Made by a program: the position numbers and the translations under genes. Shown here in pieces: positions 1-64,000 of a stretch of 64,000 bases of DNA (its first letter is position 1; each line of letters begins with the position of its first letter). The stretch lies in the NCBI RefSeq assembly GCF_000455365.1, contig NZ_HG315684.1:519611-583610 (forward strand), given 5' to 3'. Below the pieces are notes generated by a model. It did no database searches, was not told the origin of the DNA, and was given only the letters and a program-made list of their open reading frames with translations. This DNA comes from Halopiger djelfimassiliensis (GTDB lineage Archaea; Halobacteriota; Halobacteria; Halobacteriales; Natrialbaceae).

Positions 1-564
1 CTCACAGAAATCGGAACCATGGAACGTAGTACACCAAATAATAAAAAGTATGTTATTAGTCCAAAACAGTCAAGATAAGGACCTATATTAACGGAGGAGT
101 TTCACAGTCGTGGATAGTGCGATTAAAGCGTCGGAAAACGGAACACACGCCCAGTAAGTGGATCGAATCGGGAACCGTTTCCACGGGTCAGTTTTGGCCC
201 AAAGTATCGTCCGCACACCCACACATATGCTGATTTCGTAGCTTTCGATAGCAGTTCATCGCCACCTCTACTCCAGCAAATAACTGCTTTCCGATATAAT
301 AAGTAGACAGATATTAGATGTCGAGACGCGTTCGGGATGCGTCGGTCTCACACGTTGCACCGCCCCCCGATCCGGATTCGCTCGGCGGCGAACGAAGGAT
401 CGTTCCCGTCGTCGGCTTCGGTACCGGCGATGCCCTCGAGTCGGACGCGGTTTCCCGTGCGTATCGCGTTCTACCGCGTGAATTCGAAACGCGGACGGGC
501 GGAAACAACAGAGTCAAATACGCAAATGCCACTAGTGGAACAAATGGCTTCCGGACGGTCGTCG
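1..564. other. AT-rich intergenic region, no supported gene
   Basis: This stretch has clearly lower G+C than the rest of the window and no frame with haloarchaeal codon bias. The first 78 bases are open in frame 1 up to a TAA at 76-78 and might be the last 25 codons of a gene that starts before the window, but nothing in the residues is recognisable. A TATA-like run (atataataa) lies at 294-302, too far upstream to be a leaderless promoter for the gene at 565. Confidence 0.5.
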
Positions 565-1764
565 ATGATGAACCGTCGGGCGGTACTGTCGCTTTCCTCG
601 GTCGCGATAGCGACGTCGGTCGCCGGCTGTACGGGGCTCCGGACTCGGCTTCGGGAACTGCGTCTGGGAAAGCCGGTGCGACGGGTCGCCGCCGACTGGC
701 AGCCAGCCCCCGGCCAGTGGCCGATGGACGGGTACGATCACGCTCGAACGAAGTCCAATCCGTTCGCGACGCCGCCCCGAACCGAGCCGGAACCCGCGTG
801 GACGTACGACGAGAGCGGCGGCGTCGACTCGCTGGTCGTGATCGACGGGACGGTGTTCGTCCGGACCGAAAGCGCCCTCGCCGCGGTGGACGCGACCGAC
901 GGCAGCGAACGATGGCGACGGCCACGGGACGGCAGTGGCAGTCTCAAATACGTCGCCGGCCGGCTGTACGACATCAGGGACCATTCACTGCGGGCGCTCG
1001 ATCCCGATGGAACGGAGCAGTGGTCGACAGCGCTGGACGAAGCGTACTATTTTCTGCTCGAGCGCGACGGATGGGTGATGCTGTGTGCCCGTGATTCGGT
1101 CATCCGACTCCACGCGGATACGGGCGATGTCGTCTCCGAAGCCGAACGTGACGCGTATGGACCGGCAACCGACGGCGGACTCGTCTACGCCGGCAAGTTC
1201 GACGTGTCCGCGTTCGAGTTCGAGGACGGCGAGTTCGTCACCCAGTGGACCGCCGACGACGAGGAGGCGTACGAGAGCGCCGCGTCCGTGGTTTATTCCG
1301 GTGATCGGCTCTATCGGGTGGAACGAACGTTCCCGAGTCGAGAGTCGATTCGGCTGACGGTATACGATGCGACGGACGGCTCGCAACTGACGACCGTTCC
1401 TTTCGACCGCACGCCCCTTTCACCGGCCGCCGACGGGAATTCGGTCTACGTGAGTAGTTCGATCCTCACGGCGGGGAGCGTCGGTGCCGATGGACGGCTC
1501 GTCGCGCTCTCCGAGGACGGCGACGAGCGCTGGCGGTTCGACCCCGGTGCGGGCCTTCGATCTCCCGTCGTCGCCGACGGGACCGTGTACGTCGGCCCGT
1601 TTGCCAACGATCGCGTCCCACTAGTGGCGTTCGACGCCGCGACCGGGGAAGAGCTGTGGCGACGGGAGGTCCCCGGGACACCGGAACTCGCGGTCGCCGG
1701 GGACACGCTGTACGTCGGGACCAGCGACGGCGTCCATGCGTTGCGGGAAGCTTCCCAGCCGTAA
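565..1764 (+). CDS. Exported PQQ-binding-like beta-propeller lipoprotein
   Basis: The protein has about 399 residues. The N-terminus carries a twin arginine (RR at 4-5), a short hydrophobic stretch and a lipobox VAGC with Cys22, so it is probably a Tat-exported lipoprotein anchored on the outer face of the membrane. The body contains repeated PQQ-type blade motifs such as AAVDATDGSERW, LDPDGTEQWS, VALSEDGDERW and VAFDAATGEELWRREV, consistent with a six- to eight-bladed beta-propeller. The frame is open further upstream, but the signal peptide fixes the start at 565 or 568; ATG at 544 is a less likely alternative. Haloarchaea have many such proteins and their ligands are mostly unknown, so no enzyme role is assigned. 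It stands alone, convergent with the peptidase gene that follows. Confidence 0.85.
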   Translation: MMNRRAVLSLSSVAIATSVAGCTGLRTRLRELRLGKPVRRVAADWQPAPGQWPMDGYDHARTKSNPFATPPRTEPEPAWTYDESGGVDSLVVIDGTVFVRTESALAAVDATDGSERWRRPRDGSGSLKYVAGRLYDIRDHSLRALDPDGTEQWSTALDEAYYFLLERDGWVMLCARDSVIRLHADTGDVVSEAERDAYGPATDGGLVYAGKFDVSAFEFEDGEFVTQWTADDEEAYESAASVVYSGDRLYRVERTFPSRESIRLTVYDATDGSQLTTVPFDRTPLSPAADGNSVYVSSSILTAGSVGADGRLVALSEDGDERWRFDPGAGLRSPVVADGTVYVGPFANDRVPLVAFDAATGEELWRREVPGTPELAVAGDTLYVGTSDGVHALREASQP

Positions 1765-1852
1765 CCCGCTCCCGAGAGGGCGTCGGTTCGAGGACGGCAC
1801 ACGACCGTTCAGCGGGCGACTATCCGATAGTCGAACGGAACCGATCGGAAAC

Positions 1853-3034
1853 CTACAGTACCCGAAGCTCCCGGGGATAGTCGGTCAGATTCTCGTAGCC
1901 GGTCTCGGTCACGACGACGACGTCCTCGAGGCGGACACCGCCGGTACCTCGTTCGTACAGTCCCGGCTCGACCGCCACGACGTGGCCGGACTGGAGTTCC
2001 CCACCGCCCCAACTGAGCCGCGGCAGTTCGTGGACGTCGAGGCCGACGCCGTGTCCGGTACTCCCGAGGAAGCCGTTCTCGGTCGCTTCGTCGGTTCGCG
2101 GCGTCGGATACCCCTCGCGTTCGAACACCTCACAGACCGCCTCGTTGACCGCTTCACCGGTCACGCCGGGTTCGATGGTCTCCAGCGCTTCGTCGTGTGC
2201 CTCGCGGACCAGCGCGTACCAGTCCCGGATCGTCGGGTCCGGGTTCCCTTTCACGAACGTTCGCGTCATGTCCGAACAGTATCCCGATGCCTTGCCCTGT
2301 GGGGCGATATCGACGATGATCGGCTCGTCGGCTTCGATCGGTCCCGACCCGACTGCGTGACCCACTGCTCCCTCAGCCCCGGCGGCAACGATACAGTCGC
2401 ACACTCCACAGCCTTCCGAAAGCAGCGTCGCTTCGATCGTCCGACGAACGCGTTCGCTGGTCAATACGTCTCCATCGACGGACAAGACGCCGTCTTCGAC
2501 GGTCGCACGTTTGAGCAGGTCTTCCGCTGCTGCCATCGCTTGCTCGTTTGCCCGCTGTGTCTCGACGACGTGTTCGATCTCGGTCTCGGTTTTTACCGCA
2601 CGGAGGCGCTCGACCGGCTCGTCGTAGACGGGTTCGATTTCGATCCCCCGATCGCGCAGGATGGCGGCGGTCCCGGTCGGGAACGAGTCCGGAACGGACA
2701 CCGATCGAATCCCGTACGCGGAGAGAAACGCCGCAGTGATGAGCGGTCTGGCTTTCGCCCGCCCGTGTTCGACGACCAGGCTCCCGTACTCGAAGTCCGA
2801 GAACCGTCTGACCGTCTCGGCATCGCTCTCGGCACATGCCCGCGTATATTCGAGATCCGGGACGAGAAGCCGGATCCCGTCGTCAGTATACAGCGTGACA
2901 AAGACACCCGGCATGCGGTAGCCCGAGAGATAATACTGGTTGCTCTCATCGCTGGACGCGACGAGCAGGTATCCATCGGTCCCGTTCTCCTCGAGAACCG
3001 TCGATAGCTGTGGATCGGTTGAGTCCATTGCCAC
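1853..3034 (-). CDS. M24 family metallopeptidase (Xaa-Pro aminopeptidase/dipeptidase type)
   Basis: The 393-residue protein has the two-domain creatinase/prolidase layout: an N-terminal domain (about 1-150) and a C-terminal pita-bread fold. The dinuclear metal ligands are visible as Asp242 (IVDIAP), Asp255 (CSDMTRTF), His328 ([10 protein letters not shown]), Glu356 (VEPGLY) and Glu370 (RLEDVVVVT). Members cleave N-terminal residues before proline or Xaa-Pro dipeptides in the cytosol. Length and ligand order are normal for the family. A second in-frame Met two codons in (3028) could be the true start. The gene is divergent from the regulator at 3434 across a 399-base gap. Exact substrate is not predictable. 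Confidence 0.92.
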
Positions 3035-3433
3035 AGCTATTGGAAACCCAACTGATAATGGTGGCTACTGTCGTCCCCGAACTGCGAGAGCGACCGATAG
3101 CCGAAGGGACGTCTCGCCGTCGAAATATCGAGTCTCGTCCGAATGCCGGCCGGCGTCGCTCACCAGTTATCATCACTATAAACATCATATCACACAATAA
3201 TAGAACACTGACGCTCGAGAGGGGTGATCGGAGACGAGCGTCCCCAAACTAACTTTACATCGGAAACCAAACGTCCGAACGCTGCGACGTGGGGGTAGGG
3301 GGAGGAGACGGTCGGGCGTCGGAACGACACGATCGGATCGATCCCGACGCGGTCGGGTACGTGTCTCGTCGGTGGCCTGCATCTCCGGAGATCGCCGAAC
3401 TGCGGCCAACGAACCAAACACGTAACTGACGCT
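3035..3433. other. Divergent intergenic region
   Basis: This gap separates the divergent peptidase and winged-helix regulator genes. It holds an AT-rich patch around 3165-3205 (ctataaacatcatatca) that stands out against the GC-rich flanks and could hold promoter or regulator sites. Short open frames here lack coding bias. No RNA gene is recognisable. Confidence 0.4.
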
Positions 3434-3985
3434 ATGAACGACGACATCTACGACGATATGACCGGAAGCGAGCCACCGAACTGGGACTTCAAGGACCGCG
3501 ACATCGCTATCCTCTGTGAACTCTCGAACGACCCACAGCTGTCGTCTCGGGAGTTAACCGACGTTCTCAAGACCGAATACGACATCGACGTCTCGCACGT
3601 AACCGTCAGCGAATCGATCCGACGGATGCGTGATGAGGGGGTGTTCCGGGAGGCGATCATTCCGAACGAGGAGTACTACATCTTCGCGCTGTTTGAGTTC
3701 AAGTTCAATCCGGAACACTTCGCGGAGAACTGGCGCGACGCGATGGAATACATCAAAGAGGACAAACACACGCTGTTTTTCTTCCTCTCGAACGGGGAAT
3801 ACCAGTGGAAAACGGTGATGATGTTTCGTTCCCGCGAACAGATCTCCAAGTGGATTCACGACTGTTACAAAGACCACGGCGACGTGATCGCGAACCTGCG
3901 TAATACCGCGGTCCACAACGTTCTCAAATTCCAGACCGATCCGCGAATCTATCAGGATCTGAGAGCGGAGAGCACCGACCAGTAG
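3434..3985 (+). CDS. Winged helix-turn-helix transcriptional regulator
   Basis: The product has 183 residues. Residues about 20-75 form an Lrp/AsnC-like winged helix: DRDIAILCELSNDPQLSSRE is followed by an HTH in which the recognition helix is near SHVTVSESIRRMRDEGV. The remaining 100 residues are aromatic-rich (EYYIFALFEFKF, HTLFFFLSNGEYQW) and may be a ligand or dimerisation domain, but they are not a clear RAM domain. It is probably a DNA-binding regulator in the cytosol, target unknown. It lies alone between two minus-strand genes. Confidence 0.8.
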   Translation: MNDDIYDDMTGSEPPNWDFKDRDIAILCELSNDPQLSSRELTDVLKTEYDIDVSHVTVSESIRRMRDEGVFREAIIPNEEYYIFALFEFKFNPEHFAENWRDAMEYIKEDKHTLFFFLSNGEYQWKTVMMFRSREQISKWIHDCYKDHGDVIANLRNTAVHNVLKFQTDPRIYQDLRAESTDQ

Positions 3986-4055
3986 CGCGGCCGCTGTTTT
4001 CCACGGCGCGATCGGCGTTGCACCGTCGATGCTTTCTCGAGTCGGACGGCCTCGG

Positions 4056-5237
4056 CTAGGAATCGGGGCCGTCGTCGTACTCGTAGAACCCTTCGCCCGC
4101 TTCCGTGCCCGTCTTCCCGTCCGCGACGAGGCTCTCGAGCGTCGGATGCGGTTCGAACCGATCGGCTCCCGTCTCCGCGGCGAGCGTCTCGAGTTTCTCG
4201 AGGACGGTCTCGAGGCCGATCTCGTCCGCGCGGCGACAGATGCCCTCGGGAAACCCCAGTCCTAACCGGACGCCGGTATCGATCGCTGCCGGCGTCGCGA
4301 CGTCTTCGCCGACGAGAAACGCCGCACGGTCGATCATCCGTGCTTCGACGCGCAGGGTGTCGAACCCCTCGCCGTCTCCGCGTTCGTAGGTGACTCCCTC
4401 GTCCTCGTAGTCATAGTAGCCCGCACCGCTCTTACGGCCGAGATCACCGCTCTGGACTTTTTCGGCCATAACCGGCGGAATGTCGGCGTCACCTTCCTGC
4501 CGAACGTGGTAGCCGACATCGATACCGGTCATGTCGGCGAGTTCGAACGGTCCCATCGGATAGCCCCGCCGATGGACCATCGCGGCGTCGGCCTGTCGGA
4601 CCGTCGCGTCGCCGTTCGAGACCATCCATGCGGGTTCGCCGCAGAAGGGACCGACGATCGAGTTGACGACGAAGCCGCGGACGTCCTTTCGAACGCGGAT
4701 CGGCGTCTTGTCGATCGATTCGACCCAGTCGACGCCCCGTTCTATGGCCGCGTCGCTGGTCTCGGCTCCGGAGATGACTTCGACGAGATCCATCTTCACC
4801 GGCGGGTTGAAAAAGTGCAGTCCGAGGACGCGTTCGGGCGCATCGACGGTCGCTGCGATCTCCGTGATCGGGAGACTCGAGGTGTTGGTGGCAAGCAGCG
4901 TCTCCGCCGTCGTGGCTTCCTCGAGATCGTCGAAGAGATCGCGTTTCAACTCGAGGGATTCGGGTGCGGCCTCGACGACGAGGTCCGCGTCCGCGACGGC
5001 GGATTCGAGATCCGTCGTCGTCTCGATCCGATCCAGCACGGCGGCGGTCGGTTCGTCGAGGCGATCCGCGAGTTTCTCGAGACTCCACCTGATCCGGTCG
5101 TAGCCGTCGTCGACGACCTCCTGATCGATGTCCCGCATCGTGACCTCGTAGCCGGCGATGGCGGCGACCTCGGCGATTCCGTGGCCCATGCTTCCCGCGC
5201 CGAGAACGGCGACGCGGTCGATGCCTTCCAGTGTCAT
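4056..5237 (-). CDS. 3-hydroxyacyl-CoA dehydrogenase
   Basis: The 393-residue enzyme oxidises (S)-3-hydroxyacyl-CoA to 3-ketoacyl-CoA with NAD+ in beta-oxidation. A Rossmann fold is seen at the N-terminus (VAVLGAGSMGHGIAE), followed by NTSSLPI and the family signature LHFFNPPVKMDLVEVI. Two C-terminal HCDH modules follow (around VRKDVRGFVVNSI and RLGLGFPEGICRRADE). The start is placed at the ATG at 5237 (MTLEGIDRV), because the seven residues added by an upstream ATG at 5258 are not typical of the family. The next upstream gene on the same strand is an APH-like kinase 66 bases away, and the pair is often found among acyl-CoA genes. Confidence 0.93.
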   Translation of the reverse strand: MTLEGIDRVAVLGAGSMGHGIAEVAAIAGYEVTMRDIDQEVVDDGYDRIRWSLEKLADRLDEPTAAVLDRIETTTDLESAVADADLVVEAAPESLELKRDLFDDLEEATTAETLLATNTSSLPITEIAATVDAPERVLGLHFFNPPVKMDLVEVISGAETSDAAIERGVDWVESIDKTPIRVRKDVRGFVVNSIVGPFCGEPAWMVSNGDATVRQADAAMVHRRGYPMGPFELADMTGIDVGYHVRQEGDADIPPVMAEKVQSGDLGRKSGAGYYDYEDEGVTYERGDGEGFDTLRVEARMIDRAAFLVGEDVATPAAIDTGVRLGLGFPEGICRRADEIGLETVLEKLETLAAETGADRFEPHPTLESLVADGKTGTEAGEGFYEYDDGPDS

Positions 5238-5303
5238 GGTCCTGCTGTCTACGGGCAAACGCTTAATCCCACCGACACGATCGCGGATGTAGATGTGGAC
5301 GGG

Positions 5304-6395
5304 TTACAGCGGTTCGTCGCCGTCGATGATCCGCATCGCCCGGGCGGCCAAGGCCGGGACGCGCGCTTCCATCTTCGGGTACATCGGATCGTCGCTGTTG
5401 CCCTCGAGATACCGCCGGAAGAACATCTCGCCGAGCGCGGCCAGTTTGTAGACGGCGAGCGCGCGGTAGAACCGTTCGTGCTCGAACGCGAACCCGGTTC
5501 GCTCCTCCCAGCGGGCGACGAGTTCGCGCCGGGTCGGATACCCGTCCCGCGCCATAAACTGGGTCGTGAGTTCGGGAACCGCGGGGTCGGGGTCTTTCGG
5601 ATCGCGCCAGTACGAGAGCATCCAGCCCAGATCCGCCCGCGGGTCGCCGAGCGTCGCCATCTCCCAGTCGAAGACGCCGACGAGTTCCGGCAGTCGGGCC
5701 GTCTCGTCCGCCGGGTCGGTCTCCGCCGCGAACATGACGTTGTCGAGTTTGTAGTCGCCGTGGACGAGCGCCTTCGGGTGCGTCTCGGGGACGTTCGCCC
5801 GAAGCCAGTCGCCGACCTCGTGGAGGTCCGGCACCGCCCGTTCGGTTTCGGTCACCTCGAAGGCCCACGAGAGCTGTTTCCCCCAGCGATCGACCTGCCG
5901 CTGGGTGTATCCCTCGGGGCGGCCGAACGCCTCGAGTCCGATGGCCTCGATATCGAGGTCGTGGATCGTGGCCAACGTGTCGGCGAGTTCCTCCCCGATC
6001 CGCCGGCGGGACTCGGGGTCGGCGAAGCGGTCGGGCTCCCCCTCGCGGAGGACCGCCCCCTCGAGTCGCTCCATGACGTAGAAGTCGCTGCCGATGACGT
6101 CGTGATCGTCACAGGCGAGGACCGGATCGGGAACCGGCACGTCGGTGTCGGCGACCGCGGTCAACACGCGGTATTCCCGGAGGACGTCGTGGGCGGTGTC
6201 GGCGGTTTCGCCCGGCGGCGGTCGCCGAACGACCAGTTTCCGGTCGCCCCAGGTGACAAACAGCGTTTCGTTCGAGTGGCCTTCCTGATGTCGCTCGACC
6301 GCGTAGTCGTCCGCGTCGCCGAGGTGGGTCTCGAGGTACGACGCCAGTGCGTCCTCGTCGACGAGCCGGTCGTAGTAGGAGTCGTGCTCGCTCAT
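5304..6395 (-). CDS. Phosphotransferase family protein (APH / ACAD10-like kinase fold)
   Basis: The 363-residue protein has an aminoglycoside-phosphotransferase fold. The N-lobe has a substrate or nucleotide segment GHSNETLFVTW and the lysine in KLVVRRPP. The catalytic loop is LVHGDYKLDNVMF (HxDxxxxN) and the metal-binding segment is GVFDWEMATLGDPRADLGW. These features match the subfamily linked to acyl-CoA dehydrogenases (ACAD10/11 type), which phosphorylates hydroxyacyl substrates, rather than antibiotic-resistance enzymes. The neighbouring 3-hydroxyacyl-CoA dehydrogenase supports a role in hydroxyacid or fatty-acid breakdown. Substrate is inferred only. Confidence 0.88.
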   Translation of the reverse strand: MSEHDSYYDRLVDEDALASYLETHLGDADDYAVERHQEGHSNETLFVTWGDRKLVVRRPPPGETADTAHDVLREYRVLTAVADTDVPVPDPVLACDDHDVIGSDFYVMERLEGAVLREGEPDRFADPESRRRIGEELADTLATIHDLDIEAIGLEAFGRPEGYTQRQVDRWGKQLSWAFEVTETERAVPDLHEVGDWLRANVPETHPKALVHGDYKLDNVMFAAETDPADETARLPELVGVFDWEMATLGDPRADLGWMLSYWRDPKDPDPAVPELTTQFMARDGYPTRRELVARWEERTGFAFEHERFYRALAVYKLAALGEMFFRRYLEGNSDDPMYPKMEARVPALAARAMRIIDGDEPL

Positions 6396-6599
6396 GGTTT
6401 CGGTGATAGTGGCCGAATCGGCGGCCGTCGGCTCGCGGTGGCTTTCGACATGACGTACGGTACCATAACGCCCCTCGTTAACGAAAATAGTTACGCTAGA
6501 TTTTCCATTTTACAATGTTCAAACCTGTGTGGAAAAACGGCACCCATCCCCCGTCGGAAAGTCGCGCCGTTTACGGTACGGCGGGTTCCACGTCGAGTC

Positions 6600-7628
6600 G
6601 TGACGGACGATCGACGAGCGAGAACGGGGGGTATCTCGCGGCCGCAACTGCTCCGTATCGGAGCCGGGTTCGCCGTCGCAGTCGTCCTCCTGCTCGTTCT
6701 CGCGGTCGGGATCGGACTCGAGGAGCTTCGGGAGACGCTCTCGAACGCGGCCCTCGAGTGGGTCGTGGTCGCCTGTCTGTCGACGGGGCTGTGTTTCGCA
6801 GCCTGGACGCGGGGATGGCAGCTCGTTCTCGGCGTCGCCGACATCGACGAGTCGTTTTCCCGGCTCTTCGTGACCTATCTGGCGGCGATGTTCGCAAACT
6901 CCGTGACGCCGATGGGGCAGGCAGGCGGCGAGCCGTTTATCGCGTACGTCCTCTCGACGGAGACGGGTGCGAGCTACGAGGACAGCCTCGCGAGCGTCGT
7001 GACCGCCGATGCGCTGAACCTGGTGGCGTCGTTCAGCCTCGCAACGGTCAGTCTGGGCGTGCTCGTCTGGCGGATCGACCTGCCCGGTGCGGTCGAGCCG
7101 ATCGCCGGAGCGGTTGCCGTCGTCGCCGTCGGTATCGTGGCCGTCGCGACGGTGGGATGGCGGTTCCGACCCGAACTCGAGCGATCGGTTAGCGGGTTGC
7201 TGGTACCGGTCATTCGCCGGCTCCCCGGCGTGACGGTCGCGGGTATCCGCAAACGAGTGGCCGAACTGCAAACCGCGTTCGGCCGCATCGCCGACGAACC
7301 GCGATTGTTGGTTCGCGTGTTCGCGTTCGCGTATCTCGGCTGGGCGCTCTACGTCCTCCCGCTGTACTTCGCCGGTCGCGCGTTCGGGATCGCCGTGGAT
7401 CCCATCGTCCTGTTTTTCGTCGTCTCGGCGAGCATGCTCGCCGGCTACATCCCCTCTCCCGGCGGACTCGGGAGCATCGAGGCCGTTTTGACCGGGCTGT
7501 TGGTTGCGCTGCTGGCGCTGGGATCGACGGAGGCGTACGCCGTCGCTCTCACGTACCGCCTCTCGACCTACTGGCTCGCCGTCGTCGCCGGCGGCCTCGC
7601 GACGCTCGCGCTCGTCCGCCGGTGGTAG
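6600..7628 (+). CDS. UPF0104/YbhN-like integral membrane protein (LPG synthase TM-domain family)
   Basis: The 342-residue product is almost entirely hydrophobic, with about eight transmembrane helices starting at LRIGAGFAVAVVLLLVLAVG. Family motifs are seen in TPMGQAGGEPFIAY and in IPSPGGLGSIE near the C-terminus. Relatives are the flippase-like membrane domain of lysylphosphatidylglycerol synthase, found alone here without the synthetase domain. In archaea such proteins are thought to move lipid or glycolipid intermediates, but that is inference. The start is a GTG at 6600 (MTDDRRARTGG); the same frame is open for about 2 kb upstream only because it mirrors the antisense genes there. Confidence 0.85.
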   Translation: MTDDRRARTGGISRPQLLRIGAGFAVAVVLLLVLAVGIGLEELRETLSNAALEWVVVACLSTGLCFAAWTRGWQLVLGVADIDESFSRLFVTYLAAMFANSVTPMGQAGGEPFIAYVLSTETGASYEDSLASVVTADALNLVASFSLATVSLGVLVWRIDLPGAVEPIAGAVAVVAVGIVAVATVGWRFRPELERSVSGLLVPVIRRLPGVTVAGIRKRVAELQTAFGRIADEPRLLVRVFAFAYLGWALYVLPLYFAGRAFGIAVDPIVLFFVVSASMLAGYIPSPGGLGSIEAVLTGLLVALLALGSTEAYAVALTYRLSTYWLAVVAGGLATLALVRRW

Positions 7629-7815
7629 GGCAGCCCGTTCGTCACGCGTCGCTATAGGAACAACTGGCCCCGTTGATAATTTTCAGGTGGTTTAGTTTGG
7701 AGCACTCGGCCACTACACGTGTGTACTGAGCAGAAACGCGAGGATAGAATTATACTGCCGCTGTTCGACTTCTCGATCCGAGCACGATCACCAGTGAAAT
7801 GAGAGCGAGACGATG

Positions 7816-8133
7816 TTATCGAAAGAGCGCGACCAGCGGATCGAGACAGCGAGATAAAAACTGCTCTACGCGGTTTTCCGCCGCATAATACCAAATTCCA
7901 AGAATAGTAACTGCCTGCAAGGCGATTACGACAGATAGGCCGGACACAGAGAGACCGATATAAGTAATGACGTCTGGCCCGTACAAAGCAATTCCAATCA
8001 TCAGTATGAGATTAGCCACACCAGCGCCGAAGGATTGCAGCGACTTTTGTGGATGGTGATTCGAGGTCACAAAGGCAGTAGTATAGACACTTAAGACCAC
8101 TACGACAAACTGGAGTTCGGACTCAGTAACCAC
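7816..8133 (-). CDS. Small hypothetical membrane protein
   Basis: The 105-residue product has about three predicted membrane segments: LQFVVVVLSVYTTAFVTS, VANLILMIGIALYG and SVVIALQAVTILGIWYYA. A charged C-terminal tail follows. Base composition is lower in G+C than its neighbours, which suggests a recently acquired or fast-evolving gene. No family is recognised. It sits alone between the UPF0104 gene and the HAD gene. Confidence 0.5.
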   Translation of the reverse strand: MVTESELQFVVVVLSVYTTAFVTSNHHPQKSLQSFGAGVANLILMIGIALYGPDVITYIGLSVSGLSVVIALQAVTILGIWYYAAENRVEQFLSRCLDPLVALFR

Positions 8134-8172
8134 ACAACCTCGTTACAAATAGGGAATGAAAAGTACTACCAT

Positions 8173-8292
8173 CTACGGGCGGAGCAGGCGAAGTGCCTCG
8201 GGGTCGTTCGGAAGACCGACGGCCTCTCGAACCACGTGACCCCGAGACGGTTCACACTTAGTTACCCCGACCGTTCCAATATCGACGCACAT
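8173..8292 (-). CDS. Possible 39-residue small protein or gene remnant
   Basis: An ATG at 8292 opens a 39-codon frame ending in TAG at 8173. Its C-terminal half (HVVREAVGLPNDPEALRLL) reads like a genuine haloarchaeal protein with acidic and leucine-rich content. It could be a micro-protein or the 3' end of a decayed gene. There is no clear ribosome-binding site, and function is unknown. Confidence 0.3.
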   Translation of the reverse strand: MCVDIGTVGVTKCEPSRGHVVREAVGLPNDPEALRLLRP

Positions 8293-8316
8293 CGTGCGAT
8301 CGGGTGTGATTGATTT

Positions 8317-9084
8317 TCAGTGGCTACGATAGCCCTCTCGCTTCCCGTCGACGATTTCGAGCACCTCCGGCGGGGACTCGATCCGGAAGGAAACGGCCGG
8401 CCCGTCTTCGGCACCGAAGGCGACGCCGTGCATTCCGACGGCGGCGGCCCCGTTCACGTCGTGTTCGTACCGGTCGCCGATCATCAGCGATCGGTCGGGA
8501 TCGACCCCGGCCGCCTCGAGTGCGGCCTCGAAGATCGCGGGGTCGGGTTTGGTCCGACCGACCGCTTCGGAGGTCGTGATCGTATCGAAGCGCTCGCGGA
8601 CGCCGAACGCCTCGAGCAGCCGTTTGCCGGCCCGGTCGTCGACGTCGCTGATGACGCCGAGGTGGAGGTTCCGGTCCGACAGGCGTTCGATCGTCTCGAC
8701 GGCACCCGGAACGGGTTCGATCGCGGCCCGGACGGCCTCGTCGAACCGCGGTTTCCACGCCGATTGCGGGACCCGCTCGCCGACGACCGCCGCGACGCCG
8801 CTGGCGTAGGCCTCGCGTGCGGCGCGGAACTCGGTTCCCTCGCGCTCGCTGAAGTGGGTGCCGACCGCCGTCCGCCACGTATCGACGGCCGCCGCGACCG
8901 AAACGTCGAGGTCGTGGCGATCGACGAGCGTTGCGACGAACTCGGCGTGAGCGGCCTGTACCGACTCGAGGTCGAGGATGACGCCGCCGATGTCCCAGAA
9001 GACGGCCTCCCAGTCGGTATTCGCGGGAGACTCGTCTCGAGCGGGCGTTGCGTCCGGGCCGTTCCGTGGAGGTGCGTCCGTCAT
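8317..9084 (-). CDS. HAD superfamily hydrolase
   Basis: The product has 255 residues. Motif I is FWDIGGVILDL, motif II is the serine in GVISDVDD, and motifs III/IV are KPDPAIF and MIGDRYEHDVNGA. Motif I has Gly where many HAD phosphatases have the second Asp (D-x-G rather than D-x-D), as in the YihX-like group. The cap domain lies between motifs I and II. It probably removes phosphate from a small metabolite in the cytosol, substrate unknown. It stands alone and is divergent from the SDR gene. Confidence 0.88.
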   Translation of the reverse strand: MTDAPPRNGPDATPARDESPANTDWEAVFWDIGGVILDLESVQAAHAEFVATLVDRHDLDVSVAAAVDTWRTAVGTHFSEREGTEFRAAREAYASGVAAVVGERVPQSAWKPRFDEAVRAAIEPVPGAVETIERLSDRNLHLGVISDVDDRAGKRLLEAFGVRERFDTITTSEAVGRTKPDPAIFEAALEAAGVDPDRSLMIGDRYEHDVNGAAAVGMHGVAFGAEDGPAVSFRIESPPEVLEIVDGKREGYRSH

Positions 9085-9263
9085 CGGTATCGGATGCGTG
9101 AGGACGGTGTCGATCGGGCGGTCGGAGCGACCACTCCTGTGCCGTCCACACGCAGTTGCCGGAAACGATCGGTTTCAACTCACTTAACGATAGGGACGTC
9201 CCCGAACCGAAATCGGACCCACTTTTATTACGACCCGACGTGTACCGATCGATATAGCTAACA

Positions 9264-9302
9264 ATGGTAAATCAGTGGGCGGTTTCCGCAGGTGAGCGGT
9301 AA
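9264..9302 (+). promoter_or_regulatory. Possible 12-codon leader ORF with Shine-Dalgarno overlapping the SDR start
   Basis: ATG at 9264 opens a 12-codon frame (MVNQWAVSAGER) whose TAA overlaps the ATG of the SDR gene by one base (TAATG). A purine-rich GGTGAG at 9291-9296 lies inside it, at the right distance to serve as ribosome-binding site for the SDR gene. It may be a translated leader that couples initiation, or chance. Confidence 0.3.
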
Positions 9303-10078
9303 TGAGCACGACCCAGTTCAGCATCGACGGCGACGTCGCCGTCGTCACCGGCTCCTCGAGCGGGATCGGGAAGGCGATCGCACAGCGGTTCGCCGCGGAC
9401 GGCGTCGACGTCGTGGTCTGTTCGCGCGAGCAGGGGAACGTCGACCCCGTCGCCGACGAGATCAACGAAAGCGATCGGGCCGGGACGGCGCTGGCGGTCG
9501 AGTGTGACGTCACCGACCGCGACGCCGTCGAGGCGCTCGTCGAGGCGACCGTCGAGGAGTTCGGCGGGATCGACGTGCTGGTCAACAACGCCGGAGCCTC
9601 GTTTATGGCCCAGTTCGGCGACGTGTCACCGAACGGCTGGCGGACGATCGTCGACATCAACCTCCACGGCACCTATCACTGTACCCACGCCGCCGCGGAG
9701 TACCTGAAAGACGGCGGCGGGTCGGTGATCAACCTCGCGAGCGTCGCCGGCCAGCGGGGCTCCCCGCTGATGAGCCCCTACGGCGCGGCCAAGGCGGCCG
9801 TCATCAACCTCACCACGACGCTCGCCTTCGAGTGGGCCGACGACGGCGTCCGCGTCAACTGTATCGCGCCGGGCTTCGTCGCCACGCCGGGCGTCGAGAG
9901 CCAGATGGGCGTCGCAGCCGACGAGATCGATCGCGAGGAGGTCGCCCGCCGGATCGGGACCGCCGAGGAGATCGCCGACGTCACGCAGTTCCTCGCGAGT
10001 CCGGCCGCCTCCTACGTCGTCGGCGAGACCATCACCGCACAGGGCGTGCCCCAGATCTCCGAAGAGACCGACGTCTAG
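9302..10078 (+). CDS. SDR family oxidoreductase
   Basis: The 258-residue protein is a classical short-chain dehydrogenase/reductase. It has the nucleotide motif TGSSSGIGKAIA, the NNAGAS motif, INLASVAG for the catalytic serine region, and YGAAK as the catalytic Tyr-x3-Lys. The C-terminal part (GFVATPGVES, ASYVVGETITAQG) is typical of FabG-like glucose/3-oxoacyl reductases. It catalyses NAD(P)-dependent alcohol/ketone interconversion, substrate unknown. The start at 9302 is preceded by GGTGAG. It is followed 124 bases downstream by an F420-dependent oxidoreductase on the same strand. Confidence 0.93.
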   Translation: MSTTQFSIDGDVAVVTGSSSGIGKAIAQRFAADGVDVVVCSREQGNVDPVADEINESDRAGTALAVECDVTDRDAVEALVEATVEEFGGIDVLVNNAGASFMAQFGDVSPNGWRTIVDINLHGTYHCTHAAAEYLKDGGGSVINLASVAGQRGSPLMSPYGAAKAAVINLTTTLAFEWADDGVRVNCIAPGFVATPGVESQMGVAADEIDREEVARRIGTAEEIADVTQFLASPAASYVVGETITAQGVPQISEETDV

Positions 10079-10202
10079 CACGAACTCCGGTTTCCGCACG
10101 GGTTTTCCATCCGCCATCCGGTGACCCGGACGAAATGAACGGGAATAATTCCGTCTTCGGTTCCCATACACCCAAAAGGACGTACCACGTTGTCGAAAGA
10201 CG

Positions 10203-11207
10203 ATGACAGATAGAGAGGTCCACCTTCCCGTCGCCGCACAGCCGACAGTCGACTCGATCGTCGACTACACCCAACGGGCGGAAGACGGCGGATACGATTG
10301 CGCGTGGCTGCCGGAAACGTGGGGCCGCGACGGCGTCACCGTCCTGACGGCGATGGCCGAACGGACCGACTCGATCGGCGTCGGCTCGAGCATCTTCAAT
10401 ACCTACTCCCGGTCGCCCGCCCTGCTGGGCCAGACCGCGGCGACGCTGCAGGAGGTTTCCGATGGCCGGTTCCACCTCGGACTCGGACCGAGCGGCCCCG
10501 TCGTCGTCGAGAACTGGCACGGGATGGAGTACGGCAATCCGCTCAAGCGAACCCGCGAGACCGTCGAGATCGTTCGGCAAGTGCTCTCGGGCGAGTCCGT
10601 CGACTACGACGGCGACTACTTCGACCTGTCCGGGTTTCGGCTCCGCTGTGAGCCGCCCGAGCCGACTCCGCCGATCGAAGTCACCGGAATGGGTCCCAAA
10701 GCCGTCGAACTGGCCGGTCGCTTCGCCGACGGCTGGCACGGCATCATGCTCACGCCCGGAGGCGTGCAGTCCCGGCTCGAGGACATCGAACGCGGAGCCG
10801 AACTGGGCGACCGCGACCCGGACGACGTTCGGGTAACCGTCGGCGTCAACTGCTGTGCGCTGGGCGACGCCGAGCGCGCGCGCGACCTCGCCCGCCAGCA
10901 CACCGCCTTCTACATCGGCGGCATGGGGACGTTCTACCGCGACGCGCTCGTTCGACAGGGGTACGACGTGGCCGACGAGATCCACGACGCCTGGCAGGCG
11001 GGGGACCGCGAACGCGCGCTTTCGTTGCTCGACGACGACCTCCTCGGCGAGCTCTGTGCGGCGGGCGATCCCGAAACCGCCCGCGAGGCGCTGGCCGAAT
11101 ACGAGACCATCGACGGCGTCGACGCCGTCGCCGTCAGCTTCCCACGTGGGGCGGACGAAGACGAGATCCGGGAGACGATGGCCGCGTTGGCACCCGACGC
11201 CGCCTGA
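10203..11207 (+). CDS. F420-dependent LLM-class oxidoreductase
   Basis: The 334-residue protein has a luciferase-like (LLM) TIM barrel. Motifs include CAWLPETWGRDGVTVLTAM, GSSIFNTYSRSPALLGQTAA, RFHLGLGPSGP and ADGWHGIMLTPGG, which match the haloarchaeal NP1902A-type coenzyme F420-dependent family. It would transfer hydride between F420 and an unknown substrate. The C-terminal part holds an acidic helical segment. The start is the first ATG after a TTGTCGAAAGACG leader. It forms a run of same-strand redox genes with the SDR upstream. Confidence 0.9.
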   Translation: MTDREVHLPVAAQPTVDSIVDYTQRAEDGGYDCAWLPETWGRDGVTVLTAMAERTDSIGVGSSIFNTYSRSPALLGQTAATLQEVSDGRFHLGLGPSGPVVVENWHGMEYGNPLKRTRETVEIVRQVLSGESVDYDGDYFDLSGFRLRCEPPEPTPPIEVTGMGPKAVELAGRFADGWHGIMLTPGGVQSRLEDIERGAELGDRDPDDVRVTVGVNCCALGDAERARDLARQHTAFYIGGMGTFYRDALVRQGYDVADEIHDAWQAGDRERALSLLDDDLLGELCAAGDPETAREALAEYETIDGVDAVAVSFPRGADEDEIRETMAALAPDAA

Positions 11208-11285
11208 TCCCGGCTCGAGAGATCCCCGCTCGAACCGCCGGCGGACGGCGACAGGTACAAGCCGCGTATCCACCCAGTTCGTGGT

Positions 11286-12263
11286 ATGCCCGGGAAAGTT
11301 CCACCCGACGACCTGTTGGCACACGTGTTCGATCGAACGGGGACCGACGCGGACGAGACGGTGTTGCAGGGGCCGGCCGACGGGGAAGACGCCGCCGCGA
11401 TCGACTGGCCCGGCGGCCGCCTCGTCGTTAGCTCCGATCCGATCTCGCTTGCGGCCTCCCGGGTCGGCTCCCTCGGCGTCTACGTCGCCTGTAACGACGT
11501 CGCCGCGTCGGGGGCCGATCCCCGCTGGCTGACCGTCGTCGTCATGCTCCCCGACGAGACGACGCCGCTCGAGGAGATCACGGCCGATCTGGACGCCGCC
11601 GCCGACGCCGTCGGCGCGTCGATCGTCGGCGGCCACTCGGAGTACGTCGACCAACTCGAGCGCCCGCTCGTCTCGCTGACCGCGATGGGGGCCACGGAGG
11701 CGTTCGTTCCGACCGGCGGGGCCGAACCCGGCGACCGGGTCGTCCTCACGAACGCCGCGGGGATCGAGGGCACCGCGATCCTCGCCGGCGACTTCGGCGA
11801 CGACCTCGAGATCGACGACGCGATCCGCGCCCGGGCGGCGGCGTTTCTCGACGAGATCAGCGTCGTCCCCGACGCCCGCGTCCTCCGCGAGTACGCGACA
11901 GCCATGCACGATCCCACGGAGGGAGGGGTCGCGGCCGGCCTGCTCGAGATCGCCCGCGCCTCGAACGGGCGGCTCGAGGTCGACCGCGAGGCGGTGCCGG
12001 TCCGTCCCGAGACCGAAACGCTGTGTGCGGCTGCCGGCGTCGATCCGCTCCGGATCTTCGGCTCCGGCGCGTTGCTCGCGACCGTCCCCGACGACCGACT
12101 GGCCGACAGTCTGGCCGCACTCGAGGACGCGGGGATCGACGCCGCCGAGATCGGCGTCGTCCGGGCGGGCGATCCGGAACTCCTGCTCGACGGGGCGTCG
12201 ATCACCGACCCCGTCGAGGACGATCTGTACCCGCTCTGGGCGGCGGCCGAAGACAAAGCGTAG
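11286..12263 (+). CDS. AIR synthase-related (HypE/ThiL/PurM-like) protein
   Basis: The 325-residue protein has the PurM/HypE two-domain ATP-binding fold. Near the N-terminus AAIDWPGGRLVVSSDPI and NDVAASGADPRWLTV form the ATP/phosphate site, followed by GGHSEYV and, in the C-terminal domain, HDPTEGGVAAGLLEIARAS. These are characteristic of AIR synthase-related proteins close to HypE. No hydrogenase genes are nearby, so a role as hydrogenase maturase is unlikely; it may phosphorylate or dehydrate another substrate. It lies on the same strand as the F420 oxidoreductase upstream and the Tat metalloprotein downstream. Confidence 0.85.
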   Translation: MPGKVPPDDLLAHVFDRTGTDADETVLQGPADGEDAAAIDWPGGRLVVSSDPISLAASRVGSLGVYVACNDVAASGADPRWLTVVVMLPDETTPLEEITADLDAAADAVGASIVGGHSEYVDQLERPLVSLTAMGATEAFVPTGGAEPGDRVVLTNAAGIEGTAILAGDFGDDLEIDDAIRARAAAFLDEISVVPDARVLREYATAMHDPTEGGVAAGLLEIARASNGRLEVDREAVPVRPETETLCAAAGVDPLRIFGSGALLATVPDDRLADSLAALEDAGIDAAEIGVVRAGDPELLLDGASITDPVEDDLYPLWAAAEDKA

Positions 12264-12303
12264 GCCGACAGGATAATGTCGCCGCTGGAGCATTCGAACG
12301 CGT

Positions 12304-13191
12304 ATGGCGGATCGATCCGGCAGTCAGCCCGACGGGCCGACGGAACCGGCAGTTACCCGGCGAGCGGTGCTTCGATCGACCGGTACCGTCGCCGTCGCCG
12401 GCGCGGTCGGCCCCGGAACGGGAGCCGTCCGAGCCGACACGCGGGGGCCGCGGTCGGTACAGTTACACGTGTGGCCACACGAACGGTTCGTCGACCGGGT
12501 CGCGGACACCCCGGCGTGGGCCGACTGGCTCGCACGAATGGACGCCGTCTGCGATATTTTCGAATCGTACTTCGAGTCGATGGCGACGATCGAGTCCGCG
12601 ACCGCGACCAATCGGCTCGAGACCGCCGAACCGCGGTCCGTCGAAACCAACGGCAACCCACGGGAACGCGACGTACGCGCCGCCGTCCCGGCCGAGACGC
12701 GGACCGAAGGCGCGTACAACCTCGTCGTCGTGTCCGATCCACGCGCGAGACTGGGTTCGAACCGGGGCGCGTGGGACGACGCCGGCGGGGCGGTCGGGTG
12801 GGTGAACGCGACCGTCCCGACCGATTCGATGCGCATCGAGACGCCGCCGGACTACCGGGACGCCATGGCGTTACACGAGATTTTCCACGCGTTTACGGGG
12901 CGTCCGGGCTGTCCCGACGACCACGAGCTCGGCGATCCGGACCCGTCGGTGCTGACGGCCAGCAACCCGAGCATCATGGCCGCCGGATACGCGTTCGCCC
13001 TGAGCCGCGGCACGGAGGGCTGTACGCCCAAGACGCGGTGTGGCGGCGATCCCTGGGTGACCAGCCCGAGGCGACCCTCGCCGGCCCTCCGGCTGACGGC
13101 GTGTACCAACGGCGCGATCACCGAAACCGTCGACGGGGAGCCGACGCGGGAGCCGCGGACGTGGGATCGGGCCGATTGGGACCTCGAGTGA
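12304..13191 (+). CDS. Tat-exported putative zinc metalloprotein (HEIFH motif)
   Basis: The 295-residue product begins with a hydrophilic leader, a twin-arginine motif TRRAVLRSTG and a hydrophobic Ala/Gly-rich stretch ending GAVRAD, which together look like a Tat signal peptide. About residue 190 there is ALHEIFHAFTG, an HExxH zinc-binding motif, followed by CPDDHELGDPD, where a further histidine could be the third ligand. Several cysteines (GCPDD, GCTPKTRC) suggest disulfides outside the cell. It is probably an extracellular or surface-attached metallopeptidase or related enzyme, but I do not recognise the family. A 40-base gap separates it from the AIR-synthase-like gene. Confidence 0.7.
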   Translation: MADRSGSQPDGPTEPAVTRRAVLRSTGTVAVAGAVGPGTGAVRADTRGPRSVQLHVWPHERFVDRVADTPAWADWLARMDAVCDIFESYFESMATIESATATNRLETAEPRSVETNGNPRERDVRAAVPAETRTEGAYNLVVVSDPRARLGSNRGAWDDAGGAVGWVNATVPTDSMRIETPPDYRDAMALHEIFHAFTGRPGCPDDHELGDPDPSVLTASNPSIMAAGYAFALSRGTEGCTPKTRCGGDPWVTSPRRPSPALRLTACTNGAITETVDGEPTREPRTWDRADWDLE

Positions 13192-13221
13192 CCCGGCAGC
13201 AACCGGGGACGTCCAGTCGCG

Positions 13222-13434
13222 TCAGTTCCGCCAGTCGTCGATGAACAGCCGCGCCCCCATGATCGGGATAAACAGGAAGAACGTGAGCATCACCGCCCCG
13301 GACATGACCGAGACGGCGAACTCCGGCGAGGGTTCGACCGGCCGCATCCAGGCCGCGAGCACCAGTCCGCCGACGGCCGAGACGACGAGGAGGACGAGCA
13401 CGTCCGTTCGTGTGACGGGGACTTCCTCCGACAT
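13222..13434 (-). CDS. Small two-TM membrane protein
   Basis: The 70-residue product has two hydrophobic helices (DVLVLLVVSAVGGLVLAAW and AVMLTFFLFIPIMGARLF) joined by an acidic/proline loop. The frame is open further upstream, but the ATG at 13434 (MSEEVPVT) is the natural start and avoids overlap with the helicase gene's end at 13494. Function is unknown. It follows the Dna2-like gene on the same strand with a short gap. Confidence 0.65.
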   Translation of the reverse strand: MSEEVPVTRTDVLVLLVVSAVGGLVLAAWMRPVEPSPEFAVSVMSGAVMLTFFLFIPIMGARLFIDDWRN

Positions 13435-13493
13435 ACCGGCACTTGCGACGGCGAGTATATAAGGGGTTTCGTCAGCGAGCGACGGAACGGCCG

Positions 13494-16193
13494 TTACGCC
13501 CGCGCCCACTCGAGCATCCGTTCGTACACCGGATCCGACGCGAGCGCCCGCGCGTCGCCGACGAGCACCAGCGCCCGTTTGGGGCGGGTAAGCGCGACGT
13601 TGATCCGTCGGTAGTCCTCGAAGATCGGCCCCTCGAGCGATCCCGTCGCGGTAAAGGAGACGACGATCACCTCCTGACTCGAGCCCTGAAAGCGGTCGAC
13701 GGTGTCGACGGCCACGTCGTCGGGCACGCGATTCGAAATCTCCGACACCTGCGCCCGGAATGGGGCGATGACGCCGATCTCCGAGCGGTCGAGACCGGCC
13801 GCCTCGTAGGTCTCGATCAGATCGGCGATGCGAGCGGCCTCCTCGCCGTCGGTGTACCGACCGCCGTCGCCCTCGACGTCGACGAACGAAACGGGATCGC
13901 GCAGCGATTCGGGCAAGGCGTCGCGCGCAACGCCCTCGAGGTCGTCGAGCGTTCGGGCCGCGACTTCGGGCGCTGCGGGGCGCAGTTGGCCGTCGTAGAA
14001 CTCCCGCGAGGCAAACGCCTGAATGCGCTGGTTCATCCGGTACTGGCGGTCGAGCATCACGCCGGCCTCGGGGTGAAGCTCGACCAGTCGTTCGAACAGC
14101 GACTCCGTGAGGTCGTTTTCGGCGCGGACGACCGGCGGCAGTTGCTCGTGGTCACCCACGAGGACGAACCGATCGGCCAGATTGATCGCCGCGCACGTTC
14201 CGGGTTCGGTAAGCTGGGCGGCCTCGTCGACCAGCGCGACGTCGAACGCCTGCTCTTTCATGATGCGCGAGCCGCAGGTCGCCGTCGTCGCTGCAACCAC
14301 CTGCGCGCGTTGCAGCTCCGCGAGGCGCGTTTCGGGATCGCCCGCCCGTTCGAGGCGGTACGACTCCATGTCCTCGCGGACGCCGCTCTCGGAGCCGACG
14401 CGGACGATCCGATCGTTGCTGATCGTCCCCTCGAGTTGCTCGAGCAGCGCCTCCAGAGCGTTGTCCACTGCCCGATTGGTAAACGCCGACAGCAGGACGC
14501 GCTCGCCGCGTTCGACCATCGCGCGGATGGCGCGGGCGATGGTGTAGGTCTTGCCGGTGCCGGGCGGGCCGTGGATCAGCGCGCAGTCGCGTGCGCCGAC
14601 GGCCTTTCTGACGGCCTCGTTCTGTCGCTCGTTGTTGTCGATGAAGGTCTCCTCGACGTCGTCGAATTCCGGCTCCTCGCGGCCGAATAGGACGTCTTTC
14701 CGGCGCTTGTCGCCTTTCAGGAGCGCGTCGTGTAAGGCGGCAAGCAGCCGATCCGTCGTCAGTTCGGAGGGGTAGACATCGAGCCGAGTGACCTCGACCG
14801 GTTCGTCCGCGGTCAGAACGATTTCGTCGTCCAGTCGCTCGATACGGGCCAGTTCGGACTGGCCGCGGACCGGATGGCCGTCGCTGGCCAGCACCAGGTC
14901 GCCCTCGCGGAGCTTCGACGTTGCACCGCCGTCACGGCGCGCCCGCAGTTCCCACCGCCCGCCCTCGAGCGGGCGCTTCTCGACGAACTCGAGGTCGATC
15001 AGCGCCCGATCGTCGTCGGCTCGCTCCTGTGCGTCCTGTTCCCAGAGTTTGGCGTACTCGCGGTGGACCTCCCGCCGTTCCTCTTCAATCGCCCGGTAGA
15101 ACCGGTCGAAGTACTCGCGTTCCGCTTTGGGGAGGGGCTGGCCGATCTGTCCCGCCTTGGATTCCTGATCGAGGCGGCCCGAGACGACCATGCAGGTGTC
15201 CTGCTCGAAGCAGTACTCGCATTTCGCGTCGGCCTCGTAGCCGGTGGGGACTTCCCCGGCGGTCTCGATCGCCGCGATCTCGTTGCGCAATCGGACGACG
15301 AACTTCAGGAGTCCATCGCCCATCGAGAACTCCTTTGCCGGCGTGAGATCGCCGGTCTCCTCGTTGCGATCGAGCGCCGAGTTCTTCGTGTACAGCAGTG
15401 TTCCCGTATCCACGTCGCCGCCGTGTTCCTCGAGCAAGAGGGCGTAGCAGGCCGCCTGCACCTTGTCCTTGAACCGCGGTTCCTTCTTGAGGTTCTTGCC
15501 CGTCTTGAGTTCGACCGGCGCGCCCCGCCGGATCGCGTCGGCGCGGCCGCGGATGCCGAACGTCTCGCTGATGAGCAGTTGTTCGGAGCGCCAGCTGTCT
15601 TCCTCGGTGAGCCGGCCCTGCTCGAGCCAGCCCTCGATCGCGGCGGCGTTCTCGCGGACGTCCTCGGCGACCGCGTCGGGCGATTCCCCGAGCAGGCCGA
15701 GTTCGAGCCCGTGTTCGTCGACGCGGGCGTCGATGGCGTCCTCGAGTGATCGTCCCCGCAGGAGATCCCCGAAAACCTCGTGGACGATCGTCCCCTTGAC
15801 CACGGGGTAGTTAAGCGGGACGCCGGAGAGCTTGTTCAGGTAGTAGAGCCGGGGACACTCCACCCAGTTGCGGATCGCCGTCACGCTCACGAGGAAGCTC
15901 GGCTCGACGACGACGTAGGAGTCGCCGGTCGTCGCGTACCGCGGTTCACCCTCGTACTCCTCGGTCGTGGCGTTCGTAACGAGCAGTTCCATCCCGGGCT
16001 CGAGCAGTTCGGCCGACTCGGTCCACTTGTTCCAGAGGGTTACCGTGGTCGCCTCGTCGGGGGCGTCGGCGGCCGCCGACGCCGGTTCATCCCCCTCGAG
16101 CCGGACCGGGACTTCGGCGAGTTCGCTGGTCCCGTAGCTCGTCGACACCGAACGGATCTCGACCTCGCCCGCGACGGTTCCGCGTACGTGCAC
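13494..16193 (-). CDS. Dna2-like fusion of a PD-(D/E)XK Fe-S nuclease and SF1 helicase
   Basis: The 899-residue protein combines two enzymes. The N-terminal half holds a Cas4/Dna2-type nuclease: GTIVHEVFGDLL, RGRADAIRR (Asp219), VELKTGK (Glu228-x-Lys230) and QAACYALLL. Its cysteines at 113, 325, 328 and 334 (ECPR and CEYCFEQDTC) are placed as for a 4Fe-4S cluster. The C-terminal half is an SF1B helicase with Walker A GPPGTGKTYT at 542-551, Walker B VDEAAQL, and the late motif NVALTRPKRALVLVGD. Dna2 relatives process 5' flaps and resected DNA ends in replication and repair. The gene seems monocistronic apart from a tiny membrane protein downstream. Confidence 0.9.
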   Translation of the reverse strand: MHVRGTVAGEVEIRSVSTSYGTSELAEVPVRLEGDEPASAAADAPDEATTVTLWNKWTESAELLEPGMELLVTNATTEEYEGEPRYATTGDSYVVVEPSFLVSVTAIRNWVECPRLYYLNKLSGVPLNYPVVKGTIVHEVFGDLLRGRSLEDAIDARVDEHGLELGLLGESPDAVAEDVRENAAAIEGWLEQGRLTEEDSWRSEQLLISETFGIRGRADAIRRGAPVELKTGKNLKKEPRFKDKVQAACYALLLEEHGGDVDTGTLLYTKNSALDRNEETGDLTPAKEFSMGDGLLKFVVRLRNEIAAIETAGEVPTGYEADAKCEYCFEQDTCMVVSGRLDQESKAGQIGQPLPKAEREYFDRFYRAIEEERREVHREYAKLWEQDAQERADDDRALIDLEFVEKRPLEGGRWELRARRDGGATSKLREGDLVLASDGHPVRGQSELARIERLDDEIVLTADEPVEVTRLDVYPSELTTDRLLAALHDALLKGDKRRKDVLFGREEPEFDDVEETFIDNNERQNEAVRKAVGARDCALIHGPPGTGKTYTIARAIRAMVERGERVLLSAFTNRAVDNALEALLEQLEGTISNDRIVRVGSESGVREDMESYRLERAGDPETRLAELQRAQVVAATTATCGSRIMKEQAFDVALVDEAAQLTEPGTCAAINLADRFVLVGDHEQLPPVVRAENDLTESLFERLVELHPEAGVMLDRQYRMNQRIQAFASREFYDGQLRPAAPEVAARTLDDLEGVARDALPESLRDPVSFVDVEGDGGRYTDGEEAARIADLIETYEAAGLDRSEIGVIAPFRAQVSEISNRVPDDVAVDTVDRFQGSSQEVIVVSFTATGSLEGPIFEDYRRINVALTRPKRALVLVGDARALASDPVYERMLEWARA

Positions 16194-16360
16194 GGCTATC
16201 CGTCACGAGCCGAGCGATCAAAAACGCTATCGGTCGCGGCCGCTCGATCGGGCCGATCCGACGCCGGACGGGGTAAGGGCGTATTACCACTCGATTCGCT
16301 ACAGCGGGCCGTGAAACGGTCGCGAGCGCTTTTATCCAGCCGACCGAACCGTCCCGCGCA

Positions 16361-16924
16361 ATGAGTGACCCCAGCGACGACCATCGGACGGCGGATTCGG
16401 GACCCGAATCCGAAAGCGCCGCCGACGACGGCCCGGGAAACCCGACTGAAAAGGCGGCCGCCGACATCGACTCCGGGACCGGCGTCGGGGACCGGACGGC
16501 CGGCGGTCCGGATCCGCGCGACGATTCCACCCAGATCGCGAACGAAGAGCGCCGGCGCAAGACGTCGTACGTCAGCGTGATCGTCGCCGTTCTCGGCGCG
16601 TGGGTCGCCCTTTCGACGCTGCTTTTCGACGTCGGACAGGCGGGCCTGTGGAACAACCTGTCGGTCGGTGCGCTCGTCTTCGTCGCCGCCGGCTACAACT
16701 ACTATCGGGTGACCAACGACGTGCCGCTCAGCGTTGGCGTTGCCTCGCTGGTCGCGGTACTTGGAATCTGGCTGATCGTTTCGGCTGCGTTGCTCGAGCT
16801 GACCGGCGGCCTCTTCTGGAGCACGCTGGTCTCGGGCCTTCTCGTGGCCGGTCTGGCCGGTTACAACGCGTACGAGGCTCGCGAGGCGCGAACGGTCGCG
16901 ACCGAACCCGAGACGAGGGCCTGA
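16361..16924 (+). CDS. SPW repeat membrane protein
   Basis: The 187-residue product has a disordered, acidic N-terminal 65 residues (SDPSDDHRTADSGPESES and similar). It is followed by four hydrophobic helices in two pairs: VSVIVAVLGAWVALSTLLF, LSVGALVFVAAGYNYY, VASLVAVLGIWLIVSAALL and TLVSGLLVAGLAGYNAY. The two halves resemble each other, with W in GAW and GIW and the YNYY/YNAY ends, which is the SPW-repeat pattern. Function is unknown. It is divergent from the Dna2-like gene. Confidence 0.8.
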   Translation: MSDPSDDHRTADSGPESESAADDGPGNPTEKAAADIDSGTGVGDRTAGGPDPRDDSTQIANEERRRKTSYVSVIVAVLGAWVALSTLLFDVGQAGLWNNLSVGALVFVAAGYNYYRVTNDVPLSVGVASLVAVLGIWLIVSAALLELTGGLFWSTLVSGLLVAGLAGYNAYEAREARTVATEPETRA

Positions 16925-16963
16925 CACGCCCTCGAAATCGGGGGGACGGACTCGGCCGTCGGG

Positions 16964-17203
16964 TTATCGGCCGGACTCGAGCCGGTAAAGCCGATGTTCG
17001 GCTGCGTGATGACCCATCGCGACGACGGCAAACCCGATCATAACCGCGGCGAAACCGATCGAGACGAGAAACGAAACGCCGTTGACGTAGCTGTTTACGA
17101 GTTGTCCAAGCGCCAGACCAAGCGGTGCAAGCGAGAGGAGCGAACTCTTCGCTGGGGCCGCGCGAAACAGTTCGGCGAGCGAGAACGGGATGGTACCGGC
17201 CAT
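16964..17203 (-). CDS. Small hypothetical membrane protein
   Basis: The product has about 79 residues from the ATG at 17203 (MAGTIPFS), or 81 from 17209. Two hydrophobic helices (LLSLAPLGLALGQLV and FLVSIGFAAVMIGFAVVAMG) are followed by a short His/Arg-rich tail. The family is not recognised. It is convergent with the SPW protein. Confidence 0.6.
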   Translation of the reverse strand: MAGTIPFSLAELFRAAPAKSSLLSLAPLGLALGQLVNSYVNGVSFLVSIGFAAVMIGFAVVAMGHHAAEHRLYRLESGR

Positions 17204-17322
17204 GATCAAACGTCGGTTACGCTCCCTGTCGAGGGAGCGAACGTATTCCTTTCGGTTCAGGGGAGGGTGCGTCGTTGTGTGGGACCGATACGTTCATTCC
17301 GTCGGCGTCGAAACCACTACGT

Positions 17323-17874
17323 ATGCGGATTCGCGAGTGGCAGGACATACTCGAAGACGTCACGGAGCGGGACGTCGACCCCGAAGACTGGCGCGCAGTC
17401 GCCGGTGACCGCGCCGCCGGCGTCGGCGAAGACATGTACCTCGCGCATCCCAGCGCCGGGGTCTTCTTCCTGAAGACCTACGCGAAAAACCCCTACGAGG
17501 TGCGCGGCGTCGGCACGCAGGTCGCCCGCAAACTCGACGACGAAATCGGCTCGTTTCTCCCCGCGGAGGACGCGGGCGGTCGGTTCGCCGTCCAGTCGCC
17601 ACCCGAGGACGAACAACAGGCCGAGACGGTCTCCAAGCGACTGGAAACCGTCCTCGAGACCCACGCCGACGCCCCGACCCGGCCACAGGACCTCTTCGAC
17701 GACGTGATGGAGGCCCTCGAGAGTCCGGCGTTCGGGCCGATGGAGTACGACCAGTACGACCGGCCGAACGAACTCGAGGACCTCTCCGAACGGTTCGAGG
17801 AGGCCGACGAGTTGTTGAACGCGGAACTCGAGGATCTGATCGAAACCGACGAAGTCGACCGCGGGTTCATGTAA
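17323..17874 (+). CDS. Conserved haloarchaeal hypothetical protein
   Basis: The 183-residue soluble product is highly acidic, with a possible globular core around MYLAHPSAGVFFLKTY and a helical acidic C-terminus (ERFEEADELLNAELEDLIE). There are no catalytic motifs, membrane segments or cysteines. The start is the ATG at 17323 (MRIREWQDI); the open frame continues 16 codons upstream without family-like sequence. Function is unknown. Confidence 0.72.
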   Translation: MRIREWQDILEDVTERDVDPEDWRAVAGDRAAGVGEDMYLAHPSAGVFFLKTYAKNPYEVRGVGTQVARKLDDEIGSFLPAEDAGGRFAVQSPPEDEQQAETVSKRLETVLETHADAPTRPQDLFDDVMEALESPAFGPMEYDQYDRPNELEDLSERFEEADELLNAELEDLIETDEVDRGFM

Positions 17875-17938
17875 GCGTCCGACGGAACCTGCGTTTGCGT
17901 CCGGTGTGTCTTTGAGACCGGCCGCCCACAGCACAGGT

Positions 17939-18355
17939 ATGGACACCAGTGCCGAGAACGTCGTCCGCGACTACTACGGGGCGCTTCGTCGCGGCGACCC
18001 ACTCGAGCCGTACGTTCTGGACGGCGAATCGACGGTCAAGTTCGGTATCGGCGAGGCGTTGTTCGGCTCCGACGAAATCGCCGACGCCCTCCGCGAGCAG
18101 ACCGAAACCACCGCGGACTGGACCGTCGAGAGCACGAATCTCGTCGTCGACGAACGGTCCTCGTTCGCCACGTTCGCCGACGAGGTGACGATGGCCTGGA
18201 CCGACACCGACACGGGTGATCGTCGCCGGTTCGAAAGCCGCTGGAGCGGGACGCTGGTCCCGTCGACGGGAGACTCGAGCGGGCGCGTCTCCGACGACTC
18301 CCGGCGCGAGTGGGTGTTCGCCTCGCTGCACGTCAGTGCGCCGCGGGAGCTATGA
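17939..18355 (+). CDS. SnoaL/NTF2-like fold protein
   Basis: The 138-residue protein starts at MDTSAENVVRDYYGALRRGD, the usual N-terminal helix of SnoaL/NTF2-like domains, followed by GEALFGSDEIADALREQ and beta strands ending WVFASLHVS. Such cone-shaped folds bind small hydrophobic ligands or act as isomerases; no catalytic pair is clear here. The start at 17939 is preferred over an upstream ATG at 17906 because the fold begins there. Its stop overlaps the next ATG by the ATGA arrangement, so the two genes are translationally coupled. Confidence 0.8.
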   Translation: MDTSAENVVRDYYGALRRGDPLEPYVLDGESTVKFGIGEALFGSDEIADALREQTETTADWTVESTNLVVDERSSFATFADEVTMAWTDTDTGDRRRFESRWSGTLVPSTGDSSGRVSDDSRREWVFASLHVSAPREL

Positions 18356-18552
18356 GACGGCGTTCGTCGCGCTCGTCGACCCCGGCCGCTACCGGCCGCC
18401 TGCAAGCGGGCTTCATCCTGCTGGTGGGGCTTTCGACCGGGACGATGGCCCTGTCCGGCGGAGCGACGCCGTGGATCGTTGCGCTGTCGGTTCTCGGCGG
18501 GATCGCAACCGGAAGCGTACTGCTGTGGTATCTCCGCCGGATCGCGCGGTGA
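18352..18552 (+). CDS. Small two-TM membrane protein
   Basis: The 66-residue product has an Arg/Ser-rich N-terminus (MRRRSSRSS) and two hydrophobic helices (LQAGFILLVGLSTGTMAL and PWIVALSVLGGIATGSVLLW). Its ATG at 18352 overlaps the TGA of the NTF2-like gene by four bases, which supports this start and co-translation. Function is unknown. Confidence 0.65.
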   Translation: MRRRSSRSSTPAATGRLQAGFILLVGLSTGTMALSGGATPWIVALSVLGGIATGSVLLWYLRRIAR

Positions 18553-18571
18553 CGGCCCTCGTGCGGTTCGA

Positions 18572-19555
18572 CTACCGGTCGATACGCCGGAGCCACGCGT
18601 CCGGCGCGTCGAGTTCGTCGTTCGTCGGGAGGTTCTCGGGCCGCTCCCAGACGAGACTCGCGGTCTCGAGGTCGCGGACGGCGACGACGTGTTCGAAGAA
18701 GTCCTTGCCGCGTTCGTACTGTCGTTGTTTGAGGCCGAGGCCGAGCAGCCGTCGGAAGAGCCGCTGGATGGGGCCACGGCCCTGTCGTCGCTCGTCGAGC
18801 TTGCGGCGGAGGTCCGCGTACTCGTCGTCGAAGGCGTGATCCATCAGCAGTTCCGCATACCCCTCGACGACGGTCATCGCCGCATCGAGGTCGCGAAACG
18901 CCTCCCGGTCGAACGAACCATCCGAGAGGGCTGCGATGCCGTCCTCCATGCGCTTTTCGAGGTGGGTCGAGAGCCACGGGGCGGCCCCGAACTCCGCGGC
19001 GTGGGTGACCTCGTGGAAAGCGATCCAGCGGCGGAACCGATCGGCGTCGACCTCGAGCTTCTCGGCGGCGTTTAAGATGTTGGGCCGGACGAAATACAGC
19101 GCGTGATCGTCCTCGGGCGCGTCCGCGAGCAAGAGCGGATCGTACTGGCCGAGGACGTTTCGGCCCAGAAACGCGAGCAGCACGGTCATCGTACCCGTGT
19201 TGATCGTTCGCGCGATGCCCGGAAAGTCCTCGGTGTGTGGCTCGAGTGCTCCCATCACCCGTTCGAAGGTCGCTACGTTGGCGTCGATCCAGTGGTGGCG
19301 GTTCTGGATCTCGACGGTTTCGGGGACGTCGAAATCGACGCCTGCCACCGCTCGGACGGCCGCTCTGGCCTCCCGAACGTCGCGGGCGTAGGCTTCGCGC
19401 TCGCCGGGGTCGAGCGTGATCGAGCCGGGATCGGTCGCCGCCTTTGCGGCGTCGGCGGCCGACCGCCAGTCGATCGCGTCGTCTCCCGACGCCCCGGCGA
19501 CGGCCCGGGCGCTACGATAGAGATTCACGAATACGGGTACGGGAGGCAGGCGCAA
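18572..19555 (-). CDS. Zinc-dependent metalloprotease of the zincin_2 (DUF2342) family
   Basis: The 327-residue protein carries HEVTH at 181-185 in RWIAFHEVTHAAEFG, an HExxH zincin motif, with VVEGYAEL downstream as the likely Glu-containing helix. The upstream segment LLAFLGRNVLGQYDPLLL matches the family described as F420-biosynthesis-associated putative zincins of archaea and actinobacteria. No signal peptide is visible, so it is probably cytoplasmic. The biological substrate is unknown. It is convergent with the small membrane gene at 18352. Confidence 0.88.
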   Translation of the reverse strand: MRLPPVPVFVNLYRSARAVAGASGDDAIDWRSAADAAKAATDPGSITLDPGEREAYARDVREARAAVRAVAGVDFDVPETVEIQNRHHWIDANVATFERVMGALEPHTEDFPGIARTINTGTMTVLLAFLGRNVLGQYDPLLLADAPEDDHALYFVRPNILNAAEKLEVDADRFRRWIAFHEVTHAAEFGAAPWLSTHLEKRMEDGIAALSDGSFDREAFRDLDAAMTVVEGYAELLMDHAFDDEYADLRRKLDERRQGRGPIQRLFRRLLGLGLKQRQYERGKDFFEHVVAVRDLETASLVWERPENLPTNDELDAPDAWLRRIDR

Positions 19556-19580
19556 AAGCGTTCGGCCGCTCGCGTGGCGA

Positions 19581-19901
19581 TCAGTTGACGACGACGTCGG
19601 GTTCGTCGGGCTGTTCGAGTTCCGACTCCTCGTCGCCGCGGAACTTCCGGATGGCGACGCCGGCGACGACGAGGACGGCGAGGGCGATCAGTGCACCGAT
19701 GGCACCCTTGTTGCCGCCGCCGTCGGCGGCGACGGCCTCGTCCGATCGCTCGTCGCTTGTGTCCTCGTCGACGGTCTCGAGGTCGGCGTGGGCCGGTTCG
19801 TCCGGTTCGCCGAACGGGAGGAGGTCGCCGATCGTCCGCGGCCCGAACTGGGAATCGCCGTCCAGATGCAACTCGATGAGGGTGAACTTTTTGTCGCCCA
19901 T
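19581..19901 (-). CDS. Haloarchaeal hypothetical protein with one TM segment
   Basis: The 106-residue product starts at MGDKKFTLIELHLDGDSQFG (ATG at 19901). An acidic spacer (DLETVDEDTSDERSDE) and a Gly-rich linker lead to a single membrane helix (AIGALIALAVLVVAGVAI), and the tail is basic then acidic. The layout suggests a membrane-anchored domain of unknown role. It is 25 bases upstream of the zincin gene on the same strand and may be co-transcribed with it. Confidence 0.7.
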   Translation of the reverse strand: MGDKKFTLIELHLDGDSQFGPRTIGDLLPFGEPDEPAHADLETVDEDTSDERSDEAVAADGGGNKGAIGALIALAVLVVAGVAIRKFRGDEESELEQPDEPDVVVN

Positions 19902-20084
19902 AGCAGGACAGTCAACGAGTGCACACTTAGCCGTTTGGTTAGCAGTCAGAAGCACCACGAGCGGCCGTCTCGGCGGTCCCGGAGACGGGAACACGACACG
20001 CGGGGACCGGCAAACCGGTTAGCAGAGCGGAAAGACACCGTGTTCGCGTGGATCGTTTACCTTCGTGGAAACCGTACGGGGCGT

Positions 20085-20318
20085 ATGGCCGAAGAGATAC
20101 GAACGTACGTGGCGCTGTTTCTCGGGCAGGTTCTCGGGGCCGTGATCGTCGTCGCCGGGGTGTTCCTTCAGGGTGGTATCGAAACGATGGCTATTATCGG
20201 CGGCGTCCTCCTGTTGCTGTGTATCGCGGGACTGGCCTACGTCGGAACCAGAGACGAGCCATCGACCGCTTCGGGAACGGACACGCCCGACGAGGCGTCT
20301 GGCCCCTCGGACGGCTAG
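20085..20318 (+). CDS. Small two-TM membrane protein
   Basis: The 77-residue product has two helices (VALFLGQVLGAVIVVAGVFL and MAIIGGVLLLLCIAGLAYV) and an acidic Ser/Thr/Gly tail. ATG at 20085 (MAEEIRTY) is chosen because the longer open frame upstream has poor coding character. Function is unknown. Confidence 0.65.
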   Translation: MAEEIRTYVALFLGQVLGAVIVVAGVFLQGGIETMAIIGGVLLLLCIAGLAYVGTRDEPSTASGTDTPDEASGPSDG

Positions 20319-20424
20319 TGGACACGTCTCAGACTCGGTGGCCGAAATTGACGATCCACTGACGGCCGCGAGCGGATAAATTCGGACCGGTACGATTAAG
20401 TGTCCATCAACTGCGGTCTTGTGT

Positions 20425-20649
20425 ATGAGTGGACGACCGCTGGACGTCCTCGAGGCGTCGCTTGGTGAACGCGTCACGGTTCGCCTCAAGAGTGGTGACG
20501 AATACATCGGCGAGCTCGCCGGGTACGATCAGCACATGAACCTCGTCCTCGAGGACGCGACGATTCCGGAAGGCGGAGTCGAAGCAGAGACGCCGGTCGA
20601 AGACACAACGATTATACGCGGCGATAACGTCGTTTCGATCACTCCATGA
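20425..20649 (+). CDS. LSm (Sm-like) RNA-binding protein
   Basis: The 74-residue protein has the Sm1 motif ([26 protein letters not shown]) and Sm2 motif ([10 protein letters not shown]) of archaeal SmAP/LSm proteins, which form heptameric rings that bind U-rich RNA. The ATG at 20425 ([10 protein letters not shown]) follows a TATA-like gattaagtg at about 20393-20401, giving a near-leaderless transcript. Its TGA overlaps the L37e ATG by four bases (ATGA), the conserved LSm-L37e pair of archaea. Confidence 0.95.
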
Positions 20650-20822
20650 CTGGTGCAGGAACCCCGAGCCAAGGAAAGAAGAACAAGACGACCCATACCA
20701 AGTGTCGTCGCTGCGGAGAGAAGTCCTACCACACCAAGAAGAAAGTCTGCTCGGCGTGTGGCTTCGGCAAGTCGGCCAAACGCCGCGACTACGAGTGGCA
20801 GTCGAAGGCTGGCGACAACTGA
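20646..20822 (+). CDS. rpl37e: Large-subunit ribosomal protein L37e
   Basis: The frame has 58 codons and reads [20 protein letters not shown] with a zinc-finger pair [10 protein letters not shown] and [13 protein letters not shown], which is the L37e signature. The protein binds 23S rRNA in the 50S subunit. It overlaps the LSm stop codon, as in other archaea. Length is normal for the family. Confidence 0.96.
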
Positions 20823-20935
20823 CCGCCGGGAGTTTTGCCGTCTTCGCTTCTGCGTTTTCCGTCCTCGAGTGACGACGACGGCCGCCGGAAACCGCCGATG
20901 GACAGTCATTAGTCCCGGGCCGCGAACACTCGCGT

Positions 20936-22129
20936 ATGGAGACGACCGATGCCTTCGCCGGACTCGAGTGTGTCGACTGCGAGGCCACCTACGACCCAGC
21001 GGACGCGACCCATCGGTGTCCCGACTGTGGCGGGATCCTCGATCCGAGCTACGAGTACGACGCGATCGATCTCGATCGCGACACCCTCGAATCACGGCCG
21101 TTCGACTCGATGTGGCGCTACGAGGAGCTGTTGCCGTTTCCCCGGGAGACGGCCGTGACGATGGACGAGGGCGCGACGCCGCTCGTCGAGTGTCCGGCCC
21201 TCGCCGACGAACTGGGTGTCGAGCGCGTTCTGCTCAAAGACGAGGGACGGAACCCGACGGGGACGTTCAAGGACCGCGGTCAGACGGTCGCCGTAACCGC
21301 CGCGAAACACCACGGTGCGACCGACGTCGCGCTCGCGTCCGCGGGCAACGCCGGGCAGGCCGCCGCGGCGTACGCGGGGCGGGCCGGCCTCGAGTCGCAC
21401 GTCTATCTGCCCTCGCGATCCAGCTTCACCAACAAGGCGATGGTCAACGTCCACGGCGGCGACATGAACGTCGTCGGCGGGCGGATCGGCGACGCCGGCG
21501 CGGCCTACGAGGAAGCCCTCGCGGAACACGACGACTGGTACCCCGTCCAGACGTTCGTCACGCCCTACCGCCACGAGGGCAAGAAGACGATGCTGTACGA
21601 ACTGATCGAACAACTCGAGTGGACGGTTCCGGACGCGATCTGCTACCCGACCGGCGGCGGCGTCGGCCTCGTCGGACTGTACAAGGCCGCAACCGAGTTC
21701 CGGGATCTGGGGCTGATCGACGACCTGCCCGGACTGTACGCGGCACAGGCGTCCGGGTGTGCCCCGATCGTCGAGGCCTACGAGGACGGCCGCGACGAAC
21801 ACGACCCGGTCGAGAATCCCGATACCATCTGTGGCGGCCTCGAGATCCCCGACCCCGGCGCGAGTCCGTGGGTCCTCGAGGCGATCCGCGAGACCGACGG
21901 CGGTGCGGTCGCGACCGACGATCCCGACATCCTCGAAGCGGCAGTACAGGTCGCCCAACACGAGGGCCTCGAGATGGTGCCCAGTTCGGCGGCGGCGGCA
22001 AGCGGCGCGTGGGAGCTCGCCGACCGCGGCGAGTTCGACGGCGACGAGACGGTCGTCATCCTCAACACGGGATCGGGGAACAAGGAGGCGGACGTGGTAC
22101 GCAGCCATCTGATGGGACAGGGCATCTAG
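20936..22129 (+). CDS. thrC: Threonine synthase
   Basis: The 397-residue PLP enzyme converts O-phosphohomoserine to threonine. The N-terminus has a zinc-ribbon-like segment with CVDC and CPDC. The PLP lysine lies in NPTGTFKDRGQTVAV, the phosphate-binding Gly loop is SAGNAGQAAAAYA, and the glycine-rich PTGGGVGLVG is normal. The C-terminus has PSSAAAASGAWEL. All catalytic motifs are intact. It stands downstream of L37e on the same strand. Confidence 0.93.
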   Translation: METTDAFAGLECVDCEATYDPADATHRCPDCGGILDPSYEYDAIDLDRDTLESRPFDSMWRYEELLPFPRETAVTMDEGATPLVECPALADELGVERVLLKDEGRNPTGTFKDRGQTVAVTAAKHHGATDVALASAGNAGQAAAAYAGRAGLESHVYLPSRSSFTNKAMVNVHGGDMNVVGGRIGDAGAAYEEALAEHDDWYPVQTFVTPYRHEGKKTMLYELIEQLEWTVPDAICYPTGGGVGLVGLYKAATEFRDLGLIDDLPGLYAAQASGCAPIVEAYEDGRDEHDPVENPDTICGGLEIPDPGASPWVLEAIRETDGGAVATDDPDILEAAVQVAQHEGLEMVPSSAAAASGAWELADRGEFDGDETVVILNTGSGNKEADVVRSHLMGQGI

Positions 22130-22181
22130 CCGCGACCGCGGAGCCGAACGCTCTTGTGGGCCGGCGACCCAGCGTCGGATA

Positions 22182-23135
22182 ATGCGATCCGAGCGAGTCC
22201 GGTTCGGGTCGGTCCGCAACCGGGACGTCGACCTGCTGATTCTCGAGGAACTGACCGTTTCCGCGGCGTTTCGTTCGCGAGTCCTCAAGGAGATCCGCGA
22301 ACGCGGTGCCGACCTCGAGCCGCCGACGCTGCTCGAGTCGCGGTATTCGCCGGCCGGCGAGGACGGGAGCGCGACCGTCGCGTTCGGCGTCGAAACGGCC
22401 GACAACGAGCGGTGGCTCGTCTACCTTCGACAGCCGGGGGACGCGAACCCTCGGGAACCCGGAGGCGCATGCGGGGCCGACGACGGGGGCGACACCGAGT
22501 GGGACGAGCGGACGACCGTGCTGGTCGGGCCGTCGGCCCAACTCGAGCGCCTCGGTGAGGCCCCGGCCGTCGACGGGACGATCACCTACGAACAGTTCCG
22601 AACGTGGTTCACACAGCGGGAAACGCCACGCGGGGAGTACAGGGCCGAGCTGCTGTCGGCTGTTATCGACTCCCGGGGACGCGGTTCGCCGGTCGAGGCC
22701 GACGGCCGACTGACCGAGTTGTCCCGCTCCTACCGGACGGTCGCGACCGATCGCGCGCCCGAACTCGGCGATGTAACCCTCGAGACGTCGCGCTCAGGAG
22801 CGGCCGGCCCCCGAGTCGAGTTCGATCCGCCGGCACTGGCCGCCGACCACCGACTCGTCCACGATCTTCCGGCGGGGCACGTCGAACTCCGGGTTCCGGG
22901 TGCGGCCGCCCACCTCGAGACGTTCGCGGCACGCTATGCGACGGTGCTCGCTCCGGAGACGGCACTGATCGAACGCGGAGAGGACCTGTCGGTTCGACGC
23001 ACCGTTCCGGCGATCGATCCCGACGGAGGTGGCGGATCGGCGTTGGAAGGACGGGAGGACGCTATCGCGGCCGGAGTCGGGGCCGCATCGGAACTGCTCG
23101 AGCTATCGGAACGGATGGGGAACCCGACGGCGTGA
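22182..23135 (+). CDS. Uncharacterised protein resembling a degenerate PD-(D/E)XK nuclease
   Basis: The 317-residue soluble product begins with [20 protein letters not shown], followed by [35 protein letters not shown] and [16 protein letters not shown]. The order of these blocks (DLLxxEEL helix, TVLVxPxxYL strand, xYExxxxWF helix, RAPEL) is how I remember a haloarchaeal/bacterial PD-(D/E)XK nuclease-like family. The place where E-x-K should occur reads WLVYLRQPG, so the metal site seems to be lost. The assignment rests on pattern memory only. It is a single gene between threonine synthase and GGGP synthase. Confidence 0.6.
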
Positions 23136-23241
23136 TCCCCGGGAGCGCCCGCGGACGGTCGTCGCTCCGGAGCACTGTGTGGTAGCTGGCGTTCCCGGTC
23201 GTTTCGTAGCGCTTTTGCCGGTTGTAGGGAAACGGAGCGGT

Positions 23242-23943
23242 ATGCCTACCCCCTGGGACGACTGGAACCACGTTCTCAAGATCGATCCGGACAAGGAGCT
23301 TCCTGACGGCGTCACCTACGGCGATCTCTGTGCGACCGGCACCGACGCCATCGAAGTCGGCGGCACCATGGGAATCACCGAGGAGAACATGAGCGACGTC
23401 ATCGAAGCCTGCGCCGAACACGACGTTCCGCTCTATCAGGAGCCGTCGAACCCCGAGGTCGTCATCCAGGACGACGCGCTCGACGGCTATCTCATCCCGA
23501 CCGTCTTCAACGCTGGATCGCCGTTCTGGATTACCGGCGCGCACAAGGAGTGGGTTCGGATCGATACCGACCTCGACTGGGAGCGAACGACGACCGAGGC
23601 GTACATCGTGATGAACCCAGACGCCGACGTCGCGACGTACACGGAAGCCGACTGCGACCTCGACGCCGACGACGTCGCATCCTACGCCACGGTCGCCGAG
23701 CGGATGTTCGGACAGGAAATCGTCTACGTCGAGTACTCGGGAATGCTTGGCGACGAGGGGATCGTCGAAGCGGCGGCCGAGGGAACCGACGACGCGACCC
23801 TGTTTTACGGCGGCGGCATCAACGATTACGACTCGGCGTATTCGATGGCCCAGTACGCCGACGTCATCGTCGTCGGCGATCTCGCACACGACGAGGGCGT
23901 CGACGCAGTCCGTGAAACCGTCGAGGCCGCAGCCGACGCCTGA
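23242..23943 (+). CDS. Geranylgeranylglyceryl phosphate synthase (GGGPS)
   Basis: The 233-residue TIM-barrel enzyme joins sn-glycerol-1-phosphate to geranylgeranyl-PP, the first ether bond of archaeal lipids. Motifs include [18 protein letters not shown] (start of the barrel), [29 protein letters not shown] and [15 protein letters not shown], the last being a phosphate-binding loop. The ATG at 23242 ([17 protein letters not shown]) matches the usual family start. It is a stand-alone gene. Confidence 0.95.
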
Positions 23944-24008
23944 TCGGTGTCGGAGCGGGACGACTGTCGGCCTAAACTGTTTTGCGTCTTCGATCACCAC
24001 GAACGGTC

Positions 24009-24668
24009 ATGAGCCTCCTCGCGGAGTTCGAAGCGGCATCGTCGGCGCTCGTCCTCGGCCCGACGCTTGCGGCGATGCCGTCGCTCGAGGTGGACCTCGA
24101 GCGGCAGTATGCACTCGACCCGGAGCGGCCGATCGCGTTCTGCTGGATCCAGTGTCGCGATTTCGAACAGTTCGAGCGAACCCTGGATCGAGACGAGACG
24201 ATCGCGAACTTCGAGCGGATCAATCGGCGCGACGAGAGCGAGCGTGACCGAGTACTGTACCGACTCCAGCAAAGCGACTCGGACGTCGTCCACGCGTATC
24301 GCCAGTGGGTCTCCGTCGGCGGCCAACTGCTCGATTGTCGCGGCTCCGACGGCCGGTGGGAAGTCGAGATGCGGTTTCCCGACCGGGACGCTTTTTCCCG
24401 CTATCAGGCGTTTCTCGAGCGCGAGAACGTCGCGTTCGAGTTACACCGCATTGCCGACGGTTCGGTCGGCGATCGGCCCACCGGCGGGGAGGTACTTACC
24501 GAGTCACAGCGGGAAGCACTCGTGCTCGCCTACGAAGGCGGGTTCTTCGAGATTCCGCGGGAGACGAAGCTCTCGGCGGTTGCGGAAACGCTCGAGATTT
24601 CGACACAGTCTGTCAGCGAACGGCTGCGGCGGGGACAGGCACAGCTGATCGAAGACCAACTCCTGTAA
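24009..24668 (+). CDS. Bat-like helix-turn-helix transcriptional regulator
   Basis: The 219-residue protein has the haloarchaeal bacterio-opsin-activator HTH_10 domain at its C-terminus: LTESQREALVLAYEGGFFEI followed by the recognition helix ISTQSVSERLRRGQAQL. The N-terminal part resembles the GAF/sensor half of Bat-type regulators (LEVDLERQYALDPERPIAF). ATG at 24009 (MSLLAEFEA) gives the expected N-terminus. The target is unknown. It is convergent with the sirtuin gene, with a second Bat-type regulator beyond it. Confidence 0.85.
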   Translation: MSLLAEFEAASSALVLGPTLAAMPSLEVDLERQYALDPERPIAFCWIQCRDFEQFERTLDRDETIANFERINRRDESERDRVLYRLQQSDSDVVHAYRQWVSVGGQLLDCRGSDGRWEVEMRFPDRDAFSRYQAFLERENVAFELHRIADGSVGDRPTGGEVLTESQREALVLAYEGGFFEIPRETKLSAVAETLEISTQSVSERLRRGQAQLIEDQLL

Positions 24669-24689
24669 GCGGCGATCCGGCGGCGGGCC

Positions 24690-25457
24690 TCAGGCGTCCA
24701 CCAGCGTCCGGAGGCGCGGAAGCACCGTCGTCACGTCCTCGCGACGGACCACGGCCGCCCGGTCGTCGACGGGCGTCGACTCGAGGTTGACGACGGCGAC
24801 GGTCGCTCCGTTGGACGCGGCGAGACGGGGCAGCGACGCGGCGGGTTCGACGACGAGCGAGGAGCCGGTCGCGAGGAAGACGTCGCTCTTCCGGGCGAGC
24901 GACCGCGCACGCTGGAGGACCGCACCCGGAAGCTGTTCACCGAAGAGCACCACGTCGGGTTTGTAGACGCCGCCACAGTCACAGGTCGGTGGGAGCGTCC
25001 CGTTCGCGGCGCGCTCGAAGATCTCCTCGCCGTCGGTACGTCGGCCGCAGTCCTGACACCGAACCCGCCGTGCGTTGCCGTGGAGTTCGAGGATCGTCGA
25101 CCCGTCGCCGTCCGAAAGCGAGTCAGCGGCGTCCCCGTGTAGCCCGTCCGTGTTCTGCGTGATGATCGCCTCGAGAACGCCGTCCCGTCCCATCGCGGCC
25201 AGCGCGTCGTGGGCGGCGTTCGGTTCGTGCGCCGCCCCGAACAGCTCACGGTGTAACTCGACGCGATCCGCCCAGAACCCCGCCGGGTCGCGGCGAAACC
25301 GACCGTAGGTGAACTGCCCTTCGTCGAACCGCTCCCAGACGCCGTCGTCCCCGCGGAAGGTCGGGACGCCGGAGGGCGCGGAGACGCCGGCACCCGTAAG
25401 CGCCACCGCGGTCTCGGCCTCGCGGAGTTCGGCCGCGAGTCGCTCGAGGTCGTTCAT
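24690..25457 (-). CDS. NAD-dependent protein deacylase (Sir2 family)
   Basis: The 255-residue sirtuin has all core motifs: ALTGAGVSAPSGVPTFRG, TQNTDGLH, the general-base histidine in LHGNARRVRC, two zinc Cys pairs (RCQDCGRR and TCDCGG), and FLATGSSLVVEP. It deacylates lysines using NAD+ and yields O-acyl-ADP-ribose. Haloarchaeal targets may include Alba or acetyl-CoA synthetase, which is inference. The start ATG at 25457 (MNDLERLAAEL) is chosen because a longer open frame upstream is not sirtuin-like. Confidence 0.93.
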   Translation of the reverse strand: MNDLERLAAELREAETAVALTGAGVSAPSGVPTFRGDDGVWERFDEGQFTYGRFRRDPAGFWADRVELHRELFGAAHEPNAAHDALAAMGRDGVLEAIITQNTDGLHGDAADSLSDGDGSTILELHGNARRVRCQDCGRRTDGEEIFERAANGTLPPTCDCGGVYKPDVVLFGEQLPGAVLQRARSLARKSDVFLATGSSLVVEPAASLPRLAASNGATVAVVNLESTPVDDRAAVVRREDVTTVLPRLRTLVDA

Positions 25458-25504
25458 ATCGGGATCTCGCCCTCGAGCGGTAAAAACGGGAAGGTCAGTC
25501 CCGG

Positions 25505-26182
25505 CTACCGGTTCGAAGACGCGTAGGAAGCGGCCAGCTTCGCTTCGATCCGCTGGAGGTGTTCGCCGACCGTTGCCGGGGAAAGCCCGAGTGTCGTGGC
25601 CAGTTCCCGGTGGGTTGTCCCGCGGGGAACGTCGTAGTAGCCCTCGCTGTGCGCGAGTTGGAAAATCTCCCGCTGTCGCTCGGTGAGTTCGTGTGCCGTC
25701 GCGGGTTCGTACTCGCCGAGTCGGCGGAGTTCGAGGTCGACGCCGGCCGGGAGGGCTGCGGCCGCGCGTTTGATCGCTCGACTCGTCCCGAGGGCCGTCA
25801 CCTCGAGGCCACGGTCCGCGTCGCCGTCGACCGCGGGACCGGTGTCGACGAACTCCATCGGCCAGTCGAGCACGATATCGTGTTCCTGAAGGATCGCCAG
25901 TAGCTCGCTGACCGGGCCGATCGATCGACACTGGACGTAGGCGAGACCGCGGCCGTCCGCACCGGCGACGTCGTACTCGATGGTCTCCGCGGAGTCGGCG
26001 AGCAACGCGCGGGCGTGCTCGAGATCACCGCGTAGTTCGAACAGCTCGACGAACCGTCCCTCGTGGACGGGGCTCAGATAGCGGACGGCATCGATAGCCA
26101 CCGCGTCGCTGCGGGCGAATGTGTCGTCGATCGTGTTGACTCGCCCGTCAGCCCACGTCAACACGACGGTCGCGTATCTCAC
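25505..26182 (-). CDS. Bat-like helix-turn-helix transcriptional regulator
   Basis: The product has about 225 residues, with a GTG start at 26182 giving MRYATVVLTWADGRV, typical of haloarchaeal HTH_10 regulators. The C-terminal HTH_10 domain is LTERQREIFQLAHSEGYYDV plus LGLSPATVGEHLQRIEAKL. No in-frame ATG precedes this region except at 26347 with non-homologous sequence, which supports GTG. It is divergent from the cytochrome P450 gene across a 140-base gap with a TATA box at 26254-26265, so it may control that gene and itself. It is a paralogue of the regulator at 24009. Confidence 0.84.
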   Translation of the reverse strand: MRYATVVLTWADGRVNTIDDTFARSDAVAIDAVRYLSPVHEGRFVELFELRGDLEHARALLADSAETIEYDVAGADGRGLAYVQCRSIGPVSELLAILQEHDIVLDWPMEFVDTGPAVDGDADRGLEVTALGTSRAIKRAAAALPAGVDLELRRLGEYEPATAHELTERQREIFQLAHSEGYYDVPRGTTHRELATTLGLSPATVGEHLQRIEAKLAASYASSNR

Positions 26183-26253
26183 GGCAGTCCTCCTGCGGGG
26201 CGTCCCTCGAAGGGGAGCCGTCCGTTCGTCCGCATACGGTTCCGTACTCGCCC

Positions 26254-26265
26254 TATATTTAAATA
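26254..26265. promoter_or_regulatory. TATA-like element between divergent HTH regulator and P450 genes
   Basis: tatatttaaata is nearly symmetrical and could be read in either direction. Plus-strand transcription would start near 26290, shortly before the P450 ATG at 26323. Minus-strand transcription would start near 26230, ahead of the GTG at 26182. One shared promoter core is therefore possible. Confidence 0.5.
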
Positions 26266-26322
26266 CACCTAGTATGATCGGCCACAGGCGGAGGCGGCCG
26301 GAGCCCCTCGATACAACTACGC

Positions 26323-27669
26323 ATGAGCAGCGAAACACCGCCGACAACGGACGAACATCCGTCGGGACCCGACGGCCTGCCGCTCGTCGGCAATCAGCTT
26401 GCGTTTCTCCGCGATCCCTACGGATTCATGACGAGCACGGCCCACGAGTACGGCGATATCGCTTACTGGGAGGATCCTGGCGGGCCGGTGTACCAGCTCA
26501 ACCACCCAGACTACATCGAGCAGGTCCTCGTTCAGAACAACCAGAACTACGTCAAAGGCGATCGGTTCCAGAACGTGCTCGGCCCCATCACCGGGGAGGG
26601 CATCCTGAACAGCGAGGGGGCGGTCTGGCGGCGCAACCGCCATCGGATCCAACCCGCGTTCCATCCCGATCGGATTCAGGCGTACGCATCGATGATGACG
26701 GACGCCACCGAACACGCCCTCGAGGAGTGGATCGACGGCGAGACGCGGCTCGTCCACGAAGACATGATGGAACTGACGTTGAAGATCGTCGCGCGGGCGC
26801 TGTTCGGAACCGACATCGACGAGGACGTCGACACTATCGGATCGGCCCTCGAGCGGTTCATGGAAGCCTCCGAGAGCCTGCCGCAGTACGTCTTGCCGCC
26901 GTCGGTGCCGACGCCGGCCCGACTGCGGATTCGGCGCGCACGAGCGGACCTCGACGAAGTCGTCTACCGCCTGATCGAGAAGCGACGGGCCGACCCCACG
27001 GATCACGACGTGATCTCGATGCTCCTCGAGGCTGCCGACGAGGACGGGACCGACGTGTCGACCGAGCAGCTCCGGGACGAAGTGGTGACGCTGTTGCTCG
27101 CCGGCCACGAGACGACGGCGCTATCGCTGTCGCTGACGGCGTATCTCCTCTCGAAGAACCCGGCGGTCGAGACGCGGCTCGTGGCGGAACTCGAGGACGT
27201 CCTCGACGGCCGGTCACCGACGATGGACGACCTCGGCGACCTTTCCTACACCGAGCGCGTCGTCAAGGAGTCGATGCGGCTCTATCCGCCGGTCCCGGGA
27301 ATCGTCCGCGAGCCGGTCAAGCCGGACGTGATCGGCGGTTACAGGATCGAACCGGGCGCGACGATCCGGATCCACCAGTGGGTCGTCCACCGCGATCCGC
27401 GCTGGTACGACGATCCGCTCGCGTTCCGCCCCGAACGCTGGACCGACGAGATGGAGGCGAACCTGCCGAAGCTCGCGTACTTCCCGTTCGCCGCCGGTCC
27501 GCGGCGGTGTATCGGCGACCGCTTTGCGATGCTCGAGGCGCGGCTCATCCTCGCAACCATCTATCAGCGCTACCACCTCGAACTCGTCCCCGGGACCGAC
27601 CTCGATCTGATGGCGACGGTAACGGCCCGACCCAGAGACGAGATTCCGATGACGGTTCACGAGCGGTAA
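26323..27669 (+). CDS. Cytochrome P450
   Basis: The 448-residue protein has all P450 landmarks: the I-helix oxygen-activation motif AGHETTALSLSLTA, the ExxR of the K helix in VKESMRLYPPVPG, and the heme-binding FAAGPRRCIGDRFAMLEA with the axial cysteine. The N-terminus lacks a membrane anchor (MSSETPPTTDEHPSG), so it is soluble, and redox partner genes are not adjacent. The substrate is unknown; sequence style resembles CYP102/CYP132-like bacterial fatty-acid or steroid oxygenases. It is divergent from a Bat-type regulator. Confidence 0.93.
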   Translation: MSSETPPTTDEHPSGPDGLPLVGNQLAFLRDPYGFMTSTAHEYGDIAYWEDPGGPVYQLNHPDYIEQVLVQNNQNYVKGDRFQNVLGPITGEGILNSEGAVWRRNRHRIQPAFHPDRIQAYASMMTDATEHALEEWIDGETRLVHEDMMELTLKIVARALFGTDIDEDVDTIGSALERFMEASESLPQYVLPPSVPTPARLRIRRARADLDEVVYRLIEKRRADPTDHDVISMLLEAADEDGTDVSTEQLRDEVVTLLLAGHETTALSLSLTAYLLSKNPAVETRLVAELEDVLDGRSPTMDDLGDLSYTERVVKESMRLYPPVPGIVREPVKPDVIGGYRIEPGATIRIHQWVVHRDPRWYDDPLAFRPERWTDEMEANLPKLAYFPFAAGPRRCIGDRFAMLEARLILATIYQRYHLELVPGTDLDLMATVTARPRDEIPMTVHER

Positions 27670-27823
27670 TTCGCTCGAGAGCGGGTTCGAGCGGTCTCGT
27701 TTCCCGACTGCTGGGGAACGACGGCTCCGTACCCGGGCGTCGGGATCGCCGTCCTGACCGGGTGGGGGTTGCCGGCGGGGACGAACGATTGCGCTTAAGT
27801 TCCGGCTACGTGAATCCGATGGT

Positions 27824-29128
27824 ATGCAGAACAGAACCTACACTGCCGACGCCGAACCCGGCGACGACGTCACGGTCGCCGGCTGGGTCCACGAGATCCG
27901 TGACCTCGGCGGTATCGCATTCCTGATCCTCCGGGATACCTCCGGCAAGATCCAGATCAAGTTCGAGAAAGACGAGATGGACGACGACCTCGTCGAGACC
28001 GGCCTCGACGTCTCGCGCGAAAGCGTCGTCACGGTCTCGGGCGCAGTCGAGGAGGAACCCCGCGCGCCGACGGGCGTCGAGGTCGTTCCCGAGTCGCTCG
28101 AGGTCGTCGCGCCGGCCGACCCCGAACTGCCGCTTGACCCGTCGGGGAAGGTCGACGCGGATCTCTCGACGCGACTCGACAACCGGACGCTCGATCTGCG
28201 CAAGGAGGAGGTTCAGGCGGTCTTCGAGATCCGCGCCGAAATCCTCCGGGCCGTCCGCGAGCGGTTCCGCGAGTTCCGCTGTACGGAGATCAACACGCCG
28301 AAGATCGTCGCCACCGGCACCGAGGGTGGGACGGAACTGTTCCCGATCACCTACTTCGGCGAGGAGGCGTTTATGAACCAGTCCCCGCAGCTGTTCAAGC
28401 AGCTCATCGCGGGCTCGAACGTCGAGCGCGTCTTCGAGATCGGGCCGATCTTCCGCGCCGAGGAACACAACACGCCCCGACACCTCAACGAGGCGACCTC
28501 GATCGACTTCGAGGGGGCGTTCTGTGACCACGACGACGCGATGGACGTCGCCGAAGGGATCATCAAAGCCGCCTACGAAGCGGTCACCGAGAACTGCAGC
28601 GCGCAACTTGAGGCGCTCGGCCTCGAAGACGAGTTCGAGATTCCGGAGGGCGACTTCCCACGCATCAGCTACGAGGAAGCCATCGAACGGATCAACGCGA
28701 CGGGCGAACTCGACGAACAGCTCGTCTGGGGAGACGATCTCTCGACGCCGGCCGAGGAGGCCCTCGGTCAGGACGTCGGCGGCCACTACTTCATCACCGA
28801 CTGGCCAAGCGAGATCAAGCCGTTCTACATCAAGGATCACGACGACGATCCCGAACTCTCGACCGGTTTCGACCTGATGCACCCGCGCATGGAACTGGTC
28901 TCGGGCGGCCAGCGCGAGCACCGCCACGAGAAGCTCATCGAGGGCTTCGAACAGCAGGGACTCGATCCCGATCAGTTCGAGTACTACACCAAGATGTTCA
29001 AGTACGGCATGCCGCCCCACGCCGGCTTCGGCCTCGGCGGCGAGCGACTGATCATGACGCTGCTCGGACTGGACAACATCCGCGAAGCAGTGTTGTTCCC
29101 GCGAGATCGCCAGCGACTGAGCCCGTAG
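27824..29128 (+). CDS. aspS: Aspartate--tRNA(Asp/Asn) ligase, archaeal type
   Basis: The 434-residue class IIb synthetase has an N-terminal OB anticodon-binding domain ([20 protein letters not shown]) and a catalytic domain with [14 protein letters not shown] (motif 2) and [14 protein letters not shown] (motif 3). The archaeal length and the absence of a bacterial insertion fit the non-discriminating enzyme that also charges tRNA(Asn), which is family knowledge. A TATA-like gcttaag at about 27791-27798 gives a leaderless or short leader. Confidence 0.95.
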
Positions 29129-29280
29129 GACCGTCAGCGTCTGTCGCCGTAAAGCGACGATGCAGCCGCTGAGAGCACGCGAGACTCGCGTGAAAACCGA
29201 TTCGTTTCGAGGCCCGACCGTCGCCGGCGCGAACGCTCGAACCTGCAACGTTATATCGCCCGAGTCGTAACCGTGGGCTA

Positions 29281-30114
29281 ATGCGCGATGAGGCGACGGC
29301 GTTCGTCCCCGGTCACATCACGGGCTTTTTCAGCGCTCACCCGGCCGAGGATCCGACCGAAGCCGGCTCTCGAGGAGCAGGGCTGACCCTTACCGACGGC
29401 GTCGAGGTGACAGTCGAACCGGCAGCGGAGACGGAATCGACCGTCGTGCTCGACGGCGAGGAGATCGATATCGACCCCGTCACGATCGTCCTCGAAACGC
29501 TCGGCGTCGCCGCCCGCGTCGAGGCCGAGTCGGATCTGCCGCTCGGGGCGGGGTTCGGCGTCTCGGGCGCGATGGCACTTGGAACGGCGCTCGCGGCGAA
29601 TCACGTCTTCGAGTGTAAGCTCTCGGTGAACGAACTCGTCACGATCGCCCACGGTGCGGAGGTCGAGGCCGAAACGGGGCTCGGAGACGTCGTCGCACAG
29701 GCACACGGCGGCGTCCCGATCCGGCTCGAGCCGGGCGGCCCGCAGGAAAACGAACTCGACGCGATTCCCACGCGAGCGCGCGTCGAGTACGTCTCGTTCG
29801 GCGAGCTCTCGACGGCCGACGTGCTCTCGGGGGAGACCGAGCAACTGTCGGCCGCGGGGAAAGAGGCGCTTTCCCGCGTGGTCGAAGAACCGACCCTGCT
29901 CTCGTTTATGTACGCGTCCCGGCTGTTCGCCCGCGAAGCGGGGTTGTTGACCGAGCAGGTCATCGAGACGATCAACGACGTCACCGACGCCAACGGTCAG
30001 GCCTCGATGGCGATGCTCGGCGAGACCGTCTTCGCTTTCGGCACCGGCCTCTCGGATGCCGGCTACGATCCGTCGATCTGTGCGACCCACCCTGCGGGCG
30101 CGATGCTGAAGTAA
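29281..30114 (+). CDS. Pantoate kinase (GHMP family, archaeal CoA pathway)
   Basis: The 277-residue protein phosphorylates pantoate to 4-phosphopantoate, the archaeal alternative to pantothenate kinase. It has the GHMP ATP loop DLPLGAGFGVSGAMALGTAL, the N-terminal ATAFVPGHITGFFSAH, and GLGDVVAQAHGGVPIR. A TATA-like gttatatcg at 29249-29257 is about 28 bases from the ATG, so the message is probably leaderless. The next CoA gene, phosphopantothenate synthetase, is 3.3 kb downstream, with one large repeat protein between them. Confidence 0.92.
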   Translation: MRDEATAFVPGHITGFFSAHPAEDPTEAGSRGAGLTLTDGVEVTVEPAAETESTVVLDGEEIDIDPVTIVLETLGVAARVEAESDLPLGAGFGVSGAMALGTALAANHVFECKLSVNELVTIAHGAEVEAETGLGDVVAQAHGGVPIRLEPGGPQENELDAIPTRARVEYVSFGELSTADVLSGETEQLSAAGKEALSRVVEEPTLLSFMYASRLFAREAGLLTEQVIETINDVTDANGQASMAMLGETVFAFGTGLSDAGYDPSICATHPAGAMLK

Positions 30115-30427
30115 GCTGTTGTTAAATACCGTCGAGAGTATTCAACTCCCGTTCATGTTCTGTGATGGAAGTCGATAACTGGCGTCAAGCAGCCAGTATC
30201 GGATCACCGAACTCGACGATATCGTGACCCGAACACCCCGATACCGATCGAGCAACTCGTGAGTTACGCTCCAGAACGGCGATACTGGCTGCCGACCGCT
30301 CGAGACGACGGGACCGTTCAACGAGACGACGGCGTAGCGAACGTGTGTTGGTCCGAACACATAATTGAACGACAACGTGGCCGGAGCTTTATTATAGTCC
30401 GTTCCAGTTATCCGTTCGGGTTTACGA
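30115..30427. other. 313-base intergenic region with a long-range inverted repeat
   Basis: The region lies between pantoate kinase and the DUF1508 repeat gene. It holds a perfect 13-base inverted repeat, gcagccagtatcg at 30189-30201 and its complement at 30280-30292, separated by 78 bases. A TATA-like tttattata at 30388-30396 probably serves the gene at 30428. An open frame on the minus strand (30142-30375) lacks coding character and is not accepted. Confidence 0.45.
30189..30292. repeat. 13-base perfect inverted repeat, 78-base spacer
   Basis: The arms at 30189-30201 and 30280-30292 are perfect complements (gcagccagtatcg). They would close a large hairpin in RNA from either strand, or mark a decayed element. 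No other obvious stem joins the arms. Confidence 0.45.
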
Positions 30428-33322
30428 ATGTCATCAGGGAGTGAAATTCAGCAAAAACTGTTTCGTCTGTACGAACACTACGTCGGTGAACCCGACTCGA
30501 GAAAGGACGTCTACGGCTACTGGCTGTTTATCGTTGGGTACGTGGTCGGAGCCGCTGGCGTGTTCACGTTCGTCGCGGGATACGCCGGCGATGCCGACTC
30601 GTACGGACTGATCAGGGTCTCCGGAGTGATCGCGGCGACGGGACTCGCACTTTGTCTGTTCGGAATCGTGTTGATGCTGCCGGTACGAAGGCGGGGGATT
30701 CAGGCCAGCGCGCTCGGACTCGTCATCGCGCTGGTCGGCGTCGGCTTTTTCGGGTGGGCGTATCCGTACAACTGGCGCGGTTTCGGGACCGACTACAGCG
30801 TCGAAGTCATCTCGATCTATACGCTCGGTATCGGGATCATCGCGGGCGTCACCGCGCTCGTTCCGATCGTCACCGGGCGAAAGGGGATGTTCGTCGAGGA
30901 GGAAGGGGACTCCGAAGATCCGCCGATCCTGACCGGCGACGCGCTCGAGGGGGCACAGTTTGCCGTCTTCCGCGACGAGAACGGTGACTGGAAGTGGCAC
31001 GTTCTCCACCTCGAGGCACTGGCCGAGAGCAACGACAGTGCGGTCACGCGGCCGAAAGCGACCGCAGGGATCGAACGCGTCCAGTCACAGATCAGTTCGG
31101 CGGGACTGATGGAACTGACGACATCGGCGTTTCGGCTCTACGAGGACCGCGACGGGAACTGGCAGTGGACGCTCGCTCGTGACGACGGCAGCATCGTCGG
31201 GGCCTGCGCCCGCGAGTTCGACCAGCGCGACGGCGCGGAGAACTCGGTGAGTTTCCTGAAGGATTGCGGTCCCGACGCGGACGTCATCGAGATCGACGAC
31301 GCCGCGTTCACGTATACCGAAGAGCGCGACCGGTGGTACTGGCAACTGGTCGACGACGACCGGACGCCGCTGGCCGGAAGCGACACGGGACATCGAAATC
31401 AGGACAGCGCCGAAGAAGCCGCCCGGACGTTCGCGGAACGCTTCGACGGTGCGCGACTGATCGACGTCGAACACGTCGGCGTCGAACTCTACGAGCGAGC
31501 GGGCGAGTGGACGTGGCGGTTCGTCGACGACAGCGACGACGTCGTCGCCACGTGCACCGACGCGTTCGATTCGAGACGCGACGCCGAGGAAGCCGCCGAG
31601 GCGCTGCTTCCGGAACTCGAGTCGGCATCGGTGACCGTCGCCGGCGAGCCGACCTACGAGCGATACGAATCCGGCACGGAGTGGCGCTGGCGACTCGTCG
31701 ACGAGACTGAACACGTCGTCGCCCGGAGCCCGGGGGACCTTCCGGATGCCGAACGCACCGAGCAACGGACGACCGAGTTCAGCGAGCACGTCCGCGACGC
31801 GGACGTCGTCGAGATCGACGAGGCGGCTTACGAAGTCTATCCCGCGGCCGAGTCCCACGAACTGACGTTCGACGAGAACGACGATCTGCCGGCGACGGTA
31901 GACGAACAGGTGGCGGCAACCGACGGCGGAACGGCCGCCGACGACGATGCCGGAACGGACTGGCACTGGCGACTCGTCACGGAGGATCGCGACGTGATCG
32001 CCGCGAGTACCGAACCCCACCCCGACGCCGAGACGGCAACGGGGGCGATCGAGCGGGTCCGCGAACAGGCCAGCGAGGCCGACCTCATCGAGTTCGAGGA
32101 GGCGGCTTTTCAGGTCTACGAGGCCGACTCCGGCGAGTGGCGCTGGCGGCTCATCGACGAGGACGGCAACGTCCTCGCCGACAGTGGGGAAGAACACACC
32201 TCCCGCAGCGAGGCCGCCGAAGCGATGATGACGCTGAAAGAGCAGGCTCCCGAGGCCGAACTCCTCGAGATCGACACCGCGGCGTTCGAGTTGTTCGTCA
32301 ACGAGGACGACGAGTGGGGCTGGCGGCTCATCGACGAGGCCGGCAAACTCGTCGCGGAGGACCCCTCGACCCACCCGACCCGGGGAGCGGCCCGCAAAGC
32401 GATGAACCGGCTGCTCGAGCACCTCGGATCCGAGGTACGGACGATGGACCGGGCGATCTTTCAGCCCTACGCGTCCGAGGAGTGGCACTGGCGGTTCGTC
32501 CTCCCGTCGGGGGAAACGATCGCAGTCGACGGCGACGGCCACTCCACCCGCGACGAACTCCGCGAGCGCCTCGCGGACGTTCGCGAGGCGGCCGCTACCG
32601 CCCGCGGCTACACGATCGGCGACGTGACCGTCCAGCTTTACGGCAGCGGCGAGTGGCGGTTCCGATTGCTCGATCGCGATCGCGAGGAGATCGCGGATGC
32701 GGCCGTCTCGTATCCCGACCGCGACGTCGCCCTCGAGTCCGTCGAGGCGTTCAAGGCACACGCCGACGACGCGCCGATCTTTACGATCGAGGAAGCGGCG
32801 ATCCGCCTCGACGACGAGGGCGGCTGGACGTGGGACCTCATCGACCGCGACCGCAACGTGCTAGCGAGTGCTACCGAGGCCACCGCGAGCAAGGACGAAC
32901 TGCTGTCGGAGATCGAGACCGTCCGCCAGCTCGCGCCGATGGCGGGCCGCGTCGACTTCGACGTCGCCTCGTTCGAACTGGTCGCCGACGAGGACGACCG
33001 CTGGCGCTGGCGGCTGCTCGACGAGGACGGACGGACGGTCGCGACCGGCTCCGAAACCTACGCCTCCAGTGCGGCCGCACGCGACGCCCTCGCCGACGTT
33101 CGCGACCTGATCGAGACGGCGAGTATCCTCGAGATCGATAGCGTCTCCTTCGAGTTGCACGCGGCCGACGGCGACGACGGATGGGTGTGGCGACTGGTCG
33201 ACGAGTTCGGATCGACGATGGCAGAAAGCACCCAGCGATACGAGTCCCGGACCGATGCCCGACAGGCGATGAACGACGTGAAATCCCACGCACCGGACGG
33301 CTGGATCACGTTCACCGAATAA
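30428..33322 (+). CDS. Multi-pass membrane protein with 13 DUF1508 (YegP-like) repeats
   Basis: The 964-residue protein has four membrane helices at about 31-53, 62-85, 91-112 and 126-148. These are followed from residue 176 to the end by 13 consecutive units of about 57-60 residues, each of the form aliphatic-F-x-LY...W.WRL.D.D....A followed by an acidic helix. Examples are AFQVYEADSGEWRWRLIDED and SFELVADEDDRWRWRLLDED. These match the UPF0339/DUF1508 fold (E. coli YegP-like), which usually occurs as one or two copies. Repeat 6 carries an insertion of about 34 residues. The repeats probably face the cytosol or the exterior as a rod. Function is unknown. It lies between two CoA-biosynthesis genes. 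Confidence 0.88.
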   Translation: MSSGSEIQQKLFRLYEHYVGEPDSRKDVYGYWLFIVGYVVGAAGVFTFVAGYAGDADSYGLIRVSGVIAATGLALCLFGIVLMLPVRRRGIQASALGLVIALVGVGFFGWAYPYNWRGFGTDYSVEVISIYTLGIGIIAGVTALVPIVTGRKGMFVEEEGDSEDPPILTGDALEGAQFAVFRDENGDWKWHVLHLEALAESNDSAVTRPKATAGIERVQSQISSAGLMELTTSAFRLYEDRDGNWQWTLARDDGSIVGACAREFDQRDGAENSVSFLKDCGPDADVIEIDDAAFTYTEERDRWYWQLVDDDRTPLAGSDTGHRNQDSAEEAARTFAERFDGARLIDVEHVGVELYERAGEWTWRFVDDSDDVVATCTDAFDSRRDAEEAAEALLPELESASVTVAGEPTYERYESGTEWRWRLVDETEHVVARSPGDLPDAERTEQRTTEFSEHVRDADVVEIDEAAYEVYPAAESHELTFDENDDLPATVDEQVAATDGGTAADDDAGTDWHWRLVTEDRDVIAASTEPHPDAETATGAIERVREQASEADLIEFEEAAFQVYEADSGEWRWRLIDEDGNVLADSGEEHTSRSEAAEAMMTLKEQAPEAELLEIDTAAFELFVNEDDEWGWRLIDEAGKLVAEDPSTHPTRGAARKAMNRLLEHLGSEVRTMDRAIFQPYASEEWHWRFVLPSGETIAVDGDGHSTRDELRERLADVREAAATARGYTIGDVTVQLYGSGEWRFRLLDRDREEIADAAVSYPDRDVALESVEAFKAHADDAPIFTIEEAAIRLDDEGGWTWDLIDRDRNVLASATEATASKDELLSEIETVRQLAPMAGRVDFDVASFELVADEDDRWRWRLLDEDGRTVATGSETYASSAAARDALADVRDLIETASILEIDSVSFELHAADGDDGWVWRLVDEFGSTMAESTQRYESRTDARQAMNDVKSHAPDGWITFTE
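30953..33319 (+). repeat. Tandem DUF1508 repeat tract, 13 units
   Basis: Each unit opens with a strand ending in an aromatic-Trp-Arg pattern and closes with an acidic helix rich in Ala and Glu. Unit lengths are mostly 57-60 residues. Units 7 and 8, and units 12 and 13, are the clearest neighbours in sequence. The tract covers more than 80 percent of the gene. Confidence 0.85.
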
Positions 33323-33382
33323 CGACGGCCGGCGGACGGCCGGATCGGGCGGCTTTTTATCACCGGTATCGTGTCATCGACC

Positions 33383-34162
33383 GTGAGCGATTACGACACC
33401 GTCTCGGCCGACGTCGAACACGAGGAGGAGATCCCCGAGGATCACCCGCGGTATCAGGACCTGCTCACCCGCCACCGGATCGAAACTGGCGTCGAGAAGG
33501 GAATCACGCACCTGCAGGGGATGCACGCCGAAGGACGGGGCAGTGCCTTCGACTATCTGCTGGGCGAGGAGACGATTCCGAGCGCCGACGACGCCGAACG
33601 AGCGGCCGCGGCACAGCTTCTGCTCGCCGACCACCCGGTTCTCTCGATCAACGGGAACGTCGCGGCGCTGGTTCCCGGCGAGATGGCCGATCTGGCCGCC
33701 GTCACGGGTGCCGATCTCGAGGTCAACCTCTTCAATCGGACCGAGGAACGGATCACCGCCATCGCCGACCACCTGCGCGAACACGGGGCCGAGGAGGTCA
33801 AAGGGCTCGAGGCCGACGCCCGCATTCCGAACCTCGACCACCAGCGTGCGAAAGTCGACGCCGACGGGATCTACGACGCGGACGTGGTGCTCGTCCCGCT
33901 GGAGGACGGCGACCGCGCCGCGGCGCTCGAGGAGATGGGCAAGACCGAAATCGTGATCGACCTCAACCCGCTCTCGCGGTCGCCGCAAGTCGCCGATATT
34001 CCGATCGTCGACAACATCATCCGCGCCGTGCCGAACGTGACCGCACACGCACGCGATCTGGCGGACGCGAGCGAGGACGATCTCCGGGCGATCGTCGACG
34101 CCTTCGACCGGGAGCGGGCACTCGACCGGGCGGAGAAACGGATTAGGTCGGGCGTGGAGTAG
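33383..34162 (+). CDS. 4-phosphopantoate--beta-alanine ligase (archaeal phosphopantothenate synthetase)
   Basis: The 259-residue protein is the archaeal phosphopantothenate synthetase (DUF137/COG1701), which joins 4-phosphopantoate and beta-alanine with ATP. Recognised segments are EIPEDHPRYQDLLTRHRIE, LLADHPVLSINGNVAALVPG, LEVNLFNRTEERITAI and TEIVIDLNPLSRSPQVADIP. A TATA-like ctttttatc at 33352-33360 is about 27 bases from the GTG at 33383, which supports a leaderless transcript starting there. GTG at 33371 is an alternative. It acts directly after pantoate kinase in the pathway. Confidence 0.9.
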   Translation: MSDYDTVSADVEHEEEIPEDHPRYQDLLTRHRIETGVEKGITHLQGMHAEGRGSAFDYLLGEETIPSADDAERAAAAQLLLADHPVLSINGNVAALVPGEMADLAAVTGADLEVNLFNRTEERITAIADHLREHGAEEVKGLEADARIPNLDHQRAKVDADGIYDADVVLVPLEDGDRAAALEEMGKTEIVIDLNPLSRSPQVADIPIVDNIIRAVPNVTAHARDLADASEDDLRAIVDAFDRERALDRAEKRIRSGVE

Positions 34163-34390
34163 GGACTACCGTTTCTGCTCGAGGATCGTTCGAACGCGCC
34201 GGCTCGACCGACTTCCCGCCGCTCTATTTCCATCACTGCCGCCAGAGTCGACGCAAGCCGCACGTACAGCGCCGAACCGGCGGACGATGCTCTCGCTCGA
34301 GCATCCTGTCAGCGACCCCGATGGACCGACGAACGTGCGAACACAGTTCAAGAACGCATAAATCCGTCCGTTGATTCCAGTTAGACAGCA

Positions 34391-35371
34391 ATGGATACCT
34401 ACGACCTGATCACGCGAAACGCCGAGGAGGTCGTTACCGACGAGGAGATCCGCGAACTCGCCGACGATCCCGACGGCAAGCGCGTCTACGTCGGCTACGA
34501 ACCGTCCGGGGTGCTCCACCTCGGGCACCTGCTGACGGCGAACAAACTCATCGACCTTCAGGAAGCCGGGATGGAGGTCGTCGTCCTCCTCGCGGACGTC
34601 CACGCCTACCTCAACGACAAGGGGACGTTCGAGGAGATCCGCGACACCGCCGAACGGATGAAAGCCCAGTTCATCGCCTACGGTCTCGAGGAAACCCAGA
34701 CGGAGTTCGTCTACGGCTCGGAGTTCCAGCTCGACGAGGAGTACACGCTCGACCTGCACGAACTCGAGCTGTCGACGACGATGAACCGGGCCCAGCGCGC
34801 GATGGCCGAACTCCAGTCGGGCGAGACCGCGAAGGTCAGCCACCTCGTCTACCCCCTGATGCAGGCGCTGGACATCGAGTACCTCGATCTCGATCTGGCG
34901 GTCGGCGGCCTCGACCAGCGGAAGGTCCACATGCTCCACCGCGAAGAGATTCCGGAGCTGGGCTACGAGGCCCGTCCCTGTCTCCACACGCCCATCGTCG
35001 CGGATCTCACCAGCGGCGAAGGGAAGATGTCCTCGAGCGACGGCGTGACGATCTCGATGGAGGACTCGACCGCGGAGATCGAGGAGAAAGTCAACTCCGC
35101 GTTCTGTCCGCCGACACGCGACCCCGAAGGCGATCTCGAGAACCCCGTACTCGAACTCTTCGAGTACCACGTCTTCCCGCGGTTCGACGAGGTCGTCGTC
35201 GAACGCCCCGAGCAGTACGGCGGAAATGTCACCTACGAGGAGTACGAGTCCCTCGCCGCGGACCTCGAGTCGGGCGACCTCCACCCGGCCGACGCGAAGG
35301 GGACGCTTGCGACCTACCTCGACGACCTGATCGAACCGGGACGCGAGAAGCTTCGAGAACTGCGCTCCTGA
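34391..35371 (+). CDS. tyrS: Tyrosine--tRNA ligase, archaeal type
   Basis: The 326-residue class I synthetase has the HIGH-like GVLHLGHLLTANK and the KMSKS-like GEGKMSSSDG. It lacks the bacterial S4 C-terminal domain, as is normal for archaeal/eukaryal TyrRS. The ATG at 34391 is preceded by a TATA-like cataaatc near 34357. Confidence 0.95.
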   Translation: MDTYDLITRNAEEVVTDEEIRELADDPDGKRVYVGYEPSGVLHLGHLLTANKLIDLQEAGMEVVVLLADVHAYLNDKGTFEEIRDTAERMKAQFIAYGLEETQTEFVYGSEFQLDEEYTLDLHELELSTTMNRAQRAMAELQSGETAKVSHLVYPLMQALDIEYLDLDLAVGGLDQRKVHMLHREEIPELGYEARPCLHTPIVADLTSGEGKMSSSDGVTISMEDSTAEIEEKVNSAFCPPTRDPEGDLENPVLELFEYHVFPRFDEVVVERPEQYGGNVTYEEYESLAADLESGDLHPADAKGTLATYLDDLIEPGREKLRELRS

Positions 35372-35433
35372 CGGCTGGAGCGAGATCGCAGTACCGTCCC
35401 GGATATGCTCGAGGGGACCGCCGGACAGCGCTC

Positions 35434-36192
35434 TTACTCGCCGGGTGTCGTCCCTCGAGCGCCGGCCCCGTCGAAGAACGCGACTTCGAGCGAGACCGTC
35501 CGCCGGAACAGCCGTTCGACGCGACGCTGACGGCGCGGGGAAAGCGCCGATCCGACGGCGTCGAGTTCGCCGCGAAGCCACTCGACGAACTCGCAAAACG
35601 GCTCGCGGGCGTGGAGGTCGATCCACTCGGCGTAGTAAAAGGGCAGATCGGCACCGTCGCTCGGCGGTTCGGTCCCGGGGTCGGCAGCCGTCGCGGCGAC
35701 CGCCGTCGCCCACTCCTCGTAGATCCACTCGGCCGGCACCAGAACGGCGAGGGTCTCGGCGTAGTCGCCCTCGCGGGCCGCCCGTCCGAGCAGGTCGACG
35801 AACGCGGCGGTCGTCTCGGTCGGGTCGGGATCGGTCCACCGCGACTCCGGTATCTCGAGCGCGTCGAACGAGCGTTCGAAGAAGTCGTTTTCCTCGTCCG
35901 TGATCGTCCTCAGGAACTCGACGAACCGACGCGTGGCCGCCATATCTGGAGCCTGTCCGACCGCGTATCCGACCGTTCCGACGAGTTCGTCGAGGAACGC
36001 GTAGTCCTGAAGCAGATACTCGACGTAGACGTCCGTCGGCAACGTCCCGTCACCGAGTGCCCGGGTAAACGGATGTTCGACCGCGGCGGTCCAGTCCGGC
36101 TCCGATCGCTCGCGGAGCCAGTCGGTAAACCGCGGCTCGTCGGTTTCGGCGGCGTACTCCTCGTACGTCGCGGGAACGCTGTACTCCGTCAC
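35434..36192 (-). CDS. TenA family protein lacking the catalytic Cys (TenA_E type)
   Basis: The 252-residue helical-bundle protein has TenA features (VEHPFTRALGDGTLP, VYVEYLLQDYAFLDELVGTV). In place of the thiaminase cysteine it has AVLVPAEWIYEEWA, the pattern of the Glu-type (TenA_E) subgroup. These are thought to act in salvage of thiamin pyrimidine fragments rather than as classical thiaminase II. The GTG start at 36192 overlaps the TGA of the upstream TenA by four bases, so the two are co-translated. Confidence 0.87.
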   Translation of the reverse strand: MTEYSVPATYEEYAAETDEPRFTDWLRERSEPDWTAAVEHPFTRALGDGTLPTDVYVEYLLQDYAFLDELVGTVGYAVGQAPDMAATRRFVEFLRTITDEENDFFERSFDALEIPESRWTDPDPTETTAAFVDLLGRAAREGDYAETLAVLVPAEWIYEEWATAVAATAADPGTEPPSDGADLPFYYAEWIDLHAREPFCEFVEWLRGELDAVGSALSPRRQRRVERLFRRTVSLEVAFFDGAGARGTTPGE

Positions 36193-36848
36193 AGATCCCA
36201 CCCCTCGAGCGTGTACGCCATCTCCCAGAAGCGGTACTCGAGTTTGGCGCTCGTGAGAAACGCCTCGCGCATGGCCTCGTGCTGGCCGGGATAGCGCTCG
36301 CCACACCGGTCGACGAACGCCCGACACCACGCCGTCGCCTCGCGGAACTCGTCGCCGGTGTAGAGTTCGATGAACGGGGTGTACCGGTGTTCCCCGTCGG
36401 CGAGGTCGGCCATGTGCTCGGCGACGTCGAGATACCCCTGCATACACGGGAACAGCGCCGCGGCGATCTCCGCGATCGATCCCTCGTAGGCCGTCCGGAC
36501 CAGATAGTTCGTGTAGGCCTCGCAGGTCGGTGCCTTCTCGACGGCCTCGAGTTCCTCGCGCGGGATGTCGTAGCCGGCGGCGAACTCCCGGTGGAGGTCC
36601 ATCTCGTGGTCCAGCACCTCGTGGGCGACGCCGAGCAGGTGCGTCATCGTCTCCTCGTCGCGGGTTTTCGTCCCGGCGATCGAGAACAGCCGCGCGTAGT
36701 CGAGCAGGTATCGGTAGTCCTGTTTTACCCAGTGGCGAAACGCCGCGTCGTCGAGCGTGCCCGCGGCGAGTTCCCGGACGAACGGGTGTTCCTTCTGTGC
36801 CTCCCAGACGTGCTCGCCCTCCTCGAGCAACTGCTCACTGAACGCCAT
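36189..36848 (-). CDS. tenA: TenA-type aminopyrimidine aminohydrolase (thiaminase II)
   Basis: The 219-residue protein is a canonical Cys-type TenA. Seen are FVRELAAGTLDDAAFRHWVK, QDYRYLLDYARLFS, TCEAYTNYLVRTAYEGS, and IAAALFPCMQGYLDVA with the catalytic cysteine, plus LEYRFWEMAYTLEGW at the end. It hydrolyses aminopyrimidine breakdown products of thiamin for reuse in HMP synthesis. A TATA-like element at 36871-36880 would give a leaderless message starting at the ATG. It overlaps the TenA_E gene. Confidence 0.92.
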   Translation of the reverse strand: MAFSEQLLEEGEHVWEAQKEHPFVRELAAGTLDDAAFRHWVKQDYRYLLDYARLFSIAGTKTRDEETMTHLLGVAHEVLDHEMDLHREFAAGYDIPREELEAVEKAPTCEAYTNYLVRTAYEGSIAEIAAALFPCMQGYLDVAEHMADLADGEHRYTPFIELYTGDEFREATAWCRAFVDRCGERYPGQHEAMREAFLTSAKLEYRFWEMAYTLEGWDL

Positions 36849-36870
36849 CGGTCGTCGTAACGAGCGCCCC

Positions 36871-36880
36871 GATATTATAA
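36871..36880 (-). promoter_or_regulatory. TATA box for the tenA pair
   Basis: gatattataa at 36871-36880 lies about 25-30 bases upstream (minus sense) of the tenA ATG at 36848, the expected spacing for a leaderless haloarchaeal transcript. A further AT-rich gattatatag at 36898-36906 could serve the divergent ZIP transporter. Confidence 0.5.
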
Positions 36881-36991
36881 TCCAATGGTACAATCCGATT
36901 ATATAGCGGGGACGGATCTCGACGACGGTCTCGTGTCCGGGCAGGTACCGATCGCGCCCACGCTCTCGGTATCGCACGCCAGTGCCGTCGG

Positions 36992-37007
36992 AAAAAGCCG
37001 GCTTTTT
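36992..37007. promoter_or_regulatory. Perfect 16-base palindrome upstream of the ZIP transporter
   Basis: aaaaagccggcttttt is perfectly self-complementary. It ends 25 bases before the preferred GTG start of the metal transporter at 37032. Its place suggests an operator for a dimeric regulator, perhaps metal-responsive. If an upstream start (36885 or GTG at 36933) is used instead, it would lie inside the coding sequence. Confidence 0.45.
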
Positions 37008-37031
37008 GCCGCCGCAAATCGAGATCCATCT

Positions 37032-37823
37032 GTGACGAGTCTCGAGACGGTCGTTCTGGTTGCGCTCCTTGCCGGCTGTGCGACCGGCGTCGGCGCGCTC
37101 CCGACGCTGTATACGGACCGCGTAAGCCACCACGTCTACGACGGCGCACTCGGGTTCGCCGCCGGCGTCATGGTCGGTGCAGCGATGTTCGCCCTCGTCG
37201 TCCCGGGACTCGAGCTGGGGACGCCCTGGGAGGTCGTCGCCGGACTCGGCCTTGGGACCGCCTTCCTTCTCGCGGCGAACGCCTTCCTCCCGCATATCCA
37301 CCTCCACTTTTGGGGCGAGGAACTCGAGGGAACGTCCGCACTCGAGCAGGCGACCGATGCCGCCGTCGGCGGCGACCGCAGGCGCGCGGCGCTCGTCGGC
37401 AGCGCGATCACCATCCACAACGTTCCCGAGGGGTTCGCCGTCGGAATCGCGTTCGCGAGCGGGGAGACGGCGCTTGGATTCGCCATCGCGGCCGCTATCG
37501 CCGTCCAGAACGTCCCGGACGGGTTCGCGATGGCCGTCCCGGCGACCCGCGCCGGCGTCTCGCGCACCCGAACCGTCCTCTATACGACCCTGTCAGGCGG
37601 CGTGCCGGAACCGATCGCGGCGGCGATCGGGTTCTCGCTCGTGGCCGTCGTCACCGGCCTGTTCCCGCTGGCCGCCGGCTTCGCGGCGGGTGCAATGATC
37701 GCCGTCGTCTTCCGCGAACTCATCCCCTCGAGCCACGGCCACGGCTACGCCGACACCGCGACGGCGGCGTTCGTCGCGGGGTTCGCGCTGATGCTGGTCG
37801 TGGATACGGTGCTTGCGGTCTAG
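37032..37823 (+). CDS. ZIP family divalent metal transporter
   Basis: The 263-residue membrane protein has eight helices. The helix IV/V metal-binding segments are NVPEGFAVGIAFASGE and NVPDGFAMAVPATRAG, with His-rich HIHLHFW and SSHGHGY loops. ZIP transporters carry Zn2+, Fe2+ or Mn2+ into the cytosol. The GTG at 37032 (MTSLETVVLVALLAG) is preferred because helix 1 follows immediately, as in relatives. ATG at 36885 or GTG at 36933 would add a non-family extension. Confidence 0.88.
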   Translation: MTSLETVVLVALLAGCATGVGALPTLYTDRVSHHVYDGALGFAAGVMVGAAMFALVVPGLELGTPWEVVAGLGLGTAFLLAANAFLPHIHLHFWGEELEGTSALEQATDAAVGGDRRRAALVGSAITIHNVPEGFAVGIAFASGETALGFAIAAAIAVQNVPDGFAMAVPATRAGVSRTRTVLYTTLSGGVPEPIAAAIGFSLVAVVTGLFPLAAGFAAGAMIAVVFRELIPSSHGHGYADTATAAFVAGFALMLVVDTVLAV

Positions 37824-38124
37824 TTCCCGGCGGCCACGCCTTTCCCGGGAATTGAGTCCGTGACTGTGTGATAACCGCGACCGAAGTCGTGGGTGAGTTC
37901 AGGCCGAAAGATACTCGCGTCGCAGTCGGCCGACGACGGTCGCGAATACCGTGACATGGATGACAACGATGCTGTGTTGATCGACTGGGCCGAACACCGA
38001 CTCGAGCATCGCTCCGGCTCCCTTTCCTCCGGACGCTGCGCTGCTGACTACCGCGCAACCAGACGGAGGACGCCGACGGCGAGAACGAGATGACGACCAA
38101 GAGACCTACCCGAACTGTGAGTCG
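37824..38124. other. Intergenic region, nothing clear
   Basis: The 301-base gap lies between the convergent ZIP and elp3 genes. A short frame at 37956-38093 begins MDDNDAVLIDWAEHRLEH, which looks protein-like, but its later part is Arg/Thr-rich and unconvincing. It is noted as a possible fragment only. Confidence 0.35.
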
Positions 38125-39792
38125 TCAGAGCCGTTTGCTCACGTACGGCCCGTCCTGGTGGTAGCCGAGCTTCTCGCGGTAGTACTCTCGGGCACCGATG
38201 CCCGAGATGACGCTTAGCTTGTCGTAGCCGGCGTCGGCGGCGAGCGCTTCGGCACGGTCCATCAGTCGGCGGCCGTACCCCTTGTGCTGGTGTTGGCCCG
38301 TCTCCCCTTCGGCGTCGGTGCCGACCGACACTTCCGAGCCGTAGACGTGGAGTTCACGCACCAACGCGGCGTTCTCGAGTTCCGGGCGTACCGGATCGTT
38401 GGGGAACCGCAGCCGACAGAATCCGATCAGGAGGTCCTGCTCGAAGTCCTCGAAGGAAATGAAGTGTTCGGTGCCCCCGCAGGCGTCGTAGGTCATGACG
38501 TCGAGTTCGACCTCGTCGGGTTCCGCGTCGTTCATCCCGACCTCGCGACAGCGGATACACTCACACTCCCAGCCGTGTTCGTCCATGCGCTTGCGCGCGA
38601 GCTGCCGGAGGTTCGACTTCCAGACGCCGGCATCGATGAAGTCGGCCGGGATGTCCCGCTGGACGCGCTGGAGCCGCGTGTACCGGGGGATCATGTCCTT
38701 GATCTCCGCGATCAGCTCCGCGGCCTCGTCGTTCGAGAGGGGTTCGTACTCGTCTTTGTACCACCAGTCGTAGGTCGCGGTCCCGCGGACGACCAGCGTC
38801 GGATAGATCTTCAGGTAATCCGGCTTCCACTCTCCGGACTCGAAGAGCCGCCGGAAGTCCTCGAGACACATCTCCGTGGACATGCCGGGCTGGCCCGGCA
38901 TCATGTGGAAGCCGACCTTGAACGCCGAATCCCGCAGTCGCTGGTTCGCCTCGATCGACTCCCGGACGCCGTGGCCGCGGTGCATCTCCCGGTTGATCCG
39001 CTCGTAGGTCGTCTGGACGCCGACCTCGACTTTCGTTCCGCCGAGATCGAGCATCCGGTCGATCTGCTCGGGATCACACCAGTCGGGCTTGGTCTCGAAG
39101 GTCGTCCCGATGTTGCGGACGTCCGCGGTCTCGTTTTCGGCGATCACGTCCTCGAGATACTTGAACTCGTACTCCTCGGGGTCTTGCGCGAAGCTCTCTC
39201 CCTCTGCTGGTTCGGGTTCCTTGTCGACGTCGAAGTCGTTCATCGCCTCGAGCGCACGCTTGACGAACCACTCCTGGTAGTCGTGGCTGCGGGCGGTCAT
39301 CGTCCCGCCCATCAGGATGAGTTCGACCTTGTCGACGGGGTGGCCGATCTCCCGGAGCTGCTCGAGACGGAGTGTCACCTGTCCGTAAGGATCGTAATCG
39401 TTCTGGACGCCGCGAGCGGCGGCCGGTTCCTCGCCCGTGTAGCTCTGCGAACTCGAAAACTCCGAGTCGGGGCCGCCCGGGCAGTAGAGACACTTCCCGT
39501 GGGGACACCGCTCGGGCGAGGTCATGATCGCGACCGGCGAGACTCCCGACGCGGTACGGACCGGTTTGCGCTGGAGTACCGCCTCCAGATCCTCGCGGTA
39601 CTCCTTGGGCGCGTAGTCGAGTAGCTCGGAGTTTTTCGGGACCTTGGGTGCCGAGTGCTCCGAGCAGGCCTCGAGTTTGGCTTTCTCGACCTCGTCGCGC
39701 TCGATCTCGCCGTTGATGATCCGGTCGACGAGCGTCTCACAGACCTGCTCGAACGCTTCGGTTTCGGTCGGTTCGGGCGTCTCGGTACTCAC
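38125..39792 (-). CDS. elp3: tRNA U34 carboxymethyltransferase Elp3 (radical SAM/GNAT)
   Basis: The 555-residue archaeal Elp3 has the radical-SAM cluster CPHGKCLYCPGG (Cys-x4-Cys-x2-Cys), followed by VELILMGGTMTARSHDYQEW and GVQTTYERINREMHRGHG. A C-terminal GNAT acetyltransferase domain (QHKGYGRRLMDRAEALA) completes the enzyme. It adds carboxymethyl to uridine 34 of tRNA from acetyl-CoA. The length and both active centres are intact. Confidence 0.95.
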   Translation of the reverse strand: MSTETPEPTETEAFEQVCETLVDRIINGEIERDEVEKAKLEACSEHSAPKVPKNSELLDYAPKEYREDLEAVLQRKPVRTASGVSPVAIMTSPERCPHGKCLYCPGGPDSEFSSSQSYTGEEPAAARGVQNDYDPYGQVTLRLEQLREIGHPVDKVELILMGGTMTARSHDYQEWFVKRALEAMNDFDVDKEPEPAEGESFAQDPEEYEFKYLEDVIAENETADVRNIGTTFETKPDWCDPEQIDRMLDLGGTKVEVGVQTTYERINREMHRGHGVRESIEANQRLRDSAFKVGFHMMPGQPGMSTEMCLEDFRRLFESGEWKPDYLKIYPTLVVRGTATYDWWYKDEYEPLSNDEAAELIAEIKDMIPRYTRLQRVQRDIPADFIDAGVWKSNLRQLARKRMDEHGWECECIRCREVGMNDAEPDEVELDVMTYDACGGTEHFISFEDFEQDLLIGFCRLRFPNDPVRPELENAALVRELHVYGSEVSVGTDAEGETGQHQHKGYGRRLMDRAEALAADAGYDKLSVISGIGAREYYREKLGYHQDGPYVSKRL

Positions 39793-39905
39793 TACACGTG
39801 TTTCGTCGCCGTTCGTGAATAAGCGTGTCGGACTCGTCGATCGGCCGGTCGGTCGTCGGTGACGTGGGGACCGTCACCACTACGTAAACGTGACCGTCTT
39901 CCGAA

Positions 39906-39915
39906 AGGTAACCGT
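39906..39915 (+). promoter_or_regulatory. TATA-like element for the mrp operon
   Basis: The AT-rich run in accgtttaagg near 39910 lies about 40 bases before the mrpA ATG at 39951, giving a short leader. It is the only obvious promoter for the seven overlapping mrp genes. Confidence 0.4.
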
Positions 39916-39950
39916 TTAAGGATGGTCTCCCCCTACCGTCGGCGTATCGA

Positions 39951-42404
39951 ATGTCTCCCGACCTGACCGTGATTCTCGTCGCGGTCGCGTTGCCGTTCGC
40001 CGCAGCAGGAGCGACGCCGCTGCTGTTTCGCCTGCTCGGCGAGCGGACGGGCTATGCCGGCGCGGCGGTCGCGGCAACGTCGTTTGGCCTGCTTGCCACC
40101 CAGTACGGGTCGGCGGTGACGGATCCGGGAGCCGTGGATCTCGCCTGGATCCCGTCGCTCGAGATCGCGCTTCGCTTTTACGTCGACGGGTGGGGACTGC
40201 TGTTTGCGTTGCTTGCAACCGGAATCGGCGTCCTCATCTTCAGCTACTCGCCAGCGTACATGCACGGTGAATCCGGTCTCGTGAGGTTCTACGCCGCGTT
40301 GCTCGCGTTTATGGGCTCGATCGTCGGGGTCGCGCTCGCCGCCGACCTGATCGCGGTGTTCCTCTTTTGGGAACTCACCAGCCTCTGTTCGTTCGTCCTG
40401 ATCGGTCACTACACGGGCGACGCCTCCTCACAGTACGCCGCCCGGATGGCCATGCTGGTCACCGTCGGCGGCGGCCTCTTCCTGCTGGTCGGCTTGCTCT
40501 TGCTTGCGGTCGTCGCGGGCGACGTGTCCGGGGTCGACTCCGCGTTCGATCTGGCCGCGATGCTCGCCCACTCCGAGGAGATGGCGGCCGCGTTGCGCGA
40601 AGAGGGGCTGTTTCTGCCGGTGTTGGGCCTGCTCGCGATCGGGGCCGGGGCCAAGTCGGCGCAAGTCCCCCTCCACTTCTGGCTGCCCAACGCGATGGCT
40701 GCCCCCACTCCCGTCTCGGCGTTTCTCCACTCCGCGACGATGGTGAAAGTCGGCGTCTACTTCATCGGCCGCGTCAGGCCCATGCTCGTCGGCCCCGAGT
40801 GGCTGTTCCTGTTTGCGACGCTCGGGCTGACGACCATGACCGTCTGTGCGATCCTCGCGGTCGCCGCCACGGACATCAAGGAACTGCTGGCGTACTCGAC
40901 TGCGAGCCACCTCGGGTTGATGGTCGCGGGATTCGGGTTTACGTCGATCTACGGCGCTGAGGCCGGCGTCTTCCACCTCCTCAACCACGCACTGTTCAAG
41001 GCCGCGCTCTTTCTCGTCGCCGGCATCATCGCCCACGAGGCGGGCACCCGGCGGATCGACGACCTCGGCGGCCTCCGGCACGACCTGCCGATCACGGCGG
41101 CGATCACCGTCGTCGTTGCGCTCAGCATGGCCGGCATCCCGCCGTTCAACGGCTTCTACTCCAAGGAACTCCTGTTCGAGGCGGCCGTCGAGGCGAGCCA
41201 CCACCACGACATCGGCCTGCTCGGCTTGCTCTACCCCGCCGTCGCCGTCTTCGGGAGCGTCTTTACCGTCCTCTACTCGCTTCGCTTTCTCGCGCTTTTC
41301 TTCGGCGACCGGCCCGACGACCTCGGACACGTCCACCGGCCGGCCGTCACGCTGGTCGCCCCGCCGGCCGTGCTCGCGCTACTCGCCGCCGTCATCAGCG
41401 TTAACCCCGAGCTCGCGGTCAGCGCGATCGTCCAGTCAGGCGTCGACGCGACGGCCGTCGAGGCCCACACGATGCACGTCGGCCTGCCGACGTCGTACTC
41501 CCCCGCGGTCGGGATGAGCGCGGTCACGATCGGAACCGGCGTCCTCGCGTACCCGTTTTACGGGCGCGTTCACGACGGCATCCGGTCGGTCCCGGACGCG
41601 ATCCCGCCGGTCAGCGCGAACTGGTGGTACGATACCGTCGTCGACGGCCTCTCGAGTACGGGTTCGTGGCTCGGCTCGCACGTCCACAACGGACTGCTCC
41701 GGACGTACGCGACGTGGACGCTGGGTGCCACCTGTACGCTCGCGCTGGCGGGTTTTGTCGCGACGGGAGCCGTTGTCCCGACCGATCTCGTCGGGATCGA
41801 GGCACCGATCGCGGTCGCGCTCGTGTTGCTCGTGGCCGTCGTCGCCGGGCTTGCCGTCGTCCGGTCCGAATCACACGTCGCCGGGATCCTCACGCTCTCG
41901 ATCCTCGGCTTCATGGTCGCCATCTTCTACATCCTCGCAAGCGCGCCGGACCTCGCGTTGACCCAGCTGGTCGTCGAGACGCTCGTGCTCGTGATCTTCC
42001 TGCTCGTGATCGAGGAGATCCCCGAGTACTACGAGGTCGGACTCGGCAAGGTCGTTCGCGACGCCGTCGTCTCGGTGGCAGTCGGTGCGACCGTGTTCGT
42101 CACCGTCCTCGTCACGACCGACGCCCGACCCGAAGGCGGCACCGAAGTCGCCGAAAAGTACGCCACCTGGGCCGTTCCCGAAGGCGGCGGGACGAACATC
42201 GTCAACGTGACGCTGGTGGACTTCCGCGGGTTCGACACGCTCGGCGAACTGGTCGTGATCGCGCTGGCAGCGATCTCGATCCTGACGCTGATCGTGATGC
42301 GGGGCCACGGCGGCGACGAACGGATCGACGCACACGATCCGCCCGGCGACGCGTCGACCGGTACCCGCAGCGACGGCGGTACCGCCGGAGGTGAAAACGA
42401 ATGA
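39951..42404 (+). CDS. mnhA: MrpA/MnhA: Na+/H+ antiporter subunit A
   Basis: The 817-residue membrane protein has a NuoL-like proton-channel domain with many helices (LTSLCSFVLIGHYTGD, KSAQVPLHFWLPNAMAAP, LLAYSTASHLGLMVAGFGF, NHALFKAALFLVAG). The C-terminal segment (LTLSILGFMVAIFYILASAP, LVVETLVLVIFLLVIEE, ALAAISILTLIVM) contains the DUF4040/MbhE-like domain of MrpA. It exchanges Na+ for H+ in the multi-subunit antiporter. Its stop overlaps the mnhB ATG by four bases (ATGA). Confidence 0.93.
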   Translation: MSPDLTVILVAVALPFAAAGATPLLFRLLGERTGYAGAAVAATSFGLLATQYGSAVTDPGAVDLAWIPSLEIALRFYVDGWGLLFALLATGIGVLIFSYSPAYMHGESGLVRFYAALLAFMGSIVGVALAADLIAVFLFWELTSLCSFVLIGHYTGDASSQYAARMAMLVTVGGGLFLLVGLLLLAVVAGDVSGVDSAFDLAAMLAHSEEMAAALREEGLFLPVLGLLAIGAGAKSAQVPLHFWLPNAMAAPTPVSAFLHSATMVKVGVYFIGRVRPMLVGPEWLFLFATLGLTTMTVCAILAVAATDIKELLAYSTASHLGLMVAGFGFTSIYGAEAGVFHLLNHALFKAALFLVAGIIAHEAGTRRIDDLGGLRHDLPITAAITVVVALSMAGIPPFNGFYSKELLFEAAVEASHHHDIGLLGLLYPAVAVFGSVFTVLYSLRFLALFFGDRPDDLGHVHRPAVTLVAPPAVLALLAAVISVNPELAVSAIVQSGVDATAVEAHTMHVGLPTSYSPAVGMSAVTIGTGVLAYPFYGRVHDGIRSVPDAIPPVSANWWYDTVVDGLSSTGSWLGSHVHNGLLRTYATWTLGATCTLALAGFVATGAVVPTDLVGIEAPIAVALVLLVAVVAGLAVVRSESHVAGILTLSILGFMVAIFYILASAPDLALTQLVVETLVLVIFLLVIEEIPEYYEVGLGKVVRDAVVSVAVGATVFVTVLVTTDARPEGGTEVAEKYATWAVPEGGGTNIVNVTLVDFRGFDTLGELVVIALAAISILTLIVMRGHGGDERIDAHDPPGDASTGTRSDGGTAGGENE

Positions 42405-42865
42405 CGTCGGTCATCATGCGGACGACGGCTCGCGTGATCGTCCCGATCATTCTGGTCGTCGCCATCTCGCTGTTCGTGGAGGGGCACAACCTCCCCGGCG
42501 GCGGCTTCATCGGCGGCGTGCTCACGACGACGGCCTTCGCGGTCATCTACCTCGCGTTCGGGCTTGACTTCCTCGAGCGGGGCGTGCTCGGCCGCGACGT
42601 CGACCCCGGAAAGGAACCCTCCCGGGACCGCGTCGTCGTCGCCTACCGGCGGGTCTTCGAGTACGGGCTGGCGATCGCCGTCCTCAGTGGACTGGCCCCG
42701 CTGGTGTTCGAGGAGCCGTTCCTGACCCAGACGTTTCGCGAGTTCGAAGGCGTCCCGATCTACGGCCACGTCGAGATCGCCAGCGCGCTCGCGTTCGACT
42801 TCGGCGTCTACTGCGTGGTGGTCGGTGGCCTGCTGACGATCCTCTCGGTGGTGGGAGCCGAATGA
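42401..42865 (+). CDS. mnhB: MrpB/MnhB: antiporter subunit B
   Basis: The 154-residue protein has the MnhB signature HNLPGGGFIGGVLTTTAFAV and four membrane helices. The stop overlaps the mnhC ATG (ATGA). Length is normal for MnhB. Confidence 0.92.
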   Translation: MTSVIMRTTARVIVPIILVVAISLFVEGHNLPGGGFIGGVLTTTAFAVIYLAFGLDFLERGVLGRDVDPGKEPSRDRVVVAYRRVFEYGLAIAVLSGLAPLVFEEPFLTQTFREFEGVPIYGHVEIASALAFDFGVYCVVVGGLLTILSVVGAE

Positions 42866-43215
42866 CTGCGATCGTCCTCGCCGCCGTGATCGGCGCGCTG
42901 TTCGCGCTCGGCACGTTCCTGATCCTCCGACGGGATCTGATCCGTGTCGTCTGGGGACTGACGATCATCAGTCAGGCGGCCAACGTCTACCTGCTTGCGA
43001 TGGGCGGGATCACGGAGGGGACCGCCGAGACGGTGCCTATCCTCGCCGGCCACGGCGAGCACGTGCCGGCGACGGCCGATCCGCTGGTGCAGGCGCTCGT
43101 CCTGACCGCGATCGTCATCGGCTTCGGGATGACCGCCTTCGCGCTCGTCCTCTCCTACCGCGTCTACGAGGAACACGACACGCTCGACGTCTCCGAACTC
43201 GGTGATCGAGAATGA
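42862..43215 (+). CDS. mnhC: MrpC/MnhC: antiporter subunit C (NuoK-like)
   Basis: The 117-residue NuoK-like protein has three helices; a typical segment is LRRDLIRVVWGLTIISQAAN, and ALVLTAIVIGFGMTAFALVL forms the last helix. Its stop overlaps the mnhD ATG (ATGA). Confidence 0.92.
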   Translation: MTAIVLAAVIGALFALGTFLILRRDLIRVVWGLTIISQAANVYLLAMGGITEGTAETVPILAGHGEHVPATADPLVQALVLTAIVIGFGMTAFALVLSYRVYEEHDTLDVSELGDRE

Positions 43216-44852
43216 CGACGATACAGACGCTGACGGCGCTGCCGATCGGAACGGAATCGCAGCTGGTGATCGCGCCGATGCTGGTCGTCCTCGTCGCGGC
43301 CGTGGGCAGTTTGCTGCTCGGTCGGTGGCCCCGGGGACGCATCGGCGTGAGCCTCGCCGGCGGCGCGGCCTACGCGGTCGCCGTCGCAGCCATCGACTGG
43401 TATATCGTCCTCGCACCGGACGCGCCGGGGATCGCAACCTATCAGGTCGGCGGCTGGCCCGCACCGTTTGGCATCACGCTCGTCGCCGACGGCCTGTCGG
43501 CGTTCATGTTGACGATGGTCGCGATCCTCGGGATCGCCTCGCTCGTCTTCTCGACGCGTGTCCTCCCCGAAATCGACCGGCGGAGCTACTACTTCCCGCT
43601 GTTTCACTTCCTGGCGCTTGGCGTCACCGGCGCGTTCCTCACCGGCGACCTGTTCAACCTGTTCGTCTGGTTCGAGGTGATGTTGATGGCGAGTTACATC
43701 TTCGTCGCCTACTACGGCGGCCCACAGCACACCCGGGCCGCCTTCTGGTACGTCGCGCTCAACCTGCTTGCAAGCGCCGTGTTTCTGCTCGGCGTCGGCG
43801 GCATCTACGCGACGATGGGGACGCTCAACATGGCCGAACTCTCCCGGCGGCTCGCCGACCCGGCGGCCTACGGACTCGATCCGCAGCTCGGCTCGGTCGT
43901 CGGCCTGCTGGCCCTGCTGTTGTCGGTCTTTGCGATCAAGGCCGGACTCGTTCCCTTCCAGTTCTGGATCCCGACGGCCTACCGGGCCGCCCCGCCACAG
44001 ATTACCGCGTTGCTGGCCGGTGCGACGAAGAAGGTCGGTATCTACGCGATCGTTCGCCTCTCGTTTACCGTCTTCGCCGACGCGCCCGTCACCGTCGACC
44101 TCGCGGTCCCGGGGACCGGCCTCGCCGTCACCGGCGACTCGCCGCTCGCGTTCGTCGGGGCCGCCCTGTTCGTCATGGCCGCCGCCAGCATCCTCGTCGG
44201 CGGTCTCGGGGCCGTCGGCCGCGATTCGATCGAGGGCGTCCTCGCGTACTCGAGCATCGGGCAGGTTGGCTTTATCGCGGTGCCGGTCGCAATCGCGGCG
44301 ACGACGCCGGAACTGCGCCACCTCGGGATCGTCGCCGCGCTGGTGTATGCGCTCAACCACACGCTCGCGAAGGGGCTGCTCTTTCTCGCGGTCGGGGCGG
44401 TCAGGTCGGCGACCGGAACGAGTCGACTGGTCGACCTCGGCGGGCTGGCGGGCCGGTCACCGCCGCTTGCGATCGCGTTCTTCATCGGCTCGCTCGCACT
44501 CGTCGGCATCCCGCCGCTGTCGGGCTTTTTCGGCAAGTTCCTCGTCTTCGATACGGCGGCTCGAGCGGAGGCGACGCCGGTGATCGTCCTGTTGCTCGCC
44601 GGATCGATACTGACGATCGCGTACGCGACGCGGACGTGGAACCGGAGCTTCTGGGGTACCCGAACGCCCGCGGTCGAGGAGGCGACCGTCGACGCCGTTC
44701 AGGTCGGCGTGATCGTCGGACTGGCAGCAGCGATCGTCACGGTCGGCGTCGGGTTCGAACCGGTCTACGAGTTCGCCGACGCGGCCGCGGAGGCCGCGCT
44801 GGCCGACGACGACTACGCGGAGGCCGTCCTCGAGGGGGGTGTGGCTGAATGA
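43212..44852 (+). CDS. mnhD: MrpD/MnhD: antiporter subunit D
   Basis: The 546-residue NuoM/N-like subunit has about 14 helices with FAIKAGLVPFQFWIPTAY (channel lysine), AGATKKVGIYAIVRL and IEGVLAYSSIGQVGFIA. An acidic C-terminus follows. It overlaps mnhE by ATGA. Confidence 0.93.
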   Translation: MTTIQTLTALPIGTESQLVIAPMLVVLVAAVGSLLLGRWPRGRIGVSLAGGAAYAVAVAAIDWYIVLAPDAPGIATYQVGGWPAPFGITLVADGLSAFMLTMVAILGIASLVFSTRVLPEIDRRSYYFPLFHFLALGVTGAFLTGDLFNLFVWFEVMLMASYIFVAYYGGPQHTRAAFWYVALNLLASAVFLLGVGGIYATMGTLNMAELSRRLADPAAYGLDPQLGSVVGLLALLLSVFAIKAGLVPFQFWIPTAYRAAPPQITALLAGATKKVGIYAIVRLSFTVFADAPVTVDLAVPGTGLAVTGDSPLAFVGAALFVMAAASILVGGLGAVGRDSIEGVLAYSSIGQVGFIAVPVAIAATTPELRHLGIVAALVYALNHTLAKGLLFLAVGAVRSATGTSRLVDLGGLAGRSPPLAIAFFIGSLALVGIPPLSGFFGKFLVFDTAARAEATPVIVLLLAGSILTIAYATRTWNRSFWGTRTPAVEEATVDAVQVGVIVGLAAAIVTVGVGFEPVYEFADAAAEAALADDDYAEAVLEGGVAE

Positions 44853-45454
44853 GGGTTCGAACGTGGCCGGTCGCCGGCGTCGTCTTCGCGGTCCTGTGGG
44901 TGTTCGTCCGCGGCGTCGCACTCACGCCGTCGGCACTGCTCGGGCAGTTCCTCTTCGGCCTCGTCGTCGGCCTGCCGGTCGCGTTCGTCTTCCGGCGGTT
45001 GTACATCAAGCGCATCGACCTCGCCCGCGGGGCGGCCGCGTTGCCGGCCGCCGGCCGCTATCTCGCGGCGTTCTCGTGGGAGGTCGTCCGCGCGAACGTC
45101 GACGTGGCGTACCGGGTGCTCTCGCCGGGGATGCCGATCGAACCCGAAGTGATCCTGTTACCGCTGCGGGTCGAGACCGACCTCGCGATCACGACCATCG
45201 CCAACAGCATCACGATCACGCCCGGGACGGTCACCCTCGATTACGACGAGGAAACCAACGCACTGTACGTCCACGCGGTCGACGGGCGGGATCCGGAGGC
45301 GATCGCAGCGCCGATCCGAAGATGGGAAGACTACGCCCTCGTGATGTTCGACGAGGACGCGTCGCCGGATGACCGCCCGCCGGAGATCGTCGTCTCGGGC
45401 GGGGAAAGGGAACGGACGACGGTCCGCGACAGTAGAGGTGTCGACGATGAGTGA
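44849..45454 (+). CDS. mnhE: MrpE/MnhE: antiporter subunit E
   Basis: The 201-residue protein has an N-terminal hydrophobic hairpin and the cytosolic MnhE domain with TDLAITTIANSITITPGTVT. It ends eight bases inside mnhF. Confidence 0.9.
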   Translation: MRVRTWPVAGVVFAVLWVFVRGVALTPSALLGQFLFGLVVGLPVAFVFRRLYIKRIDLARGAAALPAAGRYLAAFSWEVVRANVDVAYRVLSPGMPIEPEVILLPLRVETDLAITTIANSITITPGTVTLDYDEETNALYVHAVDGRDPEAIAAPIRRWEDYALVMFDEDASPDDRPPEIVVSGGERERTTVRDSRGVDDE

Positions 45455-45740
45455 CCCGTTGGAGCCGGCGCTTCTCGAGACGACGGTCAGGGCCGCGCTG
45501 ATACTCGTCAGCGGGCTCTGTGTGCTCTGTAGCTACCGGGTGATCTACGGCCCGACGAACCCGGACCGGGTCGTCGCACTGGACGCCATCGCCACGAACG
45601 TCGTCGCCATCGCGGTCCTGTTTGCCATCCAGACCGACCGCGGGTTGTTCATCACCGTTAGTCTCGTGCTCGCGATCATCGGCTTCATCGCGACCGTGGC
45701 CGTCGCCAAGTTCGTCACCGAAGGGGAGGTGATCGAATGA
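45447..45740 (+). CDS. mnhF: MrpF/MnhF: antiporter subunit F
   Basis: The 97-residue product has three helices and the MnhF segment GPTNPDRVVALDAIATNVVA. ATG at 45447 (MSDPLEPALLET) is chosen over an upstream ATG at 45369 inside mnhE. Its stop overlaps mnhG (ATGA). Confidence 0.9.
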   Translation: MSDPLEPALLETTVRAALILVSGLCVLCSYRVIYGPTNPDRVVALDAIATNVVAIAVLFAIQTDRGLFITVSLVLAIIGFIATVAVAKFVTEGEVIE

Positions 45741-46108
45741 TCCGGACCGCGCTCGTGATCGCGCTGATCGCCGTCGGCACGTTCTTCCTGACGGTCGGGA
45801 CCATCGGGCTGCTCCGCCTGCCGAACGTCTACAACCGGATGCACGCCACGAGCAAGCCCACGACGCTTGGCACCGCCGCCATCTTCATGGCGGGGTTCGT
45901 CCAGTTCGGCCCGGGCGACGAGGGCCTGACCGCGCTCATCGGGATCGCCTTTCTCTTCCTGACCGTGCCGACCGGCGCACACATGATCGCCCGCGCCGCC
46001 GAGCGGATCGGCATCCCGTTTCTCGGGAGCGTCACCTGGCCCGATCCGTCGGCGGTGGATCGAGAGCGACGCGAGCAGACCGAAACCGAACCGCCGGACG
46101 AGGATTGA
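45737..46108 (+). CDS. mnhG: MrpG/MnhG: antiporter subunit G
   Basis: The 123-residue protein has three helices and the MnhG motif IGLLRLPNVYNRMHATSKP. The hydrophilic acidic tail (QTETEPPDED) is common in haloarchaeal copies. It closes the seven-gene mrp operon. Confidence 0.92.
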   Translation: MIRTALVIALIAVGTFFLTVGTIGLLRLPNVYNRMHATSKPTTLGTAAIFMAGFVQFGPGDEGLTALIGIAFLFLTVPTGAHMIARAAERIGIPFLGSVTWPDPSAVDRERREQTETEPPDED

Positions 46109-46352
46109 CGAGACGGAAGTGGCGCTACTCAGTGCAAACCCGTCCTCGAGTACCGGTCCGATCCTCTCAGCATATCGTCGCTCAAGTGAACCATCCGCGA
46201 GCAGTGCGTCGCCGGCAAGCGAACCGCCAAGCAGTTCATACTACTGGTGTCGATAGGCTGACTGCCCCGGAAGTCGCTTGTCTACACATCGATGGCGTCT
46301 CACGGGGTTCTAAACAGGGTGTGGAATATTCGATGTAGATCCTGCCCAAAAG

Positions 46353-46360
46353 TTTATTAT
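46353..46360 (+). promoter_or_regulatory. TATA box for the Tat-exported protein
   Basis: tttattat at 46353-46360 lies about 27 bases before the ATG at 46384, so the message is probably leaderless. The sequence around it is markedly AT-rich. Confidence 0.55.
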
Positions 46361-46383
46361 TATTCCCATATTCCAATGGGGTT

Positions 46384-47208
46384 ATGGATGGTAATATCCA
46401 CAGGAGAAAGTTGTTGAAGGTAACTAGCGCCTCTGCCGTAGGAATCGGTTCGTTGGTCGCAGCCACAGGCACGTCAGCGGCCGGAGACTATATGCCCTGC
46501 TGTGGCGGGGGTAGCGGAGGTAGCGATGGCGACGGCGTTAGTTTCGAGGAAAAGGGCACCAGTAATGATGTAGCGGAGACCGAAGTGACTGCGCGGAACG
46601 GGGGCGTTATCGCTGAACCGGCGTCTACTGTTTCAGCAGCAGGTGACTCGTTCCCGAACTCTGCGGACAGCTTTAAACTCGGTATGACGTGGCAAATCCC
46701 GTATCAAAGTCCCGACAACAGTTCCTATACTACGTATTTGAGGGATGTCTCGATTGAGGTCGAACCGGTATCGGCTCCGTTCGGAGAGACTCCCGCACTA
46801 CTAGATTCGGCAGCATCGGAAAACGGGAATCAGAATACCCGTGACAGCGGATCCGATTTGTTCCAATTCGCCCTTAACACGGCGTATAACGCAACGGCCG
46901 GAAACGTGATTCCACTGCCGAGTCCTTTCGGATTGGGGAGTTTTAATGATGATAATGTATCCATAAAAACGAGTTCGTGTGATGGGGAAAACAGGGGTTG
47001 TCTAACCGCCGATTGGGCCGATATTGGTGAAGAACTCTACGGACTCGAGACGTGGATTAACTTTAGACGGGCCAGCGACGGATATCCACCTTCCGGGACG
47101 TATAAACACGATGTTACGTTCGAGGTTGATATTTCAACGACGAATCCGAACCAAACGACAGAGACGGTAAGCCATACACACAGAGTAGAATACGAAGTCC
47201 GAGACTAA
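46384..47208 (+). CDS. Tat-exported protein of unknown function
   Basis: The 274-residue product has a clear Tat signal peptide: HRRKLLKVTSASAVGIGSLV and a cleavage-like TSAAG. The mature part starts with GDYMPCCGGGSGG and later has SSCDGENRGC, so two Cys pairs may form disulfides. The rest is Asn/Ser/Thr-rich with beta-strand character and several N-glycosylation sequons (NSS, NVS, NAT, NQT), and no catalytic motif. Codon use and base composition are closer to 50 percent G+C than the neighbours, a sign of transfer. It lies next to a frameshifted gene. The family is not recognised; it could be a surface or secreted protein. Confidence 0.72.
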   Translation: MDGNIHRRKLLKVTSASAVGIGSLVAATGTSAAGDYMPCCGGGSGGSDGDGVSFEEKGTSNDVAETEVTARNGGVIAEPASTVSAAGDSFPNSADSFKLGMTWQIPYQSPDNSSYTTYLRDVSIEVEPVSAPFGETPALLDSAASENGNQNTRDSGSDLFQFALNTAYNATAGNVIPLPSPFGLGSFNDDNVSIKTSSCDGENRGCLTADWADIGEELYGLETWINFRRASDGYPPSGTYKHDVTFEVDISTTNPNQTTETVSHTHRVEYEVRD

Positions 47209-47624
47209 CAACAAACCGATTACGGACACAGTGGAGACTAGAGTCGAATCTCTTCATCGACATTTTTTGAAGCAGTTCGGTCGGATTTGTTTCAGCCCAC
47301 TCATGGGCGTCCTCGAGGGGTTCCGTGTTCAGTAGTCGCTCGAGTTTCTGTTCGAACTGTGTCGGTGAGTCCCCCCGCCGCGTACCGCTCGCGGAGGGTC
47401 TCAAGGGTGTCTCGAGTGTCGGTTTCGGCTCGTTCCGGTTCGGCGTTTGCCTCTGTCCGGCCGGATCCCGTGGGCGTTCTCGATCGGTGATGACGATCCA
47501 TCTCGTCGTTGAACACCGTCGCGACCAATGGAACGACGACGGCATACCCGACGACAAGCGCCGGGAGCCACCACGACTGTCCGGTTCGACTCACATGGCT
47601 CCAACGGAGGGTTCGACGCGGCAC
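47114..47624 (-). pseudogene. Frameshifted SHOCT-domain membrane protein
   Basis: Frame A (47624 or GTG 47594 down to about 47370) encodes a membrane helix ([20 protein letters not shown]), a linker, and LETLRERYAAGGLTD, the first half of a SHOCT motif. The second half, QFEQKLERLLNTEPLEDAHE, occurs in another frame of the same strand, right after the first half ends. A small indel (minus 2 or plus 1) near 47370 would rejoin them. The second frame then runs to a stop at 47114, inside the convergent Tat gene. It is either a decayed gene or a sequencing error. SHOCT proteins are common oligomerisation modules in haloarchaea. Confidence 0.7.
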
Positions 47625-47665
47625 CGTCGCTGGTCGGTCGTGCGGACGGTAGGGGAGAACGAGCC

Positions 47666-49822
47666 TTACGCGAGCGTCTCGTCGAGGGCCTCGAGTGCGG
47701 CCTGGCGAACGGCGTCGCGTTCGCCGGGGAGGAACTCGATGTGTCCGTCCCGACCGCCGACGACGTGGACGCCGGCATCGGGTGCCGCTTCGGCGATCGC
47801 GTCGCCGAACTCGCGGACGTTCAGCGAGTCGGTCGCACGAACGTGGAGTTCGTCGTCACCGACACCGAGGGTTACGAACGGCCCGTCGTCGCGCTGGCGG
47901 CGGTGCAACGCATCGAGCAGGAGCGTCGTCGTCGGGAAGTTGTACCGGTGGGTAAACGCCGCCGTATCGAGGACGGCGACGGTGATCCCGTCGACTGCCT
48001 CGGTCTCGAGGTTCTCCCGTGCGGTCCCGAGTTCGGTTTCGAGTTTCGCGCGGAACTGCTCGGAGACGTGCCCGGCAAGGTCGCCGTCCTGTGGCCGCTC
48101 GACGGCCTCACCGTCGAACAGCAGGTCGGCGACGAGTTCTCGTTTGTCCTTGTAGGACTGGTAGTACGACTCGAGGGCGACGGCTTCGCGGCGCTCGGAG
48201 ATAGCGGTCTCGTCGTAGCCGGCCTCGCTCGCCAGTTCGAGGTAGGCCTCGGGCGTGTCCTCCCAGTAGCTGACCGCGGGGAGGTGTTCGAGATCGCCCC
48301 GGACGTCGTCGTTGACGTGGGCGGCGACGTTCGCGGTAAGCGCCGTCGAGGTCACGTCCGAAACATCGACGTCGGTAAGCGACGGCGCGACGGCGACCGA
48401 TACGGCGTCGGTGATCTCGTCGTCGGCGCGGCTGTCGTCGATCACGATCGATTCCGCGTCGTACAGCGAGAGCAGGTCGTAGCCGTCGACGGATTCGGCG
48501 GTCGAGCCGGCGTCGACGAGAACGACAAGCGGAAGCTGTTCGCCGTGGCGGTCGCGGGCCTCGAGCATCGCGGTGACGTCGTCGGTCGCGGCGTCCATGT
48601 CGTAGACCCGGCCGTCGAGCGGTCGGCGTTCGAAGTAGTGATACTCGGCGTCCTCGCGGGTGTGTTTCTCGCGGATCAGCGGCAGGGCCGCGCGTTCGAG
48701 CGCAGCGCCGGCGACGTAGCCGTCGGCGGTCGCGCCGTGGCGGACGACGATCGGCCGGGCCTCCATGACGGCCCGTCGGATCGCGGTCGCGGCGTCGGCG
48801 AGGCCGTCCTCGACGGCGGTCACCGCCTCGTGGTCGGCGAGCAGGTCGATCTCGGCCGGACGCGCCTGCTGTTCGATCGCGTTCTCGAGGCGCTCGAGGA
48901 CCGCGTCGCGGTCCTCGTCGGCGAGGACGTCGAGGGATTCGGTCTCGATCTGGAGGTCGCCGTGGTGGCGCTCGACCTCGCCCTCGAGGGCGACGACGTC
49001 GTCGACGTCAACGTCCGGATAGGCGCGCACGCCGGCCTCCTCGAAGGCCGCACACTCGACGGTGCCGGTTTCGTCGCGCAGTTCGAAGACCGTTGGACCG
49101 CTGGTCTGTCGGACGCCGGTGATCTCGCCCTCGAGTCGAACGACGCTGCCGACCTGCTGTTCGATCGCGTCGATCGTCGTTCGCTTGAGCGCCGGTTCGG
49201 CCTCGGGCGTCGCGTCGGCGGCGTCGTCGGTCGCCGGCGTCGACGGGGCGGCGGTCTCGGTTGCGACGGAGCCGCTGCCGCTTCCGGTGCCGCTTCCGGT
49301 GGCGACGGTCTCGGTCGCGTTAGCGTTGGGAGACGTGGTGCCCTCGTCGACCGAGCCGGGTTCGTCGGTCGATGCCTGGTACTCGCCGGCGGTCACGTCG
49401 TCGGATTCCGCGTCGGACTCGCCGTCGGAGCCGTCCTCGAACTCCTCGGGACGGAACTCGTCGTCGGCAGTCTCGATCAGTTTGCCGCGGAACTCGCGTT
49501 CGCGCTGGCGAATCGACCAGCCGAGGTCGACGTTGCCGTTGTCCCGGACGTCGAGTACCTGGACGAAGACTTCGTCGCCCGGTTCCCAGTCGAGACTTTC
49601 GATCCGTTGGTCGAGTTCGCTTCTGTGCAACAGGCCTGTTACGTGTGCTCCGATGTCGATGAAGACACCGAAGTCGGCGTAGCCGTCGACGGTCCCCCGG
49701 TAGTAGCGGCTGGGGGTAAGCTGCGAGGGCTCGGAGCCGTGAAACTCGAAGACAACGTCCTCCTCGTGACTCTCGCAGATCTCGCCGTCAACGGGTGTGC
49801 CACAGATGATACAGTTACCCAT
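47666..49822 (-). CDS. S1/OB-fold protein with RecJ-like DHH domain (degenerate motif III)
   Basis: The 718-residue product starts with a zinc knuckle ([16 protein letters not shown]), then an S1 domain ([18 protein letters not shown]), an acidic low-complexity linker at about 130-210, an OB/tRNA-anti-like domain ([20 protein letters not shown]), and a DHH/RecJ phosphoesterase domain. In the DHH part [14 protein letters not shown] and [12 protein letters not shown] keep aspartates, but the DHH motif reads [10 protein letters not shown], so the two His are missing. It may be an inactive, Cdc45-like or regulatory member rather than a nuclease. Haloarchaea have several such RecJ-like proteins. 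Confidence 0.85.
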
Positions 49823-49902
49823 CTACTCGCATCAAGCAGTTTCGCCCTAAAACGGTTGTCGAAATGCGATCGCCGGACGGCCACGTTCGGGTCCGGTCGT
49901 CC

Positions 49903-50172
49903 CTACGCGTCCTCGAAGACCGCCGACTCCGCTTTGAGCGACTCGATGTCGCTTGCGATCCGTTCGACGTCCTCGGGAAACAGCGAGACCTGCATCTCGT
50001 TGCCGTCCTCGTCCTCGAAGACGAGTTTGACGCGCTTGTCGCCGAACTCCCGGGCCTCGGCGGATTCGACGTCGAACAGTTTGACCGTCGCCGACTTGTT
50101 GTTCGGCCCGACATTTTTGATCGACCCCTCGTTCAACTCGACCATGAACTCCTCGAGTGTCAGCGCGAGCAT
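49903..50172 (-). CDS. Conserved haloarchaeal hypothetical protein
   Basis: The 89-residue soluble protein reads [20 protein letters not shown] and ends [20 protein letters not shown]. It is acidic with mixed alpha/beta content and no cysteine or membrane segment. The ATG at 50172 is chosen because upstream sequence in this frame (to 50439) mirrors the divergent hydrolase gene. It is 81 bases upstream of the S1-DHH gene and may be co-transcribed with it. Function is unknown. Confidence 0.75.
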
Positions 50173-50356
50173 GGTCGCCGTACGCGTTCCGGATAAAAAA
50201 CGACACGGCATCGCCGCCACGACGGTTCGGCGCTCGAGCGGGCCGCTCACCGCGACGCCGCCATCGTCGCCCTCGACAGCCGAACGCCGTCCGTGGGGGC
50301 GCGTGGAACCCTCTACACCCAGTTTTAAGTTCATCTCACCCGACAGTTCGAACGCT

Positions 50357-51085
50357 ATGGAGCTCACCTGGCACGGCCACTCGACGTGGCACGTCACCGT
50401 TGGCGACACCGAGTTGTTGATCGACCCGTTCTTCGACAACCCGAAGACGGACCTCGAGCCGGCGGACGTCGAGACGCCGGATTACGTGCTGTTGACACAC
50501 GGTCACGCCGACCACATCGCCGACGCCGGCGCGTTCTCGGAGGCGACGCTGGTCGCGACGCCGGAACTCGTCTCTTACTGTCAGGAGGAGTTCGGCTTCG
50601 AGGACGCCGTCGGCGGGATGGGGATGAACATCGGCGGCACCGTCGAGTGTGGGGACGCGTTCGTCACCATGCACCGTGCTGACCACACGAACGGGATCAT
50701 GACCGAGTACGACGTCGACGCCGGCATGCCGACCGGGTTCGTCGTCTCGGACACGAAGCCGACGCAGGTCGCCGACCGCGAGTCGACGACCTTCTATCAC
50801 ACCGGCGACACCGCGCTCATGACCGAGATGCGCGACGTCATCGGCCCCTACCTCGAGCCCGACGCCGCCGCCGTCCCCATCGGCGACCACTTCACAATGG
50901 GGCCCCAGCAGGCCGCCATCGCCGTCGACTGGCTCGACGTCGACCACGCCTTCCCGCAACACTACGATACCTTCCCGCCGATCGAGCAGGACCCCGAAGA
51001 CTTCGAAAGCGAAGTGACAGGCACCGGCAGCGACGCCGACGTCCACGTTCTCGAGGCCGACGAGCCGTTCGAACTCGAGGCCTGA
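50357..51085 (+). CDS. Metal-dependent hydrolase, UPF0173 (metallo-beta-lactamase fold)
   Basis: The 242-residue protein starts [20 protein letters not shown], with LIDPFFDNP, the metal motif [25 protein letters not shown], and [12 protein letters not shown]. It is a zinc-dependent hydrolase of the UPF0173 group, substrate unknown. A long same-frame opening runs upstream to 47528 but is only the mirror of the S1-DHH gene. Confidence 0.9.
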
Positions 51086-51233
51086 CTCACACTCACGCTC
51101 CCCGAACCCGACGCGCCGTTTTCGCAGGTCACGCGCCGATACCGGCCACCCGTTCGCGCGCTTGTCGAACGTAGCGACGGTATCCTCCGGGAGAACAACG
51201 TTTACAGCGTCGGCCACCGTTTTCCCGACTGCT

Positions 51234-51629
51234 ATGGCGAAAGAGGTCACCACTGTCGCCGAAGAGGGGTTCAGCGCCACGAACGAGATCCGGGAGTTCG
51301 AGACGGCGGTCGACGCCAACGGCGAGGACGCGCCGGACACGCTCGAGACCCTGCTGGCCGCGTACGGCTCCTGTTACGTCCCCGCGCTGCGGGTCGGCGG
51401 CCAGCAACGCGGCGTCGACGATCTCGGTCGCGTCGAGATCGAGACGACCGGCGAACTCAACGACGACGACAAACTCGAGTCGGTCCGGTTCGACGTCCGC
51501 GTCGAAGCCGACGTCGACGACGAAACCGGTGACGAGATCATCGAGCGCGCGTTCGAACTCTGTAAGGTCCACGACGCGCTGAAGGGCGACCTGCACGCGG
51601 AGACGACCTTCGAAGGCAACGCGTTCTAG
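51234..51629 (+). CDS. OsmC family peroxiredoxin-like protein
   Basis: The 131-residue OsmC/Ohr-type protein has both redox cysteines in place: AAYGSCYVPALR and FELCKVHDALKG. It reduces organic hydroperoxides. The ATG at 51234 (MAKEVTTVAEEG) is chosen because the upstream ATG at 51162 is not homologous. Confidence 0.9.
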   Translation: MAKEVTTVAEEGFSATNEIREFETAVDANGEDAPDTLETLLAAYGSCYVPALRVGGQQRGVDDLGRVEIETTGELNDDDKLESVRFDVRVEADVDDETGDEIIERAFELCKVHDALKGDLHAETTFEGNAF

Positions 51630-51734
51630 GTCGGGACCGCTGTCGGCGCTCGAACAGGAATCCTATACTTTACTACCAGTTTTTCGGGTATTGCGAACCG
51701 AACGCACATAGTCGACGGGCGCATCGAAACGAAT

Positions 51735-52760
51735 GTGCGACGGCTTCACCTGCTCCTTCTGTCACTCCTCGTCGTGCTGGCGGGCTGTGGGACCGGGATT
51801 GACGTCGGCTCCGAGCCCGCCGACGTCGAGGAGGCCGCGGCTGGCTCCCTCGAGATCCACCACATCGACGTCGGGCAGGGGGATTCGACCCTCGTCGTCA
51901 CGCCGGGCGACGAGACGATCCTGATCGATACGGGTGACTGGCGTGACGACGGTGCGGCGGTCATCGACTACCTCGAGACACACGATATCGATCGCATCGA
52001 TCACCTGATCGCGACCCACGCCCACGCCGACCACATCGGCGGGCACGCGGCCGTCGTCGAGTATCTCGAGGAACACGGCGAGGGCGTCGGTGCGGCCTAC
52101 GATTCCGGCGTCCCACACACGAGCGCGACCTACGAGAACTACCTCGACGCGATCGAAGCCAACGACGTGCAACTGTTCGAAGTCGCCGCGGGCGACACGC
52201 TCCCGCTCGAGGACGAGAGCGTCGAGGCGACCGTCCTGAACCCGCCCGAGGGTGATTCCGGCGTCGGTCTCGACGCCAACAGCGTCACGCTCGCCGTCGA
52301 CTTCGGTTCGTTCTCCTATCTGACGACCGGCGACGCCGAACGGACGGCCGAACAGCGGTTGGTCGAGGAGTACGGCGACGCCCTCGCGGCCGACGCCTAT
52401 CAGGCCGGCCACCACGGCTCCTCGACCTCCTCGACGGCACCGTTCCTCGGGACCGTCGCTCCGGATATCGCCGTCGTCTCGAGCGCACGCGAGTCCCAGT
52501 ACGGCCACCCACACGACGAAGTGCTCGAGGCGTTCGCCGAGCGCGATATCGAGACCTACTGGACCGGCGTTCACGGCGATGTCGTGGTGTCGACCGACGG
52601 CGAAACCGTCTCGGTGTCGACCGAACGCGACGGGCCGACGGACCCGACGACGCTGCTCGAACGGAAACACGAGGCTCGCGAAACGAACCCACAGTCGGCG
52701 CTCGAGGGCCCGCCCGATCGACCACCGATTGATGGTGCTGCCGTGCCTACTGGTCCCTGA
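51735..52760 (+). CDS. Exported metallo-beta-lactamase lipoprotein (ComEC/Rec2 C-terminal-like)
   Basis: The 341-residue protein starts at GTG 51735 with a signal peptide and lipobox LAGC (Cys18). The mature part carries IHHIDVGQGDSTLVV, the metal motif THAHADHIGGHAAVVEY, LTTGDAERTAEQRL, and YQAGHHGSSTSST, which match the MBL domain found at the end of ComEC-type DNA-uptake proteins. Here it is free-standing and outside the cell, so it may be an extracellular nuclease or phosphodiesterase. Its stop overlaps the next ATG (TGATG). Confidence 0.88.
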   Translation: MRRLHLLLLSLLVVLAGCGTGIDVGSEPADVEEAAAGSLEIHHIDVGQGDSTLVVTPGDETILIDTGDWRDDGAAVIDYLETHDIDRIDHLIATHAHADHIGGHAAVVEYLEEHGEGVGAAYDSGVPHTSATYENYLDAIEANDVQLFEVAAGDTLPLEDESVEATVLNPPEGDSGVGLDANSVTLAVDFGSFSYLTTGDAERTAEQRLVEEYGDALAADAYQAGHHGSSTSSTAPFLGTVAPDIAVVSSARESQYGHPHDEVLEAFAERDIETYWTGVHGDVVVSTDGETVSVSTERDGPTDPTTLLERKHEARETNPQSALEGPPDRPPIDGAAVPTGP

Positions 52761-53041
52761 TGGGGACCAGCTACACCGCAGTCCTCGACCGGATCGTCGA
52801 CGGTGAGACGGCAGTGCTCCTGTTCGAGGACGACGGCGGGGTCGTCGACGAACGGTCGTTCGACCTCGAGACCCTGCCGACGGCGGGACGACACGAAGGT
52901 GCCGTCTTCGAGGTGACGACCGACGTTCGGGAGACGGAGTCACACCTCGAACTGCAGTATCGCGACGCGGACGAACGAAAGCGGCGGGAGCGAGCACGGG
53001 ATCGGTTCGATCGGCTCTCCGAGCGTCTCCCGAACGAGTGA
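52760..53041 (+). CDS. DUF3006 domain protein
   Basis: The 93-residue protein has the DUF3006 pattern: SYTAVLDRIVDGETAVLLFE, FDLETLPTAGRHEGAVF and a basic helix RKRRERARDRFDRLSERL. DUF3006 proteins commonly accompany ComEC-type metallo-beta-lactamase proteins. The ATG at 52760 overlaps the TGA of the MBL gene by one base, so the pair is translationally coupled. Confidence 0.85.
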   Translation: MGTSYTAVLDRIVDGETAVLLFEDDGGVVDERSFDLETLPTAGRHEGAVFEVTTDVRETESHLELQYRDADERKRRERARDRFDRLSERLPNE

Positions 53042-53474
53042 GCCGAGAGAGAGAGGAACGAAGGGGGGGTTCGACCCAAGTCGCCGGTCGAGCCGGCGCG
53101 GTCGAGTGATGGGGTGAGGTGGTGGGATGACACGCCAGCGGAACGATGGTCGGATACCAACCATCACGTCCGCTGCACTCGCCACGTATCACGGCTCGAT
53201 GCTTATCGCTAGTGCCAAAATACGTTGGGACGGGACCGTCCCGAGCAGTCCCGGAACCGATCCAGTTCGGTCGGAGACGACCTGTATTAGCGTGGAATAT
53301 CCGGTCTTCCATCGAGCGGTGAATTGTGGAGTTGAGTGACGCGATTCACGCCCGCCGTTTCATGGCGGGGTTCTCTCGCTGTTTAAAGATAGCTACTTCG
53401 GGCCGTAATACGGCTCTCCGGACGTGACGAACCGATGGGCAGATTCAAGGGGCCGCCTCGAGAGACGGGCAGAC
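53042..53474. other. Intergenic region with hairpins and possible insertion-element end
   Basis: The 433-base gap contains a gggacgg/ccgtccc hairpin near 53227-53244 and a second structured stretch at 53322-53385. A frame at 53127-53339 could encode 70 residues but has no family-like sequence. No transposase is left. Confidence 0.45.
53322..53385 (+). mobile_element. Possible orphan IS200/IS605 (IS1341-type) right end
   Basis: gtga...tcac flanks a short loop at about 53335-53348, followed by cccgcc/ggcggg (53350-53355 and 53363-53368) with a seven-base loop, then gttctctcgctg. This order (small hairpin, then attcacgcccgcc stem and gttctctcg) is the layout I associate with haloarchaeal IS1341-type right ends. 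No TnpB reading frame remains. Confidence 0.4.
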
Positions 53475-53975
53475 ATGTTGCGTTCGTTCGACGGGATGGA
53501 GCCGCGGATCGCCGACTCGGCGTACGTCGACGAGGCCGCGGTCGTTATCGGCGACGTCGTGATCGAGGCCGACGCCAGCGTCTGGCCGAACGTCACGCTC
53601 CGTGGCGACCACGGGACGATCGTCGTCGGCGAAGGGGCAAACGTACAGGACAACGCCGTCCTCCACGAGGACGCCGAACTGAAGCCGTCCGCGACGGTCG
53701 GTCACAGCGCCATCGTCCACGACGCGACCGTCGAATCGGGTGCGCTCGTCGGCATGAACGCCGTCGTCCTCGACGGAGCGTCCGTCGGCGAGGGTGCCGT
53801 CGTCGCCGCCGGCAGCGTCGTGACGGAGGGGACGACGGTCCCTCCTTCGACGCTCGTCGCCGGCGCGCCCGCCGAACCGAAAGCCGAGGTCGACGACCCC
53901 CATCTCGAGGCGACGGCCGACCGGTACGCCGAACTCGCGACCCGGTACGAGGAGACGTCCGACCGCCTCGACTGA
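53475..53975 (+). CDS. Gamma-carbonic-anhydrase family protein
   Basis: The 166-residue product has left-handed beta-helix hexapeptide repeats: AAVVIGDVVIEADASVWPNV, GVGEG-like turns, and His residues in RGDHGTIVVG, LHEDAELKPSATVGHSAIVH. These could bind a Zn/Fe ion as in Cam/gamma-CA. C-terminal acidic helices follow. ATG at 53475 (MLRSFDGMEP) is preferred over an upstream ATG at 53424. Confidence 0.87.
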   Translation: MLRSFDGMEPRIADSAYVDEAAVVIGDVVIEADASVWPNVTLRGDHGTIVVGEGANVQDNAVLHEDAELKPSATVGHSAIVHDATVESGALVGMNAVVLDGASVGEGAVVAAGSVVTEGTTVPPSTLVAGAPAEPKAEVDDPHLEATADRYAELATRYEETSDRLD

Positions 53976-54055
53976 CTGCCTCGACCGACCGCTCGACCGC
54001 TGGGTCGTTCCGGGCGAGGGAAACCCTGATACAGCTACCGATCGAACCGGCTGGT

Positions 54056-54526
54056 ATGAGCGATCAGCCGTGGACGGATCGGATCGTCGGCGAACGAATG
54101 ACCGTCGATCAGGAGTTCTCCTCGCGGATCGCGAGCTCGGAGTTTTCGAGCCAGCAGTGGAGCCTCATCATGACCGCGACGGAGTTCGAGATCGAACGGC
54201 CCACCGATCCCGAAAAGGCCCGGATCGTCGCCAACACCGAGAAGGTCGACCAGATCATCCCCGAACTCGAGGACGTCCAGTCGGGGATGGGCGCGATGGG
54301 CGGCCCCGCCGGCGGCGTCGGCGACTCGGGTTCGTCCGGCGGCATCGTCGACTCGATCAAAGGGGCGCTCGGAATGGGCGGTGACGGCGGCGACGATCAC
54401 GAAAACCAGCTAGCGGCGGCCGAACGGCTCACCCAGGAGTACGCCGAGGAGTTACAGTCCCACCTCGAGTCAAAGGGGCGGTGGGAGTCGGTCCGGGAGG
54501 CCGCTGCCGCCGACGCGAGCGAGTAA
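54056..54526 (+). CDS. DUF5799-like haloarchaeal protein
   Basis: The 156-residue protein has MSDQPWTDRIVGERMTVDQ, EFSSQQWSLIMTATEFEIE and a Gly-rich linker (GAMGGPAGGVGDSGSSGG) before an acidic C-terminal helix. This layout is familiar from haloarchaeal DUF5799 proteins; the assignment is from memory. Function is unknown. Confidence 0.72.
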   Translation: MSDQPWTDRIVGERMTVDQEFSSRIASSEFSSQQWSLIMTATEFEIERPTDPEKARIVANTEKVDQIIPELEDVQSGMGAMGGPAGGVGDSGSSGGIVDSIKGALGMGGDGGDDHENQLAAAERLTQEYAEELQSHLESKGRWESVREAAAADASE

Positions 54527-54585
54527 TCCCGCGTGCCCGGCCCCCGCCACGGACGACCGGGCGGCTCGAGTTCGAACGACAGCGG

Positions 54586-54729
54586 TCAGTCGCCGGCGTG
54601 AAACAGCGTGTACTCGCTGGTCTCGTAGATGTTGATGAGTTCGGTGACGAGCTCGTCGTAGGACTCGTCCTCGACCCGCAGTGCATCGAGTCGCTCGACG
54701 GTTTCCTCTTCGAGTTCGATCCGTGGCAT
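54586..54729 (-). CDS. Small antitoxin-like (CopG/VapB-type) protein
   Basis: The 47-residue protein starts MPRIELEEETVERLDALRVE and ends with ELINIYETSEYTLFHAGD. The opening pattern (strand, then E-x-V-x-R-L-D helix) matches short ribbon-helix-helix antitoxins and the DUF7557 group. No toxin gene is adjacent, so it is an orphan. Confidence 0.65.
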   Translation of the reverse strand: MPRIELEEETVERLDALRVEDESYDELVTELINIYETSEYTLFHAGD

Positions 54730-54838
54730 ACGTCGGCGTTCGTCGCCGATGGGCAAAAACACCACGGGGGAAACGACCGAACGACCGCGCTCGGTGCAAG
54801 CCACAGCACCTTTAGGGACGCTTCCCGACCGTAGTGGT

Positions 54839-55126
54839 ATGACCGACGAAGTAGATACGATCACCTTCTCGATCAACGGCGACGACACGGCAGACGAGAT
54901 CACCGTTCCTGCGGGGCTCGTCGACCTCGTGGCGGAGGGTGACCAGACCGCCGCCGAAACCGTCGGCGACGTCGTGTTGCTCTCGTTTGCCAGCCGCGCA
55001 CACCACCTCGTCCACCACGGCGACGGCGCGGACGAGGAACTCGAGGCACAAGAGGAGCGCGTGATGGATCTCTTCGAGGAGCGGTTCGGCGTGACGTTCG
55101 GCGAAGCGACCGGCCACCAGCACTGA
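54839..55126 (+). CDS. Conserved haloarchaeal hypothetical protein
   Basis: The 95-residue soluble product reads MTDEVDTITFSINGDDTADE and has AHHLVHHGDGADEELEAQEE near the end. The His-rich run (AHHLVHH) may bind metal, but no catalytic motif is clear. ATG at 54839 is the first plausible start. It is divergent from the antitoxin-like gene. Family unknown. Confidence 0.7.
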   Translation: MTDEVDTITFSINGDDTADEITVPAGLVDLVAEGDQTAAETVGDVVLLSFASRAHHLVHHGDGADEELEAQEERVMDLFEERFGVTFGEATGHQH

Positions 55127-55221
55127 CCGCTCGTCGCCAGCACTGGCGACCGATTCCGTATCGTGACACCCGACTCGCTAGCAACGGCTACGCGCCGCCT
55201 ACCGGGACCGACTCTCGGCGA

Positions 55222-58200
55222 TTACTCGTCGGTTTCGGCGGTCCCGTCGGTTTCGTTCCCCTCGGCCGCCGGCTCGGGCGCGTCCGAAGCGGCGGGTGAG
55301 TCGGGCACGGCGGATGCAGCCGGGCCGTCCGGAGCGGCCGGTGGTTCGGGGGCCGGAGTTACGGGCGGTTCAGGGTCCGCCGGAGCAGGGGGCTCCGGCG
55401 ACGTCGGTGGCTCGGGTTCCGGCTGCTCGGGGTCGGCGATCCCCTCGATCGTCACCGCCGTAGCGACGGTCTCGTTCCCGCTCGAGACCTCGAGCCCGTA
55501 CTCGCCGGGCTCGAGGCCGTCCGTTTCGCCGGTCAGCGGAACGGATTCTGTCGCCCCCGGTTCGAGCGAAACCGACGCCGAATCGACGACGACGCCATCG
55601 ACGGCGAGTTCGATGACCTGTGTCCCCGCCTCGTCGCCGACGTTCTCGATGGCCGCATCGACCTCGAGCGGGACCCCGCGTTCGACGGGATCGTTCGTAT
55701 CGGCGATCGAGACGGCGAACGCCGCGGGTTCAGTGGGTGTGATCTCACCCGCAGGGTCGGTCGCTGCGGTGAGCACCTCCTCGTAGTCGTAGTTGTCCAT
55801 ATCGACCGCCCAGACGAGCCGTTCGTCGTCGGTTTCGGGCGTCCACTCGACGGTGAACTCGCCGTCCCCCGGCTCGAGTTCGGTGATCGGTTCGTCGGCG
55901 GTCGTCCCCTCGATGAACTCGCTGCCGACGAGCAACGCGGCGTCGTTCGGGTTCTCGTAGCCGAAGGTCACTTCGATGGCGTCCGCGGTCGAGGTCGTCT
56001 CCTCGACGGTGATCGCGGGCAGTTCGGGGCGGACCTCGGCGATACACCGACCGGCGTCGGGGTTCGGGTGGTCGATCTCGCCGGGAGTCGCGTCCGGCGA
56101 GACGATGCCGGTGATCGCCGCGCCGAACGCGCCTTCGGGCACCTCGACGATCGCACCCTCGTCCGTTTCGGAGACGGTAAACGCCGTCCCGGTCTCGAAG
56201 ACGATCGTCCCCTCGAGAGGTGCGTCGACGTCCTCGCCGACCGTGATCGCGTACTCGCCCATGGTGTTGCCGAATCCGCCGGACTCGTAGAAGCCGGTGG
56301 CGACGATGATCGTGTCGCCGTCCTCGAACGACCCCGTTACCTCGGCGCGCGAACAGTCGACGAACTCCACGGCGAACGCCTCGGACCGGTCGTACTCGCC
56401 GGCGGGATCGGTCTCGGCGCGAACCGGGTCGTCGTAGCCGAAGTCCGCCATCGGAACCGCCCAGACGAGTCGTTCGTCGTCGGTTTCGGGCGTCCACTCG
56501 ACGGTGAACTCGCCGTCCCCCGGCTCGAGTTCTTCGACCGGTTGGTCGGCCGTCGTTCCCGCGACGAACTCGCCGCCCGGAAGCGCCGCATCGTTCGGGT
56601 TCTCGTAGCCGAAGGTCACGGCGAAGCCGTCGGCGATTTCCTCGACGGTTTCGACGGTCGTCGTCGGCCGTGCCGGCTGGATCGCATCACCACACTCGAG
56701 TGCCGCCGGCGGCGTCGCCAGCGTCGATTCGGCCTCGGCCGGCTGGTTGATCCACGGGACGATGAACGAACCGAACCGTCCCTCGTCGGGCACCTCGATG
56801 ACGACGGTTTCCGCGTCGACCTGCCGGATATCGAACGCCTCGCCGACCGCCATCACGACCGTCCCCGTGAACGGGGCGTCAACTTCCTCGCCGGCCGTGA
56901 CCCCGCTGTAGAACGCATCACCGGGACCGGCCGAATCGTACCAGAGCGTCCGCGGATACAGCGTCGTGCCCTCCTCGAGCGTTCCCTCGATCTCGACCCG
57001 GGTGCAGTCGGCGTACTCGACGAACAGATCGTCGACCGTCTCGTCGAGGTCGTAGTCGACCGTCTCGGTCGCGAGCGACTCGCCGTCGGCCGCCGCGACG
57101 ACGGTCACCTCGAGCGTGGCTCCGTCCTCGAGCGCCGGCTCCAAGCCGATCGACGCGTTCTCGAGGGACTCGTTCGCGGCGATCGGATCGGTCCGGCCGA
57201 GTTCCTGGCCGTCCTCGTCCGTGACGACGACGGCGTACTCGACGGACGCGATCGCCTCGTCGACGGTCAGCGACGCGCCGGACCCCGCCTGATCGCTCAC
57301 GGCGAGCGTCGCCTCGGGTTCGTCCGGTCGGTCCTCGACGGTAACGAACGCGCCGTCGAGGGCCGGCGAACCGCTCGCAGTGACGTACGGCTCGTCCGCG
57401 GCCCCGTCGGTGGCGGCGTACCGGAACGTCTCGTCGTCGGTCGTATCGTGGTGGACGGCGGCGACGATCGGCTGACTTTCCTCCAGCGGTTCCTCGAGCT
57501 CGATTTCGAGGAATTCGTGGTTGCCCGGCTCGAGATACGGTGAGACGCCGCGGATTCCATCGGGATCGACATCGACCGCGATCCCCTCGTAGACCGCCAC
57601 GAACCCGCCCTCGGAAAGGGTTATCTCGTCGACGACCACGCTGTCGCCGGCGGACGTCTGCTCGGAGACGGTGATCGTGGCCGTCCCCTCGCGTTCGTCG
57701 ACGTCCTCGAGTCGCTGGACGAGTTCGATCTCGACGTGCTGGACGAGTTCCGCCCCGTCGTCGATCCCTTCCCGGCCGGCGTAGCTCGCCGCGTCGGCCG
57801 CTGTCGACTCCGCCAGCGTCCGGAGTTGCGTGACGGTGAGTCGCTGGCGCTGGACGGCTCGCGCCGTTTCCCGGCTCGTAACCGCCGCAGCCGACCGGGT
57901 CTGTGTTGCCGTCACCCGCCGGGACTGGGAGAGAACCCCCGCAGCGCTGCCGCCCGCGAGGGTCTGGATCTGGACGGCGTCGACGACCTGTTGCTGGACG
58001 ACCGCGCCCTCGCCGGCACCGGCTGCGGCGGCCCGGACGTGCTCGACCTCGAGTCCCTGCTGGACCGTCGACTCGACTACGCCTTTCGCTGCGCCCGCCG
58101 CTGCATACTGGATCTGCGTGACCGAAACGGCCTGTTGCTGAGCGAGCACGCCGCCGGCAGCGCCGTCAGCCGCCGCCTGAAGCTGTTCGACGGTCGCCGT

Positions 58201-59250
58201 CTCGGCCGCCGCGATCGATCCGGTTGCAGCGCCGAACGACGCGGCGTGAATCCGATCGATCGTGATCCGCTGGCGCTGCTCGAGCCGGATCGTCCGGATC
58301 GACTGCAACGACCCCATACCCGCACCGCGGGCCACGGCCTGAGTCTGCTCGACCGTCGCCGCCTGCCGCTGGACGAGCGCCCCCTTGGCCGCCCCGCTGG
58401 CGGCCTCCTGTACTTCTTTCATCGTCACCCGCTGGGACTGTTCGGCCGTCACCCGCTGCTGTCGTTCGACCGCGGACACGCTGCCCTCGAGTGCGCCCGC
58501 ACCAGCGCCCGCCGCGGCGTGAAAGAGGTGCGAGAGCGTGACCCGCTGGCGCTGCTCGACCGTCAGCCGCTGGTACTGCTCGAGGACGCCGTAGGCACTC
58601 CCCTGTGCGGCTTCCCGGACGAGTGGGGTCGCGTCGTCGGTCGTCCCGGCCTCGCTTGCGGCACCCGAAGCGCCACCACGGGCGGCGGCCCGAATCCGGT
58701 CGACGGTCGCGCGGTGTGCCTGAGCGAGCGCACCGTGTGTCCCGCCCCACGCTGCGCTCTGGAGTTGGCTCGCGCTGGCGGTCCCGCGGTGGTCGAGCGC
58801 GCCGTCGATCGCTCCCGCGACCGCATGCTGAATCTGGGTCGCGTTCACCCGCTGTTCCTGCACCAACGCACCGTGGACCGCACCCGCCGTCGCCGCCTGT
58901 ACCTGCTGGGCGTCGGCTTGCAGGTGTTGTGTGACTGCTTCGCCCGCCCCGTCGATCGCGGCCGCTCGCTGTTGCTGGGTCACTTCGATGCCCTGTGTCT
59001 CGACGAGCGCGATGCCCTCGTCGACGCCGTCATCGACGGCCGTCTCGTGTTCTTGCGTTCCGTTCGTCCCCGCGTCCCTCGCGTCGGGCGTCATCGGTGT
59101 CGTCTCCGCCTCGGCCGGTGGTCCCTCCACCACACCGGTAGTTCCGTCGCGAACGGCCGATCCCGACACTCCGGCAAGGAGCGGCAGCGCGACGACGCTC
59201 GTGATCGCGGCGACGGCGACCAGCACGACCGCGGAGCCCGTTTTCCTCAT
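55222..59250 (-). CDS. Large exported surface protein with 23-residue glycine-zipper repeats
   Basis: The 1342-residue protein has a Sec-type signal peptide (AVVLVAVAAITSVVALPLLA), then an acidic spacer. Residues about 91-492 consist of roughly 17 repeats of about 23 residues, consensus TQIQxAAxGAxxGALxQxQxVTV, several with an eight-residue VEQRQRVT insertion. Residues 524-640 form a DUF7282-like beta domain (VVVDEITLSEGGFVAVYE), and 745-1172 hold two copies of a YENPNDAAL domain with near-identical stretches. A CARDB-like domain (1175-1268) follows, and a Pro/Glu-rich tail closes the protein. There is no clear membrane anchor at the end. The start is ATG 59250, where the signal peptide begins. 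Function is unknown; adhesion or envelope structure is likely. Confidence 0.85.
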   Translation of the reverse strand: MRKTGSAVVLVAVAAITSVVALPLLAGVSGSAVRDGTTGVVEGPPAEAETTPMTPDARDAGTNGTQEHETAVDDGVDEGIALVETQGIEVTQQQRAAAIDGAGEAVTQHLQADAQQVQAATAGAVHGALVQEQRVNATQIQHAVAGAIDGALDHRGTASASQLQSAAWGGTHGALAQAHRATVDRIRAAARGGASGAASEAGTTDDATPLVREAAQGSAYGVLEQYQRLTVEQRQRVTLSHLFHAAAGAGAGALEGSVSAVERQQRVTAEQSQRVTMKEVQEAASGAAKGALVQRQAATVEQTQAVARGAGMGSLQSIRTIRLEQRQRITIDRIHAASFGAATGSIAAAETATVEQLQAAADGAAGGVLAQQQAVSVTQIQYAAAGAAKGVVESTVQQGLEVEHVRAAAAGAGEGAVVQQQVVDAVQIQTLAGGSAAGVLSQSRRVTATQTRSAAAVTSRETARAVQRQRLTVTQLRTLAESTAADAASYAGREGIDDGAELVQHVEIELVQRLEDVDEREGTATITVSEQTSAGDSVVVDEITLSEGGFVAVYEGIAVDVDPDGIRGVSPYLEPGNHEFLEIELEEPLEESQPIVAAVHHDTTDDETFRYAATDGAADEPYVTASGSPALDGAFVTVEDRPDEPEATLAVSDQAGSGASLTVDEAIASVEYAVVVTDEDGQELGRTDPIAANESLENASIGLEPALEDGATLEVTVVAAADGESLATETVDYDLDETVDDLFVEYADCTRVEIEGTLEEGTTLYPRTLWYDSAGPGDAFYSGVTAGEEVDAPFTGTVVMAVGEAFDIRQVDAETVVIEVPDEGRFGSFIVPWINQPAEAESTLATPPAALECGDAIQPARPTTTVETVEEIADGFAVTFGYENPNDAALPGGEFVAGTTADQPVEELEPGDGEFTVEWTPETDDERLVWAVPMADFGYDDPVRAETDPAGEYDRSEAFAVEFVDCSRAEVTGSFEDGDTIIVATGFYESGGFGNTMGEYAITVGEDVDAPLEGTIVFETGTAFTVSETDEGAIVEVPEGAFGAAITGIVSPDATPGEIDHPNPDAGRCIAEVRPELPAITVEETTSTADAIEVTFGYENPNDAALLVGSEFIEGTTADEPITELEPGDGEFTVEWTPETDDERLVWAVDMDNYDYEEVLTAATDPAGEITPTEPAAFAVSIADTNDPVERGVPLEVDAAIENVGDEAGTQVIELAVDGVVVDSASVSLEPGATESVPLTGETDGLEPGEYGLEVSSGNETVATAVTIEGIADPEQPEPEPPTSPEPPAPADPEPPVTPAPEPPAAPDGPAASAVPDSPAASDAPEPAAEGNETDGTAETDE
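55805..55881 (-). repeat. 77-base direct repeat, copy A
   Basis: This copy lies inside the second YENPNDAAL module of the large exported protein. It matches 56456-56532 at 76 of 77 bases. Such identity within otherwise diverging modules suggests recent duplication or gene conversion. Confidence 0.75.
56456..56532 (-). repeat. 77-base direct repeat, copy B
   Basis: This copy lies about 650 bases from copy A, in the first YENPNDAAL module. It encodes the DGEFTVEWTPETDDERLVWA stretch of that module. Confidence 0.75.
57775..58980 (-). repeat. About 17 tandem 23-residue (69-base) glycine-zipper repeats
   Basis: Each unit has a GAxxGA-type small-residue helix flanked by Gln-rich ends, for example TQIQHAVAGAIDGALDHRGT and EQLQAAADGAAGGVLAQQQ. 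Most units are exactly 23 residues; three carry extra EQRQRVT segments. The tract is highly regular at the protein level but diverged at the DNA level. Confidence 0.85.
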
Positions 59251-59613
59251 GGACGCCCTCGCTGCAATCGACCCGTCACACAGCGCTGTCCCGGTCGTGA
59301 CGATCCCGCCTTCCGGCCCGCACCGGGGGAATGCGATCGCCGTCCCGGTTTCACCCTGCGATACTCCGCCTTGCCGAACTGCGTACACCCGGAGCGCATT
59401 CGTTTCACACCACCCGACCGAACCGACGCATAAGCGCGCCGGTCGTTTCGGCTCCACCGCTGACACAATCCCCGATTACGGCCGGCGAACCGATCGCGAT
59501 CGCCCACGTACCGTCGCCCCGTTCGAACCGATCGACCCGACGGAATGACAGCGGAGAGACACCGCGCCCTCGGAAACCGAAGTTTTGATCCGGGTTTACG
59601 AGAGAGGTGGCGT

Positions 59614-60189
59614 ATGGAAACCGACCAGCACTCGGTGGAACTCGTCGACGACACCGTCGTCCGACAGTTCGCTCGGGCGGCCCTGCTCGCGGCGCTGATG
59701 GGGGTTGCGTCGATGATCCCGATCCCGATCTCGGCGGTTCCGGGAACGATGCAACTGCTCGTGGTCTTTCTGGCGGGACTCTTTCTCGGCCCCGTCTGGG
59801 GAACGCTCTCGATGGTGTTTTACCTCGGGGCCGGCGCGCTCGGAGCGCCGGTGTTTGCCGGCATGAACGGCGGGTTCGGGTACCTTCTCGGAAACACCGG
59901 CGGCTTTCTCCTCTCGTTTCCGGTCGGCGCGCTGCTCGTCGGAGCCGTCGTCCACCGCGGCCGTACCGTCCGTGATCCGGCGGAGACGACCCTGCCGGTC
60001 CTGCTGTGTGCCCTCGCCGCGGCGACTGTCGTCGTCTACCTCGCCGGGTTCTCGTGGTTCGCGTGGGTGACGGAGACGACCCTCGCCGAATCGTTCACCG
60101 TCGTCACGCTGCCGCTGATCCCCGGCGACCTGCTCAAGATCGCCGCCGCCGTCGCCATCGTCAAAAGCGGCCGGATCGATCCAACGTAG
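59614..60189 (+). CDS. bioY: Biotin ECF transporter S component BioY
   Basis: The 191-residue membrane protein has six helices and the BioY motifs SMIPIPISAVPGTMQLLVVF, LGAGALGAPVFAGMNGG and GYLLGNTGGFLLSFPVGALL. It binds biotin. The ATG at 59614 (METDQHSVEL) is chosen because the longer frame upstream is not homologous. It is seven bases from bioM. Confidence 0.95.
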   Translation: METDQHSVELVDDTVVRQFARAALLAALMGVASMIPIPISAVPGTMQLLVVFLAGLFLGPVWGTLSMVFYLGAGALGAPVFAGMNGGFGYLLGNTGGFLLSFPVGALLVGAVVHRGRTVRDPAETTLPVLLCALAAATVVVYLAGFSWFAWVTETTLAESFTVVTLPLIPGDLLKIAAAVAIVKSGRIDPT

Positions 60190-60196
60190 CGACCGG

Positions 60197-60895
60197 ATGA
60201 TCGAGTTCCGATCCGTCTCCTACGCGTTCGGCGACGTCCCCGTTCTCGAGGACGTCTCGCTGACGATCGACGACGGCGAATTCGTGCTGCTTGCGGGCGC
60301 CAACGGGAGCGGCAAGACGACCCTGTTGCGACACTGCAACGGGCTGTTGACGCCCGACGCCGGCGACGTCCTCGTCGACGACACGCCGGTCGACGAAAAT
60401 CCCATCGCCGCCCGCTCGAGCGTCGGCATGGTCTTCCAGCACCCGCGCGATCAGTTCGTCGCGGCGACGGTCGGTGCCGACGTCGCGTTCGGCCCCGAAA
60501 ACCTCGGCCTCGACCGCGACGAGATCGACCGCCGGGTGACGACCGCACTCGAGGCGGTGAACATGGCGGGCCGCGAGGACGAACGAATCGAGGCGCTTTC
60601 GGGGGGCGAACAGGCCCGCGTCGCCATCGCTGGCGCGCTTGCGATGGCCCCGATGCATCTCGTCCTCGACGAACCGTTCACCGGGCTAGACGACCGCGCG
60701 CGCCGGTCGGTACTGTCACACCTCGAGTCGCTGACCGCCGACGGAACCGGCGTATTGCTCGCTACTCACGACCTTCGTGACGTCCTCGAGCTCGCCGACC
60801 GCGTCATCGCGATGGGTGACGGTCGCGTCGTCGTCGACGACCCACCGGAGCAGGCATGCGAGGAACTCGCGGCGCTCGACGTTCGCGTCCCGTGA
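60197..60895 (+). CDS. bioM: ECF transporter ATPase (BioM/EcfA)
   Basis: The 232-residue ABC ATPase has Walker A GANGSGKTT, the Q-loop FQHPRDQFVAA, signature LSGGEQARVAIAGAL and Walker B LVLDEPFTGLDD, and ends with LLATHDLRDVLELADRVI. It powers biotin uptake together with BioY and BioN. Confidence 0.95.
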   Translation: MIEFRSVSYAFGDVPVLEDVSLTIDDGEFVLLAGANGSGKTTLLRHCNGLLTPDAGDVLVDDTPVDENPIAARSSVGMVFQHPRDQFVAATVGADVAFGPENLGLDRDEIDRRVTTALEAVNMAGREDERIEALSGGEQARVAIAGALAMAPMHLVLDEPFTGLDDRARRSVLSHLESLTADGTGVLLATHDLRDVLELADRVIAMGDGRVVVDDPPEQACEELAALDVRVP

Positions 60896-60902
60896 CACAC
60901 CG

Positions 60903-61607
60903 ATGCTCACCTACGAACCCGACGAGACGTTCGCCCACCGGCTCGACCCACGCTCGAAGCTAGCGGTCCAGTTCGGCTTCGCCGCGACCGCACTGGCACA
61001 CACCGGTCCTCGAGCGTTGCTCGTCCTCTCCGTCGTGACGCTGGTCGCGCTCGCCACAGCACGGGTCCCGTTGGGGAACCTGCTCTATGCCTACCGGTTC
61101 GCAGTCGTCGTGCTCGCCATCGCTCCGCTGGCCGCGGCGGCGACGATCGGCGATCCCTGGATCGACCTCGAGAGAGGACGCGCATCCGCCCGGGCGAGTT
61201 ATCGCGTGCTCCTGATCCTGTTTGTCAGCGCTGCGTACGTTCGCTCGACGCCGGTCAGACACTCGCGAGCCGCGATCCAGCGGACGATCCCGGGAAAACC
61301 GGGTCAGCTTCTCGGTATCGGGATCGCGCTCGTCTTCCGGTTTCTCCCGGTACTCAGGAGTGACATGCGAACCATCCGCGACGCGATTGCCGCGCGTCTC
61401 GGAACCGAACGAAGCGTGCTCGAGCGCGCCAGTACGCTCGGTCTGCTCGGCCTCTCGCGGGCGTTCGATCGAGCGGATCGCCTGTCGCTTGCACTGCGGG
61501 CGCGGTGTTTCGCGTGGAATCCGACGTTACCCGCGCTTTCGTTTTCGCGACTGGACGTTCCAGTTCTGGGAGTCGCCGTCGGGCTAGCCCTTTCAGCACT
61601 CCTGTGA
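60903..61607 (+). CDS. bioN: ECF transporter transmembrane protein (BioN/EcfT)
   Basis: The 234-residue EcfT protein has about five helices. The two coupling regions contain Ala-Arg-Gly-type pairs, seen in RDAIAARLGTERS and LRARCFAWNPT. It starts seven bases after bioM and completes the bioYMN operon. Confidence 0.9.
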   Translation: MLTYEPDETFAHRLDPRSKLAVQFGFAATALAHTGPRALLVLSVVTLVALATARVPLGNLLYAYRFAVVVLAIAPLAAAATIGDPWIDLERGRASARASYRVLLILFVSAAYVRSTPVRHSRAAIQRTIPGKPGQLLGIGIALVFRFLPVLRSDMRTIRDAIAARLGTERSVLERASTLGLLGLSRAFDRADRLSLALRARCFAWNPTLPALSFSRLDVPVLGVAVGLALSALL

Positions 61608-61633
61608 TCTCGGTATCCGGCCGCCAGCCGCGC

Positions 61634-62023
61634 TCACTCCGCTTCGAACTCGACGGCACCGATCTCGTCGATCCGATCGGCGACGGACCGCTCGACCGGT
61701 TCGACGCGGGAAACGTCGCCGATTTCCTCGAGGAGTTCGACGGCCGCCGGCAACGCACGGAAGTCCGCAAGGGAGACGCCGCCCGCGGACGCGTCCCGCG
61801 TCCCGTCCGGGTCGCGGCTCTCGATCTCAGCAAGTCGGGCACAGCCGTCCGGATCGACCGCGAACCGGAACCGCGGCGCGCCGTAGGTAACGCGTTTCTT
61901 GCCGGCGTTCGTCTCGAGGGTCGTCTCGTAGGTCAGTCGAATATCGACGGACTCGAGGGTACCTTCGTGGTCGTACGCGGCTGTAGTTCCTTCCACGACT
62001 GCCGTCAGTTCTCTCTCACCCAT
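61634..62023 (-). CDS. Conserved haloarchaeal hypothetical protein
   Basis: The 129-residue protein starts MGERELTAVVEGTTAAYDHE and contains AGKKRVTYGAPRFRFAVDPD, a beta-rich middle. It is convergent with bioN. No motif is recognised and function is unknown. Confidence 0.7.
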   Translation of the reverse strand: MGERELTAVVEGTTAAYDHEGTLESVDIRLTYETTLETNAGKKRVTYGAPRFRFAVDPDGCARLAEIESRDPDGTRDASAGGVSLADFRALPAAVELLEEIGDVSRVEPVERSVADRIDEIGAVEFEAE

Positions 62024-62660
62024 TCACTGGGAGAGGCCGGTGAACCGGTAAAACAGTTCTGCCCACTCCGTTGACGAATATCGTCGCGACGAACGGGCTC
62101 ACGAGTCCAGCGTTTCCGGATAGAGGACACGACGCGCTACAGCACTCGAGTGAAAGGGGGGAGTTGCGAGAGCGGTGATGGGAGTGTGCTCACCGCAGAC
62201 CCAGCCGCGAGCGTCGTTTCACTGGGGGGTGGATTGACAAGCGGATGGGGGGATGGAATGCCTCCAGACGATAGCTCGTCTGGATGGGCATGCTGTAGTT
62301 ATTGGTGATAACTAATAATGCTTTGGAAGACGGATGTCTGACGTGGAGTGTATTTTCGAGGAAGAGACGAGTACAACCGAGCCGAAGATCACTATTCATT
62401 TATTTTTCTTTCGCGCACGAATAGCCAAACCCCGAATAGATATATTATTTGATTAGAAGATACTATTGTTATCTCAGCAGTCGTTATTTCTTGTTCTAAA
62501 GTGTAATAACAGAAGACTTATGCCGGCGACGGAATGATCTCACGAATACCCCACCCGGGAGAACCGTGTCGGAACTAGCGATGATCATGTCGGACGGATG
62601 CCGATGGTCGTCTCCGTTGACCGTGCGCTAACCAACCAAAGCAGACAACACTCACAACAC
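62024..62660. other. Long AT-rich region upstream of the S-layer gene
   Basis: The 637-base region has very AT-rich stretches (about 62240-62320 and 62385-62520, with tatatattatttgatt-like runs) against GC-rich flanks. It should hold the strong promoter of the S-layer gene and perhaps a long 5' untranslated leader, because the last 100 bases are GC-richer and have no coding frame. No RNA gene is recognisable. Confidence 0.5.
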
Positions 62661-64000
62661 ATGACAAACGAAGCAACATATCGTGAAAAGGGACGTGCAG
62701 TGTTCCTGGCAGCGATTATGGTCCTGTCCGTTGTCGCCATGTCGACCGCATTCGCGGGATCGGTGGCAGCGAACGAGGACCTCGACCTTCAGATCACCAA
62801 CGCCGATGAACTCGAGACGGTGTCTGAAGGAACTACGATCGACGTTGCGGTAGACGTATCGAACACTGGAAGCGAAAACGTAACCGAGACGGTCGAACTC
62901 GAAGTCGACGGTGAAACCGAAGACTCCGAAGAGGTCACCGTCGAAGGCGAGACAACCGAATCCGTCACCCTCTCGTACGACACCAGCAACATGGCTGGTG
63001 AGGAGCTGACGCTCCAGGCCACCGCCGGCTCCGTCACGTCCGACGAAGTGACGATGTCCGTCACCGGTGAGCTCGACTTCAACCCGCCGTACTCGGAGTC
63101 CCGCGTCTACGAGGGTGACACGCTCTACGCCTACCCGGGCGAGGAGATCGACACCGAGAACAACGACTATCAGGTCCGTCGCGTCACCGACAAATCCGAC
63201 GGTAAGGTCACCGACAGCAAACACAAAACCGACCTCACCTCGGACGACCTGGTGGAGTACAAAAACACCGGTATCGAAGTGTTCGAGATCGATACCGAAG
63301 GGTTCGAGGACGACGACTACTTCGTCCGTAGCAGCGGTGACGACTTCGCGTACCAGCCCGACACCAGAGACACCTTCGAGGTCGGCGGTCAGACGCTCAA
63401 CGTCGAACTCGAGGACGACGAAGTGAGCAATGAACCGCCGCTGGCGACGACCGACCTCGACATCGAATCCAACCGTGGTCCGTTCAGCGTGCTCGTCGGT
63501 GCCGAAGGCGACCTCGACAACGAGGAACTGTTCAACATCTTCACGAACGGTCCCGAATCCGGCCCTGCCTACGACGACGACGAGGTCTACAAGGCCACCG
63601 AGGACGAACTCAACGACCTCGACGGGGACGTCGGTGTCGGTCCGTTCAACGCCGTCCTCCTCGAAGACGGCGAGGACGACTCGGACGAGAAGATCGCACT
63701 CGTCGGTCTCAGCGACCGCGAAAAGGCGCTCAACTTCACGGACATCGACGAAGACGTGTACAACCTCGAGTTCGAAGCTCCGAACACGAACGCTGAAGCG
63801 TCCGCCGAGATCGAGGTCACGGAACTCGACGTCGACGGTGGCTTCTCCGAGGGTGTTTACACCCAGACCGCCGGTGACTACGTCCAGGTCTCCCTCGAGC
63901 TCGAAGACACCGACGACACGTACATCCAGTTCGGTAACGCAGAGTCCCAATTCGTCGACATCCTCCACCTCGACGATGACGACGAAAACGACGAAGTGAG
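62661..64000 (+). CDS. S-layer glycoprotein, N-terminal part (continues past window)
   Basis: The frame opens at 62661 and stays open to the window edge (446 codons). It starts MTNEATYREKGRAVFLAAIM with a hydrophobic signal peptide ending at Ala37 (GSVAA), as in haloarchaeal surface glycoproteins. The mature part is strongly acidic with CARDB-like strands (TIDVAVDVSNTGSENVTETV) and S-layer blocks such as SRVYEGDTLYAYPGEE and RGPFSVLVGAEGDL. Sequons such as NVT and NFT are present. Codon choice is strongly biased, as expected for an abundant protein. The C-terminal PGF-CTERM anchor would be outside the window. Confidence 0.9.
   Translation, partial: MTNEATYREKGRAVFLAAIMVLSVVAMSTAFAGSVAANEDLDLQITNADELETVSEGTTIDVAVDVSNTGSENVTETVELEVDGETEDSEEVTVEGETTESVTLSYDTSNMAGEELTLQATAGSVTSDEVTMSVTGELDFNPPYSESRVYEGDTLYAYPGEEIDTENNDYQVRRVTDKSDGKVTDSKHKTDLTSDDLVEYKNTGIEVFEIDTEGFEDDDYFVRSSGDDFAYQPDTRDTFEVGGQTLNVELEDDEVSNEPPLATTDLDIESNRGPFSVLVGAEGDLDNEELFNIFTNGPESGPAYDDDEVYKATEDELNDLDGDVGVGPFNAVLLEDGEDDSDEKIALVGLSDREKALNFTDIDEDVYNLEFEAPNTNAEASAEIEVTELDVDGGFSEGVYTQTAGDYVQVSLELEDTDDTYIQFGNAESQFVDILHLDDDDENDEV

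Follow-up and report, generated by a model that had tools for sequence, protein, structure and literature searches.

We examined a 64,000-nucleotide stretch of the Halopiger djelfimassiliensis genome (hereafter the window) and found on its minus strand a complete gene (55222-59250) for a protein of 1342 residues, with its start Met at 59250 and its stop at 55222. The open reading frame translates into a protein with a hydrophobic N-terminus, in agreement with the original prediction of an exported repeat protein of this length. Residues 1-32 (MRKTGSAVVLVAVAAITSVVALPLLAG...; 59155-59250, minus strand) are a Sec-type signal segment, recognized from the translation and from the orthologues, which keep its TSVVALPLLGG motif; the segment may be either a cleaved signal or an N-terminal anchor. 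A Gln-rich glycine-zipper repeat tract, delimited by autocorrelation, a unit profile and the orthologues, covers residues 85-505 (57736-58998, minus strand), and the coordinates first given for it were right, if short of this full extent. Beyond the tract, on the same strand, lie a DUF7282 domain (residues 524-637; 57340-57681; PF23951, E = 1.4e-34), an acidic region that reads in direct translation as two tandem copies of ~210 residues (residues ~742-956 and ~960-1171; 55738-57027), a CARDB domain (residues ~1180-1256; 55483-55713; PF07705, E = 5.8e-6) and a Pro/Glu/Ala-rich C-terminal tail (55222-55428). A Pfam search with the whole protein returned DUF7282 alone, and the excised CARDB domain scored 26.9 bits against a PF07705 gathering score of 22.7 and is matched in 14 of 15 orthologues, so that both domains of the original prediction hold. 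The tail is acidic and without a hydrophobic segment, and the window protein has no C-terminal membrane anchor such as marks the S-layer or ArtA-anchored class of surface glycoproteins.

The repeat gene is flanked upstream by three divergent genes encoding 192, 232 and 233 residues (59611-61607, plus strand), which from their sequences we take to be bioY-ecfA-ecfT-like, and downstream by a convergent DUF7545 gene (54749-55126, plus strand). Synteny places the upstream genes in 24 of 25 orthologue loci and the DUF7545 gene in 23 of 25; with these neighbors retained, the locus is vertically inherited. A DUF5799 gene (53435-54526, plus strand) also lies beside the repeat gene, together with the DUF7545 gene, and regions homologous to both are kept in most orthologue loci. 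At the edge of the window, an S-layer-type surface glycoprotein gene with a halo_sig_pep signal (TIGR04207; 62598-64000, plus strand) runs off the end; it has several paralogues in the same genome, and in relatives it shows no synteny with the repeat gene.

Anatomy and conservation of the repeat tract

The tract is rich in Ala (23%), Gln (13%) and Gly (10%), and its strongest autocorrelation falls at a lag of 23 residues (0.221, compared with a maximum of 0.190 in 300 shuffles). The 23-residue unit has the consensus QxVTVxQIQxAAxGAxxGALxQx. A position-specific unit profile scored 13 units of the window protein above a threshold of 12 bits, the best score on shuffled tracts being 7.8; the ends of the tract add about three degenerate units, near residues 100, 457 and 480. 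The period originally predicted is therefore borne out, while the count of about 17 comes down to about 16, with GxxxG intact in 13. Successive units are spaced by 23, 23, 23, 25, 31, 38, 23, 31, 23, 23, 25 and 23 residues. Three insertions of eight residues had been proposed; two are exact, giving 31-residue spacings between the units at residues 217 and 248 (58507-58602, minus strand), where the addition is a duplicated QxVTVEQx segment, and between those at residues 309 and 340 (58231-58326, minus strand), and the third is instead an addition of 15 (38-residue spacing, residues 248 and 286; 58393-58509, minus strand). Tandem Repeats Finder detected no DNA-level tandem repeat in the tract, and the repeat is therefore old and its copies diverged; a recent expansion of a DNA repeat was considered and dropped.

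Among 26 orthologues drawn from 23 genera, conservation of the protein is highest in the tract, with a mean site entropy per 40-residue block of 0.77-1.12 over residues 81-480 compared with 1.11-2.19 elsewhere. Both GxxxG glycines were Gly in 2054 of 2054 cells (79 orthologues by 13 units), a figure that describes conservation among orthologues rather than among all units, as the 13 units were chosen for having GxxxG in the window protein. Gln occupied unit positions 1, 7 and 9 in 2756 of 3081 cells of the same set. Units at the same position are 73% identical between orthologues while units inside one protein are only 46% identical, and the unit order was therefore fixed before the family diversified. 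Indels fall between units, and some units have conserved residues of their own, for instance WGxxHGA. A disordered, low-complexity spacer would fit the Gln-rich composition and the low AlphaFold confidence described below; we consider it most improbable and dropped it, given that the tract is conserved more strongly than any other part of the protein and has glycines that do not vary, fixed unit spacings and these unit-specific residues.

Distribution and domain partners of the module

A search of 61 genomes recovered the full-length, collinear tract from 25 relatives of the same family, at 53-62% identity; none of the 24 genomes sampled from other families had it. A profile built from 26 orthologues matched 109 of 392 Halobacteria genomes, comprising 83 of 101 Natrialbaceae genomes and 26 genomes in four other families (f4, f5, f7 and f17). 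The repeat is thus shared by relatives, and the absence from close relatives that would have spoken against the original prediction was not seen. In a phylum-wide draw of 393 genomes, matches were confined to the order. Most Natrialbaceae genomes with the protein have one copy. Scanning genome contigs with a single sequence recovered one relative, in Salinadaptatus halalkaliphilus (Natrialbaceae), and plasmids yielded one, in Halomicrococcus gelatinilyticus; neither the viral contigs scanned nor the phages searched contained a relative.

In the other families the module again stands after an export signal, Sec-like or, in L059, L104 and L105, Tat-like, and before domains that differ from protein to protein. 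These include TSP3 repeats with CAP (L057) or TSP3 without it (L107, L102 and L103), NosD/beta-helix domains (L089, L090, L093, L094 and L102), up to three copies of DUF7282 (L091 and L094), CARDB (L104) and Thr-rich linkers (L060 and L095). In five relatives (L057, L091, L094, L102 and L108) the C-terminus is a hydrophobic segment accompanied by basic residues, likely an anchor. The unit profile shows that the spacing of the first units (23, 23, 23, 25/26) is kept in many families, which suggests an ancestral multi-unit module. The L057 protein (5369-11518, G033) has 2051 residues in all and also holds many repeated Asn-Pro-Asn-type units, and L058 (261-3047, G030) encodes an acidic form of the module in which GxxxG is preserved and most glutamines are lost.

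Two variants depart further from the consensus. L096 (4656-6905, G153 contig 6) encodes an Asn-rich, Asn/Val-alternating repeat (NQNVNINVIQNAALGAAQGAV, for example) in which all 17 units have Asn at unit positions 2, 4 and 6; the Asn at position 10 belonged to the search pattern itself. At full length this variant was found only in the L096 genome among 292 searched. L105 (6098-7009, G169 contig 2) encodes a short Tat-type protein with three units and then a Lys-rich stretch, and its tail bears Q/S/V-alternating segments (QSQSVDVSQSQ stretches) that lack GxxxG and the helix half of the unit.

Our database searches gave no name to the repeat. None of the 26 members had a Pfam match in the tract at E 0.01, the glycine-zipper Pfam models included; NCBIfam matches were below cut-off and outside the tract; PHROGs had no match to it; and a PDB profile search with the tract returned nothing at E 1, the PDB sequence searches overall giving one insignificant match. 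A literature search found no description of a 23-residue repeat of this kind and no mention of DUF7282. As the original prediction had suspected, the 23-residue repeat is a family without a description in the databases and literature searched. DUF7282/CARDB haloarchaeal exoproteins have the same C-terminal domains as the window protein, but the repeat tract is an additional N-terminal module outside those families.

Fold and role of the tract

The reading that we find somewhat more convincing than its denial is that the tract folds into a structural module, a scaffold or stalk of about 16 tandem helical units in haloarchaeal secreted or surface proteins. Each unit would form one helix of ~18 residues (unit positions 5-22), its start marked by a capping signature of V3, S/T/N/D4, Q7 and I/V8. 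The helices would pack closely on their neighbors through the invariant G14xxxG18 and the alanines and leave one exposed stripe each (positions 2, 6, 10, 13, 17 and 21), the conserved glutamines (1, 7, 9 and 22) presumably tying turns and helices together, and neighboring units, running antiparallel, would pair into hairpins of 46 residues, close in size to those of HEAT and ARM repeats.

Residues S, T, N and D are typical of helix N-caps, and position 4 is one of these four in 77-88% of units; V3 together with I/V8 is compatible with a hydrophobic staple, and Q7 with a capping box. Prolines fall mostly at positions 4-6 (66 of 76, mostly in one unit). When residues were grouped into substitution classes, the seven most variable positions were 2, 6, 10, 13, 17, 21 and 23, the first six of which line up as a single stripe on a helix, and the periodicity over positions 2-22 peaked at 95-100 degrees (p = 0.02-0.04), a test that is supportive rather than independent as the classes were chosen after the data were seen. 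A first Fourier test on the entropy of unit positions was not significant (p = 0.79). Covariation between units, from a shallow alignment (Neff 33), showed a slight excess at unit distances of 2 and 4 but not of 1, too weak to choose between folds, and charge correlation was uninformative. In both AlphaFold runs nearly every unit received a helix, at about positions 5-22, and no strands were drawn, with pLDDT values of 36.5 and 42.2 that are too low to support any fold; the input comprised the sequences of the window protein and one relative, and with so few a helix may simply be favored. Of the original prediction, the support goes to a conserved, probably helical repeat tract shared by related proteins; a rod, solenoid or bundle is a possible arrangement of its helices.

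A strand-containing fold is the main competitor to the helical solenoid. Here each unit would be a beta-strand (QxQxVTVxQxQ) followed by a short helix (AAxGAAxGAL), stacked into a beta-alpha solenoid whose sheet carries glutamine ladders and is backed by glycine-packed helices. Raw conservation does alternate strictly in a strand-like manner between conserved and variable from position 20 to position 11 in two unit sets (longest-run p ~0.015), the alternation is preserved through the insertion of eight residues, and the unit has a VTV core. The Asn positions of the L096 variant resemble an Asn ladder, and the L105 tail bears the presumed strand segment by itself. However, the alternation weakens under substitution classes, and the S/T/N/D of position 4 and the proline tolerated at position 6 would both lie mid-strand; the supposed strand-helix junctions have no typical turn residues (Gly, Pro or Asn), and AlphaFold, at its low confidence, shows no strands. 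We therefore regard the beta-alpha solenoid as rather unlikely and favor an all-helical fold over a strand-containing one by a factor of about two.

Curlin (CsgA) repeats are 22-23 residues long, rich in Gln, Gly and Ala and belong to an exported protein, and in all these respects they resemble the tract. The tract differs in its GxxxG, helix-like half and in its collinear, frozen units; the curlin repeat profile matched neither the window protein nor the variants L096, L105 and L060, and no curli secretion genes were noticed near the repeat gene. Polymerization of the tract, in which glycine zippers and glutamines would join molecules into a surface fiber or sheath with either fold, would suit the Gln/Ala/Gly-rich composition, the invariant GxxxG and the joining of a constant module to variable displayed domains. 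It would also suit the low net charge of the tract, on average -5 per 100 residues compared with -27 in the remainder of the same exported proteins, a value that also speaks for the folded module, as it suits a tightly packed domain or one in contact with partners. Yet we saw no sequence evidence for intermolecular contacts, and a single copy in most genomes of the family, together with the frozen order of units, is no less compatible with an intramolecular fold. With the failure to match curlin, this makes polymerization improbable, and the oligomeric fiber envisaged in the original prediction found no direct support.

Among described helical systems, glycine-zipper proteins share with every clear unit of the tract the GxxxG core, for which helix packing is only predicted here; the tract units are too polar for a transmembrane location and form a long tandem array. 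We dropped a transmembrane pore, a property of glycine zippers to which the original prediction had pointed, as unlikely because the presumed helices are polar (Gln 13-20%, several charges). The alpha-solenoids HEAT, ARM, TPR and ANK are built from tandem helical units (PMC11514114), as proposed for the tract, and two tract units of 46 residues come near the ~40-residue HEAT hairpin (PMC11514114). Unlike these, the tract has a period of 23 residues, corresponding to one helix, is secreted and has a Gly/Ala/Gln core in place of large hydrophobics; it had no sequence match to their repeat profiles or solved structures. Of their superhelix of stacked antiparallel helix pairs, the AlphaFold models of the tract show the helices, at low confidence. 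Methanosarcina surface proteins also carry tandem repeats, of which the first named in PMC2447325 are 42 and 45 residues long, lengths that differ from that of the tract unit.

Our best inference is an extracellular structural scaffold, in which the constant N-terminal folded module may present variable adhesin-like C-terminal domains such as DUF7282, CARDB, TSP3 repeats with CAP, or a beta-helix. We suggest more tentatively that it could be a new solenoid architecture, either of single glycine-zipper helices or of strand-helix units with glutamine ladders, serving as a low-charge haloarchaeal scaffold in near-saturated salt on which surface domains are swapped.

In kind, the family is an ordinary tandem-repeat scaffold of surface proteins, and it is its conservation that is unusually rigid: that two glycines are unchanged in all copies tested, across 79 orthologues, implies a demanding fold. 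The repeat family, undescribed in the databases and literature searched, is conserved across most of the Natrialbaceae and occurs in several other haloarchaeal families. The acidity of the tract is far below that of the remainder of its proteins, so its structure would be informative about how scaffolds outside the cell remain soluble and rigid in near-saturated salt, and many haloarchaeal exoproteins now called hypothetical could be annotated as one modular family.
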